Assembly: GCF_009742705.1 (NCBI RefSeq)
Contig: NZ_WPCU01000010.1
Location: 129,838 to 178,065 of the forward strand
Source of the DNA: Auraticoccus cholistanensis
GTDB taxonomy: Bacteria > Actinomycetota > Actinomycetes > Propionibacteriales > Propionibacteriaceae
Length of the DNA: 48,228 nucleotides
Direction: 5' to 3'
The notes beneath the pieces are model-generated. The model worked only from the letters and a program-made list of their open reading frames with translations. It did not search any database and was not told the DNA's origin. Made by a program: the position numbers and the translations under genes. This document shows, piece by piece, positions 1-48,228 of this stretch (positions are counted from its first letter, which is position 1; each line of letters opens with the position of its first letter).

Positions 1-895
1 CGGAGGGTGGCCGTCTCGGCAGCTCCAGCAGCTCGCCGGTCTCGGTGTACCAGTCGAGGGCGAACACGGCGTTGAGCTGGTCGACCACCGGCCCGGTGAG
101 CTCGATGTTGCAGTCGCGCCAGAGCCGCCCGACCCGGCGGTGGCGCCGCTTCAGGTAGGAGGCGTCGATCATGTTCTGCGAGCCCATGAAGGCCAGCCGG
201 TCGTCGACCACCACCAGCTTGCGGTGGTTGCGCAGGTCGGGGCGGCGGACCTGGCCCCGCCAGGGCCGCAGCGGCAGCATCAGCTGCCACTCCACCCCGA
301 TGTCGGTGAGCCGGCGGCCGAGGCGGCGCCACCCGGGGTAGCCCCGGCTGCCCAGGTGGTCCATCAGCAGCCGCACGGTCACCCCGCGGCGGACGGCGCG
401 GGCCAGCGCCTGGAAGAACACGTCGGTGGTCTCGTCCCAGGCCACGATGTAGATCTCGACGTGGACGCGCTCACGTGCCCCGTCCACGGCGGCCGCCATC
501 GCCGCGATGCTCTCCTCGTAGTGGAAGTGCAGCCCCTCGTCGGTGCCGTGGGTGAGCGGCAGCGCGGTCAGGTTCCGGTTCAGCTCCACCAGCGTCACCA
601 GCCCGCTGCGCGGCGCGATGGCCGACGACAGCGCGGGCACCTCCGCGGTCCGCCGCTCCAGCACCCGGTTCGCCTGCTGCTGCAGCCGGTGCCGGCGACC
701 CCGCACGTAGGGGCTGCCGATCAGCAGGAACAGCGGCAGCCCCACCACCGGCAGCAGCAGGATGAGCAGCAGCCAGGCCTGCGACGAGCTCGGCCGGCGG
801 TTCTCCGGCACCAGCCCCAGCGCCACGAGCTTGATCAGGTACTCCAGCACCACCAGGGTCGTCCCCACCCAACCGGGCACGGCGAGCAGGTCCAT
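1..895 (-). CDS. Cardiolipin synthase / phospholipase D-family protein (3' end cut by window)
   Basis: Membrane enzyme of the cardiolipin synthase type, which would join two phosphatidylglycerols into cardiolipin. The 298 visible residues open with two hydrophobic segments (about residues 8-30 and 40-62), as in the PLD-nuclease N-terminal domain. Then comes one complete HKD motif, HRKLVVVDDRLAFMGSQN (H-x-K-x4-D plus GSxN), near residues 245-262. A second HKD motif is expected but would lie beyond base 1, so the gene is incomplete here. The ATG at 895 is the natural start because the first membrane segment follows directly. It is divergent from the LOG-family gene, with only 40 bp between the starts. 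Other PLD-family transferases are possible; cardiolipin synthase is favoured by the two N-terminal membrane segments. Confidence 0.85.
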   Translation of the reverse strand, partial: MDLLAVPGWVGTTLVVLEYLIKLVALGLVPENRRPSSSQAWLLLILLLPVVGLPLFLLIGSPYVRGRRHRLQQQANRVLERRTAEVPALSSAIAPRSGLVTLVELNRNLTALPLTHGTDEGLHFHYEESIAAMAAAVDGARERVHVEIYIVAWDETTDVFFQALARAVRRGVTVRLLMDHLGSRGYPGWRRLGRRLTDIGVEWQLMLPLRPWRGQVRRPDLRNHRKLVVVDDRLAFMGSQNMIDASYLKRRHRRVGRLWRDCNIELTGPVVDQLNAVFALDWYTETGELLELPRRPPS

Positions 896-935
896 GGGCG
901 GGAGCGTATCGATCTCTCTGGGAGGATCGGGACAC

Positions 936-2048
936 ATGACCCGCCGCACGCTGGACGTCCACGACCTCGCCGAGTTCGACCACCACGCCCGCCGGGCCAC
1001 GTCCATGGCGGGCTGGTTCCTGCAGTCGGTCGACCTGGGCGACCGCTCGGCCGAGCTGCGCCGGCTCGAGCCGGCGGGTGCGGTGTTCCTGGGGTGCGAG
1101 CTGTCGGACGCGGACGCGGACTCGGTGCGCTCCCGCGGGGCGCTGGTGTTCCCCCGGCTGCCCGGGCTGCCGTTCGACCCCTACCGCGGCGCCCTCTACA
1201 CCGCCGAGGAGCTGTACGCGCTGGCGCCGGGCGCCCCCGCGCGGTGGACCGACAGCCCCGACGCGGCCGTCTACACCTGGTGGCGGGCGCAGGGCCCGGC
1301 GGCGGGGCTGGCGGCCACGCTGGCCACCTCGCTGCACGACCACGCCGTCGGCGACGCCCTGGACGAGGCCCTGGCGGCGCTGGCGGCGCCCGTGGTGGGC
1401 GTGATGGGTGGCCACGCGGTCGGCCGCGACAGCCAGGAGTACGCCGCGGCGGCCCGGCTGGGCCGCGAGCTCGCCGCAGCGGGACGGGTGGTGCTCACCG
1501 GCGGCGGCCCCGGGGCGATGGAGGCGGCGAACCTGGGCGCCCGGATGGCCGGCCGCGGGGCCGCCGACCTGGAGGCCGCGCTGGCGGTGCTGGCCACCGC
1601 ACCCCGGTTCACGCCCTCGGTGGACGACTGGGTGGCCGCGGCGGCCGAGGTGCTGCGGCGGTGGCCCGTGGAGGGTCCGGTGCCCAGCCTGGGCATCCCC
1701 ACCTGGTTCTACGGGCACGAGCCGCCGAACCTCTTCGCCGGCGGCGTCGCCAAGTACTTCGCCAACGCCCTGCGCGAGGACGTCCTGCTGCAGCGCTGCC
1801 GGGGCGGGCTGGTGTACCTGCCGGGAGCGGCCGGCACGGTGCAGGAGATCTTCCAGGCCAGCACGGCCGGCTACTACGCGGCCAGCCCCGAGCAGGTCAC
1901 CCCGCTGGTGCTGGTGGGTCGGGAGCACTGGACGTCGGTGCTGCCCGCCTGGCCGCTGCTGCAGGCCCTGGGCCGGGGGCGCTCGATGGGCGAGCGGCTG
2001 CACCTGGTCGACGACGTGGACGAGGCCTGCGCGCTGCTGCTGGGCTGA
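936..2048 (+). CDS. LOG-family nucleotide-binding (Rossmann) protein
   Basis: A 370-aa member of the LOG/lysine-decarboxylase-like family. The family signatures are visible as GGGPGAMEAANLGA (about residues 190-203) and LPGAAGTVQEIFQ (about 295-307), a variant of the PGGxGTxxE motif of cytokinin phosphoribohydrolases. It is longer than the usual 180-250-aa LOG enzyme because of roughly 150 extra N-terminal residues and an inserted segment between the two motifs. This resembles the larger LOG-type proteins of unknown substrate. The ATG at 936 follows GGGAGGATC, a good ribosome-binding site. The open frame continues upstream, but that part lies inside the divergent synthase gene. Nucleotide 5'-monophosphate phosphoribohydrolase activity is a family inference; the substrate is not known. 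Confidence 0.8.
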   Translation: MTRRTLDVHDLAEFDHHARRATSMAGWFLQSVDLGDRSAELRRLEPAGAVFLGCELSDADADSVRSRGALVFPRLPGLPFDPYRGALYTAEELYALAPGAPARWTDSPDAAVYTWWRAQGPAAGLAATLATSLHDHAVGDALDEALAALAAPVVGVMGGHAVGRDSQEYAAAARLGRELAAAGRVVLTGGGPGAMEAANLGARMAGRGAADLEAALAVLATAPRFTPSVDDWVAAAAEVLRRWPVEGPVPSLGIPTWFYGHEPPNLFAGGVAKYFANALREDVLLQRCRGGLVYLPGAAGTVQEIFQASTAGYYAASPEQVTPLVLVGREHWTSVLPAWPLLQALGRGRSMGERLHLVDDVDEACALLLG

Positions 2049-2078
2049 CCGCCCGCCGGCGCCCGGACCCCTGGGTGC

Positions 2079-2711
2079 TCAGCCGGCGCGGGCGGCCAGC
2101 CACTCCACCAGCGGGCGCATCAGCTCCCAGTCGTGGCGGACCCGGCCGACCAGGGCGTGGTCGGAGATCACCGGGTCGAAGCCGTAGCTGCGTCCCAGGT
2201 TCAAGGTGGTGTGGCGCAGCAGCTCGATCCGGGGGTGGTCCCGCGGCCAGCCGCGCGGCGCGGTCCGCAGCCGGTCCCCGCTCACCTCGAGCCCGCGCGA
2301 GCGGGCCTCGGCCAGCAGCCGCTCCAGCTCCGCCCCCGGGCGTCCGGCGATGTCGCGCCGCACCCGGGCCAGCGTCTCGCCGTCGCCTCCCCAGCGTCCG
2401 GCCGCCACGCGCACGCCCGCGGCGGACAGCTCGACGTACCAGCCGGTGTGGTCGGCCGCGGCCACGTAGGCGCCCTGGTGCGTCTTGTAGGGCGACTTGT
2501 CCTTGGCGAAGCGGACGTCGCGGTGCGGCCGGAACAGCTTGGCGGTGCCGAACTGCTCGGCCAGCTCGGCGGTCAGCGCCACCATCGGGGCCCGCACGCA
2601 CTCCTCGTAGACGTGGCGGTGGCGCTCCCAGAAGGAGCGCGAGTTGTCCAGCTCGAGGTCGTCGTAGAAGTCCAGCGCCGCCTCGGGGAAGCCGGCGAAC
2701 CGCTCAGCCAT
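2079..2711 (-). CDS. DUF2461 family protein, formerly coupled to rlmN
   Basis: A 210-aa protein of the DUF2461 (TIGR02453) family, of unknown function. Typical features are the N-terminal FPEAALDFYDDLELDNSRSFW region, the basic patch FRPHRDVRFAKDKSPYKTHQG (about residues 63-83), and a terminal segment rich in Trp and Arg. The ATG at 2711 shares its A with the TGA of the stranded rlmN tail (TGATG). In the uninterrupted chromosome this gene would therefore have been translationally coupled to rlmN, as the last gene of that operon. The integrated element has now moved it about 5.9 kb away from the operon promoter. Longer open frames upstream only read the rlmN tail out of frame. Confidence 0.8.
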   Translation of the reverse strand: MAERFAGFPEAALDFYDDLELDNSRSFWERHRHVYEECVRAPMVALTAELAEQFGTAKLFRPHRDVRFAKDKSPYKTHQGAYVAAADHTGWYVELSAAGVRVAAGRWGGDGETLARVRRDIAGRPGAELERLLAEARSRGLEVSGDRLRTAPRGWPRDHPRIELLRHTTLNLGRSYGFDPVISDHALVGRVRHDWELMRPLVEWLAARAG

Positions 2712-2878
2712 CAGGCCTCGCTGGCCGCCAGCTGTCCGCAGGCGCCGTCGATCTCGCGGCCGCGGGTGTCGCGGACGGTCACCGGCACGCCGTGGGCCTC
2801 GAGCCGGCGGACGAACTCGCGCTCGTCTTCCGGCCGGGACGCCGTCCACTTCGAGCCCGGGGTGGGGTTGAGCGGCAT
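2711..2878 (-). pseudogene. rlmN: Stranded native 3' end of rlmN (C-terminal fragment)
   Basis: The reading frame from the 11-bp core to TGA encodes 54 residues beginning [18 protein letters not shown] and ending [20 protein letters not shown]. This is the normal C-terminus of RlmN, including the ACGQL segment with the methyl-accepting cysteine. The rest of the gene lies at 8813-9817, separated by the integrated element. Joining the two halves at the core restores [14 protein letters not shown] in frame, the usual RlmN sequence. The element edge supplies an in-frame ATG (2878-2876) with AGGGG just upstream, so a 55-residue peptide could be translated. That might also keep translation running into the overlapping DUF2461 start. 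The fragment cannot act as an enzyme, because it lacks the radical-SAM core. Confidence 0.9.
2865..2875 (+). other. Attachment core, left end of element
   Basis: GGGTTGAGCGG, identical to 8802-8812. Bases outside differ on both sides: G versus C before the core, C versus G after it. The crossover must therefore lie within these 11 bp. On the rlmN strand it encodes PLNP of the RlmN motif NLIPLNP. Inward of the core the element continues CATCAACCCCTAAG, which makes a dyad GGGTTGA-gcggca-TCAACCC across this end. Confidence 0.8.
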
Positions 2879-2880
2879 CA

Positions 2881-3054
2881 ACCCCTAAGCATGCACCAAT
2901 GGTTCACCATCGCTGACAGTATGAGCGTTGCTCAGCGCTTCCCGCATGATCCGTCACCCCTGTCCCCGACTGCCGTCTCTCCGCGAACTCTGCCCGATGG
3001 CCGCGCGGTGTCGGTAGTGTCCAAAGCCGTTGACACGACGACAGGAGCACAGAC
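2881..3054. other. Non-coding left edge of the element
   Basis: 174 bp between the core region and the first element gene. It contains two short dyads, ATGGT-TC-ACCAT (2899-2910) and GAGC-GTT-GCTC (about 2923-2933), plus TTGACA about 25 bp before the 3055 start. I see no coding sequence. It probably holds the promoter of the interrupted gene and part of the integrase-binding arm. Confidence 0.4.
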
Positions 3055-3249
3055 ATGAGCGTGGTGGCCGCAAGCCACCAGGTGAAGACCTACTTCATCG
3101 ACAAGCTCAAGCACTGCCGCGAAGACGCCAGCGACGCTCCTCCCAACACGACTGTGGAGCTTGAGCGATACATTCACATCGACGAGGGAGACACCGACGT
3201 TCTCCTGATCATCCCCGAGTGGGACTTGTGGAACTCAGATCTCTCGGTG
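3055..3249 (+). pseudogene. Small element gene interrupted by an IS3-family insertion
   Basis: An ATG at 3055 follows a good ribosome-binding site (AGGAGC, 8 bases upstream). It opens a frame starting MSVVAASHQVKTYFIDKLK, rich in acidic and hydrophobic residues and giving about 65 codons before the IS left end near 3250. The open frame continues another 17 codons into the IS to a stop at 3301-3303, but those residues come from IS sequence. I do not recognise the protein. Across the IS, the frame after 4513 stays open for about 54 codons (ending at 4678) but gives no convincing continuation. The gene lies in the leftmost part of the element, upstream of the restriction gene and on the same strand. 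Confidence 0.5.
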
Positions 3250-3262
3250 GGGACTGCTGCAC
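3250..3262 (+). repeat. IS3-family left inverted repeat
   Basis: GGGACTGCTGCAC, matching the complement of 4501-4513 at 12 of 13 positions. Confidence 0.7.
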
Positions 3263-3281
3263 CGATAGGTGACAGTGGTTC

Positions 3282-4160
3282 TCAGGCGGCGAGTGCGACC
3301 TGAGTGCTGTTGATGGTCTCGTACTCGATCGGGGTGAGTCGACCGAGGCGGGCTTGTCGTCGGCGACGGTGGTAGGTCCGTTCGATCCAGGTGATGATCG
3401 CCTGTCGTAGTTCGGCCCGGGTGGTCCAACGCCGCCGGTCCAGGACGTTCTTCTGCAGCAGGGAGAAGAAGGACTCCATGGCGGCGTTGTCACCGGCGGA
3501 GGCGACCTGACCCATCGAGCCGGCCAGCTGGTGGCGGCGCAGCTGGTCCAGGAAGCGTCTGGAGCGGAACTGCGATCCGCGATCGGAGTGGACCGTGCAG
3601 CCGGCGATGTCGCTGCCGCGGCGGGCGACCGCGGAGGCGAGGGCGTCCACGGCCAGCTGGGACTTCATCCGGCTGCTCATGGAGTAGCCGACGATCCGGC
3701 CCGAGAACACGTCCTTGATGGCGCAGAGGTAGAGCTTGCCCTCAGCGGTGGGGTGTTCGGTGATGTCGGTCAGCCACAGCCGGTTCGGGGCTGCTGCGGT
3801 GAACTCGCGTCGGACGAGGTCGTCGTGGGCTGGCGGGCCGGGCCGCTTCCCGTTGGCGCCCCGCTTCTTCCCGAAGACCGACCACCAGTGGTTGGCTGCG
3901 CAGATCCGCCACACCGTCCGGTCACCGACCCGGTGACCGGCCGCGCGGGCTTCGTCACCGAGGAGCCGGTGACCGAACTCCGGGTCGTCGCGGTGGGCGT
4001 CGAACAAGGCGGTGGCCAGGGCGGCCTGCTCGCGATCTCGTGGCGTGACCGGCTGGGCAGCCAGCGGTAGTAGGGCTGGCGGGCGAGCTTGAGGACCCGG
4101 CACGTCACCGTGACGGGGATCCCGTCCTCGGCGAGCTTCTGACACGAGCGGGTACATCAT
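3282..4160 (-). CDS. IS3-family transposase OrfB (DDE integrase), N-terminus out of frame
   Basis: Carries the rve integrase core with all three catalytic acids: D in LWLTDITEHP, D in VHSDRGSQF and E in DNAAMESFFSLLQ. Near the N-terminus the canonical protein would read MMYPLVSELAEDGIPV, continuing to RQPYYRWL, then QPVTP. Here an extra A (GAAGCTC for GAGCTC) and a missing G later on put about 27 residues (roughly 9-35) in the wrong frame. The two shifts compensate, so the 292-codon frame stays open, but the segment that usually follows the OrfA/OrfB junction is scrambled. OrfA overlaps by 56 bp. The copy is likely impaired or inactive, unless these are assembly errors. Confidence 0.8.
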   Translation of the reverse strand: MMYPLVSEARRGRDPRHGDVPGPQARPPALLPLAAQPVTPRDREQAALATALFDAHRDDPEFGHRLLGDEARAAGHRVGDRTVWRICAANHWWSVFGKKRGANGKRPGPPAHDDLVRREFTAAAPNRLWLTDITEHPTAEGKLYLCAIKDVFSGRIVGYSMSSRMKSQLAVDALASAVARRGSDIAGCTVHSDRGSQFRSRRFLDQLRRHQLAGSMGQVASAGDNAAMESFFSLLQKNVLDRRRWTTRAELRQAIITWIERTYHRRRRQARLGRLTPIEYETINSTQVALAA

Positions 4161-4443
4161 TTCCCGGCAGGTTCGCCTGGGACAAGTAGGCCGCGGCCCG
4201 GCGCAGGACCTCGTTCTCCTGCTCCAGCAACCGGTTCCGCCGGCGCAGCTCCCTCAGCTCAGCCGACTCCTGGGTCGGGGTCCCGGGTCGGTGGCCGTCC
4301 TCGACGTCGGCTCGGGGGAGCCAGTTCCGCAGGCAGGACTCGCTGATGCCGAAGTCCTTCGCGATCTCAGCAACCGGGGCCTCGCCGCGGCGGGCCACGG
4401 CCACGACGTCGTCGCGGAACTCCTTGGGGTGGGGTCTGGGCAC
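4105..4443 (-). CDS. IS3-family transposase OrfA (HTH)
   Basis: About 112 aa from the GTG at 4443, preceded by AGAGGAT. A helix-turn-helix of the IS3 transposase_8 type (KEFRDDVVAVARRGE through IAKDFGISESCLRNWL) is followed by a leucine-zipper-like segment, ELRELRRRNRLLEQENEVLRR, before AAAYLSQANLPG. It binds IS ends and joins OrfB by frameshifting. In canonical relatives OrfA stops just after LPGK, at the OrfB ATG. Here GGAAATGATG has one A fewer than the usual GGAAAATGATG, so OrfA runs on for 18 odd residues to 4105. This is another sign that the junction has been altered. Confidence 0.8.
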   Translation of the reverse strand: MPRPHPKEFRDDVVAVARRGEAPVAEIAKDFGISESCLRNWLPRADVEDGHRPGTPTQESAELRELRRRNRLLEQENEVLRRAAAYLSQANLPGNDVPARVRSSPRTGSPSR

Positions 4444-4500
4444 GGTGCATATCCTCTCCCGCGGTGCCCTCCAGCACCACAGATCAGGTGTCACCTACTC

Positions 4501-4513
4501 GTGCAGCAGACCC
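4501..4513 (-). repeat. IS3-family right inverted repeat
   Basis: GTGCAGCAGACCC, the inverted partner of 3250-3262. It lies just upstream of the transposase OrfA start. Confidence 0.7.
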
Positions 4514-4735
4514 GTCTTCTGCGGGTTGCTACTGAGCCTCTTTCGCTGTCCTGAGCGCATCAGCTACAGCCGCGATGGGGGTGCGGCCGTAGCTGACAAT
4601 TTCTTGGTTCGGCCATACAAGCCCTGCAAAAGTTTGAGTAGCGATGAGTCGCGCAGCCCCAAGCAGCGATCAGCTTGAGCGCCGTCCTGAGCGAGTTTCC
4701 GAGTCTCGAGCTCTCTGCCCAACTACAGTGCCAGC
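4514..4735. other. Non-coding region upstream of the restriction gene
   Basis: 222 bp holding the hairpin at 4561-4595 and, near the restriction gene, TACAGT at 4724-4729. This is a plausible -10 box exactly 7 bases before the GTG at 4736. Together with the lack of any Shine-Dalgarno sequence, it suggests that transcription and translation start at the same base. Confidence 0.4.
4561..4595 (+). terminator. Strong hairpin, terminator or operator
   Basis: CAGCTAC-a-GCCGC, a 9-base loop, then GCGGC-c-GTAGCTG: a 12-bp stem with one mismatch, followed by ACAATTTCTT. It lies between the IS and the restriction gene. It may terminate the gene that the IS interrupts, or bind a protein upstream of the restriction gene. 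Confidence 0.45.
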
Positions 4736-5707
4736 GTGCCGACCAACGATGACTACCTCGCCGAACTGGCCCGCGCCTCCGAGGTGCTCCAAGACCTCGC
4801 TGGCGAGGATGTGGACGCCATCGATGTGAAGTCCGTGGAGACGGAGGAAGCGCCCTTCCTTGCCAAGATCGTGAGCAAGCTTTCCCCGATGGTGGGCAAC
4901 CTCATGGAGCAGCGGGTTGTGTCGATCCTCGATGAGGAGGCGGAGGACGGCTTCTCCTGGCACCGCCAAGACCCAGGGTTTCCCGACGCCATTCTCAAGC
5001 ACCCTGACGCCACCGGGACCCACACGGGCTACGAGATCAAAGCTTGGTATGTGCTCAGCACCGAGATCACTGGCCGATTCAAAGAGTCCCAGCACCTGCT
5101 AGCCGACAAGAACATCAATGTGGTCATCGTGGCGTGGTGCATGAGCCACATGATCTTCGGCAAGCCCAAGATCCTCGGAGTGCTCACAGTGTCGGGGCAG
5201 GAGCTCGCCGCAAGCCGTGACAGCCACTACCACAACCCGCCTGAGTACCTCATCGTCGAGCCGCAGGACACGAGCGCCCGCACCGCCAACCTGCAACAGA
5301 GCAATGTGAACGGCTACAAGCTTCAAGAGGCAGACAGTGACGCCGCGCTTCTTGCCCGCATCCGAGCCGAGCACGCAGCCCTCACAAGCCGCCCTGATCC
5401 CTACTCCGCGGCAGCTCAGGCGGAGGCGCTCGACCTCATGAATAGGCTCGTGTACCGCTTGGATACCAACTTCGCCAAGATCGACCGAGTAGTGAACGCG
5501 GATGTGGAGGCCTTCAAGAGCCAGATCTTGAGCTCCACCTACTTGGGCAAGACCATTTCCCAGTGGAAGACCCTCTTTGCAGACCTCAACGGAAGCAATG
5601 AGGCCAAGCGCCAGCGGGCCGAGGCGGTCATCAAGGACCTCTACGGCAACATGCTGGTGGAGGAGCCTAGAACAGCCGTGTCTGCTGAGTCTGAAGGCGC
5701 TCTATAG
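4736..5707 (+). CDS. Putative type II restriction endonuclease (PD-(D/E)xK fold)
   Basis: A 323-aa protein with a visible nuclease core: P83-D84 (in DPGFPDAILKHP), then 15 residues on E100-I-K102 (in TGYEIKAWY). This is the PD-x15-ExK arrangement of restriction enzymes. The strands NVVIVAWCMSHMIFG and KILGVLTVSG follow as expected for that fold. The C-terminal third is mainly helical and charged. Its stop overlaps by 41 bp the end of a DNA methyltransferase gene read toward it, the usual context for a type II restriction-modification pair. No Shine-Dalgarno is visible before the GTG start, and a leaderless transcript is possible. The recognition site cannot be read from the sequence. Another PD-(D/E)xK DNA-processing nuclease remains possible. 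Confidence 0.75.
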   Translation: MPTNDDYLAELARASEVLQDLAGEDVDAIDVKSVETEEAPFLAKIVSKLSPMVGNLMEQRVVSILDEEAEDGFSWHRQDPGFPDAILKHPDATGTHTGYEIKAWYVLSTEITGRFKESQHLLADKNINVVIVAWCMSHMIFGKPKILGVLTVSGQELAASRDSHYHNPPEYLIVEPQDTSARTANLQQSNVNGYKLQEADSDAALLARIRAEHAALTSRPDPYSAAAQAEALDLMNRLVYRLDTNFAKIDRVVNADVEAFKSQILSSTYLGKTISQWKTLFADLNGSNEAKRQRAEAVIKDLYGNMLVEEPRTAVSAESEGAL

Positions 5708-6719
5708 CGAGGGCGTAGAAAGCATCATCCCGCTCGGCCGCATAGCCCTGACGGTTGTTGTTGACCGCTGCCAGCGTGGCGGTGCAGAGGCCACCGAAGG
5801 GTTCCCACACCACATCCCCCTCTTGAGTGCAAGCCCTGATTGAGCGCTCCACAAGGTCTAGGGGCTTCTGGTTCAAGTGGGTGGCGCTCATTGCGGTGGG
5901 CTTGTAGGTGCGCGGCGCACTCCGCACCATGCTCCCTCGATACCGCTCCTGCCCACGAAGCGAGGGCCGCTCCCATACGTTGGTCACGCCGTGCTCGTGG
6001 TTCCAGACTGAGCGGAAGGATGTCCACTCCTCAGCGGTAACTGGCTTCTGGCCGTCAAGAGAGTAGTAGGGAGCACCCTCGGGCTTGCCGTGCTCATTGG
6101 CATAGGCAACGAGCTTCATCATGACCTCCACGGGCGGGAAGTACCACAGCCAGCCCTGATCAAAGTACTTGCGAGTGGCGGCGTCCTTCACCCCGCAAGC
6201 TTCGTTAGCGGCACGGCGCGGCAGGCCCGAGCGCACCCACTCCGCCAACAGCCACTGCTTCATGTGAACCAGCTCATCCGAGTCAGGCGTGATGGGGAGA
6301 CGCGGCGTGCGGGTGTAGAAAACACAGACCTCAGTAACCACAGGAAAGCGGCGGATGGTCTTGGAGTTCACATTGCCAGCAACCTGCCCCACACCCTTGT
6401 TCCAGATGTTGGTGAACTCGTAGTTCCAGCCGTTGGCCACGAGCACGGGGTGAACATTGGCCCAGCCGACCTCGGTGTTCCAGAACCACAGTGTGGTGCC
6501 GAGAGTGGCGTGCTTGCTCCACGCCTCAATGTGGGGGCGGTACCACTCGCCCAAGTTCTCGGGCGTGCGCGGATCACCCGTGAAGCCGCCCACGCCGTAG
6601 GCACCGTCACTGATGATGGTGTTGGGCGTGGGCCAAGACTCGTAGGCCTCCAGAGCGTCACCGTTGTGGATCTTCCACAGCGGCTCATCCTCCGTGATCT
6701 CGACAGGTTCAGCAGTCAT
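5667..6719 (-). CDS. DNA methyltransferase (N4-cytosine/N6-adenine type, beta-class motif order)
   Basis: A 350-aa modification enzyme. The catalytic motif IV comes first, as SDGAYG at residues 37-42 (a variant of the usual DPPY-type motif). The AdoMet-binding motif I comes near the C-terminus, as EPFGGLCTATLAA (about 306-318). The TRD-like region lies between them. This order defines the beta class. HLNQKPLDLVERSI just before motif I is the typical QKP-x2-L motif of N6/N4 methylases. The ATG at 6719 is chosen because family homology begins there (WKIHNGDALE); CGGAGCC lies about 9 bases upstream. It converges on the restriction gene with a 41-bp overlap. It should protect the host from that enzyme by methylating the shared site. 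Confidence 0.85.
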   Translation of the reverse strand: MTAEPVEITEDEPLWKIHNGDALEAYESWPTPNTIISDGAYGVGGFTGDPRTPENLGEWYRPHIEAWSKHATLGTTLWFWNTEVGWANVHPVLVANGWNYEFTNIWNKGVGQVAGNVNSKTIRRFPVVTEVCVFYTRTPRLPITPDSDELVHMKQWLLAEWVRSGLPRRAANEACGVKDAATRKYFDQGWLWYFPPVEVMMKLVAYANEHGKPEGAPYYSLDGQKPVTAEEWTSFRSVWNHEHGVTNVWERPSLRGQERYRGSMVRSAPRTYKPTAMSATHLNQKPLDLVERSIRACTQEGDVVWEPFGGLCTATLAAVNNNRQGYAAERDDAFYALAIERLQTQQTRLF

Positions 6720-6909
6720 TGCGGCGCGGCTCCGTTCAGTGTGAGTTGATCGTATGCGGCGACGGCGTTGCTCTCGTGACGCACCGCCGCGATCGATGCG
6801 GATCGAACATACGTTCCCCCGCCGACACTGTCGACCACCTCGCTCGTCGCCTGTAGATAACTGCGGCGCGGCACGCTTCTTGCGCGGCCCGCCGCTAGTT
6901 CGCCGCACC
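6720..6909. other. Intergenic region between integrase and methyltransferase
   Basis: 190 bp probably holding the methyltransferase promoter. A 12-bp dyad, GAAC-ATAC-GTTC, lies at 6805-6816, and GATCGATGCGGATCG just beside it. I see no gene. A separate promoter here would let the methyltransferase be expressed independently of the integrase. Confidence 0.35.
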
Positions 6910-8559
6910 TCAGCTCACATCGCTCATCGCTAGCGACTCTCGTGCCTGCTTGAGCAGGCGGAAGCCGTAGGAGCGGCTCACCCCGTAGCGCTCGGCCACC
7001 GCCACACCTGAGAGCTTCGGGTCCTGCTTCAGGAGCTCAATGACCTCGGGCAACTGCTTCGGGAGCTTCGGTCCGCATGGCATGGGCTGGGCGTCCGCAG
7101 GCGCTCCATGGGTGGTGCCGTCGTCCCACATGATGCTGATGCGGTCCGTAGTGGACTTGTGGGGACCCGCATAGGGCTTGATGAAGATGACTCGGCAGTG
7201 CTGGGCCAGCATGGCCTGCCAGCCGTCGAAGTCGTAGGCGTCTTGGATCTGGTCGTCCCAGTCCTCTAGCCACTCCGTCTCCCCGATGGAGAAGTCCACG
7301 TTCTGCGGGAGCTCGTCGACCAGCGAGGGGGCCTTCTGCACCAGCTGCTCGCGGTAGTGCTCGTCGCGCTCCTTGGTGAGCTGCTTCCGCTCCTCGTCCA
7401 GCTCCTCCACTTGCGGCAGCAGGATGTCTCCCGAGACCCGCCCAGCGTTGTACGTCGCCATGAGCTCTTGGATCTTGGAGTTGACCTCGGCCAAGCGGCC
7501 CTCGCCAAGCCACTCGGCGGGAGGCTCTGCCTCGAGGTCGCCTTTGCACTCACTCAGGTGCACGAAGGTGGCCGTCTTCACGTAGCGCTCCAGCACGGAA
7601 GCCGTGATGCTGAAGTGCTGGCCCTTGCAGCGGTACATCTGCTCGCCGCGCACCACCACGCCGAACATCGGCTGGGAGCACTTGCCACAGCGCAGGTGGT
7701 GAGTCAGGAGGTACTTCCCGAAGCGGCGCTTAGGCGTATGGCGCTTCTCGATAGCCGCAAGCAGGGCCTCGTGCTGTTCCTCGGTCATGAGCGGCTCCCA
7801 CTCACCGATGATTGGCTTCCCCTGCTCGTCCCGCATAACCTCCTTCTTGTAGGTCATCCAGCCGCAGAGGCGAGGGTTCATCAGCACTACCTTGAGCGCT
7901 TGGTAGGTCCACTCCCTGCCAGCGGGAGTCAGAACGCCTTGCGCGTTCCACCTCTTGGCTATGGAGGTGATGGCCACACCTCCGAGCACCTGCTCAACGG
8001 CTTCCTTCAGGTGCGGAGCCTCGGTGGGGTGAAGCGCCTTGTAGTCCTCAGACCAGCCGAAGGCACGGTTGCCGCCCTTCCAGACTTTGCCCTCCATGGC
8101 TCGGCCTAGGTGGGCCCGCTTCAAGCGCTCTGAGGTGCGCTCAGCCTCGGCAGCGTCCCATGCGGCGACGGTGATGGCCAATGCACGGCCGTCCGCAGTG
8201 CTCAGGTCGTGGCTTCCCGGGACCACTGTGCGGATTCGAGGCTTGCCCTCGTCGGCTAACTGGATGAGCTCCATCCACTCGGCGGGGCGACGGGTCAGGC
8301 GGGAGTTGGAGTAGACGATGACGGTATCCGCAAGCCCTGGCCGCACGTCACGGAGCATGGAGGCATAGGCGGGCCGCACCTTCTTAGAAAGGTTGGAGGC
8401 ACTGATGTCGTTGTCGATGGCCACTCGCCACACTTCGATGCCCGAGCGCTCCGCAAGTGCACGGCAGTCCACTTCCTGCCGCTTGACGCCCACCTCTTGC
8501 CCGTCACCGTCTCGGCTAATTCGGCAGTAGATCACTGCCTTGCGGGAGGGTGAAGTCAC
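6910..8559 (-). CDS. Large serine integrase (site-specific recombinase)
   Basis: About 549 aa from the GTG at 8559. The N-terminal resolvase domain shows YCRISRDGDG with predicted nucleophile Ser15, then VYSNSRLTRRPAEWMEL and later RTSERLKRAHLGRAMEGKVW. A recombinase domain (about residues 165-265), a zinc-ribbon start LRCGKCSQPMFG, and a coiled-coil stretch (EVNSKIQELM through ERKQLTKERDEHY, about 365-420) follow. The last 40 residues form a helix-turn-helix-like segment, IELLKQDPKLSGVAVAERYG. It integrates and, with a directionality factor, excises the element. It lies 73 bp inside the right attachment core. The frame is open upstream, but that part overlaps the rlmN tail in another frame. 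No recombination directionality factor is recognisable. Confidence 0.9.
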   Translation of the reverse strand: MTSPSRKAVIYCRISRDGDGQEVGVKRQEVDCRALAERSGIEVWRVAIDNDISASNLSKKVRPAYASMLRDVRPGLADTVIVYSNSRLTRRPAEWMELIQLADEGKPRIRTVVPGSHDLSTADGRALAITVAAWDAAEAERTSERLKRAHLGRAMEGKVWKGGNRAFGWSEDYKALHPTEAPHLKEAVEQVLGGVAITSIAKRWNAQGVLTPAGREWTYQALKVVLMNPRLCGWMTYKKEVMRDEQGKPIIGEWEPLMTEEQHEALLAAIEKRHTPKRRFGKYLLTHHLRCGKCSQPMFGVVVRGEQMYRCKGQHFSITASVLERYVKTATFVHLSECKGDLEAEPPAEWLGEGRLAEVNSKIQELMATYNAGRVSGDILLPQVEELDEERKQLTKERDEHYREQLVQKAPSLVDELPQNVDFSIGETEWLEDWDDQIQDAYDFDGWQAMLAQHCRVIFIKPYAGPHKSTTDRISIMWDDGTTHGAPADAQPMPCGPKLPKQLPEVIELLKQDPKLSGVAVAERYGVSRSYGFRLLKQARESLAMSDVS

Positions 8560-8632
8560 GGGTGCACGCTGACACGGGTTGAACAGGCATTGATGCGCTT
8601 CTGACGATGCCCTTAGGTCGCTGACCCGCGCT

Positions 8633-9817
8633 CTATTCTTCCGCTGCGAGCTGCCCACACGCCGCGTCGATGTCGTTGCCTCGCGTGTCCCGCATCGTGG
8701 TGCTGATACCCCGCGCCTGAAGCCGCCTAACGAACTCCGCCATGTCCTCTTCGCGAGACCGCGTGTAAACGACCTCGTTGACCTTAGGTTCACGTTTGAT
8801 CGGGTTGAGCGGGATCAGGTTGACGTGCACCCAGCCCCAGTCGCCCCGGCGCTTGAGCACCGTGGCGAGCCGGTCCGCGCGCCAGGCCTGGTCGTTGATG
8901 TCCTTGATCAGCGCGTACTCGATCGAGACCCGGCGCCGGCTCACCCGGGCGTACTCCCAAGCGGCGTCGACGACCTCGTCCACCTTGTGACGGGTGTTGA
9001 TCGGCACCAGCGTGTCGCGCAGCTCGTCGTCGGGGGCGTGCAGGCTGACCGCCAGGGTCAGCGGGATGCCCTCCTCGGTGAGCTGCTGGATGCGCGGCAC
9101 CAGCCCCACGGTGGACAGCGTGACGCCGCGGGCGCTGATGCCCAGCCCGTCCGGCTCGGGTGCGGTGATGGTGCGGATGGCCTGCATCACCGAGGCGTAG
9201 TTGGCCATCGGCTCGCCCATCCCCATGAAGACGACGTTGGAGATCCGCCCCGGACCGCCGGCCGCCTCGCCGCGGGCCAGCGTGCGGGCACCGGCCACCA
9301 CCTGCTCGACGATCTCGGCGGTGCTCATGTTGCGCTGCAGACCGCCCTGGCCGGTGGCGCAGAAGGGGCAGGCCATCCCGCAGCCGGCCTGGGAGGAGAT
9401 GCAGATGGTGCTGCGGGTGCCGGGCCGGCCGACGCCGTAGCGCATCAGCACGCTCTCGACCAGCGCGCCGTCGTGCAGCCGCCACAGCGACTTGACCGTG
9501 GCCCCGTCGTCGCAGCCGAGGGTGCGCACCGGGTGCAGCAGCCGGGGGAAGAACTGGCTGGCCACGGCCTCCCGCACCGACGCCGGCAGGTCGGTCCAGC
9601 CGGTCGGGTCGTCGTCGAGGCGCTCGTACCAGTGCCGGGACAGCTGCTGGGCGCGGAAGGCCGGCAGCCCGGCCTCCACCACCCGCTGGCGGCGGGTGGC
9701 GGCGTCCAGGTCGCTCCAGTGCTCCGGCGGCTTGCCGCGCCGGGGCGCGCGCATCACCAGCGGCAGGGCGGGGGCGTCGTCGGGGACGACCTTCTCGAAG
9801 TCGTAGGTCTCGGTCAT
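8633..9817 (-). CDS. rlmN: 23S rRNA/tRNA adenine-C2 methyltransferase RlmN, chimeric C-terminus
   Basis: Radical-SAM enzyme that methylates C2 of A2503 in 23S rRNA and A37 in some tRNAs. The 394-aa protein shows the cluster motif CGMACPFC, the preceding catalytic cysteine in [10 protein letters not shown], and GMGEPMANY. The last 59 residues (8633-8812) come from the integrated element: after PLNP it reads [19 protein letters not shown] instead of the native [14 protein letters not shown]. It is five residues longer, but retains [16 protein letters not shown] with the essential methyl-carrying cysteine. The ATG at 9817 follows GGAG; a GTG ten codons upstream would overlap cdsA. It is downstream of cdsA in the frr-cdsA-rlmN operon. 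Function is probably retained through the swapped tail. Confidence 0.95.
8802..8812 (+). other. Attachment core, right end of element
   Basis: Second copy of GGGTTGAGCGG. The chromosomal side (8813 onward) continues the rlmN body. The element side (up to 8801) reads CCTTAGGTTCACGTTTGATC, whose CCTTAGG is the inverse of the CCCTAAG found next to the left core. This suggests the two element ends formed one dyad-symmetric attP before integration. Confidence 0.8.
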
Positions 9818-9839
9818 CAGGTGCTCCAGGGAAGTGGCC

Positions 9840-10751
9840 TCAGCCACCGGGGATCAGCAGGTACATGGTCAGCCACGCCACGGGGGCCGACACCAGGAGG
9901 GAGTCGAGCCGGTCCATCACCCCGCCGTGGCCGGGCAGGATCGAGCTCATGTCCTTGATCCCGACGTCGCGCTTGATCAGGGACTCGATCAGGTCTCCAC
10001 AGACGCCGATCCCCACCAGGGTGGCACCCAGCACCAAACCGACCCAGACCGGCGTGCCGAGGGTGAGCCGGGTCATCAGCACCGCGACCAGGCAGCCGAG
10101 CACCATGGAGCCGGCGAAGCCCTCCCAGGACTTCTTGGGGCTGATCCGCGGCGCCATCGGGTGGCGTCCGGCCAGCACCCCCACGGCGTAGCCGCCGATG
10201 TCGGAGCAGACCACGACCGCGATGAAGGTCAGCACCCGCAGCGAGCCGTCCTGGTCGGCCAGCATCAGCGACACGAACGCCCCCAGCAGCGGGACGTAGG
10301 CGATGATGAACAGGCTCGCGGCGACGTCCTTGACGTAGCCCTGCGCGCCCCCGGGCATCCGCCACACCAGCGAGGCCAGCACCGTGACGCCGATGGCGGC
10401 GAGCAGGATCGAGGTGGCGTCGGCGGCCGCGACGTCGCGCTGGCCGGCGAAGTAGGAGCCGACCACGATCAGGAAGGTGCCGCCGACGATCGGCACGATG
10501 GCCGCGTGCATCTGCAGCCGTCGCAGCGCGTGGTGCAGCTCGACGGCCGCCTGGGCCAGCGCGACCGCCACGAACACGGCGAAGCCGAGCTGGAACTTCC
10601 ACAGGCTCAGCAGCAGCAGCACCGCCAGCCCGACGCCGACCGCGATCGCGGCCGGCAGGTTGCGCCCGGCCCGGCCGTGCTGGGGCGGGGCGGGTGGGGT
10701 GTGGTACTCCGGCTCGAGCGCGCGGCCCGGCGGGGTGTCGGCGTCGCTCAC
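9840..10751 (-). CDS. cdsA: Phosphatidate cytidylyltransferase
   Basis: Makes CDP-diacylglycerol from phosphatidate and CTP at the membrane, the precursor for cardiolipin and phosphatidylinositol synthesis. The 303 residues have a proline-rich cytoplasmic N-terminus, about eight hydrophobic segments, and the family signature near the end: [20 protein letters not shown] followed by GVMDRLDS. The GTG start immediately follows the frr stop (TGA-GTG). The end lies only 22 bp before the ATG chosen for rlmN. It is therefore cotranscribed with frr, probably also with pyrH. Confidence 0.95.
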
Positions 10752-11309
10752 TCAGACCTCGAGGAGCTCGGCTTCTTTGCCCTTGAGCACCTCGTCGATC
10801 AGGTCGGTGTGCCGCTTGGTCAGCGCGTCCAGCTGCTTCTCGGCCCGGGTGACCTCGTCCTCGCCGGCCTCCTTGTCCTTCACCAGCCGGTCCAGGGCGT
10901 CCTTGGCGCTGCGACGGGCCGCGCGGACGGACACCCGGGCCTCCTCGGCCTTGCTGCGGGCCAGCTTGATGTACTCCCGGCGACGCTCCTCGGTCAGCTG
11001 GGGCAGCGTGACCCGGATCGTCTTGCCGTCGTTGGAGGGGTTGACCCCGAGGTCGGAGTCGCGGATGGCGCGCTCGATGGCCGACATCGACGAGGCGTCG
11101 TAGGGGGTGATCAGCACCATCCGGGCGTCGGGGACCTGGAAGCTCGCCAGCTGCTGCAGCGGCGTCGCGGCGCCGTAGTACTCCGCGCTGATCTTGTTGA
11201 ACATGGCGGGGTGGGCGCGGCCGGTCCGGATCGCGGCGAACTCCTCCTTGGCGTACTCCACCGCCCCGTCCATCCTGAGCTCGGCCTCGGTGATGATGTC
11301 GTCGATCAC
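10752..11309 (-). CDS. frr: Ribosome recycling factor
   Basis: 185 aa, the usual length. It splits post-termination ribosomes with EF-G. The full-length three-helix-bundle sequence is recognisable: [20 protein letters not shown] near the N-terminus, [20 protein letters not shown] in the middle, and [20 protein letters not shown] after it. GTG start. It lies between pyrH and cdsA on the same strand, the standard bacterial order. Confidence 0.97.
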
Positions 11310-11392
11310 GGTGATCGGCTTCCTTTCGGTGATCGTCTCGTGCTGGGGTCGTCTCGTGCTGGGAGGTGTGCTGCCCGGGGGCCCGGCCCGGC

Positions 11393-12103
11393 TCAGGCGT
11401 GCACCGTGGTCCCGATCCTCTCACCTGCGACGACCTTGACGATGTTGCCCTCGACGTCGAGGGAGAAGAACACCATCGGCAGCTTGTAGTCGCGGGCCAT
11501 GCTGATCGCGGTGGCGTCGGCCACCTTGAGGTTGCGGGCCAGGAACTCGTCGTAGCTGAGGTCGTCGAAGCGGACCGCGTCGGGGTTGGTGGCGGGGTCG
11601 GAGTCGTAGACCCCGTCGGTGCCGTTCTTGCCCATCAGCAGCACCTCGGCGCCGATCTCGAGGGCGCGCTGGGCGGCGACGGTGTCGGTGGAGAAGTAGG
11701 GCATCCCCGAGCCGGCGCCGAAGATGACCACCCGGCCCTTCTCCAGGTGCCGCTCGGCGCGGCGCGGGATGTAGGGCTCGGCGACCTGGCCCATGGTGAT
11801 GGCGGTCTGCACCCGGGTGTCGAGGCCGTTCTTCTCGCAGAAGTCCTGCAGCGCCAGGCAGTTCATCACCGTGCCGAGCATGCCCATGTAGTCGGCGCGG
11901 TCGCGCTCCATGCCCCGCTGCTGCAGCTCCGCGCCGCGGAAGAAGTTGCCGCCGCCGACCACCACGGCGACCTGCACGCCCTGGGCCACCACGTCGGCGA
12001 TCTGGGCCGCCATGCTGGACACGATGTCGGGGCTGACGCCGACCTGGCCGCCGCCGAAGGCCTCGCCGGAGAGCTTCAGCAGGACACGTGAGTATGCGGG
12101 CAA
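11393..12103 (-). CDS. pyrH: UMP kinase
   Basis: 236 aa, phosphorylating UMP to UDP. Amino-acid-kinase fold: LLKLSGEAF at the N-terminus, [23 protein letters not shown], and [15 protein letters not shown] near the UMP/ATP site. The start appears to be TTG at 12103, because GAGGAGCCGAC lies just before it and the family N-terminus ([11 protein letters not shown]) follows within a few residues. It begins just downstream of the tsf terminator and so heads the pyrH-frr-cdsA-rlmN transcript. Confidence 0.96.
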
Positions 12104-12155
12104 GTCGGCTCCTCGTCATCGGTTCGTCGGCCGGGCGGACCGGCCCCAGCAGACA

Positions 12156-12191
12156 GCATGCGCCGCAGGGACGGTGCCCTGCGGCGCATGC
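12156..12191 (-). terminator. Transcription terminator between tsf and pyrH
   Basis: A perfect 15-bp stem, GCATGCGCCGCAGGG / CCCTGCGGCGCATGC, with the 6-base loop ACGGTG. It lies 53 bases downstream of the tsf stop. It should end the rpsB-tsf transcript. No T-run is obvious, as is common in high-GC actinobacteria. Confidence 0.8.
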
Positions 12192-12244
12192 CAGCCTAGC
12201 GTCGGACCCGGGCCGCGACGGCGGACCCAGGGGTGAGGTGCGGC

Positions 12245-13066
12245 TCAGGAGCCGGCGGCCTCGAAGCGGACGAAGCGGGAGACGGTGACCCCGGCGGCGT
12301 CCAGGACCTGCCCGACCGACTTCTTGTCGTCGGAGACGTAGGGCTGGTCGAGCAGCACGACGTCCTTGAAGTAGCCGTTCAGACGGCCCTCGACGATCCG
12401 CGAGATGGCCTGCTCGGGCTTGCCCTCCTCGCGCGCGGTGGCCTCGGCGATCCGGCGCTCGTTGGCGACGGTCTCCTCGGGCACCTCGTCGCGGGTGACG
12501 TAGGCCGGGCGCATGGCCGCGACCTGCATCGCGACGGAGCGGACCAGGGTCTCGTCGCCACCCTGGTACTCCACCAGCACACCCACCTGCGGAGGCAGGT
12601 CGGAGGCGCGGCGGTGCAGGTAGACGGCCGCCTCGCCCTCGAAGCGGGCGACGTTCTTGAGCTCGATCTTCTCGCCGATCTTGGCGGCCAGGGCCTGCAC
12701 GGCCTCGGCCACGGTCGAGCCGCTGGCCAGCTGCAGGGCGTTGGCCGACTCGACGTCGGTGGCGCCGCCCTGGTCGACGGCCGCGGCGATCTCGTTCGCC
12801 AGCGCGACGAACTCGTCGTTCTTGGCCACGAAGTCGGTCTCGGCGCCCAGCTGGATCAGGGCCTTGCCGGAGCTGGCCACCAGGCCGTTGCTGGCCTCGC
12901 GCTCCGAACCGCGCTTGGCGGCCTTCGCCTGGCCGGAGACACGGAGCACCTCGACGGCCTTGTCGAAGTCACCGTCGGCCTCGGTGAGGGCCTTCTTGGC
13001 GTCCATCATGCCGGCGCCGGTGGCGTCCCGGAGCTTCTTCACGTCCGATGCGGTGAACGATGCCAT
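12245..13066 (-). CDS. tsf: Translation elongation factor Ts
   Basis: 273 aa. Nucleotide exchange factor for EF-Tu. Visible are the UBA-like N-terminus ([19 protein letters not shown]), the EF-Tu-contacting TDFVAKND motif, and the C-terminal [15 protein letters not shown] segment. ATG at 13066 with AGAAGGAC upstream. It follows rpsB by 94 bp and precedes a strong terminator. Confidence 0.97.
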
Positions 13067-13160
13067 CTGTGTCCTTCTCTCGTGGGCCTGCCGGGTTGCG
13101 CGGGCAGGTGCGTGCGTGGTCGGTGGCCGCGGGCGGAGGTCGTCCGCCCGCGGCGACGGG

Positions 13161-14117
13161 TCAGCTGCCGGAGGTGGTGCTGGTGCCGGCCTCGGTGGAG
13201 GCGGCACCGGTCCCGGCCTCGAGGGCGGAGCCGTCCGCGGCCTCGTCGGCCTGGGTGGCGGCCAGGTCGGCGTCCGGGGCCTCGGCGGTGGGGTCCTCCG
13301 CGGCGGCGGCCGGCAGGGCCTCGGCGGCCGGGGCCTCCACGGCGGCGGTCTGCTCGGCGCCGGCCAGCAGGTCGCGCTCCCAGTCCGGCATCGGCTCGGC
13401 CTCGGTCTCCTCGCCGGTCTGCGCGCCGGAGCGGGCCAGCAGGCCCTCGGCGACGGCGTCGGCCAGCACCCGGGTCAGCAGCGACACCGAGCGGATGGCG
13501 TCGTCGTTGCCGGGGATGGCGAAGTCGACCTCGTCGGGGTCGCAGTTGGTGTCGAGGATGCCGATCACGGGGATCTTGAGCTTGCGGGCCTCGTCGACGG
13601 CCAGGTGCTCCTTCTTGGTGTCGACGATCCAGACCGCCTGCGGGGTGCGGGCCATGTCGCGGATGCCGCTGAGGGTCTTGGCCAGCTTGTCCTTCTCGCG
13701 GCGCAGGATCAGCAGCTCCTTCTTGGTGAGCCCCGAGGCGGCGACGTCGTCGAAGTCGAGGCCCTCGAGCTCCTTGAGCCGCTGGATCCGCTTGCTGACG
13801 GTGCCGAAGTTGGTGAGCATCCCGCCCAGCCAGCGCTGGTTCACGTAGGGCATGCCGACCCGGCTCGCCTGCTCGGCGATGGACTCCTGGGCCTGCTTCT
13901 TGGTGCCGACGAAGAGGACGACGCCGCCCTTGGCCACGGTGTCCTTGACGAAGGCGTAGGCGCGGTCGATGTAGGTCAGCGACTGCTGCAGGTCGATGAT
14001 GTAGATGCCGTTGCGCTCGGTGAAGATGAAGCGCTTCATCTTGGGGTTCCACCGTCGGGTCTGGTGACCGAAGTGGACGCCGCTCTCGAGCAGCTGGCGG
14101 GTGGTGACGACGGCCAT
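13161..14117 (-). CDS. rpsB: 30S ribosomal protein S2 with long acidic/alanine-rich tail
   Basis: Ribosomal protein S2 of the small subunit. The core is typical ([54 protein letters not shown]). At 318 aa it is some 60-70 residues longer than most S2 proteins, owing to a low-complexity C-terminus of A, E, D, T and G after about residue 240. Similar acidic extensions occur in some actinobacterial S2 proteins and are probably disordered. The ATG at 14117 is preceded by AAGGATC. It heads rpsB-tsf. Confidence 0.97.
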
Positions 14118-14412
14118 GGCCGTGATCCTTCCTTGGCACGCCTGCGGGCGCGCCGTACGGTTTCCCAGCACCGAACCGTTCGGTGCTGCCTGACGCAGAC
14201 CGGACCCGGACCTCCCTGAGGAGGACCGTGCGGGCCGGGCCGCCCTCGGGCGGCGTCTCTGCATGCGAAGTCAACCCGGACGGCCGGGTTGCCGCGTCGA
14301 GTGTAGTCGGGCCACCCGCGCAGTGCCACTCGGCCGAGGCCCTCCTCCGCCGCCGCGGCGACGGCGGCCCGGACGGGCGCACGGGGCGGGTGCGCGGGGC
14401 GGTCCGGGCGGG

Positions 14413-14451
14413 GTGTCCACAGCGGGTGCGGAGGACCGGCTCGTGTCCACA
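14413..14451 (+). promoter_or_regulatory. Two DnaA-box-like 9-mers upstream of the peptidase gene
   Basis: GTGTCCACA occurs at 14413-14421 and 14443-14451, 30 bp apart and in the same orientation. Each differs from the consensus DnaA box TTGTCCACA only at the first base. They lie in the rpsB/peptidase intergenic region. Binding is an inference. Confidence 0.3.
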
Positions 14452-14502
14452 GCCCGGGGGCGGCGGCGGTCCACCGGCGGGAGGAACGCCCACGGTGGTG
14501 GG

Positions 14503-15513
14503 GTGCCCGCCCCTGCTGCCCGCCCCGATCTGCGACGACGGTCGCCGCTCCTCCTGCTGCTGCTCCTGCTGGTCGTCCCACCGGCGCTGCTGCTGCCGCC
14601 CGCTCCCCCGGCAGCGGCGGAGGCGGTGGTCTGGCCGGAGCGGGCCGGCTGGCCGCTGGCCGGGGCGCCGCGGGTGGTGCGGCCCTTCGACCCACCGGCG
14701 CGGCGGTGGGAGGCGGGGCACCGCGGCCTCGACCTCGCCGCGGCCGCCGGTGAGGCCGTGCTGGCCGCCGCCGACGGCGTGGTCGCCTTCGCCGGCACGG
14801 TGGCGGGGCGGCCGGTGCTGACGGTGCGTCACGGCGCGCTGCGCACGACCTACGAGCCGGTGCGCGCCGCGGTCGCGGTCGGCACGCGGGTGCGGGCCGG
14901 GCAGCGGGTGGGGTGGGTGCAGCCCGGGCACTGCGGGCGGCGGGGGACGTGCCTGCACTGGGGTCTGCTGCGCGGCGAGGAGTACCTCGACCCGCTGCTG
15001 CTGCCGACCGCGGCCACGAACCGTGCCGAGCTGCGGCTGCTGCCGCCGGGGAGCGCGGCGCTGGCGCAGCGGCGCGCGGCCGGACGGGCGGCGACCGCAC
15101 CTGCTGGCGCACCGGGCCGGCACGGGTTCCTGCTGCCGGTGCGAGGACCGGTCACCTCCCGGTTCGGACCGCGGCTGCACCCGGTGCTGGGGGTCCGGCG
15201 GCTGCACGACGGCACCGACTTCGGCGTGCCCTGCGGCACCCCGATCCGGGCCGCCCGCGGAGGCACCGTGGTGGAGCGGGTGCTGCACCCGGCCTACGGC
15301 CACCGGCTGGTGCTCGACCACGGCGAGGTGGCCGGGCACCGGTTCCGCACCTCCTACAACCACGCGCTGGGATGGACGGTGCCGGTCGGGGCGCGGGTGC
15401 ACCGGGGGCAGGTGGTCGGTCGCGTCGGCAGCACCGGCTGGTCGACCGGCTGCCACCTCCACCTCATGATGGAGGTGGACGGGGCGCTGGCCGACCCCGA
15501 GCAGTGGCTGTGA
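14503..15513 (+). CDS. Secreted M23 (LytM-type) peptidase with two M23 domains
   Basis: 336 aa from a GTG at 14503. An Arg-rich start and a long Leu run ending PPAAAEA form a signal peptide. The first M23-like domain (about residues 45-165) has GHRGLDLAAAAGEAVLAA and a terminal CLHWGLLRGEEYLDPL. The second (about 210-336) has the stricter metal ligands HDGTDFGVPCGTPIRAARGG and HLHLMMEVDG. Each resembles a complete M23 fold. The first domain keeps H-x3-D and the C-terminal H in LHWGL but lacks the HxH form, so only the second is confidently catalytic. It would act on peptidoglycan outside the membrane. It is divergent from rpsB. Confidence 0.85.
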   Translation: MPAPAARPDLRRRSPLLLLLLLLVVPPALLLPPAPPAAAEAVVWPERAGWPLAGAPRVVRPFDPPARRWEAGHRGLDLAAAAGEAVLAAADGVVAFAGTVAGRPVLTVRHGALRTTYEPVRAAVAVGTRVRAGQRVGWVQPGHCGRRGTCLHWGLLRGEEYLDPLLLPTAATNRAELRLLPPGSAALAQRRAAGRAATAPAGAPGRHGFLLPVRGPVTSRFGPRLHPVLGVRRLHDGTDFGVPCGTPIRAARGGTVVERVLHPAYGHRLVLDHGEVAGHRFRTSYNHALGWTVPVGARVHRGQVVGRVGSTGWSTGCHLHLMMEVDGALADPEQWL

Positions 15514-15524
15514 CCCGGCGCCCC

Positions 15525-16169
15525 TCAGCCGCCGGTGACGCCCCGCACCACGGCGTCCACCGTCCGCTCGGCCGAGCGCCGGAGCTCCTCGGCGGGCAGC
15601 CCCCGCAGCGGGCCGTGCAGCGCGAGCAGGGCGAAGCCGTGCACGGCCGACCAGCAGGGCCACTCGGCTCCCGGACGCTCCTCAGGACGCAGCACACCGG
15701 CCGCGACCAGGCCGTCGAGCGCGTCGACGAGCCGGGCGAGCGGGGCCGGCAGCGGCGGACCGGGCGCGTGGTCGTACCCGGAGCCGGGGCCGGGGCCGGG
15801 CGCGCGGCCGAGCTCGGGCGCGGCGAAGGCCAGCTCGAACCAGCCGGGCTCGCGGAGCGCGAAGTCGATGTAGCCGAGCCCGACGGCGCGCAGCTGCGCC
15901 CGCGCCCGGGCCGCCGGGTCCTCCCCGTCGGGGGTGCCGTCCGGGTGCATCAGCGCCGTCATCTCCTGCTGGACCCGTTCGACCACCGCCTGCAGCAGGC
16001 CGGCTCGGTCGGCGAAGTGGCGGTAGGCGGCGTTGGGCGAGACCCCGACCCGCCGGGTGACGTCCCGCAGCACGAGCGCCGACGGCCCGCCGGCGCGGGT
16101 CAGCTGCAGACCTGCCTCCAGCAGCGCCTCGCGCAGGTTGCCGTGGTGGTACGCCCGGGCCTCGCTCAC
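15525..16169 (-). CDS. TetR-family transcriptional regulator
   Basis: 214 aa from a GTG at 16169 preceded by GGGAGGAGC. The N-terminal HTH reads HHGNLREALLEAGLQL through RDVTRRVGVSPNAAYRHFAD, typical of TetR proteins. The C-terminal half has the WHG-type segment FELAFAAPELGR through WSAVHGFALLALHGPL (TetR_C). It is divergent from the DUF899 gene. Two palindromes in the shared intergenic region (16212-16226 and 16236-16250) are its probable operators, suggesting repression of both genes. Confidence 0.88.
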   Translation of the reverse strand: MSEARAYHHGNLREALLEAGLQLTRAGGPSALVLRDVTRRVGVSPNAAYRHFADRAGLLQAVVERVQQEMTALMHPDGTPDGEDPAARARAQLRAVGLGYIDFALREPGWFELAFAAPELGRAPGPGPGSGYDHAPGPPLPAPLARLVDALDGLVAAGVLRPEERPGAEWPCWSAVHGFALLALHGPLRGLPAEELRRSAERTVDAVVRGVTGG

Positions 16170-16211
16170 CGTCGTGCTCCTCCCTGCAGGTCTTGACCCG
16201 CCGGCCGTGAT

Positions 16212-16226
16212 GTGTACGCTGTCAAC
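16212..16226. promoter_or_regulatory. Palindromic operator 1 (TetR/DUF899 intergenic)
   Basis: GTGTAC-GCT-GTCAAC, an imperfect dyad similar to the perfect one at 16236. Centres are 24 bp apart. Confidence 0.55.
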
Positions 16227-16235
16227 ATAGTCGGT

Positions 16236-16250
16236 GTGGACAGCGTCCAC
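16236..16250. promoter_or_regulatory. Palindromic operator 2 (TetR/DUF899 intergenic)
   Basis: GTGGAC-AGC-GTCCAC, a perfect 6-bp dyad with a 3-base centre, 28 bp before the DUF899 start. It shares the GTGnAC-nnn-GTCnAC pattern with 16212-16226. Confidence 0.6.
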
Positions 16251-16277
16251 ATCGGACGCCCCGGTCGAGGAGGACCC

Positions 16278-16982
16278 ATGAGCACCGTCCCGGACACCCG
16301 CGCGAGCGCCCTGCCTCCGGTGGTGGACACCGCCACCTGGCGCGAGCAGCTCGCCGCGCTGCGGGCCCGCGAGAAGGCGGCCACCCGCGAGCTCGACGCC
16401 ATCGCCGCCCAGCGCCGCCGGCTGCCGATGGTGGAGATGCCCGACTACACGCTGGTGGGCGCGGAGGGACCGGTGCGGCTGGTCGACGTCTTCGACGGCG
16501 CCTCCCAGCTGATCACCTACCACCACATGTGGTCCCCGGGCCGGGAGTGGCAGTGCGGCGGCTGCACCGGCTTCACCTCCCAGTTCACCCGGCTGGAGTT
16601 CCTGCAGGCCTACGACGCCCGCTTCGTCGTGGTCACCCAGGGCCGGATCGATGAGGCGCTCGCCTACCGGGAGAAGGTGGGCAACCAGATGACCTGGTAC
16701 TCCACCGCCGACAGCCCCTTCGGCGCCGACGTCGACGCCCCGCCCGGAGGCGGCTTCGCGGTCAACGTCTTCCTCCGCGACGGCGACCGGGTCTTCCGCA
16801 CCTGGCACACCGACGGCCGCGGCACCGAGCAGATCAGCCACACCTTCGCCCTGGTCGACCTGCTCCCCTGGGGCCGGCAGGAGGCGTGGCAGGACTCCCC
16901 GCCCGGGTGGCCGCAGAGCCCGACCTACGAGCGCTGGCTAGACTCCCCCGACATCGCCCGGCTCTACGGACCCCGGGGCTGA
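16278..16982 (+). CDS. DUF899 thioredoxin-like protein
   Basis: 234 aa. Recognised as DUF899 by RRRLPMVEMPDYTL, the SQLITYHHMW strand, and the CxxC-bearing WQCGGCTGFTSQF (CGGC, about residues 95-98). That places it in the thioredoxin-like superfamily; no substrate is known. The ATG at 16278 follows GAGGAGGAC. It ends 7 bp before the end of xerC on the opposite strand. It is divergently paired with the TetR regulator and probably controlled by it. Confidence 0.85.
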   Translation: MSTVPDTRASALPPVVDTATWREQLAALRAREKAATRELDAIAAQRRRLPMVEMPDYTLVGAEGPVRLVDVFDGASQLITYHHMWSPGREWQCGGCTGFTSQFTRLEFLQAYDARFVVVTQGRIDEALAYREKVGNQMTWYSTADSPFGADVDAPPGGGFAVNVFLRDGDRVFRTWHTDGRGTEQISHTFALVDLLPWGRQEAWQDSPPGWPQSPTYERWLDSPDIARLYGPRG

Positions 16983-16989
16983 CAGCGGC

Positions 16990-17892
16990 TCAGGCCCGCG
17001 GGTGGGCCTGCTCGAAGGCGCTGCGCAGCCGCTCGGTGGTGACGTGGGTGTAGATCTGCGTCGTCGCCAGCGAGGCGTGGCCGAGCAGCTCCTGCACGCT
17101 GCGCAGGTCGGCCCCGCCCTCCAGCAGGTGGGTGGCCATGGCGTGCCGCAGCCCGTGCGGCCCCAGGTCGGGAGCACCCTCCACCCCTGCCAGCGCGCGG
17201 TGCACGATGCGGCGGACCACCCGCTGGTCGAGCCGGGCCCCCCGCTCCCCCACGAACACGGCCTGCCCGGCCGCGGGCCCGGCCAGCCGGCCGCGGACCT
17301 CCAGCCAGGCCTGCAGCGCCCGCCAGGCCGGCGCCCCGACCGGGACCGACCGCTCCTTGTCGCCCTTGCCCAGCACCCGCAGCACCCGGCGGTCGGGGTC
17401 GACGGCGCCGAGGTCGAGCCCGCACAGCTCAGAGACCCGGATGCCGCAGGCGTAGAGCACCTCGAGCAGGGCCGCGTCCCGGCGGGCCAGCGGCGTGTCC
17501 TCCTGGGTGACCGCCTCCACCGCCCGCGCCAGCACCGCCTCGGCGGCCCGCTGGTCCAGGGTGGGCGGTAGCCGCCGTCCCAGCCGCGGTGAGCGCAGCG
17601 CCTGCGCCGGGTCGTGGGCCAGGTCTCCGCGACGGTGCAGCCAGCCGAAGAAGCCCCGCACGGCGGCGGCCCGGCGCTGCAGCGTGCTGCGGGCCATCCC
17701 GCGCGACTGCTGGTTGGCCAGCCAGCTGCGGAGGTCGGCCAGCCCCACCTCGGCCAGGTCGGTGCGGCCCAGCCGGCGCAGGTGCTCCAGCAGCCCCTCG
17801 ACGTCGCGGGCGTAGGCGCGCAAGGTGTGCGGGGAGAGGTGCTCGTCCAGCTCGAGGGCGCGCAGCCAGGCCGACCGCTCCTCCTCACCCAT
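16990..17892 (-). CDS. xerC: Tyrosine recombinase XerC
   Basis: 300 aa. Resolves chromosome dimers at dif together with XerD. The N-terminal SAM-like core-binding domain ([20 protein letters not shown]) is followed by the catalytic domain with R in [14 protein letters not shown] in [12 protein letters not shown], HxxR in [20 protein letters not shown] in LLGHAS and the nucleophile Tyr in TTQIYTHVT. The ATG at 17892 is used; a GTG two codons upstream is possible. It is a normal housekeeping Xer, not linked to the element at 2.9-8.8 kb. Confidence 0.93.
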
Positions 17893-17983
17893 CGCCACGC
17901 CGTGATGCTAGGCCGCCGCCGGCCCCGGACCGGTCAGCGACATCAGCGGCCCCCCGCCCGGGGGCGGGCGGTAGCCTCGAGCC

Positions 17984-19084
17984 ATGGCTGAGTCCGACGA
18001 CCGAGCGTCCACCACCGGCCCGGACGACGCGCCCGAGCTGCCGCTGGGGGGCGTCCTCTACGTGGGCGGCTACACCACCCGCGAGGGAGCGCAGCGTCTC
18101 GGCGTCGAGGCCTACCGGCTGGACTCCGCCGGACCCGACGGCGTCGGGGTCAGCGAGCTGCCCGCGGTGGCGCTGCACTCCCCCACCTACCTGGTGCGCC
18201 ACCCCAGCCACCCCGTGCTCTACGCCGTGGGCGAGACCGAGCCCACCACCGTCAGCGCGCTGCGGATCGGTGCGGACCAGACCCTGGAGCTGCTCAACAC
18301 CGTCGTCGCCGACGGCAGCGGGGGCTGCCACCTGGCCGTCGACGAGACGGGGCAGTACCTGGTGGTGGCCCACTACGGCAGCGGTGGCGTCTCCAGCTTC
18401 GCCATCACCTCCGACGGCCGGCTGTCGGAGCAGGTCGACCACTGGACCTTCCACGGCAGCGGACCCGACGCCGACCGCCAGGACGCCCCGCACGCCCACC
18501 AGGTGGTGCCCCACGCCGGCCGCCTGCTGGTCGCCGACCTCGGCACCGACCGCGTGCACCAGCTCCACCTCGACCCGGAGGGCCACCTGGGGCTGGCCGA
18601 CGACCCGGTGGTGCTGCCGGCCGGCTCGGGCCCGCGTCACCTGGTGGTGACCGGGGACCACCTGGCGGTGGCCTGCGAGCTGTCGTGCCAGCTGTGGCTC
18701 GCCCGCCGCCGCGGGGGCGAGTGGGTGCAGGTCGACCTGGTGCCCAGCACCTCCGCCGAGGTCGACGAGGACTCCCCCTGCTACCCGTCGGCGCTGCGCC
18801 TCGACGGCACCCGGCTCGTGGTGGGCAACCGCGGCCCCGACACCTTCGCCGTCTTCGAGCTGGACCCCGAGCACGACCGGCTGGTCCCGGTGGCCGAGGT
18901 GGGCACCGGCGGCAGCTGGCCACGCGACCTCCTCCTCACCGCGAGCCACCTGTGGGTGGCCAACGAGCGCGGGGACGCCGTGGTGGCCCACCGCCGCCCC
19001 ACCGACCCCGACGGCAGCTGGGTGCTCGACTTCGAGATCCCGACCGCGGCGCCGTCGACGCTGCTGCTGGCCGAGCCGTCCTGA
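17984..19084 (+). CDS. Lactonase-family beta-propeller protein (6-phosphogluconolactonase-like)
   Basis: 366 aa with repeated propeller blades. It begins LYVGGYTTREGAQRLGVEAY, then HPSHPVLYAVGET, GGCHLAVDETGQYLVVAHYG, DAPHAHQVVPHAGRLLVADL, GPRHLVVTGDHLAVACEL and GSWPRDLLLTASHLWVANER. These are diagnostic of the seven-bladed lactonase family (PF10282), which includes Pgl-type 6-phosphogluconolactonases and muconate cyclo-isomerase-like proteins. No signal peptide, so cytoplasmic. The actual lactone substrate is not evident. It starts 92 bp downstream of the divergent xerC. Confidence 0.85.
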   Translation: MAESDDRASTTGPDDAPELPLGGVLYVGGYTTREGAQRLGVEAYRLDSAGPDGVGVSELPAVALHSPTYLVRHPSHPVLYAVGETEPTTVSALRIGADQTLELLNTVVADGSGGCHLAVDETGQYLVVAHYGSGGVSSFAITSDGRLSEQVDHWTFHGSGPDADRQDAPHAHQVVPHAGRLLVADLGTDRVHQLHLDPEGHLGLADDPVVLPAGSGPRHLVVTGDHLAVACELSCQLWLARRRGGEWVQVDLVPSTSAEVDEDSPCYPSALRLDGTRLVVGNRGPDTFAVFELDPEHDRLVPVAEVGTGGSWPRDLLLTASHLWVANERGDAVVAHRRPTDPDGSWVLDFEIPTAAPSTLLLAEPS

Positions 19085-19108
19085 CCGGGCCGGTACGATC
19101 CGGAGGTC

Positions 19109-19127
19109 CCCGGGCGCAGCGCCCGGG
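19109..19127 (+). terminator. GC-rich hairpin upstream of def
   Basis: CCCGGGC-GCAGC-GCCCGGG, a 7-bp stem 25 bases after the lactonase stop and 33 bases before def. It may be a weak terminator or a leader structure. Confidence 0.4.
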
Positions 19128-19160
19128 TCCCGACGGCCACGACGGAGGACCTCCCGCCCG

Positions 19161-19766
19161 ATGAACGCACCCGACCTGACCACCGGTGGCACCGTGCGCC
19201 CGATCACCCGCTGGGGCACCCCGGTGATGCACGCGCCGACCCGGCCGGTCACCAGCTTCGACGAGGAGCTGCACGCCCTGGTCCGCGACATGTTCGCCAC
19301 CATGGCGGCGGCGGAGGGCGTCGGGCTGGCCGCCACCCAGGTCGGGGTCGACCTGGCGGTCTTCGTCTACGACTGCCCCGACGAGGACGACCGGCGCCAC
19401 GTCGGCGTCGTCTGCAACCCCACGGTGACCCTGCCCGAGGGTCGCGCGCGCAAGCTGGAGTCCGCCGACGAGGGCTGCCTCTCCTTCCCCGGCGCCTGGG
19501 CGCCGCTGTCGCGGCCGGACCACGCGGTCTGCACCGGCCAGGACGCCACCGGCGCCGACGTGGAGGTGGTGGGCACCGGCATGCTGGCCCGCTGCCTGCA
19601 GCACGAGACCGACCACCTGGCCGGCACCGTGTTCGGCGACCGGCTGCCCGGACGGATCCGCAAGAAGCTGCAGGCCCAGCACGAGCGGATGGCCTCGCGC
19701 TACCCCGACGACTGGCCGGTCAGCCCCCGGCTGCCCCTGCAGCAGGTCGAGGACGAGCAGGGCTGA
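19161..19766 (+). CDS. def: Peptide deformylase
   Basis: 201 aa. Removes the formyl group from nascent N-termini. All three family motifs are intact: GVGLAATQVG (about residues 54-63), EGCLSFPG (about 108-115, metal-ligand Cys), and QHETDHLAG (about 151-159, HExxH-type metal ligands). ATG at 19161. Confidence 0.96.
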   Translation: MNAPDLTTGGTVRPITRWGTPVMHAPTRPVTSFDEELHALVRDMFATMAAAEGVGLAATQVGVDLAVFVYDCPDEDDRRHVGVVCNPTVTLPEGRARKLESADEGCLSFPGAWAPLSRPDHAVCTGQDATGADVEVVGTGMLARCLQHETDHLAGTVFGDRLPGRIRKKLQAQHERMASRYPDDWPVSPRLPLQQVEDEQG

Positions 19767-19792
19767 CTCCCGGCGGGGACGCCCCCGGCGGC

Positions 19793-20701
19793 TCAGGCCG
19801 GGCGGGTGATGCCGGCTGCGGCCAGCCGGCGCGCCACCTCCTCGGCCGGCACCCGCTCGCCGACCGTCGGGTGGGCGGTGACCGGGGCCACCGCGTGGAC
19901 GACGGTCCCGGGCAGCACGTGCACGAGCCCGAAGGCCTGCTCGCCGTCCTGCCCCCGGGTGCCGCCGCCCTCGGCCAGCAGGTCCTGGGTGTAGGCGAGC
20001 CCGCTGGCGGCGTGGACCGGGATCCCGGCGAAGGTGGCCGAGACGGTGTGGTGGACGTGGCCCGCCAGGACGGCGCGGACGTCGCTGCCGGCCAGCACCT
20101 CGGCCAGCCGGGCCTGGCCGCGGAGCTCCACGGTGAGGGCGAGGTCGAGCAGGGTGGGCGCCGGCGGGTGGTGGACCACCAGCACGGTGCCCAGCGGCGC
20201 CGGCTCGGCCAGCACCGCCGCCAGCCAGCCGAGCTGCTCCTCGTCCACGGCACCCCAGTGGGCCCCAGGCACGCTGGAGTCGACCACGAGCACCCGCAGA
20301 CCGCCGAACCGGTGCACCGAGCGGACCGGCGCGTCGGCCGGTGCACCTGGCTCACCGGCCCCGTCCAGCAGGTGCTGGCGCAGCGCCGCCCGGTCGTCGT
20401 GGTTGCCGCAGGCCACCACGACCTCGGCGCCCAGCCGCTCGGCCACGGGCCACACCAGCGAGCGCAGCGTGCGGTAGGCGGCCGGCTCGCCCCGGTCGGC
20501 CAGGTCGCCGGAGAGCACCAGCGCGTCCGGCCGCACGCCGCTGCGCTCGAGCCGGTCCAGGGCCGCGGCGAGCCGGCGGGTGGAGTCGACCGCGCCGTAC
20601 AGCGGGGACCCGTCGCCGGTGATGTGCAGGTCGGTGAGGTGGGCCAGCACGACCGACGGCCGCGGGTACTCGGTGGTCGTCGTCGGGACTGCGGTGGTCA
20701 T
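19793..20701 (-). CDS. Calcineurin-like metallophosphoesterase (CpdA type)
   Basis: 302 aa with the complete metal-binding motif set: LTDLHI (D-x-H), LSGDLADRG (GD), ACGNHDDRA (GNHD), VVHHPPAPT and LAGHVHHT (GHxH). It is close in layout to cyclic-nucleotide phosphodiesterase CpdA and related glycerophosphodiesterases. Its ATG overlaps the LacI stop (ATGA), making it the last gene of the transporter operon. That context suggests it hydrolyses an imported phosphodiester, which is inference. Confidence 0.85.
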   Translation of the reverse strand: MTTAVPTTTTEYPRPSVVLAHLTDLHITGDGSPLYGAVDSTRRLAAALDRLERSGVRPDALVLSGDLADRGEPAAYRTLRSLVWPVAERLGAEVVVACGNHDDRAALRQHLLDGAGEPGAPADAPVRSVHRFGGLRVLVVDSSVPGAHWGAVDEEQLGWLAAVLAEPAPLGTVLVVHHPPAPTLLDLALTVELRGQARLAEVLAGSDVRAVLAGHVHHTVSATFAGIPVHAASGLAYTQDLLAEGGGTRGQDGEQAFGLVHVLPGTVVHAVAPVTAHPTVGERVPAEEVARRLAAAGITRPA

Positions 20702-21699
20702 CGGGGCTCCGGTTCGGTGAGGGTGCGGCCCGGGACGAGCTCCCCGCGCCACGAGCGGTGGGTGGGTACGGACAGCGGCTCGTCCGCGAGGAGCCCGGCC
20801 AGCCGGGCCACGGCGGCCTCGGCCGCCTCCTCCACGGGCATCCGCACGGTGGTCAGGCCCAGCAGGTCGACTCCCGGCATGAGGCCGTCCCAGCCGGTGG
20901 TCGAGGCGGACGCACCCCGGGTGGCGAGGGCGCGCAGCACCGCCAGCTGGCGGACGTCGGAGGCGCACAGCACGGCGGTGGCACCGGCGTCGACCTCGGC
21001 GAGCGCCGCCCCGACCCCGTCGGTCGGGTCGGGTCCGGTGGCGACCCGCCTCACGTCGAGGCCGGCGAGGGCCCCGGCCAGCGCCTCGGCGCGCAGGTGC
21101 TCGCCGTAGGAGGTCTCCGGGGCGGCCCCGAGCACCACCACCCGGCGGTGCCCGAGCGCCCGGACCCGCTCCGCCAGCTGGTGGCCGTGCCACTCCTCGT
21201 CGTAGGACTCGGCGAAGACCCGGGCGCTGGCCTCGGGACGTCCGACCCGCACCATCGGCACCTCGGCGGCGAACGGCTCCAGCTGGGTTGAGTCGACCCC
21301 GCCGGTGGCGACCAGCAGCCCGGCCACCCGCATGCCCAGCAGCCGGCGCAGCGCCTGCACCTGCCGCTCGCCGCGGGGGTCGGAGCCGATGGTCACGGTG
21401 ATCAGCTCGACGCCGGCGCGGACGGCCGCCACCTCCAGGCAGGAGAACAGCTGCCCGTAGACGGGGTTGGCGGCGTCGCGCAGCATCAGCCCGATCACCC
21501 CGGTGCCGCCGGCCGCCAGCTCGGTGGCCATCAGGTTCGGGACGTAGCCCAGCTCCTCGGCGGCCCGCCGGACCCGCTCGCGGGTGGCCGGGGCGATCCT
21601 GCCCTGGCCGCGCAGCGCCCGGGTGGCGGTGGCGCGGGAGACGCCGACCGCCCGGGCCACGTCCTCGATCCGCACGCCGAGGGCCCGCTGGTCAGCCAC
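20698..21699 (-). CDS. LacI-family transcriptional regulator
   Basis: 333 aa. N-terminal HTH VRIEDVARAVGVSRATATRALRG and hinge GYVPNLMATELAAGGTGVIG, followed by a periplasmic-binding-like effector domain. GTG start, overlapping the permease stop by 8 bp; its own stop overlaps the metallophosphoesterase ATG. It likely represses its own operon by binding an 18-bp CG-centred palindrome (25746-25763) before the substrate-binding protein gene. Confidence 0.9.
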   Translation of the reverse strand: MADQRALGVRIEDVARAVGVSRATATRALRGQGRIAPATRERVRRAAEELGYVPNLMATELAAGGTGVIGLMLRDAANPVYGQLFSCLEVAAVRAGVELITVTIGSDPRGERQVQALRRLLGMRVAGLLVATGGVDSTQLEPFAAEVPMVRVGRPEASARVFAESYDEEWHGHQLAERVRALGHRRVVVLGAAPETSYGEHLRAEALAGALAGLDVRRVATGPDPTDGVGAALAEVDAGATAVLCASDVRQLAVLRALATRGASASTTGWDGLMPGVDLLGLTTVRMPVEEAAEAAVARLAGLLADEPLSVPTHRSWRGELVPGRTLTEPEPR

Positions 21700-23515
21700 G
21701 TCGCCGGGCTCCTGCGCCGCGGCGCCCGTAGACCAGCCAGAGGACGAGCCCCTGCACCACCATCAGCAGCACGGTGTAGACGAAGGTGATCCCCATCGAC
21801 TGCACGTTCGCCTCCCCCTCGGTGGACCGCTTGATCGCGATGCCCAGCGGCTCGAACAGGGGGTGGTACAGGAACACGGCGGCATCGTAGTCATCGAGCA
21901 GGCTGGTGAAGTTGAGCGCGGCGACCGCCGCCATGGTGGGGGCGATCACCGGCACGACCACCCGGCGGATGGTGGTCAGCTGCCCGGCGCCGAGGATCCG
22001 GGCGGCGTCCTCCAGCTCGTCGGGGACGGCGGCGAAGGCCGCCTTGAGCAGGCGCAGCGTGAAGGGGATCTTGACGATCACGTAGGCGATCCCGAGCAGC
22101 ACCACGGTGCCGGTCAGCACCTGCCCGCCCACCAGCAGCCGCGGCCGGTCGAAGGTCATCACCAGCCCGAGGGCGATCAGGATGGTGGGCAGGATCCAGG
22201 GGATGTGCAGCACGTACTCGAGCAGGCTGCTCAGCCAGCCCCGCCAGCGGGTCAGCGCGCGGGCGACCAGCAGCAGCCCCAGCACCACCGCCGCCGAGGC
22301 CAGCCCGGAGTAGACCACCGAGACCACGAAGGGGCCCAGTGCGTCGGCGCTGGTCAGCACGCCGACCCAGTGGTCGGTGGTCAGGTCGGCGGCCGTGATC
22401 GAGCCCGACATGATGGCCCGGGCGTCGACGAAGGAGAAGGCGACCGCGCAGAGCACCGGGAAGACGTAGACCGCCCACAGCGCCCAGGCGAGCACGTGCA
22501 CCACGACCGAGCCCCACCGGGTCTGGAACGGCTGCGGGGTGATCGGGACGGCGACCTTGGCCACCGCGAAGTAGGTGCCGCCGCGCTCCACCCGGTTCAT
22601 CAGCGCCAGCAGCACGATGGTGGCCAGGCCGAGCAGGATGGCCAGCAGCGCGGCGACGTCGCGGGAGGAGGAGGACCGGGCGAAGGTGAGGATCATCGGC
22701 GCCACCGTCTGGAAGTCCTCACCGCCCAGCACCAGCGGCGCGGTCAGCGCCCCCAGGCCGGTCAGGAAGGTCAGCACGGTGACCGCGAACAGCATCGGCC
22801 GCAGCGCGGGGATGACGATGCGCCGCAGGATGGTCGCGGTGGAGGCGCCCATCAGCCGGGCGGCCTCGATGGCCTGGTGGTCGATCCCGGCCAGGGCGGC
22901 GGAGAGGAACAGCATGTGGTTGGTGGTGGTGGCGAAGGTCATCACCGCGACCACCGCCGCGAACCCGGAGAACCAGTCGCGGTCCAGGTCGGGCCACCAC
23001 TGCGCCAGCGCGTTGGTGACGAAGCCGTAGCGGCCGTAGATGAAGCTGTAGCCCGCGGCCAGCACGATGCCGCCGTAGACGAAGGTGGTGGCGTAGCCGA
23101 GCCACAGCACCCGCCGGGCGCGCATCCGGAACCAGCCGGTGACCAGCACGATGAAGACGCCGACCACGTTGACGGTGACGGCGAGGGTGGCGGCCAGCAG
23201 CACGCTGTTGCCCAGCGAGCGCAGCGCCCGCTCGCTGGAGAGCAGCCGCTCGAAGGCGCTGAGGCTGAGACGGCCGTCGGGGACGAAGGTGGCCAGCAGC
23301 AACGTCGCGTTGGGCATCACCAGGAAGGCGGCGGAGAACCAGAGCACCCCGACCAGGACCACCACGCCGAGCGGTGAGCGGAGCATGCGCCGGGTGGCGC
23401 CGCGACGTCGTGCCGGCGGCGGCGGCGCGTCCACCACGGCGGCGGCCGGCAGCGCGGCGCCGTCGGCCTGCAGGGGTGCGCCGCCGGCGGCGACCGGACC
23501 GTGCGGTGCGCTCAC
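21692..23515 (-). CDS. ABC transporter permease, two fused domains (Fe3+/phosphonate type)
   Basis: 607 aa with about 12 hydrophobic segments and two copies of the inner-membrane EAA loop: EAARLMGASTATILRRIVIP (first half) and EDAARILGAGQLTTIRRVVV (second half). Fused double permeases are typical of SfuB/FbpB ferric-iron and PhnU2-type 2-aminoethylphosphonate systems. The start overlaps the ATPase stop by 4 bp. It works with the ATPase at 23512 and the binding protein at 24599. Confidence 0.9.
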   Translation of the reverse strand: MSAPHGPVAAGGAPLQADGAALPAAAVVDAPPPPARRRGATRRMLRSPLGVVVLVGVLWFSAAFLVMPNATLLLATFVPDGRLSLSAFERLLSSERALRSLGNSVLLAATLAVTVNVVGVFIVLVTGWFRMRARRVLWLGYATTFVYGGIVLAAGYSFIYGRYGFVTNALAQWWPDLDRDWFSGFAAVVAVMTFATTTNHMLFLSAALAGIDHQAIEAARLMGASTATILRRIVIPALRPMLFAVTVLTFLTGLGALTAPLVLGGEDFQTVAPMILTFARSSSSRDVAALLAILLGLATIVLLALMNRVERGGTYFAVAKVAVPITPQPFQTRWGSVVVHVLAWALWAVYVFPVLCAVAFSFVDARAIMSGSITAADLTTDHWVGVLTSADALGPFVVSVVYSGLASAAVVLGLLLVARALTRWRGWLSSLLEYVLHIPWILPTILIALGLVMTFDRPRLLVGGQVLTGTVVLLGIAYVIVKIPFTLRLLKAAFAAVPDELEDAARILGAGQLTTIRRVVVPVIAPTMAAVAALNFTSLLDDYDAAVFLYHPLFEPLGIAIKRSTEGEANVQSMGITFVYTVLLMVVQGLVLWLVYGRRGAGARRRG

Positions 23516-24540
23516 GCCGCCGCCCCGTACTGGTGCACGGCCGACACCTCGACCCGGGCCCGGACGCGGTCCCCCACCTCGACCCGGGCGGCCTCGGCGC
23601 TGGGCACCGAGGCCAGCAGGCGGGCGCCGGCCGCCTCGAGCTCGACCAGCGTGGTCGAGCCCCGGTAGGCGCAGGAGAGCACCACGGCCGGCAGGTCGCC
23701 GGAGCCGCTCTCCGCCGGGTCGCGGTCGTCGGCGGCCGTGACCGAGACGTGCTCGGGGCGCACCCAGGCGTCGCGGCCGGCGTCCACGCCGGCACCGGCG
23801 AGCGCGGCGCGCTGCTCGGCGCTGAGGTGGGTGGCCTCGCCGATGAAGTCGCAGACGAAGGCGCTGGCGGGCTGCTCGTAGATCTCGCGCGGCGTGCCGA
23901 CCTGCTCCAGCCGTCCCTCCGACAGCACGGCGATGCGGTCGCTGAGGGCCAGCGCCTCCTCCTGGTCGTGGGTGACGTAGACGGTGGTGATGCCGACCTC
24001 GCGCTGCAGCCGCTGCAGCTCCCCGCGGAGCTGGACGCGCAGCTTGGCGTCCAGGTTGGACAGCGGCTCGTCCAGCAGCAGGATGCGGGGCTGCAGCACC
24101 AGCGCCCGGGCGATGGCCACCCGCTGCTGCTGCCCGCCGGACAGCTCGGCCACCCCGCGGGTCAGCTGCTGCGGCCGCAGCCCCACCTGGGCGGCCACCT
24201 CGTCCACCCGGCGGCGCTGCTCGTCGCGGGGGACCCGCTGCACCGAGAGGCCGAAGGCGATGTTCTCGCGCACCGACATGCTGGGGAACAGCGCGTAGCT
24301 CTGGAAGACCATCCCGACGCCACGGCGCTCGCTCGGCACCCGGGTGACGTCGCGGCCGTCGATGTGCAGGGTGCCCGAGGTCGGCTCGACGAACCCGGCC
24401 AGGGACCGCAGCGCGGTCGTCTTGCCGCAGCCCGAGGGGCCCAGCAGGGTGAAGAACTCCCCCTCGCCGATGTCCAGGTCGAGGCCCTGCAGGGCGACGT
24501 GGTCGTCGAAGGAGACGCGCAGCGCGTCGAAGCGGATCAT
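23512..24540 (-). CDS. ABC transporter ATP-binding protein (FbpC/PotA type)
   Basis: 342 aa. Walker A LLGPSGCGKTTALRSLAG, signature AELSGGQQQRVAIARAL, Walker B RILLLDEPLSNLDAKLR, H-loop VYVTHDQEEALALSD. The C-terminal TOBE-like domain (about residues 240-342) fits the polyamine/Fe3+/organophosphate branch. ATG at 24540, 58 bp after the binding-protein gene. Confidence 0.93.
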   Translation of the reverse strand: MIRFDALRVSFDDHVALQGLDLDIGEGEFFTLLGPSGCGKTTALRSLAGFVEPTSGTLHIDGRDVTRVPSERRGVGMVFQSYALFPSMSVRENIAFGLSVQRVPRDEQRRRVDEVAAQVGLRPQQLTRGVAELSGGQQQRVAIARALVLQPRILLLDEPLSNLDAKLRVQLRGELQRLQREVGITTVYVTHDQEEALALSDRIAVLSEGRLEQVGTPREIYEQPASAFVCDFIGEATHLSAEQRAALAGAGVDAGRDAWVRPEHVSVTAADDRDPAESGSGDLPAVVLSCAYRGSTTLVELEAAGARLLASVPSAEAARVEVGDRVRARVEVSAVHQYGAAA

Positions 24541-24598
24541 CGGGGCTCCTCGGGGTCGGCGGCGGCGGGACGGGAGCCGTCCCGCCGCCGTCGTGGGA

Positions 24599-25669
24599 TC
24601 AGGGCAGGTACTCGAGCTCGATGCGCTCGACCCACTCGCCGATGTGCTCGCGCACCACGGCGTAGTCGATGTCGGCGCGCTGGACCGAGCCCACCAGCTC
24701 GACCACCTCGGGGTTGGCCTGCTCGGCGGCGACCTCGTTCACCGGCATGGAGTTGAACTCCTGGGCGAACTCGCCCTGCACCTCGGCGCTGCCGAACCAG
24801 TCGATGAACTCCTGGGCCCGCTGCTGCTGGTCGGTGCCGGCGATCACGCCGATCTGCTCGGTCACGAAGGGCACCCCCTGGGCGGAGGGCACGATCGCGG
24901 TCTCGGTGCCGTACTCCTCGTCACGGGCGATGATGCCGCCGGTGGGGGTGACCCCGTAGGCGACCTCGCCGCGCTCGAAGCGGGCGTACAGGTCGGTGCC
25001 CTCGACGGCGGGGCTGCCGTTGGCGTAGTAGGCCTCCACGGCCGCCCAGCCCTCGTCGGAGACCTGTCCCTCGGCGTCGGTGTAGGGCGCGAGGATGCCG
25101 GCCACGACCAGCTGCGGGGTGGCCTGGCCGAGGGCGGTGTTGACCTCGTAGCGGCCGGCGTACTCGGGGTTGGTCCACAGCTCGCTCACGTCCGCCGGGG
25201 CGTCGGTGGTGGTGGCGGAGTCGTAGACGGTCACGATGGCCTGGTCGACCAGCGGCCAGTAGGCCCCGTCCACCGGGTCCCCGGCCTCCTGCGGCACCTC
25301 GTCGGACCAGCTGGGCTGGTAGGCGGTGATGGCCTGCTCGGCCTTGAGCTGCTCGAAGAACATGGTGTTCAGCCCGAAGACGACGTCACCGACCGGATTG
25401 TTGACCTCGGCGATGATCCGGTTCGTCAGGTCGGCGCCGCCGAGCCCGACGATCTCGATGTCGAAGCCCGCCTCGGCGGCCTGCGCGGTCACCCACTCGC
25501 CGCGGCCGTCGGAGTTGGAGTTGGTGTAGACGACCAGCTTCTGGTCGCCGCCTGCGGCGTCGCCGTCGGCCGCCGGCTCCCCACCGCCGGCGCAGCCGGT
25601 GAGCACCGTCCCGGCCAGCAGCAGCGCCACCGAGGTGCGCAGCCCGCGCCGCCCCCACGCTCTCATCAT
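24599..25669 (-). CDS. ABC transporter substrate-binding lipoprotein (Fe3+/organophosphate-like)
   Basis: 356 aa from the first of two ATGs at 25669, with AAGGACC before it. The lipobox VLTGCAGG places the lipidated Cys near residue 26. The mature part begins LVVYTNSNSDGRGEWVTAQA, typical of family-1/Fe(III)-type binding proteins. DVVFGLNTMFFEQLKAEQAI and GRYEVNTALGQATPQLVVAG follow. The tyrosine pair expected for ferric binding is not obvious, and the operon ends with a phosphodiesterase. A phosphonate or phosphodiester ligand is therefore an alternative to Fe3+. Confidence 0.85.
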   Translation of the reverse strand: MMRAWGRRGLRTSVALLLAGTVLTGCAGGGEPAADGDAAGGDQKLVVYTNSNSDGRGEWVTAQAAEAGFDIEIVGLGGADLTNRIIAEVNNPVGDVVFGLNTMFFEQLKAEQAITAYQPSWSDEVPQEAGDPVDGAYWPLVDQAIVTVYDSATTTDAPADVSELWTNPEYAGRYEVNTALGQATPQLVVAGILAPYTDAEGQVSDEGWAAVEAYYANGSPAVEGTDLYARFERGEVAYGVTPTGGIIARDEEYGTETAIVPSAQGVPFVTEQIGVIAGTDQQQRAQEFIDWFGSAEVQGEFAQEFNSMPVNEVAAEQANPEVVELVGSVQRADIDYAVVREHIGEWVERIELEYLP

Positions 25670-25683
25670 CAGGTCCTTTCCCC

Positions 25684-25697
25684 GCGACCGAGGTCGC
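25684..25697. promoter_or_regulatory. Inverted repeat, proximal LacI-type half-sites
   Basis: GCGACC-GA-GGTCGC, 15 bases before the binding-protein start. It has the same GCGACC/GGTCGC half-sites as the longer palindrome at 25746, so it may be a second operator. Confidence 0.5.
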
Positions 25698-25745
25698 GTC
25701 GTCACGTCACATCGAGGTCACTCAAGGAAATGGCGGCACGACGCT

Positions 25746-25763
25746 TGCGGTCGCGCGACCGCA
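25746..25763. promoter_or_regulatory. LacI-type operator palindrome
   Basis: TGCGGTCGCGCGACCGCA, a perfect 18-bp palindrome with CG at its centre, as LacI-family operators have. It lies 77 bp upstream of the transporter operon that encodes the LacI regulator. Confidence 0.65.
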
Positions 25764-25841
25764 GACACCATACCCAGGCTCCGGTGAACGGGTTGACCGG
25801 CCCGGGTGAACAGCGCGTGCCGGTTCGGCTGCCGGCCGGGG

Positions 25842-26702
25842 TCAGGGGTGCTGCTGGGTGTGGCGGGGACGGCCCGCGGGCCCCAGGGCGTAGCAGGCAA
25901 CGGCCGCGGCGGCGGCCACGTTGAGGGAGTCGATCCCCCGCGACATCGGGATCCGGGCCACCACCTCGGCCTGCTCCACCCAGTGCGGCGAGAGCCCCGC
26001 GCCCTCGGTCCCCAGCAGCAGCGCGACCCGGGCCGGAGTCCCGGCCGCCGCCCGCGCCTCCAGGTCGGCCGCGAGCCGCGGCAGGTCCACCGCGTCCTCG
26101 GAGAGCGCCAGCGCCACGGTCAGGAAGCCGGCGCGGCGGAGCAGCCCGACGGCGTCCTCCCAGTCCTCCAGGCGGGCCCACGGCAACGAGAAGACCGCAC
26201 CCATGCTGACCTTGACCGAGCGGCGGTAGAGCGGGTCGGCCGCCCGCGGTGCGAGCAGGCAGCCGTCGAAGCCGAGCCCGGCGGCGCTGCGCAGGATCGC
26301 GCCGACGTTGGTGTGGTCGACGACGTCCTCGCAGACCACCAGCCGGTCCAGCGCGAGCAGCTCGGCCACGGTGTGGCGCACCTCGCGGTGCAGCGAGGCC
26401 AGCGCGCCGCGGTGGACGTGGAAGCCGGTCACCTGCTCGGCCAGGGCCTCGTCGACCACGTAGACGGGGACGTCTGGGTGCGCGTCGAGCAGGTCGGCCA
26501 GCCCTGCCAGCCAGCGCTCGGACAGCAGCAGCGAGCGGGGCCGGTACCCCGCCTCCAGGCTGCGCCGGATGACCTTCTCGCCCTCGGCGATGAAGAGCCC
26601 CTGCTCGCTCTCCAGGTGCCGGCGCAGCGACACGTCGCGCAGCCGCACGTAGTCGGCGAGGCGCTCGTCGGCCGGGTCCACGACCCGGACCAGCTCGGCC
26701 AC
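25842..26702 (-). CDS. TrmH/SpoU-family RNA 2'-O-methyltransferase
   Basis: 286 aa. The SPOUT trefoil-knot motifs are clear: DVVDHTNVGAILRSAAGLGF (motif 1), LLLGTEGAGLSPHW (motif 2), and IPMSRGIDSLNVAAAAAVAC (motif 3). The N-terminal SpoU-substrate-binding-like domain (about residues 10-90) contains FIAEGEKVIRRSLE. GTG start. The RNA target (rRNA or tRNA) is not evident. Confidence 0.9.
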   Translation of the reverse strand: MAELVRVVDPADERLADYVRLRDVSLRRHLESEQGLFIAEGEKVIRRSLEAGYRPRSLLLSERWLAGLADLLDAHPDVPVYVVDEALAEQVTGFHVHRGALASLHREVRHTVAELLALDRLVVCEDVVDHTNVGAILRSAAGLGFDGCLLAPRAADPLYRRSVKVSMGAVFSLPWARLEDWEDAVGLLRRAGFLTVALALSEDAVDLPRLAADLEARAAAGTPARVALLLGTEGAGLSPHWVEQAEVVARIPMSRGIDSLNVAAAAAVACYALGPAGRPRHTQQHP

Positions 26703-26709
26703 CGGCGTC

Positions 26710-26961
26710 TCAGCCCGCGGCCGGGCGGCGGGAGCGGGAGACCACCACCACGACCCCGGCCAGCACGACCGCCACCAGCAGCTGCAGCCAGGCCACCGTC
26801 GGCCAGACGGCGGCGGCCACCGCGGTCAGCACGGCCACCGCGGCGAGCCGCAGCAGCCAGCGCGAGGGCACGACCAGCCGGGCACCGGCCAGCAGCGCGG
26901 CCAGCACGAGCCACAGCAGCCAGGGGTGGTCGCCCAGGAAGTCGTTGAGGTTGACCGACAT
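26710..26961 (-). CDS. Small membrane protein, unknown function
   Basis: 83 aa with three hydrophobic stretches (about residues 13-27, 34-51 and 55-74) and a short Arg-rich C-terminus (SRSRRPAAG). Its ATG shares one base with the TGA of the ABC ATPase (TGATG), so it is translationally coupled to it. It ends 7 bp before the SpoU gene. No family recognised. It is too small to be the ATPase's permease on its own. Confidence 0.65.
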   Translation of the reverse strand: MSVNLNDFLGDHPWLLWLVLAALLAGARLVVPSRWLLRLAAVAVLTAVAAAVWPTVAWLQLLVAVVLAGVVVVVSRSRRPAAG

Positions 26962-27743
26962 CAGCGGGCCCGGGCCGACCAGCGGCCGTCGTCGTGGCGC
27001 AGCACCAGGTCGATGCCGAAGGTCTCGCTCATGGCCTGCTCGGTCAGGGTCTGCTCCAGCGGACCGGCGGCGACCACCCGGCCCTGCCGCAGCAGCAGCG
27101 CGTGGGTGATGCCCTGCGGGATCTCCTCCACGTGGTGGGTCACCAGCACCGACGCCGGCGCGTAGGGGTCGCGGGCGAGCTCGCTGAGCGTGCGAACCAG
27201 CGCCTCGCGGCCGGTGAGGTCCAGACCGGCGGCCGGCTCGTCGAGCAGCAGCAGCTCGGGGTCGGTCATCAGCGCGCGGGCGATCTGGACCCGCTTGCGC
27301 TCCCCCTCGCTGAGGGTGCCGAAGGTGCGCTCGGCCAGGTGGGCGACGCGGAGCTGGTCCAGCAGCTCGGTGGCCCGCTCGTGGTCGAGCTGGTCGTACT
27401 CCTCGCGCCAGCGCCCCATCACCGCGTAGGAGGCCGAGACGACCACGTCGTGCACCCGCTCGCTGCGCGGGATCCGGTCGGCCAGCGCCGCGGAGGTGAC
27501 CCCGATCCGCGGCCGCAGCTCGAAGACGTCCACGGTGCCGAGCACCTCGCCGAGCAGGCCGGCCACGCCGGTGGTGGGGTGCAGCTGCGCGGCGAGCACC
27601 TGCAGCAGCGTGGTCTTGCCCGCGCCGTTGGGTCCGACCACCACCCAGCGGTCGCTCTCCTCGACGGTCCAGTCGACGTCGTCGAGCAAGGTCGCCTCGC
27701 CACGTCGGATGCTCACGCCTGCCAGGTCCACCACTGCCGCCAT
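26961..27743 (-). CDS. ABC transporter ATP-binding protein (ModF/YadG-like, no permease nearby)
   Basis: 260 aa. Walker A VVGPNGAGKTTLLQVLAA, signature GTLSEGERKRVQIARAL, Walker B ELLLLDEPAAGLDL, H-loop VLVTHHVEEIPQ. The LSEGERKR variant and the EEIPQGITHALLL tail resemble the YlmA/ModF branch of ATPases that occur without a membrane partner. No permease is adjacent except the 83-aa membrane protein that overlaps its end. The substrate is unknown. Confidence 0.85.
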   Translation of the reverse strand: MAAVVDLAGVSIRRGEATLLDDVDWTVEESDRWVVVGPNGAGKTTLLQVLAAQLHPTTGVAGLLGEVLGTVDVFELRPRIGVTSAALADRIPRSERVHDVVVSASYAVMGRWREEYDQLDHERATELLDQLRVAHLAERTFGTLSEGERKRVQIARALMTDPELLLLDEPAAGLDLTGREALVRTLSELARDPYAPASVLVTHHVEEIPQGITHALLLRQGRVVAAGPLEQTLTEQAMSETFGIDLVLRHDDGRWSARAR

Positions 27744-27800
27744 GCGGGAGAACCTACAAGAACCCGCGGCCCCGCTCAGCCACCGCACTAGGGTGGCCGG

Positions 27801-28517
27801 GTGCCCCGGCTCGCCGCCATCACCCTCGTCACCCACCTGAACGCCCTGCAGCACACGCCGCTGAGCAGCGAGGTCGCGGCCTCGCTGGTCGCCCACGGCG
27901 ACGTCGCCCACCACGTGGTGGACGCCGACGGGCTGCTCGGGCTGGACCCGCTGCGCTCCAGCGACCTCATCACCGCGCTGCGGGCCGTGCAGCTGGTGGC
28001 CCCCGGCTCCTGGCAGCTCGCCCTGCCGCGGCCGGGCGCCCTCGGGGTGCTGCGGGGGCCGGTGGCGCTCAACCGGGCCGGTCTGGAGACCGGCGCGGTG
28101 GTGGTGCACGCGAGCGGCGGCTGGGCCTTCGTGCCGCACCGGGTGGGCCCGGCCGTGCAGTGGCGGGTGCTCGCCGCCGAGCGCCCGTTCCCCAGCCCGT
28201 CGGCGGCGGAGTGCGAGCGGGCGCTGTCGGCGGAGCTGCTGCAGGCGGCCGGGACCCTGTCGGAGCTGGACGCGCCGTCGGGTACCCGCCCGGACGTGGA
28301 CCTCCCTGGACCGTTGCTGGCCGCGGCCTACCCCGCCCGCCAGCAGCGCGCGGCCGAGCGTGCGCTGCGGCTGCTGCTGGTGGCCGAGGCGGGGCTGGCC
28401 GACGACCGGGATGTGCTGCACTCCTTCGCCGTCCAGAAGCGCGCCGACGTGCTGCGCCGGCTGCAGGCGGCCGCCGCGGACGCGCTCTGCGCCGCCTGCG
28501 CCTGGCCCGAGGGCTGA
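27801..28517 (+). CDS. Hypothetical protein, actinobacterial
   Basis: 238 aa from a GTG at 27801, divergent from the ABC ATPase with 57 bp between starts. Leu- and Ala-rich with few charged clusters. An N-terminal helical segment (PRLAAITLVTHLNALQHTPL) and a region PALNRAG-like around residues 90-95 are the most distinctive. No catalytic motif, signal peptide or membrane segment. Codon use is like its neighbours, so it is probably a real gene, but I do not recognise it. Confidence 0.6.
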   Translation: MPRLAAITLVTHLNALQHTPLSSEVAASLVAHGDVAHHVVDADGLLGLDPLRSSDLITALRAVQLVAPGSWQLALPRPGALGVLRGPVALNRAGLETGAVVVHASGGWAFVPHRVGPAVQWRVLAAERPFPSPSAAECERALSAELLQAAGTLSELDAPSGTRPDVDLPGPLLAAAYPARQQRAAERALRLLLVAEAGLADDRDVLHSFAVQKRADVLRRLQAAAADALCAACAWPEG

Positions 28518-28877
28518 CGCTCCCGCACAGCCGCCCGGGCCGCTCCACAGCCGGACGAGCACCGCTTCACAGCCGCTCGCGCCACTCCACAGCCGCTGCA
28601 ACGGCTGTGAGGGCGACGGAACGGCTGTGAAGCCGGGGTGGGCAGGCGGCGGCCGACGTCCACTCCCCTGCTCCGGACGACCAGGCGCCGGTCCGCAGCG
28701 GGCGGACGGCCTCGCAATCGGTGCTGAACCGGCTTCACAGCCGTCCGGAGGGCTTCACAGCCGCTGGGAGGGCTGTGAAGCCGTCCGGACGGCTGTGAAG
28801 GCCCGCGAGGGGAAGGCGCGCGAGGGGTGGGCCGGCGGACGGGTGGGCCCCGCGGGCGGGGTCGGCCGACGGAAAGC
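28518..28877. repeat. Intergenic array of ten CACAGCC motifs with a large hairpin
   Basis: 360 bp between two convergent genes, with no plausible gene. CACAGCC occurs forward at 28526, 28546, 28568, 28588, 28736 and 28756. Its complement GGCTGTG occurs at 28603, 28623, 28771 and 28791. Spacings are 20, 22 and 20, then 15 at the turn and 20; in the second block they are 20, 15 and 20. Each block is forward-to-reverse, so it is dyad-symmetric. The second block (28733-28800) folds into a nearly perfect stem of about 30 bp with a loop of about 8 bases. It may serve as a bidirectional terminator, but the helical-turn periodicity suggests a protein-binding array. Confidence 0.8.
28733..28800. terminator. 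Long hairpin in the CACAGCC array
   Basis: Left arm beginning CTTCACAGCCGTCCGGAGGG pairs with the right arm ending CCGTCCGGACGGCTGTGAAG. The pairing runs over about 30 bp with one mismatch (G versus C), around the loop GCTGGGAG. It lies 78 bp beyond the end of the transaldolase gene and could terminate transcription from either side. Confidence 0.6.
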
Positions 28878-29978
28878 TCAGGGGGCGGGGACCAGCAGGT
28901 CGCGCACCAGGGCGTCCAGGTCGGCGTCGGCGGCCAGGAACTGGCGCAGCGTGTGCCGGGTGGCGCCGAAGTCGCCGAACTCGGCGACCGCGAGGCCGTC
29001 GGGCTCGTAGGCACGGGAGAACTCCGGCACCAGCCGGGTCAGCGTCTCCACGACCTCGGGGGCGACGGGGACGTCGATGCGGGACTCCAGCGGCAGGTCG
29101 GCCGCGTTCACGGCGCGCTGCCAGGCGGTCGGCGGGGAGATGACCAGGTCGCCGCCGACGAGCTCGGTCAGCGGCAGGTGGTTGCGGAAGGCGGCGGCCA
29201 GCACCCGGGTGCGGTAGCCGCGGGCCTGGAAGATCTCGTGGGCCCGCTTGAGGGTGGCCACGCCGGCCCAGTCCAGGTACCCCGGCGGCAGCAGCGTCGA
29301 GGTGCGGCTGGCGCAGGTGCGCAGCCAGTCGTCCAGCCGGCCGCCCATGATGGTGGCCACCGACCCGAGCTCGCTGTCGTCCCCGCCCCGGCGGGCGATC
29401 CCGCGCTCGACGGCCTCGGCCACGGCGACGGCCTGGGCCACGGTGAAGGAGACGGTGGCGTTGATGCTGACGCCGCGGGCGGTGGCCTCCTCGATGGCCA
29501 CGATGCCGGCCGGGGTGGCGGGGATCTTGACGATGACGTTGGGGGCCAGCCCGGAGAAGTGGACGGCCTGGCGGACCAGCGCCTCGGGGTCGCGGAAGAG
29601 CCGCGGATCGGTCTGCACCGAGACCCGGCCGTTGCGCCCGCCCTGGGCGGCGAAGACGGGCTCGAGCAGCCGGGCGCCCTCGACCGTCAGCTCCTCCACC
29701 ACCCGCCAGCCCAGCTGGGACTCCGTCGCCGTGGGCAGCTCCTCGGCCAGCTCACGCAGCCGGCGCTGCCAGCGCGGCAGGTCCGCCCGGATGGCGGCCA
29801 GCGCGATCACCGGGTTGCAGGTGGCGCCGACCGCGCCCCAGCCGAGCGACTCGCGCAGCTCCACGGGGTCGATCGAGTCGTTCCACAGCGCGGTCTGCGG
29901 GAACTGCTCGGTCATCCGGCCCAGCCAGGTGGCCGGGGCCGACGTCTGGGGGCTGGGGGCCTCGAGCTGCTGGGTCAC
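28878..29978 (-). CDS. Divergent transaldolase-like protein in the inositol regulon
   Basis: 366 aa from a GTG at 29978 preceded by GGAGGAC. Transaldolase barrel with the Schiff-base lysine in NVIVKIPATPAG (about residue 170) and the NATVSF motif. The N-terminus reads LWNDSIDPVEL and GATCNPVIALAAI where normal transaldolases have TTNPTxF, so this is a divergent subfamily. A motif shared with the iol operon (30065-30079) lies 87 bp upstream. It may recycle sugar phosphates produced by inositol breakdown, or act as an aldolase on a pathway intermediate. That role is inference. Confidence 0.8.
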   Translation of the reverse strand: MTQQLEAPSPQTSAPATWLGRMTEQFPQTALWNDSIDPVELRESLGWGAVGATCNPVIALAAIRADLPRWQRRLRELAEELPTATESQLGWRVVEELTVEGARLLEPVFAAQGGRNGRVSVQTDPRLFRDPEALVRQAVHFSGLAPNVIVKIPATPAGIVAIEEATARGVSINATVSFTVAQAVAVAEAVERGIARRGGDDSELGSVATIMGGRLDDWLRTCASRTSTLLPPGYLDWAGVATLKRAHEIFQARGYRTRVLAAAFRNHLPLTELVGGDLVISPPTAWQRAVNAADLPLESRIDVPVAPEVVETLTRLVPEFSRAYEPDGLAVAEFGDFGATRHTLRQFLAADADLDALVRDLLVPAP

Positions 29979-30064
29979 CGCTGTCCTCCGCATTCGCTTG
30001 GGTCGCACCGACGAGGGTCGGCGCGTCCGTTCAGGCAACCACCCCGAGGTAGACCCTGTCAACC

Positions 30065-30079
30065 ATATGTCCTGACAAA
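30065..30079. promoter_or_regulatory. Putative GntR operator 1
   Basis: ATATGTCCTGACAAA, containing the TGTC-CT-GACA dyad, upstream of the transaldolase-like gene. It is identical at 14 of 15 bases to the site before iolC (30907-30921), and related to the site before the sugar importer. Confidence 0.65.
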
Positions 30080-30100
30080 AGTCGGTTCCGGCTCGGACCC

Positions 30101-30841
30101 TCAGCTGGCCCACAGGGTGGTGTCGAACAGGTGCCGGGAGGCGCGGTAGTAGTGCTGCCCGTGCTCGATCACCGCACCGGCGGTGTCGTAGGCGGTGCGC
30201 TCCATGGTCAGCAGCGCCGCACGCGCGGGCTCGTCGAGCATCCGGGCCTCGGCGGCCGTGGCCAGCCGGGCGCCGATCCGCTGGTGCGCCATCCGCGGCT
30301 GCACCCCACGGGCCCGCAGGCAGTCGTACAGCCCCGAGCGGGTCAGCTCCTCCGCGGTCGGCGCGATGGCGCGCGGCAGCCAGTTGGTGAGCACCGCGAC
30401 CGGCTCGCCGTCGGCCGAGCGGAGCCGGCGCACCATCACCAGGTCGGTCCCCTCGGGGACCTCCACGGCGGCGGCGAGCTCGGGGGTGGCGACGACCTCC
30501 TGCCAGTCCAGCACCTCGGTGCTGGGCTCGCGGCCGCTGCTGCGCAGGTCCTCGTAGAGGCTGGTGAGCTCGACCGGGCGGCGGATCCGCGCGGGAGCCA
30601 CCTGGGTGCCCACGCCGCGCCGGCGGATCAGCAGACCCTGCTCGACCAGCGACTGCAGCGCCTGACGGGCGGTCGGCCGGGAGATCCCCAGCCGGGCGGC
30701 CATCGCGACCTCGTTCTCCAGCGAGGCGCCCGGGGCCAGCCGGCCGTCGGCGATGGCGGCCTCGATCTGGGACGCGATCTGGTGGTAGAGGGGCACCGGG
30801 CTGCTCCGGTTGACCTCGATCCGCAACGCTGTGGTCGTCAA
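30101..30841 (-). CDS. GntR/HutC-family regulator, probable inositol regulator
   Basis: 246 aa. The N-terminal winged HTH reads PLYHQIASQIEAAIADGRLA and ISRPTARQALQSLVEQGLLI. The UTRA ligand domain (about residues 90-240) has YDCLRARGVQPRMAHQRI and ends HYYRASRHLFDT. The start is probably TTG at 30841, close behind GGAGG; a later start is possible. It is divergent from iolC. Three similar sites, (A/G)TATGTCCTGACAAA twice and a variant, lie before the transaldolase, iolC and importer operons, making these the likely regulon. Confidence 0.85.
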   Translation of the reverse strand: MTTTALRIEVNRSSPVPLYHQIASQIEAAIADGRLAPGASLENEVAMAARLGISRPTARQALQSLVEQGLLIRRRGVGTQVAPARIRRPVELTSLYEDLRSSGREPSTEVLDWQEVVATPELAAAVEVPEGTDLVMVRRLRSADGEPVAVLTNWLPRAIAPTAEELTRSGLYDCLRARGVQPRMAHQRIGARLATAAEARMLDEPARAALLTMERTAYDTAGAVIEHGQHYYRASRHLFDTTLWAS

Positions 30842-30906
30842 CTGACCTCCTGGGCCCTGTGTTGCCGGTCACTGTAGCGGGTGATGAGCCGGATGACCTC
30901 TTGAAC

Positions 30907-30921
30907 GTATGTCCTGACAAA
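30907..30921. promoter_or_regulatory. Putative GntR operator 2 (gntR/iolC intergenic)
   Basis: GTATGTCCTGACAAA with the dyad TGTC-CT-GACA, in the 180-bp divergent region of gntR and iolC. It could control both genes. Confidence 0.65.
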
Positions 30922-31021
30922 GATTGACTGCGAGGACGCGATTGGGCAGGCTGGCCACCGAGGCGGCCGGCAGCCGGTGCGCCAGGACGCGACCGGGTGC
31001 AGAGCCCAGGACGGACGGCGG

Positions 31022-32011
31022 ATGCCCCACTCGAGCGAGGCCACCGGCGGTGTCCCCGTGCTCGGGGACGGTGCGCCGGAGGTGCTGACGGTCGGCCGCA
31101 GCGGCGTCGACCTGTACCCCCTGCAGAGCGGCGTCGGGCTGGAGGACGTCACCAGCTTCGGCAAGTTCCTCGGCGGCAGCCCCACCAACGTGGCCGTCGC
31201 AGCCCGCCGGTTCGGCCACGCCAGCGCGGTGCTGACCGGCGTCGGCGGGGACCCCTTCGGCCGCTTCGTCCGCCGGTCGCTGCGCGAGTTCGGGGTGGAC
31301 GACCGCTTCGTGGTGACCTTCGCCGACCTGCTCACCCCGGTGACCTTCTGCGAGCTCTTCCCGCCGCACGACTTCCCGCTCTTCTTCTACCGGCCCGCGG
31401 CCACCCCCGACCTGGTGCTGGAGCCCTCCTGCCTCGACCCGGCGGCGGTGCGCGGCGCGCGGGTGCTGTGGCTGACGGCCACCGGGCTGTCGGCCGAGCC
31501 GAGCCGCGCCACCCACCTGGCCGCGCTCGAGCTGCGCGCGGGCGCCGGCACCACCGTGCTCGACCTCGACCACCGGCCCAGCTTCTGGCCCGACGAGCAG
31601 ACCGCCCGCGAGCAGGTCCGCGCCGTGCTGCCGCAGGTCGACATCGCGGTGGGCAACCTGCAGGAGTGCCGGGTCGCCGTGGGCGAGAGCGACCCCGACG
31701 CCGCCGCGGAGGCGCTGCTGGCCGCCGGTGTCGAGGTGGCCGTGGTGAAGCTCGGCCCGGACGGGGTGCTGGCGCGCAGCCGTGACGAGCGCGTCGAGGT
31801 GCCGGCCACCAGGGTCGAGGTCGTGAACGGCCTCGGTGCCGGCGACGGCTTCGGCGGCGCGCTGTGCCACGGGCTGCTGTCGGGCTGGCCGCTGGCCCGG
31901 ACGCTGGCCTTCGCCTCGGCCGCGGGGGCCCTGGTCGCCTCCCGGCTGGAGTGCGCCGCCGCCATGCCCACCGAGGCCGAGGTCGAGGCGCTGCTGGGGA
32001 GGGACCGGTGA
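31022..32011 (+). CDS. iolC: 5-dehydro-2-deoxygluconokinase
   Basis: 329 aa PfkB-family sugar kinase. Phosphorylates 2-deoxy-5-keto-gluconate in myo-inositol catabolism. N-terminal TVGRSGVDLYPLQSG and GKFLGGSPTNVAVAARRFG; the PfkB signature with catalytic Asp is NGLGAGDGFGGALCHGL near the C-terminus. ATG at 31022 with AGGACGG upstream. First gene of iolC-aldolase-iolB-iolD-iolA-iolG-iolE. Its stop overlaps the next GTG (GTGA). Confidence 0.93.
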   Translation: MPHSSEATGGVPVLGDGAPEVLTVGRSGVDLYPLQSGVGLEDVTSFGKFLGGSPTNVAVAARRFGHASAVLTGVGGDPFGRFVRRSLREFGVDDRFVVTFADLLTPVTFCELFPPHDFPLFFYRPAATPDLVLEPSCLDPAAVRGARVLWLTATGLSAEPSRATHLAALELRAGAGTTVLDLDHRPSFWPDEQTAREQVRAVLPQVDIAVGNLQECRVAVGESDPDAAAEALLAAGVEVAVVKLGPDGVLARSRDERVEVPATRVEVVNGLGAGDGFGGALCHGLLSGWPLARTLAFASAAGALVASRLECAAAMPTEAEVEALLGRDR

Positions 32012-32880
32012 GCGCCGCGGGCGTGGAGCAGGTGATGCGCACCCGCCGGCTGCACCCGGACCGGGTGGCCGCCCGGCTGGCCGCCCGCCCGCCCTTCCCG
32101 GGTCCTGGCCCGGAGGAGAAGCTGCTGGTGATCGCGGCCGACCACCCGGCGCGCGGTGCGCTCGCCGCCGGTGGCGACCCCTTCGCGATGGCCGACCGCC
32201 GCGACCTGATCGAGCGGATCCAGGTGGCGCTCTCCCGGCCCGGGGTGCACGGCTTCCTGGGCACCGCCGACCTGGTCGAGGACCTGGCCCTGCTCGGCGC
32301 CCTGGACGGCAAGCTGGTGCTCGGCTCGATGAACCGCGCCGGCCTCGCCGGCTCCACCTTCGAGGTGGACGACCGGTTCACCGCCTACGACCCCGCCGGC
32401 ATCGCCGCCTCGCGGCTGGACGGCGGCAAGATGCTGCTGCGCATCGTGCTCGACGACCCGGCCAGCGCCACCACCCTCGCCGCCTGCGCGGACGCCGTGG
32501 ACGGGCTGGCCGAGCGCGGTCTGCTCGCCCTGGTCGAGCCCTTCGTCTGCACCCGCGAGGCCGCGGGCGTCCGCCCCCGGCTGACGGCCGAGGCCATGGT
32601 GGCGGCGGTCTCAGTCGCGGCCGGCCTGGGCCGCACCTCCGCCTACACCTGGCTCAAGGTGCCGGTGGTGCCCGACATGGAGCGGGTGCTGCAGGCCACC
32701 ACGCTCCCCTGCCTGCTGCTGGGCGGGGAGGTGCCGCACGACGTCGACGCCACCCTCGCGGGCTGGCGGCGGACGCTGGCGCTGCCCAACGTGGCGGGGC
32801 TGGCCGTCGGCCGCTCGCTGCTGTACCCGCGCTCGGGTGACGTCGCGGCCGCCGTGGACGAGGCGGTGGCGCTGCTGTGA
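32008..32880 (+). CDS. Class I aldolase of the iol cluster (IolJ-equivalent, Cgl0159-like)
   Basis: 290 aa from the GTG overlapping the iolC stop. Conserved features are LLVIAADHPARGALAAGG, HGFLGTADLVEDLALLGALD, LVLGSMNRAGLAG and SAYTWLKVPVVPDMERVL, with a candidate Schiff-base Lys in WLKVP. This layout matches the DeoC/LacD-type aldolases found in actinobacterial inositol clusters. The probable reaction is cleavage of 2-deoxy-5-keto-gluconate 6-phosphate to DHAP and malonate semialdehyde. Its stop overlaps the first possible GTG of iolB. Confidence 0.8.
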   Translation: MSAAGVEQVMRTRRLHPDRVAARLAARPPFPGPGPEEKLLVIAADHPARGALAAGGDPFAMADRRDLIERIQVALSRPGVHGFLGTADLVEDLALLGALDGKLVLGSMNRAGLAGSTFEVDDRFTAYDPAGIAASRLDGGKMLLRIVLDDPASATTLAACADAVDGLAERGLLALVEPFVCTREAAGVRPRLTAEAMVAAVSVAAGLGRTSAYTWLKVPVVPDMERVLQATTLPCLLLGGEVPHDVDATLAGWRRTLALPNVAGLAVGRSLLYPRSGDVAAAVDEAVALL

Positions 32881-32930
32881 CCCGGACCGACGACCTGGCT
32901 GAGGACGACGTGGACGACCGAGGAGGAGCT

Positions 32931-33872
32931 GTGACGATCCCGCTGGCTGGTGACGCGCGCCGCTGGGTGCACCGTGCCCGGACCGAGGCCGAGGCGCCCG
33001 GCGACGTGCTGGTGAGCCGGGTGGGCCCGGAGCAGGACGGCTGGTCCCACACCGGGCTGGAGGTGCGCACCCTGGCGCCGGGGGTCGAGCACGGGTGGCG
33101 TCTCGACGGCGTCGAGGCCGGGCTGCTGCCGCTGGCCGGCGGCGTGACGGTGAGCGCCCGGGTGCCCGGCGCCGCGGACGTCCTCGAGGTCCGGCTCGAC
33201 CGGGCCGGGACGGTCTTCGACGGCCCGGCGGACTTCCTCTACCTGCCCGTCGGCAGCGAGCTGCGGGTCACCGCCGGCGAGCGGGGCTGCCGGCTGGCCG
33301 TGACCACCGCGGTGGCCACCCGTGGCACCCGGCCGCAGCGGCTGGCCGCGGCCGAGGTGCCGGTCGAGCTGCGTGGCGCCGGTTCCTGCAGCCGCCAGGT
33401 GCAGGACTACACGATCTCCACCGGGCTCGAGGTCGAGCACCTGCTGGTCTGCGAGGTCCTCACCCCCGGCGGCAACACGTCCTCCTTCCCGCCGCACAAG
33501 CACGACGAGCACGGCGAGCACGAGCGCGAGCTGGAGGAGATCTACTACTTCGAGGTGGCCGACGGCCCGGACGGTCCGGGCACCGCGCTGTTCCGCAACT
33601 ACGGCACCGACGCCCGCCCGCTGGAGGTGCTGGCCGCGGTGGGCACCGGCGACGTGGCCCTGGTGCCCCACGGCTACCACGGGCCCTGCGTCGCCCTGCC
33701 CGGCTACGACCTGTACTACCTCAACGTGATGGCCGGCCCGGCCACCGACGGGCGCTGGCTCAGCGTCGACGACCCCTCGCTCGCCTGGCTGCGCACCAGC
33801 TGGGACGACCAGCCGGTCGACCCCCGGCTCCCCCTGGGCCGCCCCGGCCCCGACCCTCAGGAGGCTCGATGA
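32931..33872 (+). CDS. iolB: 5-deoxy-glucuronate isomerase
   Basis: 313 aa cupin-type isomerase converting 5-deoxy-glucuronate to 2-deoxy-5-keto-gluconate. The metal-binding region is [20 protein letters not shown], followed by IYYFEVADG and [20 protein letters not shown]. The GTG at 32931 is preferred because GAGGAGGAGCT precedes it; an earlier GTG (32877) overlaps the aldolase stop and would add 18 residues. The stop overlaps the iolD ATG (ATGA). Confidence 0.92.
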
Positions 33873-35785
33873 CGTCCACGCCCGCCACCGTCCGGCTCAC
33901 CACCGGCCAGGCGCTGGTGCGCTTCCTGGCCCGGCAGTGGACCGAGCGGGACGGCCGTCGCCAGCGGATGTTCGCCGGCTGCTTCGGCATCTTCGGCCAC
34001 GGCAACGTGGCCGGCCTGGGGCAGGGTCTGCTGCAGGCGCACCTGGAGGCCGTCGACGCCGGCTTCACCGGGCCCGAGCCCGGGCCGGACGAGCTGCCCT
34101 ACCTGCTGGCCCGCAACGAGCAGGGCATGGTGCACGCCGCCGTCGGCTACGCCCGCTCGGAGAACCGGCTCCGGATGTACGCCTGCACCTCCTCCATCGG
34201 CCCCGGCGCCACCAACATGGTGACCGGCGCGGCGCTGGCCACCATCGACCGGATCCCGGTGCTGCTGCTGCCCGGCGACGTCTTCGCCTCGCGCCGTCCC
34301 GACCCGGTGCTGCAGCAGCTGGAGCACCCCGGTGGTCCCGACGTCACCGTCAACGACACGCTGCGCCCGGTCTCGCGCTTCTTCGACCGCATCTGGCGGC
34401 CCGAGCAGCTGCTGACCAGCGCGCTGCAGGCGATGCGGGTGCTGACCGACCCGGCCGAGACCGGCGCGGTGACCCTGTGCCTGCCCCAGGACGTGCAGGC
34501 CGAGGCCTTCGACTGGCCGGTGGAGTTCTTCGCCGACCGGGTCTGGCACGTGGCGCGCCCGGTGCCCGAGCCCGCCGCCCTGGAGCGCGCGGTCGCCGCC
34601 ATCCGCTCGGCGCGACGGCCGCTGCTGCTCGCCGGCGGCGGGGTCGTCTACTCCGAGGCCGCGGACGCGCTGCGGGAGCTGGCCACCGCCACCGGCATCC
34701 CCGTGGCCGACACCCACGCCGGCAAGGGCGCCATCAACTGGGACCACCCGTGCGCGGTCGGCGGCCTCGGCGCCACCGGCGCCAGCAGCGCCAACGCGCT
34801 CGCCGGCAGCGCCGACCTGGTGATCGGCGTGGGCACCCGCTACACCGACTTCACCACCGCCAGCAACAGCGTGTTCGGCCCCGGCACCCGCTTCGTCAAC
34901 CTCAACGTGGCCGCGGTCGACTCCGCCAAGCTGGCCGCCGAGCCCGTGGTGGCCGACGCCCGCGAGGGCCTCATCGCCCTCACCGCCGCCCTGACCGGCT
35001 ACCGCACCGAGGACGCCTACCAGTCCGAGGTGGCCGAGCTGGTGGCCGCCGCCCGCCGTCACACCGACGAGTGCTACGACCGCGGCCACGGCCCGCTGCC
35101 GGCGCAGACGGAGGTGTTCGGGGTGATGAACCGCACCATGGCGCCCGAGGACGTGGTGATCAACGCCGCCGGCTCGATGCCCGGCCAGCTGCAGCAGCTG
35201 TGGCGGGCCAGCGTCCCCGGCGCCTACCACGTCGAGTACGGCTTCTCCTGCATGGGCTACGAGATCCCCGCGGCGATGGGCGTCGCGCTGTCGCGCCCGG
35301 ACGTGCAGGTGGTCGCCGTGGTCGGCGACGGGACCTACCAGATGATGCCCCAGGAGCTGGCCACCGTGATCAGCGAGGGCATCAAGATCGTGGTGGTGCT
35401 GCTGCAGAACCACGGCTTCGCCTCCATCGGCGCCCTGTCGGAGTCCACCGGCTCGCAGCGCTTCGGCACCCGGTACCGGATGCGCTCCGGCACCGGCCAG
35501 CTGGACGGCGGCACGGTGCCGGTCGACCTGGCCCTCAACGCGCAGAGCCTGGGCGCCGACGTGCTGCGGGCCACCACCGTCGAGGAGTTCGCCGAGGCCT
35601 TCGCCACCGCGCTGGCCGCCGAGCGCACCACCGTGGTGCACGTCGAGACCGACCCGGTCGGCCCCGGCCCCGACGCCACCGCCTGGTGGGACGTCCCCGT
35701 CAGCGAGGTCTCCACCCTGGCCACCACCCAGCGGGCCCGCGCCCGCTACGAGCAGGACCGGCAGCGCCAGCGCCGCCCGCTGTGA
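33869..35785 (+). CDS. iolD: 3D-trihydroxycyclohexane-1,2-dione acylhydrolase
   Basis: 638 aa thiamine-diphosphate enzyme that opens the cyclohexane-dione ring of the inositol pathway. Visible are the catalytic-Glu region [34 protein letters not shown], and the ThDP/Mg motif [18 protein letters not shown] ending VVLLQNHGF. Full length for IolD. Start and stop codons fit the tight operon. Confidence 0.96.
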
Positions 35786-35835
35786 ACCCACCGACCCACC
35801 AACACCCGACCCGGCAAGCGAAGGACCCCACCACC

Positions 35836-37350
35836 GTGAGACAGACCACCTCCTGGATCGACGGCCGCCCGGCCACCACCGACTCCACGACCTCCGGGCC
35901 GCGCCGCAGCCCGGTGCTCGACCCCTCCACCGGCGAGCAGGTGGCCGAGGTCGTGCTGGCCGGCGCCGACGACGTCGACCGCGCCGTCGCCTCCGCCGTC
36001 CGCGCGCAGGTCGCCTGGGGCGAGCTGAGCCTGGCCCGCCGGGTGAACGTGCTGTTCTCCTTCCGCGAGCTGCTCAAGGGCGCCGCCGACCAGCTGGCCC
36101 GCCTCATCAGCGAGGAGCACGGCAAGACCGTCACCGACGCCGCCGGCGAGGTCGCCCGCGGCCTGGAGGTGGTGGAGTTCGCCTGCGGGCTCCCCCAGCT
36201 GCTCAAGGGCGAGTTCTCCGGCCAGGCCGCCACCGGCATCGACGTGCACTCGGTGCGCGAGCCGCTGGGCGTGGTCGCCGGCATCACCCCCTTCAACTTC
36301 CCGGTGATGGTGCCGCTGTGGATGAGCCCGGTGGCCATCGCCACCGGCAACGCCTTCGTGCTCAAGCCGTCCGAGCGCGACCCCTCCCCCTCGCTGCTGC
36401 TGGCCGAGCTGTGGCAGCGCGCCGGGCTCCCCGACGGGGTCTTCACCGTCGTGCAGGGCGACCGCGAGGCCGTGGACGCCCTGCTGGTGCACCCGGACGT
36501 GGCCGCGGTCTCCTTCGTCGGCTCCACCCCGGTGGCCCGCCACATCCACCGCGTCGCCAGCGAGCACGGCAAGCGCGTGCAGGCCCTCGGCGGGGCGAAG
36601 AACCACGGGGTCGTGCTGGCCGACGCCGACCTGGCCGACGCCGCCGACCAGCTCACCGCCGCGGCCTACGGCGCCGCCGGCGAGCGCTGCATGGCGCTGT
36701 CGGTGGCCGTGGTCGAGGAGAGCGTGGCCGACCAGCTCATCACCCTGCTGGCCGAGCGCGCCCGGGCGGTGCGGATGGGGCCGGGGTCCGACGAGGGCAC
36801 CGACATGGGTCCGGTCATCTCGGCCCAGGCCAAGGAGCGCATCGAGGGGCTGATCAGCAGCGCCGAGCAGGAGGGCGCCACGCTGGTCGTCGACGGCCGC
36901 GGCGCCCGCGTCCCCGGCCACGAGAACGGCTTCTTCGTCGGCCCCACGCTGGTCGACGGCGTGACGCCGCAGATGCGGGTCTACCAGGAGGAGGTCTTCG
37001 GGCCGGTGCTGGACGTCGTCCGGGTCCGCGACCTCGCCGAGGCCGTCGAGCTGGTCAACGCCAACCCCTACGGCAACGGCACGGCGGTGTTCACCTCCTC
37101 CGGCGAGGCGGCGCGCACCTTCCGCCGCTCGGTGAAGGTGGGCATGGTCGGCATCAACGTGCCGATCCCGGTGCCGGTGGCCTGGCACTCCTTCGGCGGC
37201 TGGAAGGACTCGCTGTTCGGCGAGAGCCACGTCTACGGCCCCGAGAGCATCCGCTTCTACACCCGCGGCAAGGTCACCACCGAGCGCTGGCCCCACCGGG
37301 CCACCGCGCCGGCGGCGTCCTTCCACTTCAGCGGGGACTCCGGCCGGTGA
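35836..37350 (+). CDS. iolA: Methylmalonate-semialdehyde dehydrogenase (CoA-acylating)
   Basis: 504 aa aldehyde dehydrogenase converting malonate semialdehyde to acetyl-CoA. [15 protein letters not shown], the NAD-site [12 protein letters not shown], catalytic Cys in [18 protein letters not shown], and [19 protein letters not shown]. The usual ALDH general-base Glu is absent from its expected place ([12 protein letters not shown]), as in CoA-acylating MMSDHs. GTG at 35836 with AAGGA; 50 bp after iolD. Confidence 0.95.
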
Positions 37351-38408
37351 GCGCGACGGCAGCCGGCGACGTGCTGAACGTCGCCGTGATCGGGGCGGGC
37401 CGGATCGGGCGCGTCCACGCCCGCTCCGTGCTCGCGCACCCGGGCACCCGGCTCGCCCTGGTGGCCGACGCCTCCCCGGTGGCCGCCCGCGAGGTGGCCG
37501 AGTCGGCCGGGACCCGGTGGACCGACCAGGTCGACGACGTCTTCGCCGACGACCAGGTCGACGCGGTCGTGGTGGCCTCCCCCACCCCGTTCCACGTCGA
37601 CCACATCGTGGCGGGGGTGGCCAGCGGCAAGGCGGTGCTCACCGAGAAGCCGGTCGACCTCGACCTGCGCCGGGTGGACGCCTGCCTGGAGCAGATCCGC
37701 GGCTCCGAGCACCGCGTGATGGTCGGCTTCAACCGCCGCTTCGACGCCGGCATCCAGGAGATCCGGCAGCGGGTGCTCGCCGGCGACGTGGGCGAGGTGG
37801 AGCAGGTGGTGGTGACCAGCCGCGACCCCAGCCCGCCGAGCCCGGAGTACATCGCCAGCTCGGGCGGCATCTTCCGCGACATGACGATCCACGACCTCGA
37901 CATGGTCCGCTTCCTGGTCGGCGAGGTGGCCACCGTGCAGGCCACCGGCCACCAGCTGGACCCCGTCACCGGGGACCACCACGGGGCGGTGCTGGTGCTG
38001 ACCGCCCGGAGCGGGGCCCTGGCCACCATCGTCAACTCCCGGCACAACGCCTCCGGCTACGACCAGCGGGTGGAGGTGGTCGGCCCGCGGGGGGCGCTCA
38101 GCCAGGCCAACCACCGGCCCACCGCGGTGTCGTACTCCTCGGCGGAGTTCTCCGACCGGCAGCGCCCCTGGGTGAACTTCTTCCTGGAGCGCTACGCCCA
38201 GGCCTACGCCGCCGAGCTGGACGCCTTCGTCCGGGCCGTCAGGACCGGCGAGGCCCCCTCGCCGGGCATCGCCGACGGCCGGGCGGCCCTGCTGCTCGCC
38301 GACTGCGCCGTGCGGTCGGCGGCCACCGGCCGCGCCGTCGCGGTCGAGGAGCTGGACCCCGCCACCGCGACCGCGGTGGCCCCCACCACCGCAGGAGGAC
38401 AGCAGTGA
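37347..38408 (+). CDS. iolG: Inositol 2-dehydrogenase
   Basis: 353 aa Gfo/Idh/MocA oxidoreductase oxidising myo-inositol to 2-keto-inositol. N-terminal Rossmann motif [17 protein letters not shown], the EKP motif [11 protein letters not shown], and the catalytic region [23 protein letters not shown] start overlaps the iolA stop; its stop overlaps iolE. Context favours inositol, though members of this family vary in polyol specificity. Confidence 0.9.
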
Positions 38409-39271
38409 AGATCGCCGGGGCCCCCATCAGCTGGGGCGTGTGCGAGGTCCCCGGCTGGGGTCACCAGCTGGGTTCGGAGGTGGTGCTGCCGCAGATGCGC
38501 GCCCTGGGGCTGCAGGCCACCGAGCTGGGGCCGCAGGGCTGGCTGCCGACGGCTCCGGCGGAGCGGGCGGCCGCGCTGGCCGAGCACTCGCTGCAGGCCG
38601 TCGGCGCCTTCGTGCCGGTGGTGCTGCACAGCGAGGTCGACCCCCGCCCGGCCCTGGAGGTCGAGCTGGACGCCTTCGACGCCGCCGGCGGCGACGTGCT
38701 GGTGCTGGCGGCCGCCACCGGGCAGGACGGCTACGACGAGCGTCCGCAGCTCACCCCGCGGCAGTGGCAGCACCTGCTCGACAACGCCCAGCGGGTGGCC
38801 GACCTGGCCCGCGAGCGGGGCATCACCCCCGCGCTGCACCCCCACGTCGGCACCCAGGTGGAGAACCGCGAGGAGGTGCTGCGGGTGCTGGCGGGCACCG
38901 ACCTCGGTCTCTGCCTCGACACCGGTCACCTGCTGGTGGGCGGAACCGACCCGGTCGAGCTGGTGGTGCAGCAGCCGGAGCGGATCAGCCACGTGCACGC
39001 CAAGGACGTCCGCATCGAGCTGGCCCGCCGGGTCGGGGCGGGCGAGCTGGGCTACACCGAGGCGGTGAAGCAGGGGCTGTACGCGCCGCTGGGCGAGGGC
39101 GACGTCGACCTGGCGGCCATCGTCTCGGCGCTCACGGCGGTCGGCTACGACGGCTGGTGGGTGCTGGAGCAGGACGTGGTGCTGACCGGCCCGCCGCAGG
39201 GCGAGGGACCGCAGGCGGACGTGCGCGCGAGCATGGAGCACCTGCGCGGTCTGGCCGGCCAGCAGGGCTGA
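38405..39271 (+). CDS. iolE: Inosose dehydratase
   Basis: 288 aa TIM-barrel enzyme dehydrating 2-keto-myo-inositol to the trihydroxycyclohexane-dione. N-terminus [18 protein letters not shown] is the standard IolE start; metal/substrate residues in ALHPHVGTQVENREEV, LCLDTGHLLVGG and SHVHAKDVR. GTG at 38405. Last gene of the operon. The next 129 bp to the opposing gene end at 39401 hold no visible gene. Confidence 0.93.
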   Translation: MKIAGAPISWGVCEVPGWGHQLGSEVVLPQMRALGLQATELGPQGWLPTAPAERAAALAEHSLQAVGAFVPVVLHSEVDPRPALEVELDAFDAAGGDVLVLAAATGQDGYDERPQLTPRQWQHLLDNAQRVADLARERGITPALHPHVGTQVENREEVLRVLAGTDLGLCLDTGHLLVGGTDPVELVVQQPERISHVHAKDVRIELARRVGAGELGYTEAVKQGLYAPLGEGDVDLAAIVSALTAVGYDGWWVLEQDVVLTGPPQGEGPQADVRASMEHLRGLAGQQG

Positions 39272-39400
39272 GGCGTCACCACCGGCCCAGAACGCCGCCG
39301 CTGGTCCACCTGCCGCGCGCGTCCTGGGCCGGTCGTGCGTCCGGCCGCGAGCGTGCCCCGGCAGCGGCAACGGCCCTGGGTCTGAGGACCCGGGGCGGGC

Positions 39401-41086
39401 TCAGGCGGGACGGGGACGCAGGTCCAGGTGCCACCGGCCGGGCGCCCGGCCCACGACGTAGACCCGCGGCCCGGGAAGGGCGTCGGTGCCGCCGAGGAAG
39501 GTGTAGGCCTCGCCCGGGGAGTAGCCCACCGGGACACCCGGCTCGGCCGGACGCCCCGGACCGAACTCGATCACGTCGCCGCCGCAGCGGTAGCTCCCCC
39601 AGCCCTCGGCCAGCAGGTGCCCACCGGTGGGGTCGAGCGGCTCGACGCCGGCCAGCTCGCCACCCGGGTCGAAGCACAGCTCCAGCGCCCAGGGGGCGGC
39701 GGCACCGGTGATGCTCCAGCCCAGCCGCAGGCCGTCCGCGGTGTGCTCCACCTGCACCTCGGTCTCGAGCCGCAGCTCGTCGCGGGCCCGCTCGGGGAAG
39801 GACATGGCGGCCGCGTACCGGCCCTCGAAGCCCAGCTCGTAGACCCCGTCGGCGCGACGGGCGCTGGCCGGCAGCGGCTGGGAGTAGCCGGCGGCCACGC
39901 TCTCGCGCAGCACCAGGGCGTCCTCGTCCCCCGGGTCGACCAGGGTGCCGCGGAAGGGGCCGAGGCCGAAGAAGGTGCGGGAGAGGCGCACCGAGCGGAG
40001 CACCGCCGCGCCCGCGCGCAGCCGCAGGAAGGTCGGGTTGACCGCGGCGCCGGAGCAGACCCGGCCCAGCGCGGGGACGTCGGAGCCGCCGTAGACCACG
40101 GTGCGCACGCTCCCCCGGCGCTCCACCACCAGCCCGGCCGAGCCGAAGACCCGGCGGCCCTGCGGTGCGGGCACGACGTCACCTGGCGGCACGTCGCGGT
40201 CCAGCCGGGGGTCGAGCAGCGCCTCGGCGAGGGCCTCCACCCCCTGCACCGGCATCGCCGTCCACCACTCCCGGCGGGCGGCCGCCGCGGCGCAGGTCGG
40301 GCAGCCGTCGAGCAGGGCGAAGCGGCGCAGCTGCAGCGAGAAGGCGTTGACCGGGAAGCCGGCGTGCTGGTCCTGGCGGCGCGAGAGCACGGTCTCGACC
40401 AGGCCGTCGTCGTCGGTGAGGGCGAGCACCGCGTGCAGGTTGCGGTGCACCACCGCGGCCAGCTCGGGGCGGCCGAGCAGGTCGGCCAGGGTCAGCAGGC
40501 AGGGGTTGGAGACGTAGGCGGCGTAGTTCGGGCTGCGCTCGGAGTAGATGCCGTCGGCGTCGACGTCGACGCCCTCGGCCAGCCACTCCTCGGCACGCTC
40601 GCGGGCTGCGGGGTGCAGGTGCTGCAGCCGGGCCAGCGCCGAGGCGATCTCCCAGCGGTGGTTCGGGGTGTGCACCGCGCCGGCGACCAGGGCGGGCAGG
40701 GCGGCGCTGGCCACCGCGGTCAGCCGCTCGCGCAGCTGCGCCAGCCGGGGCTCGGCCGGGTCGGCCTGCTCGAGGAGCGTCAGCGCCGAGCCGAGGTCGT
40801 TGAGGCTGAAGCTGGAGTCGGGCGGGGAGGAGATGTTGCCGTCGGAGGAGAAGAGCCCTGCCTCGTCGGCCAGCGCGGCGAGCTCGGCCGTCCACCGCAG
40901 CGCGGTGTCGAGCACGCCGGGGTCGCCGTACCGCGGCGACGCCGGGCTGAGGTGGGCGACCAGCGCGGCACGCACGCCGGCCATCGTGACGCGGTGGCCC
41001 CGGGCGGTCAGCGGTCCGGCGGCCTCGAGCTCGGTGAGGAGCTGCTCGGCCAGTCCGGCCGCGTGGGAGGTGAAGGTGCTGGGCAC
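39401..41086 (-). CDS. Heparinase II/III-like (alpha/alpha toroid) protein of the sugar importer operon
   Basis: 561 aa, no signal peptide. The N-terminal half is helical, including VHTPNHRWEIASALARLQHL and SPNYAAYVSNPCLLTLADLL, as in the alpha/alpha-toroid of heparinase-like lyases and glucuronyl hydrolases. The C-terminal half is strand-rich (VVERRGSVRTVVYGGSD, LRSVRLSRTFFGLGPF), like their beta-sandwich. It is the last gene of the binding-protein/permease operon, 7 bp after the second permease. It may cleave the imported glycoside in the cytoplasm. Substrate unknown; the family call is from pattern only. Confidence 0.6.
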   Translation of the reverse strand: MPSTFTSHAAGLAEQLLTELEAAGPLTARGHRVTMAGVRAALVAHLSPASPRYGDPGVLDTALRWTAELAALADEAGLFSSDGNISSPPDSSFSLNDLGSALTLLEQADPAEPRLAQLRERLTAVASAALPALVAGAVHTPNHRWEIASALARLQHLHPAARERAEEWLAEGVDVDADGIYSERSPNYAAYVSNPCLLTLADLLGRPELAAVVHRNLHAVLALTDDDGLVETVLSRRQDQHAGFPVNAFSLQLRRFALLDGCPTCAAAAARREWWTAMPVQGVEALAEALLDPRLDRDVPPGDVVPAPQGRRVFGSAGLVVERRGSVRTVVYGGSDVPALGRVCSGAAVNPTFLRLRAGAAVLRSVRLSRTFFGLGPFRGTLVDPGDEDALVLRESVAAGYSQPLPASARRADGVYELGFEGRYAAAMSFPERARDELRLETEVQVEHTADGLRLGWSITGAAAPWALELCFDPGGELAGVEPLDPTGGHLLAEGWGSYRCGGDVIEFGPGRPAEPGVPVGYSPGEAYTFLGGTDALPGPRVYVVGRAPGRWHLDLRPRPA

Positions 41087-41093
41087 GCGCGGG

Positions 41094-41915
41094 TCAGTCC
41101 TTCAGGCCGGAGTTGAGGTCGGCGCTGAGCACCTGCCGCTGGAACACGACGAACAGCACGACCATCGGGATCAGCGAGATGACCGAGGCCGACAGCAGCA
41201 CCGACCAGTCGATGTTGTCCGCCCCGACGATCGAGCGCAGCGCCAGCTGCAGGGTGTAGCGGTTGGGGTCGTTCAGCACGATCAGCGGCCAGATGTAGTC
41301 GTTCCAGCGCCACTGGAAGCTGAAGATGGCCAGCGTGATCGCGATCGGCTTGGCCAGCGGCAGCATGATCGAGAAGAAGGTGCGGATCTCCCCCACGCCG
41401 TCGATGCGGGCCGCCTCGAGCAACTCGTCGGGCACGGTGCGGAAGTACTGGCGGAACATGAACACACCGGTCGCGGTGAGGATCGAGGGGACGATGATGC
41501 CGGCCAGCGAGTCGTAGAGCCCCAGCTCGCGGATCACCGCGAAGGTCGAGGGCATGATGACCTCGGTCGGCAGCATGGTGGTGGCCAGGATGCAGATGAA
41601 GAACACCCGCAGCCACCAGTGCCGGTACTTGGCCAGCGCGTAGCCCGTCATCGCCGAGACCAGCACGGTCAGCAGCGTGGTGAGCACGGCCACCAGGCCG
41701 GTGTTGCCGAAGTAGCGCCAGAAGTCGAAGCGCGTCCAGGCGGTGACGTAGCCCGAGATCGTCCAGTCCTGGGGCAGCAGGGTCAGCGGCAGCGAGAACA
41801 GCTCGCTGCCGGGCTTGAACGAGCTGAGCAGGAACCACAGCACCGGGATCGCGTAGGCGACCAGCACGGCCAGCAGCACCGCGGTCATCAGCAGGGCGTA
41901 ACCACGTTGCTTCAC
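41094..41915 (-). CDS. Carbohydrate ABC transporter permease (MalG type)
   Basis: 273 aa with six hydrophobic segments and the EAA loop EAARIDGVGEIRTFFSIMLP. GTG start overlaps the stop of the first permease (GTGA). It pairs with the permease at 41912-42850. No ATPase is encoded nearby, so a shared MsiK-type ATPase is presumably used. Confidence 0.92.
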   Translation of the reverse strand: MKQRGYALLMTAVLLAVLVAYAIPVLWFLLSSFKPGSELFSLPLTLLPQDWTISGYVTAWTRFDFWRYFGNTGLVAVLTTLLTVLVSAMTGYALAKYRHWWLRVFFICILATTMLPTEVIMPSTFAVIRELGLYDSLAGIIVPSILTATGVFMFRQYFRTVPDELLEAARIDGVGEIRTFFSIMLPLAKPIAITLAIFSFQWRWNDYIWPLIVLNDPNRYTLQLALRSIVGADNIDWSVLLSASVISLIPMVVLFVVFQRQVLSADLNSGLKD

Positions 41916-42850
41916 GCCAGGTCCTCCTTGCGGTCGAAGCGCAGCTGGATGATGGCGACGAGGACCAGGATCACCATCAGCACCATGGACACCGCGCTGG
42001 CGTAGCCGATCTCGGCCCGCTCGAAGCCGGTGCGGTAGATGTACTGGACGAGCAGCATGTTCTCCGTCCCCGGACCACCGCCGTTGAGCGCCTGCACCAT
42101 GGCGAACTCCTTCATCGAGCCGAGCGTGCCCAGCAGCACGACCAGGAAGCTGGTCGGGGCCAGCAGGGGCAGCGTCACGCTGAAGAAGCGCCGCCGCGGC
42201 GAGGCGCCGTCGATCTCGGCGGCCTCCAGGTAGGACTTCGGGATGTTGCGGATGGCGGCGACGAACAGCAGCATGTTGAACGCGGTGCCGCCCCAGGTGC
42301 CGGCCAGCAGCACCACCACGAGCGCCCAGTCCGCGTCGGTCTCCCAGCGCACCGTCCCCAGCCCGAGCAGGGCCAGCAGGTGGTTGACGAAGCCGAAGTT
42401 CTCACCGAACAGCCAGCGCCAGATGACACCGGTGACGATGGGCGAGATGAGCCACGGCACGAAGAGCACGATCTTGGCCAGGCTCTTGCCGCGGGCCGCC
42501 GGGGAGGTGATCAGCACGGCCACGAACAGCGCCGCCACGAAGTGCAGCGGCACCGCCAGCACCGTGTAGAGCGCGGTCCGCCCCAGCGAGGCCCAGAACT
42601 GGTCGTCGGCGAGCAGCTCGGCGTAGTTCTCCGCGCCGATGAACTCCGCGTCCCCGACCCCGGAGTAGTCGGTGAAGGAGTACCAGATGCCCAGCGCCGC
42701 CGGCCCCACGAAGAAGGTGGCGAACAGCACCACCGAGACGCTGATGAACAGCGCCGGGGCGAGCCGCTGCCCGGACGGCGGGCGCCGGCGGTCGCGCCGC
42801 ACGGTCGCCGGCGCCGCCTCCAGCGACACCTGGTCGGTCACACTGGTCAC
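41912..42850 (-). CDS. Carbohydrate ABC transporter permease (MalF type)
   Basis: 312 aa with about six hydrophobic segments. EAA loop EAAEIDGASPRRRFFSVTLP and the typical NGGGPGTENMLLVQYIY near the C-terminus. GTG at 42850 with GGAGA upstream. It is the middle gene of the importer operon. Confidence 0.92.
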   Translation of the reverse strand: MTSVTDQVSLEAAPATVRRDRRRPPSGQRLAPALFISVSVVLFATFFVGPAALGIWYSFTDYSGVGDAEFIGAENYAELLADDQFWASLGRTALYTVLAVPLHFVAALFVAVLITSPAARGKSLAKIVLFVPWLISPIVTGVIWRWLFGENFGFVNHLLALLGLGTVRWETDADWALVVVLLAGTWGGTAFNMLLFVAAIRNIPKSYLEAAEIDGASPRRRFFSVTLPLLAPTSFLVVLLGTLGSMKEFAMVQALNGGGPGTENMLLVQYIYRTGFERAEIGYASAVSMVLMVILVLVAIIQLRFDRKEDLA

Positions 42851-42900
42851 GGCTGTCTCCTCGCTGGGGCGGTCGGTGGGTCGGCGCTGGGCACCGGGAC

Positions 42901-44181
42901 TCAGCTGCTGAAGGCCTCGGTCATCAGGGCCGAGACGTTGGCGATGCACTCGTCCACCGTCTGCTCGTCGTTGAGGTACTTCACGACCTCGTCGCGCAGC
43001 GGGTCGCCCTCGGTGCTGAGGCCCTGGACCTCCCAGGACAGCTCGAGGGCCTTGATCTCGGCCACGATCGGGGCCGAGGCCGCGATCTCGGCGTTGTACA
43101 GGTCGAAGGCCTCGGAGTTCTCGCCGTAGTCCACGTCCACGTCGGCCACGGTGGGCAGGAAGCCCGAGATCGTCGCCAGCTCCTGGTAGTTCTCCTTGGT
43201 GAACAGCCAGTCGACGAACGCGGTCGCCGCCTCCGACTGCTCGCCCTCGAAGACCACCAGGGAGGCCGCGTTGCCGTACTGCACGGCGCGCACCGGCTGG
43301 CTCGGGGCCACCACGCTGACCCACTCGAAGTCGGCGATGTTCTTGGAGAAGTCGGCGATCTGCCAGGAGCCGGAGTAGTAGGCCGCCACGTCGCCGCTCT
43401 TGAACAGCGCGTTGCCGTCGGCCTGGCTCAGCCACACCGAGCGCGGCATGAACTCGTCGTCGTTGAGCTCGTAGAAGTACTCCAGCGCCGTCTTGGTGGC
43501 CTCGTTCGTGGTGAACGTGCCGTCGGGGCCGGGCTGGAACATGGTCGAGCCGAACTCGTAGAGGAAGGACTTGAGCCGGTGCGAGGAGGCGTCCATCACC
43601 AGGCCGAAGCGGGCGCCGGCCTCCTTGACCTCACGGGCCGCGGCGACGAACTCGTCCCAGGTCCAGGAGCCGTCGGGACCGGTCGGGTACTCGACCCCGG
43701 CCTCGTCCCACAGGGTCTTGTTCAGGTACAGACCGACCGCGGTCAGGTCGGTGGGCAGCGACAGCACGGTGCCGTCCTCCTCCACCGCCGACAGCTGCGG
43801 GTCGACCCCGTGCGCGGTCTGGATCTCGGCCAGGTCCACCACGGCGTTGCTCCACACCGGGTCCACCGCGCCGACCCGGGCCAGCGCCGGCAGGTCGTCG
43901 GCCTGGGCCGCGTTGCGCAGGCGGGTCTTCAGGTCGTCGTTGGCGATGTCGATGATCTCGACGGTGACCCCGGTCTGCTCCTGGTACTTCGCCGCCATGG
44001 CGGCGAAGCCGCCGCCCTGGTTGGCGTCGCCGGAGAGGAAGAACTGCAGCGGGCCGGTCGACCCGCCGCCCGGCGCGGCCGTGTCGCTCCCGCCGGAGCA
44101 GGCGCTGAGACCCACGGCGGCGGACGCGGCGAGCCCGCCGGCGATGACGCCACGACGGCTGACGGTGCTGTTGAGAATCAC
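42901..44181 (-). CDS. Carbohydrate ABC transporter substrate-binding lipoprotein
   Basis: 426 aa. The N-terminus combines a twin-arginine-like SRRGVIAGG with lipobox LSACSGG (Cys near residue 28), so it is an exported lipoprotein. Family-1 solute-binding features: LQFFLSGDANQGGGFAAMAA, ALARVGAVDPVWSNAVVDLA and LYLNKTLWDEAGV. GTG start. A motif related to the two iol-region sites lies at 44286-44300. This links the importer to inositol or inositol-glycoside uptake (inference). Confidence 0.9.
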   Translation of the reverse strand: MILNSTVSRRGVIAGGLAASAAVGLSACSGGSDTAAPGGGSTGPLQFFLSGDANQGGGFAAMAAKYQEQTGVTVEIIDIANDDLKTRLRNAAQADDLPALARVGAVDPVWSNAVVDLAEIQTAHGVDPQLSAVEEDGTVLSLPTDLTAVGLYLNKTLWDEAGVEYPTGPDGSWTWDEFVAAAREVKEAGARFGLVMDASSHRLKSFLYEFGSTMFQPGPDGTFTTNEATKTALEYFYELNDDEFMPRSVWLSQADGNALFKSGDVAAYYSGSWQIADFSKNIADFEWVSVVAPSQPVRAVQYGNAASLVVFEGEQSEAATAFVDWLFTKENYQELATISGFLPTVADVDVDYGENSEAFDLYNAEIAASAPIVAEIKALELSWEVQGLSTEGDPLRDEVVKYLNDEQTVDECIANVSALMTEAFSS

Positions 44182-44285
44182 TGTCCCTCGTTCCCGGCAG
44201 CCCCCCGGCTAGCCGACCTCGTTGTCAGGCCGCCTGCTGGCGGCTCGAGCGGGAACGTAGCACCACCGATCGGCGCCGGTCAAAG

Positions 44286-44300
44286 TTTGACCGGACATAT
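44286..44300. promoter_or_regulatory. Putative GntR operator 3 (importer operon)
   Basis: On the importer strand it reads ATATGTCCGGTCAAA, matching ATATGTCCTGACAAA at 12 of 15 bases. It is 105 bp before the binding-protein start. Confidence 0.5.
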
Positions 44301-44346
44301 GGACGTCCGAACTTCAGCGCTTGCGCTTCGGCGCCTGGGCAACCCT

Positions 44347-44934
44347 TCAAGGAGCCGCCCTCGGCGAGCGGCGGTAGGCCGAGACGGTGGGCTCCCCCGC
44401 GAGCCAGAACCGCCAGGGCCGGTCGGCGGCCCGGCTCACCCCGACCCGGGGCCCGGACAGCACCGCGGCGGGCGAGGGCGGACGTCCCCGCACCAGCCGG
44501 GGCGGCCGGGCGCCGGTCAGGTCGGCACCGAGGTCGGCGAGCGTCAGCCCCAGCGCCGAGCACAGGTTGCCCGGGCCGCGGGCGAGCCGGACCGGGTCCT
44601 CGGTGCCCCGCCGCCGGACGGCGAGCTCCAGGCCCTCGACCACCTCCCCGGCCCGCAGCAGCACCGCCTCCCCCTCCCCCTCGGCCCCGGTGACCACGTT
44701 GGCGCAGTGGTGCAGGCCGTAGGAGCGGTAGACGTAGAGCCGCAGCGGCGGGCCGTACATGATGTCGGAGCGCGGGGTGCGGGTGAAGGCGTGCGAGGCC
44801 GGGTCCAGCGGTCCCGCGTAGGCCTCCACCTCGGTGATCCGGACGGCCACCCCGTGGCCGTGCAGCACCGCCCCCAGCAGCGCCCGGGCCTCGGCGAGCA
44901 CCCCGGGCCCGCCGGCCGGGTCGGGCTCAGGCAC
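44347..44934 (-). CDS. 3-methyladenine DNA glycosylase (AAG/Mpg family)
   Basis: 195 aa. Base-excision repair of alkylated purines. ITEVEAYAGPLDPASHAF and RLYVYRSYGLHHCANVV carry the substrate-flipping Tyr and catalytic Glu; LARGPGNLCSALGLT is the conserved LxxGPG motif. GTG start overlaps the fabI stop by 8 bp, so the two are cotranscribed although unrelated in function. Confidence 0.92.
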   Translation of the reverse strand: MPEPDPAGGPGVLAEARALLGAVLHGHGVAVRITEVEAYAGPLDPASHAFTRTPRSDIMYGPPLRLYVYRSYGLHHCANVVTGAEGEGEAVLLRAGEVVEGLELAVRRRGTEDPVRLARGPGNLCSALGLTLADLGADLTGARPPRLVRGRPPSPAAVLSGPRVGVSRAADRPWRFWLAGEPTVSAYRRSPRAAP

Positions 44935-45697
44935 CCATGGCGTGCACGCCGCCGTCGACGTGCACGATCTCGCCGGTGGTGGCGGGGAACCAGTCGCTGA
45001 GCAGCGCGACCACCGCGCGGGCGGTGGGCTCGAAGTCCTTGGGGTCCCAGCCCAGCGGGGCCCGCTGGTCCCACACCTCGTTGTAGGTCTCGGTGCCGGG
45101 GATGGCCCTCTTGGCCAGCGACTCCAGAGGACCGGCGGCCACCAGGTTGCAGCGGATGCCCTCGGGGCCGAGGTAGCGGGCCAGGTAGCGGCTGGTGCTC
45201 TCCAGGGCCGCCTTGGCCACCCCCATCCAGTCGTAGCCCGGCCAGGCGATGCTGGCGTCGAAGGTCAGCCCGACCACCGAGCTGCCGGCGCCCAGCAGCG
45301 GGCGGCAGGCGGTCGTCAGCGAGGTCAGCGAGTACGCCGAGACCTGCAGCGCGGTGGCCACGTCCGACCAGGGGGTCTCGAGGAACTTCCCGCCCAGGGC
45401 GGTCTCGGGGTTGGCGAAGGCGATCGAGTGCACGATCCCGTCCAGCCGGTCCACGTGCTGGCCGAGCTGCTCGGGCAGCGCGGCCAGGTGCTCCTCGTCG
45501 GAGACGTTGAGCTCCAGCAATGCCGGCTCGGTCGGCAGCTTCTTGATCACCCGGCGGGTGATCCCCATGGCCCGCCCGAAGTTCGACACCACCACGGTGG
45601 CGCCCTGCTCCTGGGCCACCTTCGCCGTGGCGAAGCCGATCGACGTGTTGAGGGTGACTCCCGCCACCAGGATGTTCTTGCCGTCCAGGATGCCCAT
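44927..45697 (-). CDS. fabI: Enoyl-ACP reductase (NADH), FabI/InhA type
   Basis: 256 aa SDR enzyme for the last step of fatty acid elongation. N-terminus LDGKNILVAGVTLNTSIGFA is the InhA-like nucleotide site; the active site is FDASIAWPGYDWMGVAKAAL (Y-x6-K); GPLESLAKRAIPG follows. ATG at 45697. It is 68 bp downstream of fabG, with which it forms a fatty-acid operon. Confidence 0.95.
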   Translation of the reverse strand: MGILDGKNILVAGVTLNTSIGFATAKVAQEQGATVVVSNFGRAMGITRRVIKKLPTEPALLELNVSDEEHLAALPEQLGQHVDRLDGIVHSIAFANPETALGGKFLETPWSDVATALQVSAYSLTSLTTACRPLLGAGSSVVGLTFDASIAWPGYDWMGVAKAALESTSRYLARYLGPEGIRCNLVAAGPLESLAKRAIPGTETYNEVWDQRAPLGWDPKDFEPTARAVVALLSDWFPATTGEIVHVDGGVHAMGA

Positions 45698-45765
45698 CTG
45701 CTCTCCTCGCTTCGTGTCTCGACCGCCTCGCCGAGACGTGGGTGTGCCAGCCGCCGGGACCGGGG

Positions 45766-46491
45766 TCAGTGGCCCATGCCGAGGCCGCCGTCGACGGGGA
45801 TGATCGCCCCCGAGACGTAGCCCGCCTGGTCGCCGGCCAGGAACTCCACGGCCGCGGCGACCTCCTCCACGCCGCCCAGCCGGCCGGCCGGGATGCGCGC
45901 CTGGTACTCCGAGACCTGCTCCGGCGGCAGCGCGGCCGTCATGTCGGTGCTGATGAAGCCCGGCGCCACCACGTTGGCCGTGATGCCGCGCGAGCCGAGC
46001 TCGCGCGTGATCGAGCGGGCCATGCCGACCAGGCCGGCCTTGGAGGCGGCGTAGTTGACCTGCCCGGCGGAGCCGAGCTGGCCGACCACCGAGGAGATGA
46101 ACACCATCCGGCCGAAGCGGGCCCGCATCATCGCCCGCGAGGCGCGCCGGGCCAGCCGGAAGGAGGCGGTCAGGTTGGTCTCGACGACGTCGGCGAAGTC
46201 CTGCTCGCTCATCCGCAGCAGCAGCGTGTCGCGGGTGATGCCGGCGTTGGCCACCAGCACCTCCACCGGTCCGAGCTCGGCCTCGACCGTGGTGAAGGCC
46301 TGCTCGACCTGCTCGGGGTCGGTGATCTCGCAGCGCACCGGCAGCGCGCCCTCCGGCACGTCCCCGCTGCGGTAGGTGGCGGCCACCCGGTGGCCCGCGG
46401 CGACGAACCGCTCGGTGATGGCCCGGCCGATCCCCCGGCTGCCGCCGGTGACCAGCACGACGCGGCCCTTCGTGGTTGCTTCCTCTGGCAC
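45766..46491 (-). CDS. fabG: 3-oxoacyl-ACP reductase FabG (MabA type)
   Basis: 241 aa SDR. TGGSRGIGRAITERF (NADP site), VANAGITRDTLLLRM, SSVVGQLGSAGQVNYAASKA (catalytic Ser, Tyr, Lys), VAPGFISTDMT. GTG start. The fabG-fabI pairing is typical of actinobacteria. Confidence 0.95.
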   Translation of the reverse strand: MPEEATTKGRVVLVTGGSRGIGRAITERFVAAGHRVAATYRSGDVPEGALPVRCEITDPEQVEQAFTTVEAELGPVEVLVANAGITRDTLLLRMSEQDFADVVETNLTASFRLARRASRAMMRARFGRMVFISSVVGQLGSAGQVNYAASKAGLVGMARSITRELGSRGITANVVAPGFISTDMTAALPPEQVSEYQARIPAGRLGGVEEVAAAVEFLAGDQAGYVSGAIIPVDGGLGMGH

Positions 46492-46513
46492 CCGGTCACG
46501 CTATCGTCTGCGC

Positions 46514-47341
46514 GTGGATTTCCTGACCAGCCCTGAGATCTGGATCGCGTTCCTGACCCTGCTGGCCCTGGAGCTGGTGCTCGGCGTGGACAACGTCGTG
46601 TTCATCTCCATCCTCGCCAACCGGCTCCCGGAGTCCCAGCGCCGCCGCGCCCGCCTGGTCGGGCTCTCGCTGGCGCTGGTGATGCGGATCGTCCTGCTCT
46701 TCTTCGCCTCCTGGATCGTCGGCCTGACCGACACCCTGTTCGGCATCGGCCCCTGGGAGGCGCTGCAGATCAGCGGCCGGGACCTGATCCTGATCCTGGG
46801 TGGGGCCTTCCTGATCTACAAGGCCGTCACCGAGATCCACCACAAGCTGGAGGGCGAGGAGGGCCACGACTCCGGCAGCGGCCGGGCGGGCACCACCTTC
46901 AGCAAGGTCATCCTGCAGATCGTGCTGATCGACGTCGTGTTCTCCCTGGACTCGGTCATCACCGCGGTCGGCATGGTCGACGAGCTGGTCGTGATGATCG
47001 CCGCCGTGGTGATCGCGATCGGGGCGATGATGTTCCTCGCCGACCGCATCGGCCGCTTCGTCGACCGCCACCCCACCGTGAAGATGCTGTGCCTGGCCTT
47101 CCTCGTGCTGATCGGGGCCACCCTGCTCGCCGAGGGCTTCAACGTCCACGTCAGCAAGGGCATGATCTACGGCCCGATCGCCTTCGCCATCGGCGTCGAG
47201 GCCCTCAACCTCGTCTACCGCGGCCGGGCCGCCCGGCGCGCCGGGCGCTACGAGGAGCCGGTGCACCTGCGCTCGAAGTACGTCGAGCAGAACGAGGCCA
47301 GCACCCTCAGCGCGCCCAAGGGCGCGGTCGAGGAGCGCTGA
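46514..47341 (+). CDS. TerC-family integral membrane protein
   Basis: 275 aa from a GTG at 46514, with about seven hydrophobic segments. The acidic signatures LELVLGVDNVVFISILANRL and VLIDVVFSLDSVITAVGM define the TerC family, now linked in several bacteria to manganese export at the membrane. Tellurite resistance is not implied. The basic C-terminal tail is cytoplasmic. It is divergent from fabG with 22 bp between starts. Confidence 0.9.
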   Translation: MDFLTSPEIWIAFLTLLALELVLGVDNVVFISILANRLPESQRRRARLVGLSLALVMRIVLLFFASWIVGLTDTLFGIGPWEALQISGRDLILILGGAFLIYKAVTEIHHKLEGEEGHDSGSGRAGTTFSKVILQIVLIDVVFSLDSVITAVGMVDELVVMIAAVVIAIGAMMFLADRIGRFVDRHPTVKMLCLAFLVLIGATLLAEGFNVHVSKGMIYGPIAFAIGVEALNLVYRGRAARRAGRYEEPVHLRSKYVEQNEASTLSAPKGAVEER

Positions 47342-47344
47342 GGC

Positions 47345-48228
47345 TCAGACCCGCAGCGGGGACCGCGGCTCCTCGGAGCCGCCCGGGTCGCCCAGCCGGC
47401 CGACCTGCTCGGCGTGCAGCCGGGCGTAGAGCCCGCCGGCGGCCAGCAGCTCGGTGTGGGTGCCCCGCTCGACCACCCGGCCGCCGGACATCCCGTAGAT
47501 GACGTCGGCGGCGCGGATGGTGGAGAGCCGGTGCGCGATGGCGATGGTGGTGCGGTCCCGGGTGGCCCGCTCCAGCGCCTCCTGCACGAGCCGCTCGGTC
47601 TCGCTGTCCAGGGCCGAGGTGGCCTCGTCGAGGATCAGCACCGGCGGGTTCTTCAGCAGCACCCGGGCGATGGCCAGCCGCTGCTTCTCCCCGCCGGAGA
47701 GCCGGTAGCCGCGCTCGCCGGTGATGGTCTCGTAGCCGTCGGGGAAGCTCATGATGCGGTCGTGGATGTTGGCGCCGCGGGCCGCCTGCTCGATCTCCTC
47801 CGCGGTGGCCCCGGGCTTGGCGTAGGCGATGTTGTCCCGGATCGTGCCGTGGAACAGGTACGGCTCCTGGGTCACCATGCCGACCGCGTCGGCCAGCGAG
47901 GAGGCGGTGAGGTCGCGCACGTCCACCCCGTCGATGCGGACCGCTCCCTCGGTGACCTCGTGGAAGCGGGGCACCAGGTAGGTGAGGGTGGTCTTGCCCG
48001 ACCCGGACGGCCCGACCAGCGCGGCGAGCTGGCCGGGCTCGACGGTGAGGCAGACGTCACGCAGCGCCCAGCCGTCGCCGACCCCGGTGCCGTCGTGCTC
48101 GATCCGCACCCCGCTGTCGCCGAAGCGGTCCTGCACGGGGGCGCCGCTGAGCGGACGCGGCTCGGGGTAGCGGAAGCTGACGTGGTCGAGCTCCACCCGT
48201 CCGGCCATGGTGGCCACGTCGAGCTCGA
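47345..48228 (-). CDS. ABC exporter, ATP-binding domain (5' end beyond window)
   Basis: C-terminal nucleotide-binding domain of a multidrug/lipid-type ABC exporter. Walker A LVGPSGSGKTTLTYLVPRF, Q-loop VTQEPYLFHGTIRDNIAYA, signature YRLSGGEKQRLAIARVLL, Walker B VLILDEATSALDSETE, H-loop IAIAHRLSTIRAADV. An insert of about 25 residues sits in front of the first strand after VSFRYP (EPRPLSGAPV region). The frame is open to the window end (ELDVATMAG), so the membrane domain lies beyond base 48228. Confidence 0.9.
   Translation of the reverse strand, partial: ELDVATMAGRVELDHVSFRYPEPRPLSGAPVQDRFGDSGVRIEHDGTGVGDGWALRDVCLTVEPGQLAALVGPSGSGKTTLTYLVPRFHEVTEGAVRIDGVDVRDLTASSLADAVGMVTQEPYLFHGTIRDNIAYAKPGATAEEIEQAARGANIHDRIMSFPDGYETITGERGYRLSGGEKQRLAIARVLLKNPPVLILDEATSALDSETERLVQEALERATRDRTTIAIAHRLSTIRAADVIYGMSGGRVVERGTHTELLAAGGLYARLHAEQVGRLGDPGGSEEPRSPLRV

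Follow-up and report, generated by a model that had tools for sequence, protein, structure and literature searches.

Results

The stretch of DNA analysed here, in the following called the window, comprises 48,228 nucleotides of Auraticoccus cholistanensis and contains an rlmN gene that consists of two parts of different origin. The gene is a single open frame of 404 codons on the minus strand (9847-8633, as listed from GTG). Its larger, host-derived part (8813..9847, minus) matches TIGR00048 above the cut-off and encodes the radical-SAM core with the upstream Cys149 and the CxxxCxxC motif up to HVNLI. The last 59 codons (8812-8636) together with the TAG stop (8635-8633) make up a replacement tail (8633..8812, minus), which belongs to the long form of class B as defined below. 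Both parts are fused at an 11-bp core, GGGTTGAGCGG as read on the plus strand (8802..8812), inside the codons for Pro-Leu-Asn-Pro (PLNP). A preliminary description of this DNA had placed the crossover in PLNP upstream of ACGQL and had given the new tail 59 codons instead of the native 54; the tail agrees to the base, the core is found within the PLNP codons at both junctions, and the proposed motif RDTRGxxIDxACGQL is indeed present in the fused tail.

Over the 320 residues before the tail the RlmN body is 89% identical to that of G015 and 88% identical to that of G001, the two nearest genomes, and it groups with its own family. The fused tail shows over its full length 77% identity to the tail of G096 from another order, and up to 74% to tails of the related family f3. 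None of the native-type tails among the 110 compared exceeds 66%. With the body nearest to its own family and the tail nearest to class-B tails of other families, the idea of an enzyme assembled from two lineages is supported. The composition at third codon positions shows the same division, as GC3 is 0.98 in the rlmN body and 0.96 in the displaced native tail described below versus 0.75 in the fused tail, 0.83 in the integrase and 0.78 in the methyltransferase of the island. A comparison of the fused tail with the tail of G096 gave a dN of 0.17 at a dS of 1.36, indicating that the peptide has been under selection along the path between them; this path spans the time in both lineages including the own history of G096, and the ratio is no evidence of selection on the island.

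An island of about 5.9 kb separates the fused tail from the displaced one, with a GC content of 64% compared to 74% for positions 10-48 kb of the window. Its first gene starts 73 bp past the rlmN stop on the same strand (6910..8559, minus, predicted GTG start at 8559) and encodes a large serine integrase of 549 amino acids that is composed of a Resolvase catalytic domain (PF00239), a Recombinase domain (PF07508), both above their cut-offs, and a long C-terminus. A predicted type II restriction-modification (R-M) pair is also present, in which the gene for an N6/N4 DNA methyltransferase (5667..6719, minus, 350 amino acids from ATG), recognized by type II methyltransferase models (MTase_II), adjoins the gene for a type II restriction-enzyme homologue (4736..5707, plus, 323 amino acids), which matches REase_II with 4.4e-50 and has no Pfam or NCBIfam match at 0.001. 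Within the island lies an IS3-family insertion sequence (3255..4508, minus) with imperfect inverted ends of 20 bp and a GAC at either side, and its insertion is later than the island; it breaks a short frame starting at 3055. The 11-bp core shared by both ends and the uninterrupted site in G015 and G001 are as expected for an integrated element. It is not an SCC-type cassette, as the target is rlmN and the integrase scores 24 against a CcrA cut-off of 700 and 38 against a CcrB cut-off of 900.

The second copy of the core (2865..2875) marks the junction between the island and the displaced native RlmN tail (2711..2875, minus). This tail has 54 codons (2875-2714) followed by TGA down to 2711, has no rlmN body upstream and was detected as a second tail match with 61% identity. 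Both G015 and G001 possess an uninterrupted rlmN with a native tail, and both junctions of the window align to them. At the protein level the displaced tail matches that of G015 in every residue and that of G001 in all but one, and since it shows zero amino-acid changes against G015 at a dS of 0.26, its displacement is recent. From the 48 rlmN tails of the window's own family 46 are of the native type (class A), while G028 carries a short class-B tail and the window a long one; besides the window's own, none of the 48 is of the IKREPK type, so this tail is not the native one, as had been proposed. Because the tails of the relatives are native-type and the displaced copy is host-like in GC3 and the fused tail island-like, the latter most probably arrived with the island. 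Long tails of the same kind do exist in seemingly uninterrupted rlmN genes, namely in G096 and, with identical tails, in G404, G602 and G611, all of them from other families, which points to a donor lineage or to older integrations and not to a native state in the window. The junction pattern is not due to chance, as both junctions align to the intact rlmN of the nearest genomes and another family has displaced tails as well, in five of its 341 genomes.

To describe the tails we compiled 112 rlmN loci of related Actinomycetes, which yielded 110 tails (G318 and G522 were without a usable frame, and G001 was added by hand). They fall into two discrete classes, A with 93 and B with 17 rows, whose proportions are biased toward B because 25 of the 112 loci were taken as best scorers of a class-B query. 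Class A reads PTPGSxWTAS...GACGQL and class B (F/Y)TRSR..D..(D/N)AACGQL, with IDAACGQL being present in one class-A row. The long form of class B has five or six extra residues after PLN and occurs in the window, in G096 and in G404, G602 and G611; G643 also belongs to it, with FTKS for FTRS, and G603 has the same score as G404, G602 and G611 (known from the score alone). A maximum-likelihood tree was built from the 320 residues that precede the tail in all 110 bodies, and on it the class label changes at least ten times, with seven changes forced by well-supported branches, compared to a mean of 16.1 changes for shuffled labels on the same tree. Families f1 and f3 account for 84 rows, in which each of the 16 class-B tails was compared with the tail belonging to the most similar class-A body and showed 58-70% identity, while in 39 class-A pairs with equally similar bodies the tails are 83-100% identical.

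Displaced tails were searched for in three sets of genomes. Among 341 genomes of family f3, 325 had a match, seven had more than one tail match and five carry displaced tails; G651, with its second match in a 264-amino-acid frame on another contig, and G794, with two frames of 533 amino acids and a contamination of 9, were excluded. Of 394 genomes sampled across the class 375 had a match, and the window's genome is the only one with a displaced tail. The second matches in G114, G118, G222 and G265 lie inside long frames and were rejected as displaced tails. In G222 (L207), a genome of 1.4 Mb, two RlmN tails are found 982 bp apart, both in long frames, which looks like a tandem duplication within rlmN. 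All 392 Streptomyces genomes had a match, with a second one only in G1045 (contamination 6) and clearly weaker best matches in G921 and G1033, as judged from match counts and not from tail sequences. With the window alone in the class-wide sample and one second match in Streptomyces, displaced tails are concentrated in f3 within the genomes searched.

The five f3 loci differ in what lies between rlmN and the displaced tail. The insert behind rlmN in G674 (L189:3852-9454) measures 5.8 kb and carries a DUF4304 gene. It also contains an ApeA_NTD1 gene and an IrrE-like match that is weak and below the cut-off, and it may represent a defence island at the rlmN site. In G846 the displaced tail comes after 4.2 kb, in which amidohydrolase and metallo-beta-lactamase-fold genes are located. 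Downstream of rlmN, G791 (L190) has two consecutive displaced tails, with a DDE transposase between rlmN and the first of them, and these are apparently stacked insertions at the same codons. The distance is about 0.5 kb in G643, where a single frame of 135 codons has no match in Pfam, and also about 0.5 kb in G790, a fragmented assembly (75% complete) with two further tails on a second contig. In the window and at the seven readable f3 junctions the RlmN frame is picked up again at the PLN codons or shortly before them, the match at the G674 junction extending a few codons further up. Upstream of its displaced tail, at a distance of about 45 bp, G643 (L192) has an extra near-copy of the rlmN DNA preceding PLN, ctgggtgcacgtcaacctga, which looks like the result of repeated hits or duplications at this site.

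No window-like serine integrase was found at the other displaced-tail loci when 26 stretches, most of them from the surroundings of rlmN, were searched by tblastn with the integrase of the window and related ones as queries, and this counts against the explanation favoured below; for tyrosine integrases the coverage was Pfam on ten frames. Three EVPGS-type tails of relatives had been considered as island-borne and were rejected, with neither a window-like integrase nor a displaced tail in about 15-18 kb downstream. The suggested search for further copies of the tail led to the long tails in rlmN genes of other families, and in viral_contigs the fused tail had no match. At the level of matches alone, it gave 22 hits in phage records, all below 60% identity, and 242 in plasmid records, one of them at 60-80%, and displaced tails may be among these. 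A scan of genome_contigs for class-B tails gave at least 80 loci, and the frame was read in one of them, Aeromicrobium sp. Root495, which has a short class-B tail. As its rlmN body is 87% identical to that of G412, genus g31 of f3 looks like Aeromicrobium.

The distribution of the tails could also be explained if the classes moved by ordinary homologous recombination only, the island having landed in a gene that was already class B or the downstream class-A copy being the newcomer. In line with this, class-B tails are present in 14 of the 36 f3 rlmN genes that were read, and by the count of tail matches in none of these 14 genomes is a displaced tail found nearby. Also in line with it, G073 (L076), a class-B genome within a class-A group, shares with G357 (L084) 92-95% DNA identity before the tail, 76% in the tail and 92-94% after the stop, with no island at the tail. 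In the window, however, the downstream copy equals the G015 tail in protein and has host composition, whereas the fused tail has the composition of the island, and the displaced tails of five other genomes and of the window start at the same codons, which homologous recombination would not need. We therefore consider this explanation improbable. The swap between G073 and G357 spans about 150 bp from just after PLN to the stop codon, and since no island is left there, it could stem from homologous recombination as well as from the loss of an island. In G028 a stretch of about 195 bp follows the swapped tail, is missing from G005 and is possibly a scar.

In order to judge whether the chimera is a plausible enzyme we looked at its catalytic residues and its predicted structure. 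In E. coli RlmN SAM first methylates Cys355, and Cys118 acts in deprotonation (PMC12871812), so a loss of the tail would, according to this account, remove the methyl carrier. In an alignment of 44 RlmN proteins C149, C156, C160, C163 and C397 (the ACGQL cysteine) as well as the block IDAACGQL are invariant; this set consists of the window protein and diverse bacteria picked by a class-B query, and the class-A version IDGACGQL is absent from it. The chimera reaches 296.5 bits with TIGR00048 (cut-off 290). The modelling of the insertion that had been suggested before was performed with AlphaFold2 and gave an RlmN-like model with a mean pLDDT of 89.2, in which the tail helix 366-378 is confident (blocks of 95 and 97) and the insert loop 351-360 reaches 73 and the cysteine block 391-400 71. 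The best PDB match in Foldseek was 6fz6 with a TM score of 0.94 by target length, E. coli RlmN entries reached 0.85-0.89, and all of the top ten matches are RlmN or a radical-SAM methyltransferase named RlmN by sequence search. From these data the replacement tail looks functional, and the chimera may be an active dual-specificity enzyme making m2A2503 and m2A37.

The gene could instead be dying, its frame open by chance and its product inactive. RlmN is dispensable in some bacteria, and the insert loop and the cysteine block are the less confident parts of the modelled tail. Against this, the invariant catalytic residues are kept, the dN/dS of the tail against its closest relative is low, the TIGR00048 score is above the cut-off and similar long tails are found in full-length frames of other families, making a dying gene quite improbable. 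That faulty assembly or binning merged two organisms at a short repeat is extremely improbable, even if the core is just 11 bp long and the genome a 17-contig assembly, as both junctions lie within one contig of 834 kb in a 99.98% complete genome, the displaced tail runs on into sequence of host composition and five other assemblies also contain displaced tails.

Discussion

The two junctions, the core, the displaced tail, the foreign composition, the conservation of the tail peptide and the RlmN-like model of the chimera can be read from the sequence, and with them we regard it as highly probable that an R-M island with a serine integrase recombined into rlmN, swapped its catalytic tail and pushed the native tail downstream. 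The integrase of the island probably performed this integration by recombining the attP of the circular island with an attB in the Pro-Leu-Asn-Pro codons. The right side of attP would be coding, continuing the rlmN frame and supplying a full tail with the methyl-carrying cysteine in ACGQL, and because of this the integration would exchange about 55 residues at the C-terminus rather than inactivate the enzyme, with the native tail being shifted about 5.9 kb downstream. As the integrase gene is oriented like rlmN and follows its stop so closely, it may be read from the host promoter.

The first codons of the fused tail presumably also carry the attP arm. Such a double role of the DNA as attP arm and code would explain why divergence and extra length are found exactly between PLNP and EFVRRL, and the divergence after PLNP and the five extra codons may well reflect it. 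The recognition signals themselves are less clear. In a test for dyad symmetry none of 14 att sites exceeded the shuffles, which speaks against pseudo-palindromic sites; this test was ungapped and allowed no spacing differences, so imperfect dyads can escape it. In attP the zinc-domain motif is reported to be 5 bp more distant from the centre than it is in attB (PMC3783163). In the intact G015 gene GGTGCACG begins 19 bp before the PLN codons, and in four of eight displaced arms a word with at most two mismatches from GGTGCA[CT]G begins at 22-24, an offset range chosen after looking; two more displaced arms have GGTGC at 23. For these post hoc offsets shuffles gave a mean of 0.22 and reached four in 2 of 20000 cases. 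The offsets would fit the 5-bp rule for attP and attB, and this fit stays a lead, as they were picked post hoc and dyad symmetry was not seen.

Beyond the window, the rlmN site appears to be a recurrent insertion point with exchange of the catalytic tail that has been used repeatedly in f3, which suggests that RlmN tails are exchanged between lineages. A wider reading, quite possible but tentative, is that one actinomycete family and its neighbours use the 3' end of rlmN as a hub for the exchange of cassettes. Its units, most without a serine integrase of their own, would be moved either in trans or by enzymes related to the window integrase, and their attP arm would double as the tail; serial integrations would stack old tails, two of them in G791, and swapped tails would stay after a unit is lost. 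If this is true, the catalytic segment of a core radical-SAM enzyme moves as part of mobile DNA. The findings also add rlmN to the genes whose 3' end is an insertion hub, here followed by cargo for defence and metabolism.

Elements that restore the gene at their insertion site have been described, and what is new here is the apparently repeated replacement of the catalytic tail of a radical-SAM enzyme. Phage 21 and e14 replace the 3' end of icd with a coding end of their own, but these are elements of enterobacteria with tyrosine integrases and change few amino acids. Both lambdoid elements are described to insert at the icd site (PMC12803456) and like the window island use a coding gene. SGI1-like islands in dusA (IMEVchUSA3) and the ICE SXT in prfC are reported to restore the reading frame and alter the gene end (PMC8409611). 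As in the window the frame of a conserved gene is rebuilt, but according to this description they swap the N-terminus and bring a promoter, whereas the window island swaps the C-terminal catalytic tail and has a serine integrase. AICE03 of Streptomyces RLB3-6 is inserted in rlmN with 11-nt direct repeats (PMC9513070), comparable to the 11-bp core here, and is likewise an integrative element of an actinomycete. Unlike the window island it is a conjugative AICE, and its description, on which the comparison is based, mentions no replacement tail. In the open-licence literature this was the only report found on rlmN together with attB and an integrase, and nothing was found on rlmN and mobile elements in Nocardioides. 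SCCmec and the Enterococcus cassette chromosomes (ECC) use large serine recombinases at the 3' region of rlmH, also a methyltransferase gene, and carry variable cargo, with multiple attR in 16 of 32 ECCs (PMC6222049). They differ, as far as described there, in the target rlmH, in direct repeats of about 50 nt and in the CcrA/CcrB pair. We know of no exchange of a ~55-codon tail in these cassettes.

The window thus holds a serine-integrase R-M island with a catalytic replacement tail of 59 codons, inserted at a site of apparently repeated tail exchange. In a conserved enzyme that modifies ribosomal and transfer RNA, the active-site cysteine is located on a segment brought in by mobile DNA and apparently exchanged repeatedly across species. 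This opens two questions to experiment, namely how far a mobile element can dictate the sequence of a core enzyme and whether a single DNA stretch can be both recombinase site and catalytic peptide.

As for the integrase itself, searches of genome_contigs and viral_contigs gave no relatives and all matches in phage and plasmid records are below 60% identity. The nearest f3 integrases are those of G763 (54%), G715 (51%), G681 (48%) and G719 and G802 (both 46%), none with an RlmN tail within flanks of about 1.5 kb. Among the sequences searched no other element shares the integrase of the window, the best match having 54% identity and not adjoining an RlmN tail, and this counts against the favoured explanation. 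The relatives in G763 (L339) and G719 (L340) adjoin gene fragments, which we take to be from a DNA ligase D and a ComM-type ATPase, respectively, and this suggests that they use other protein-coding genes as targets.
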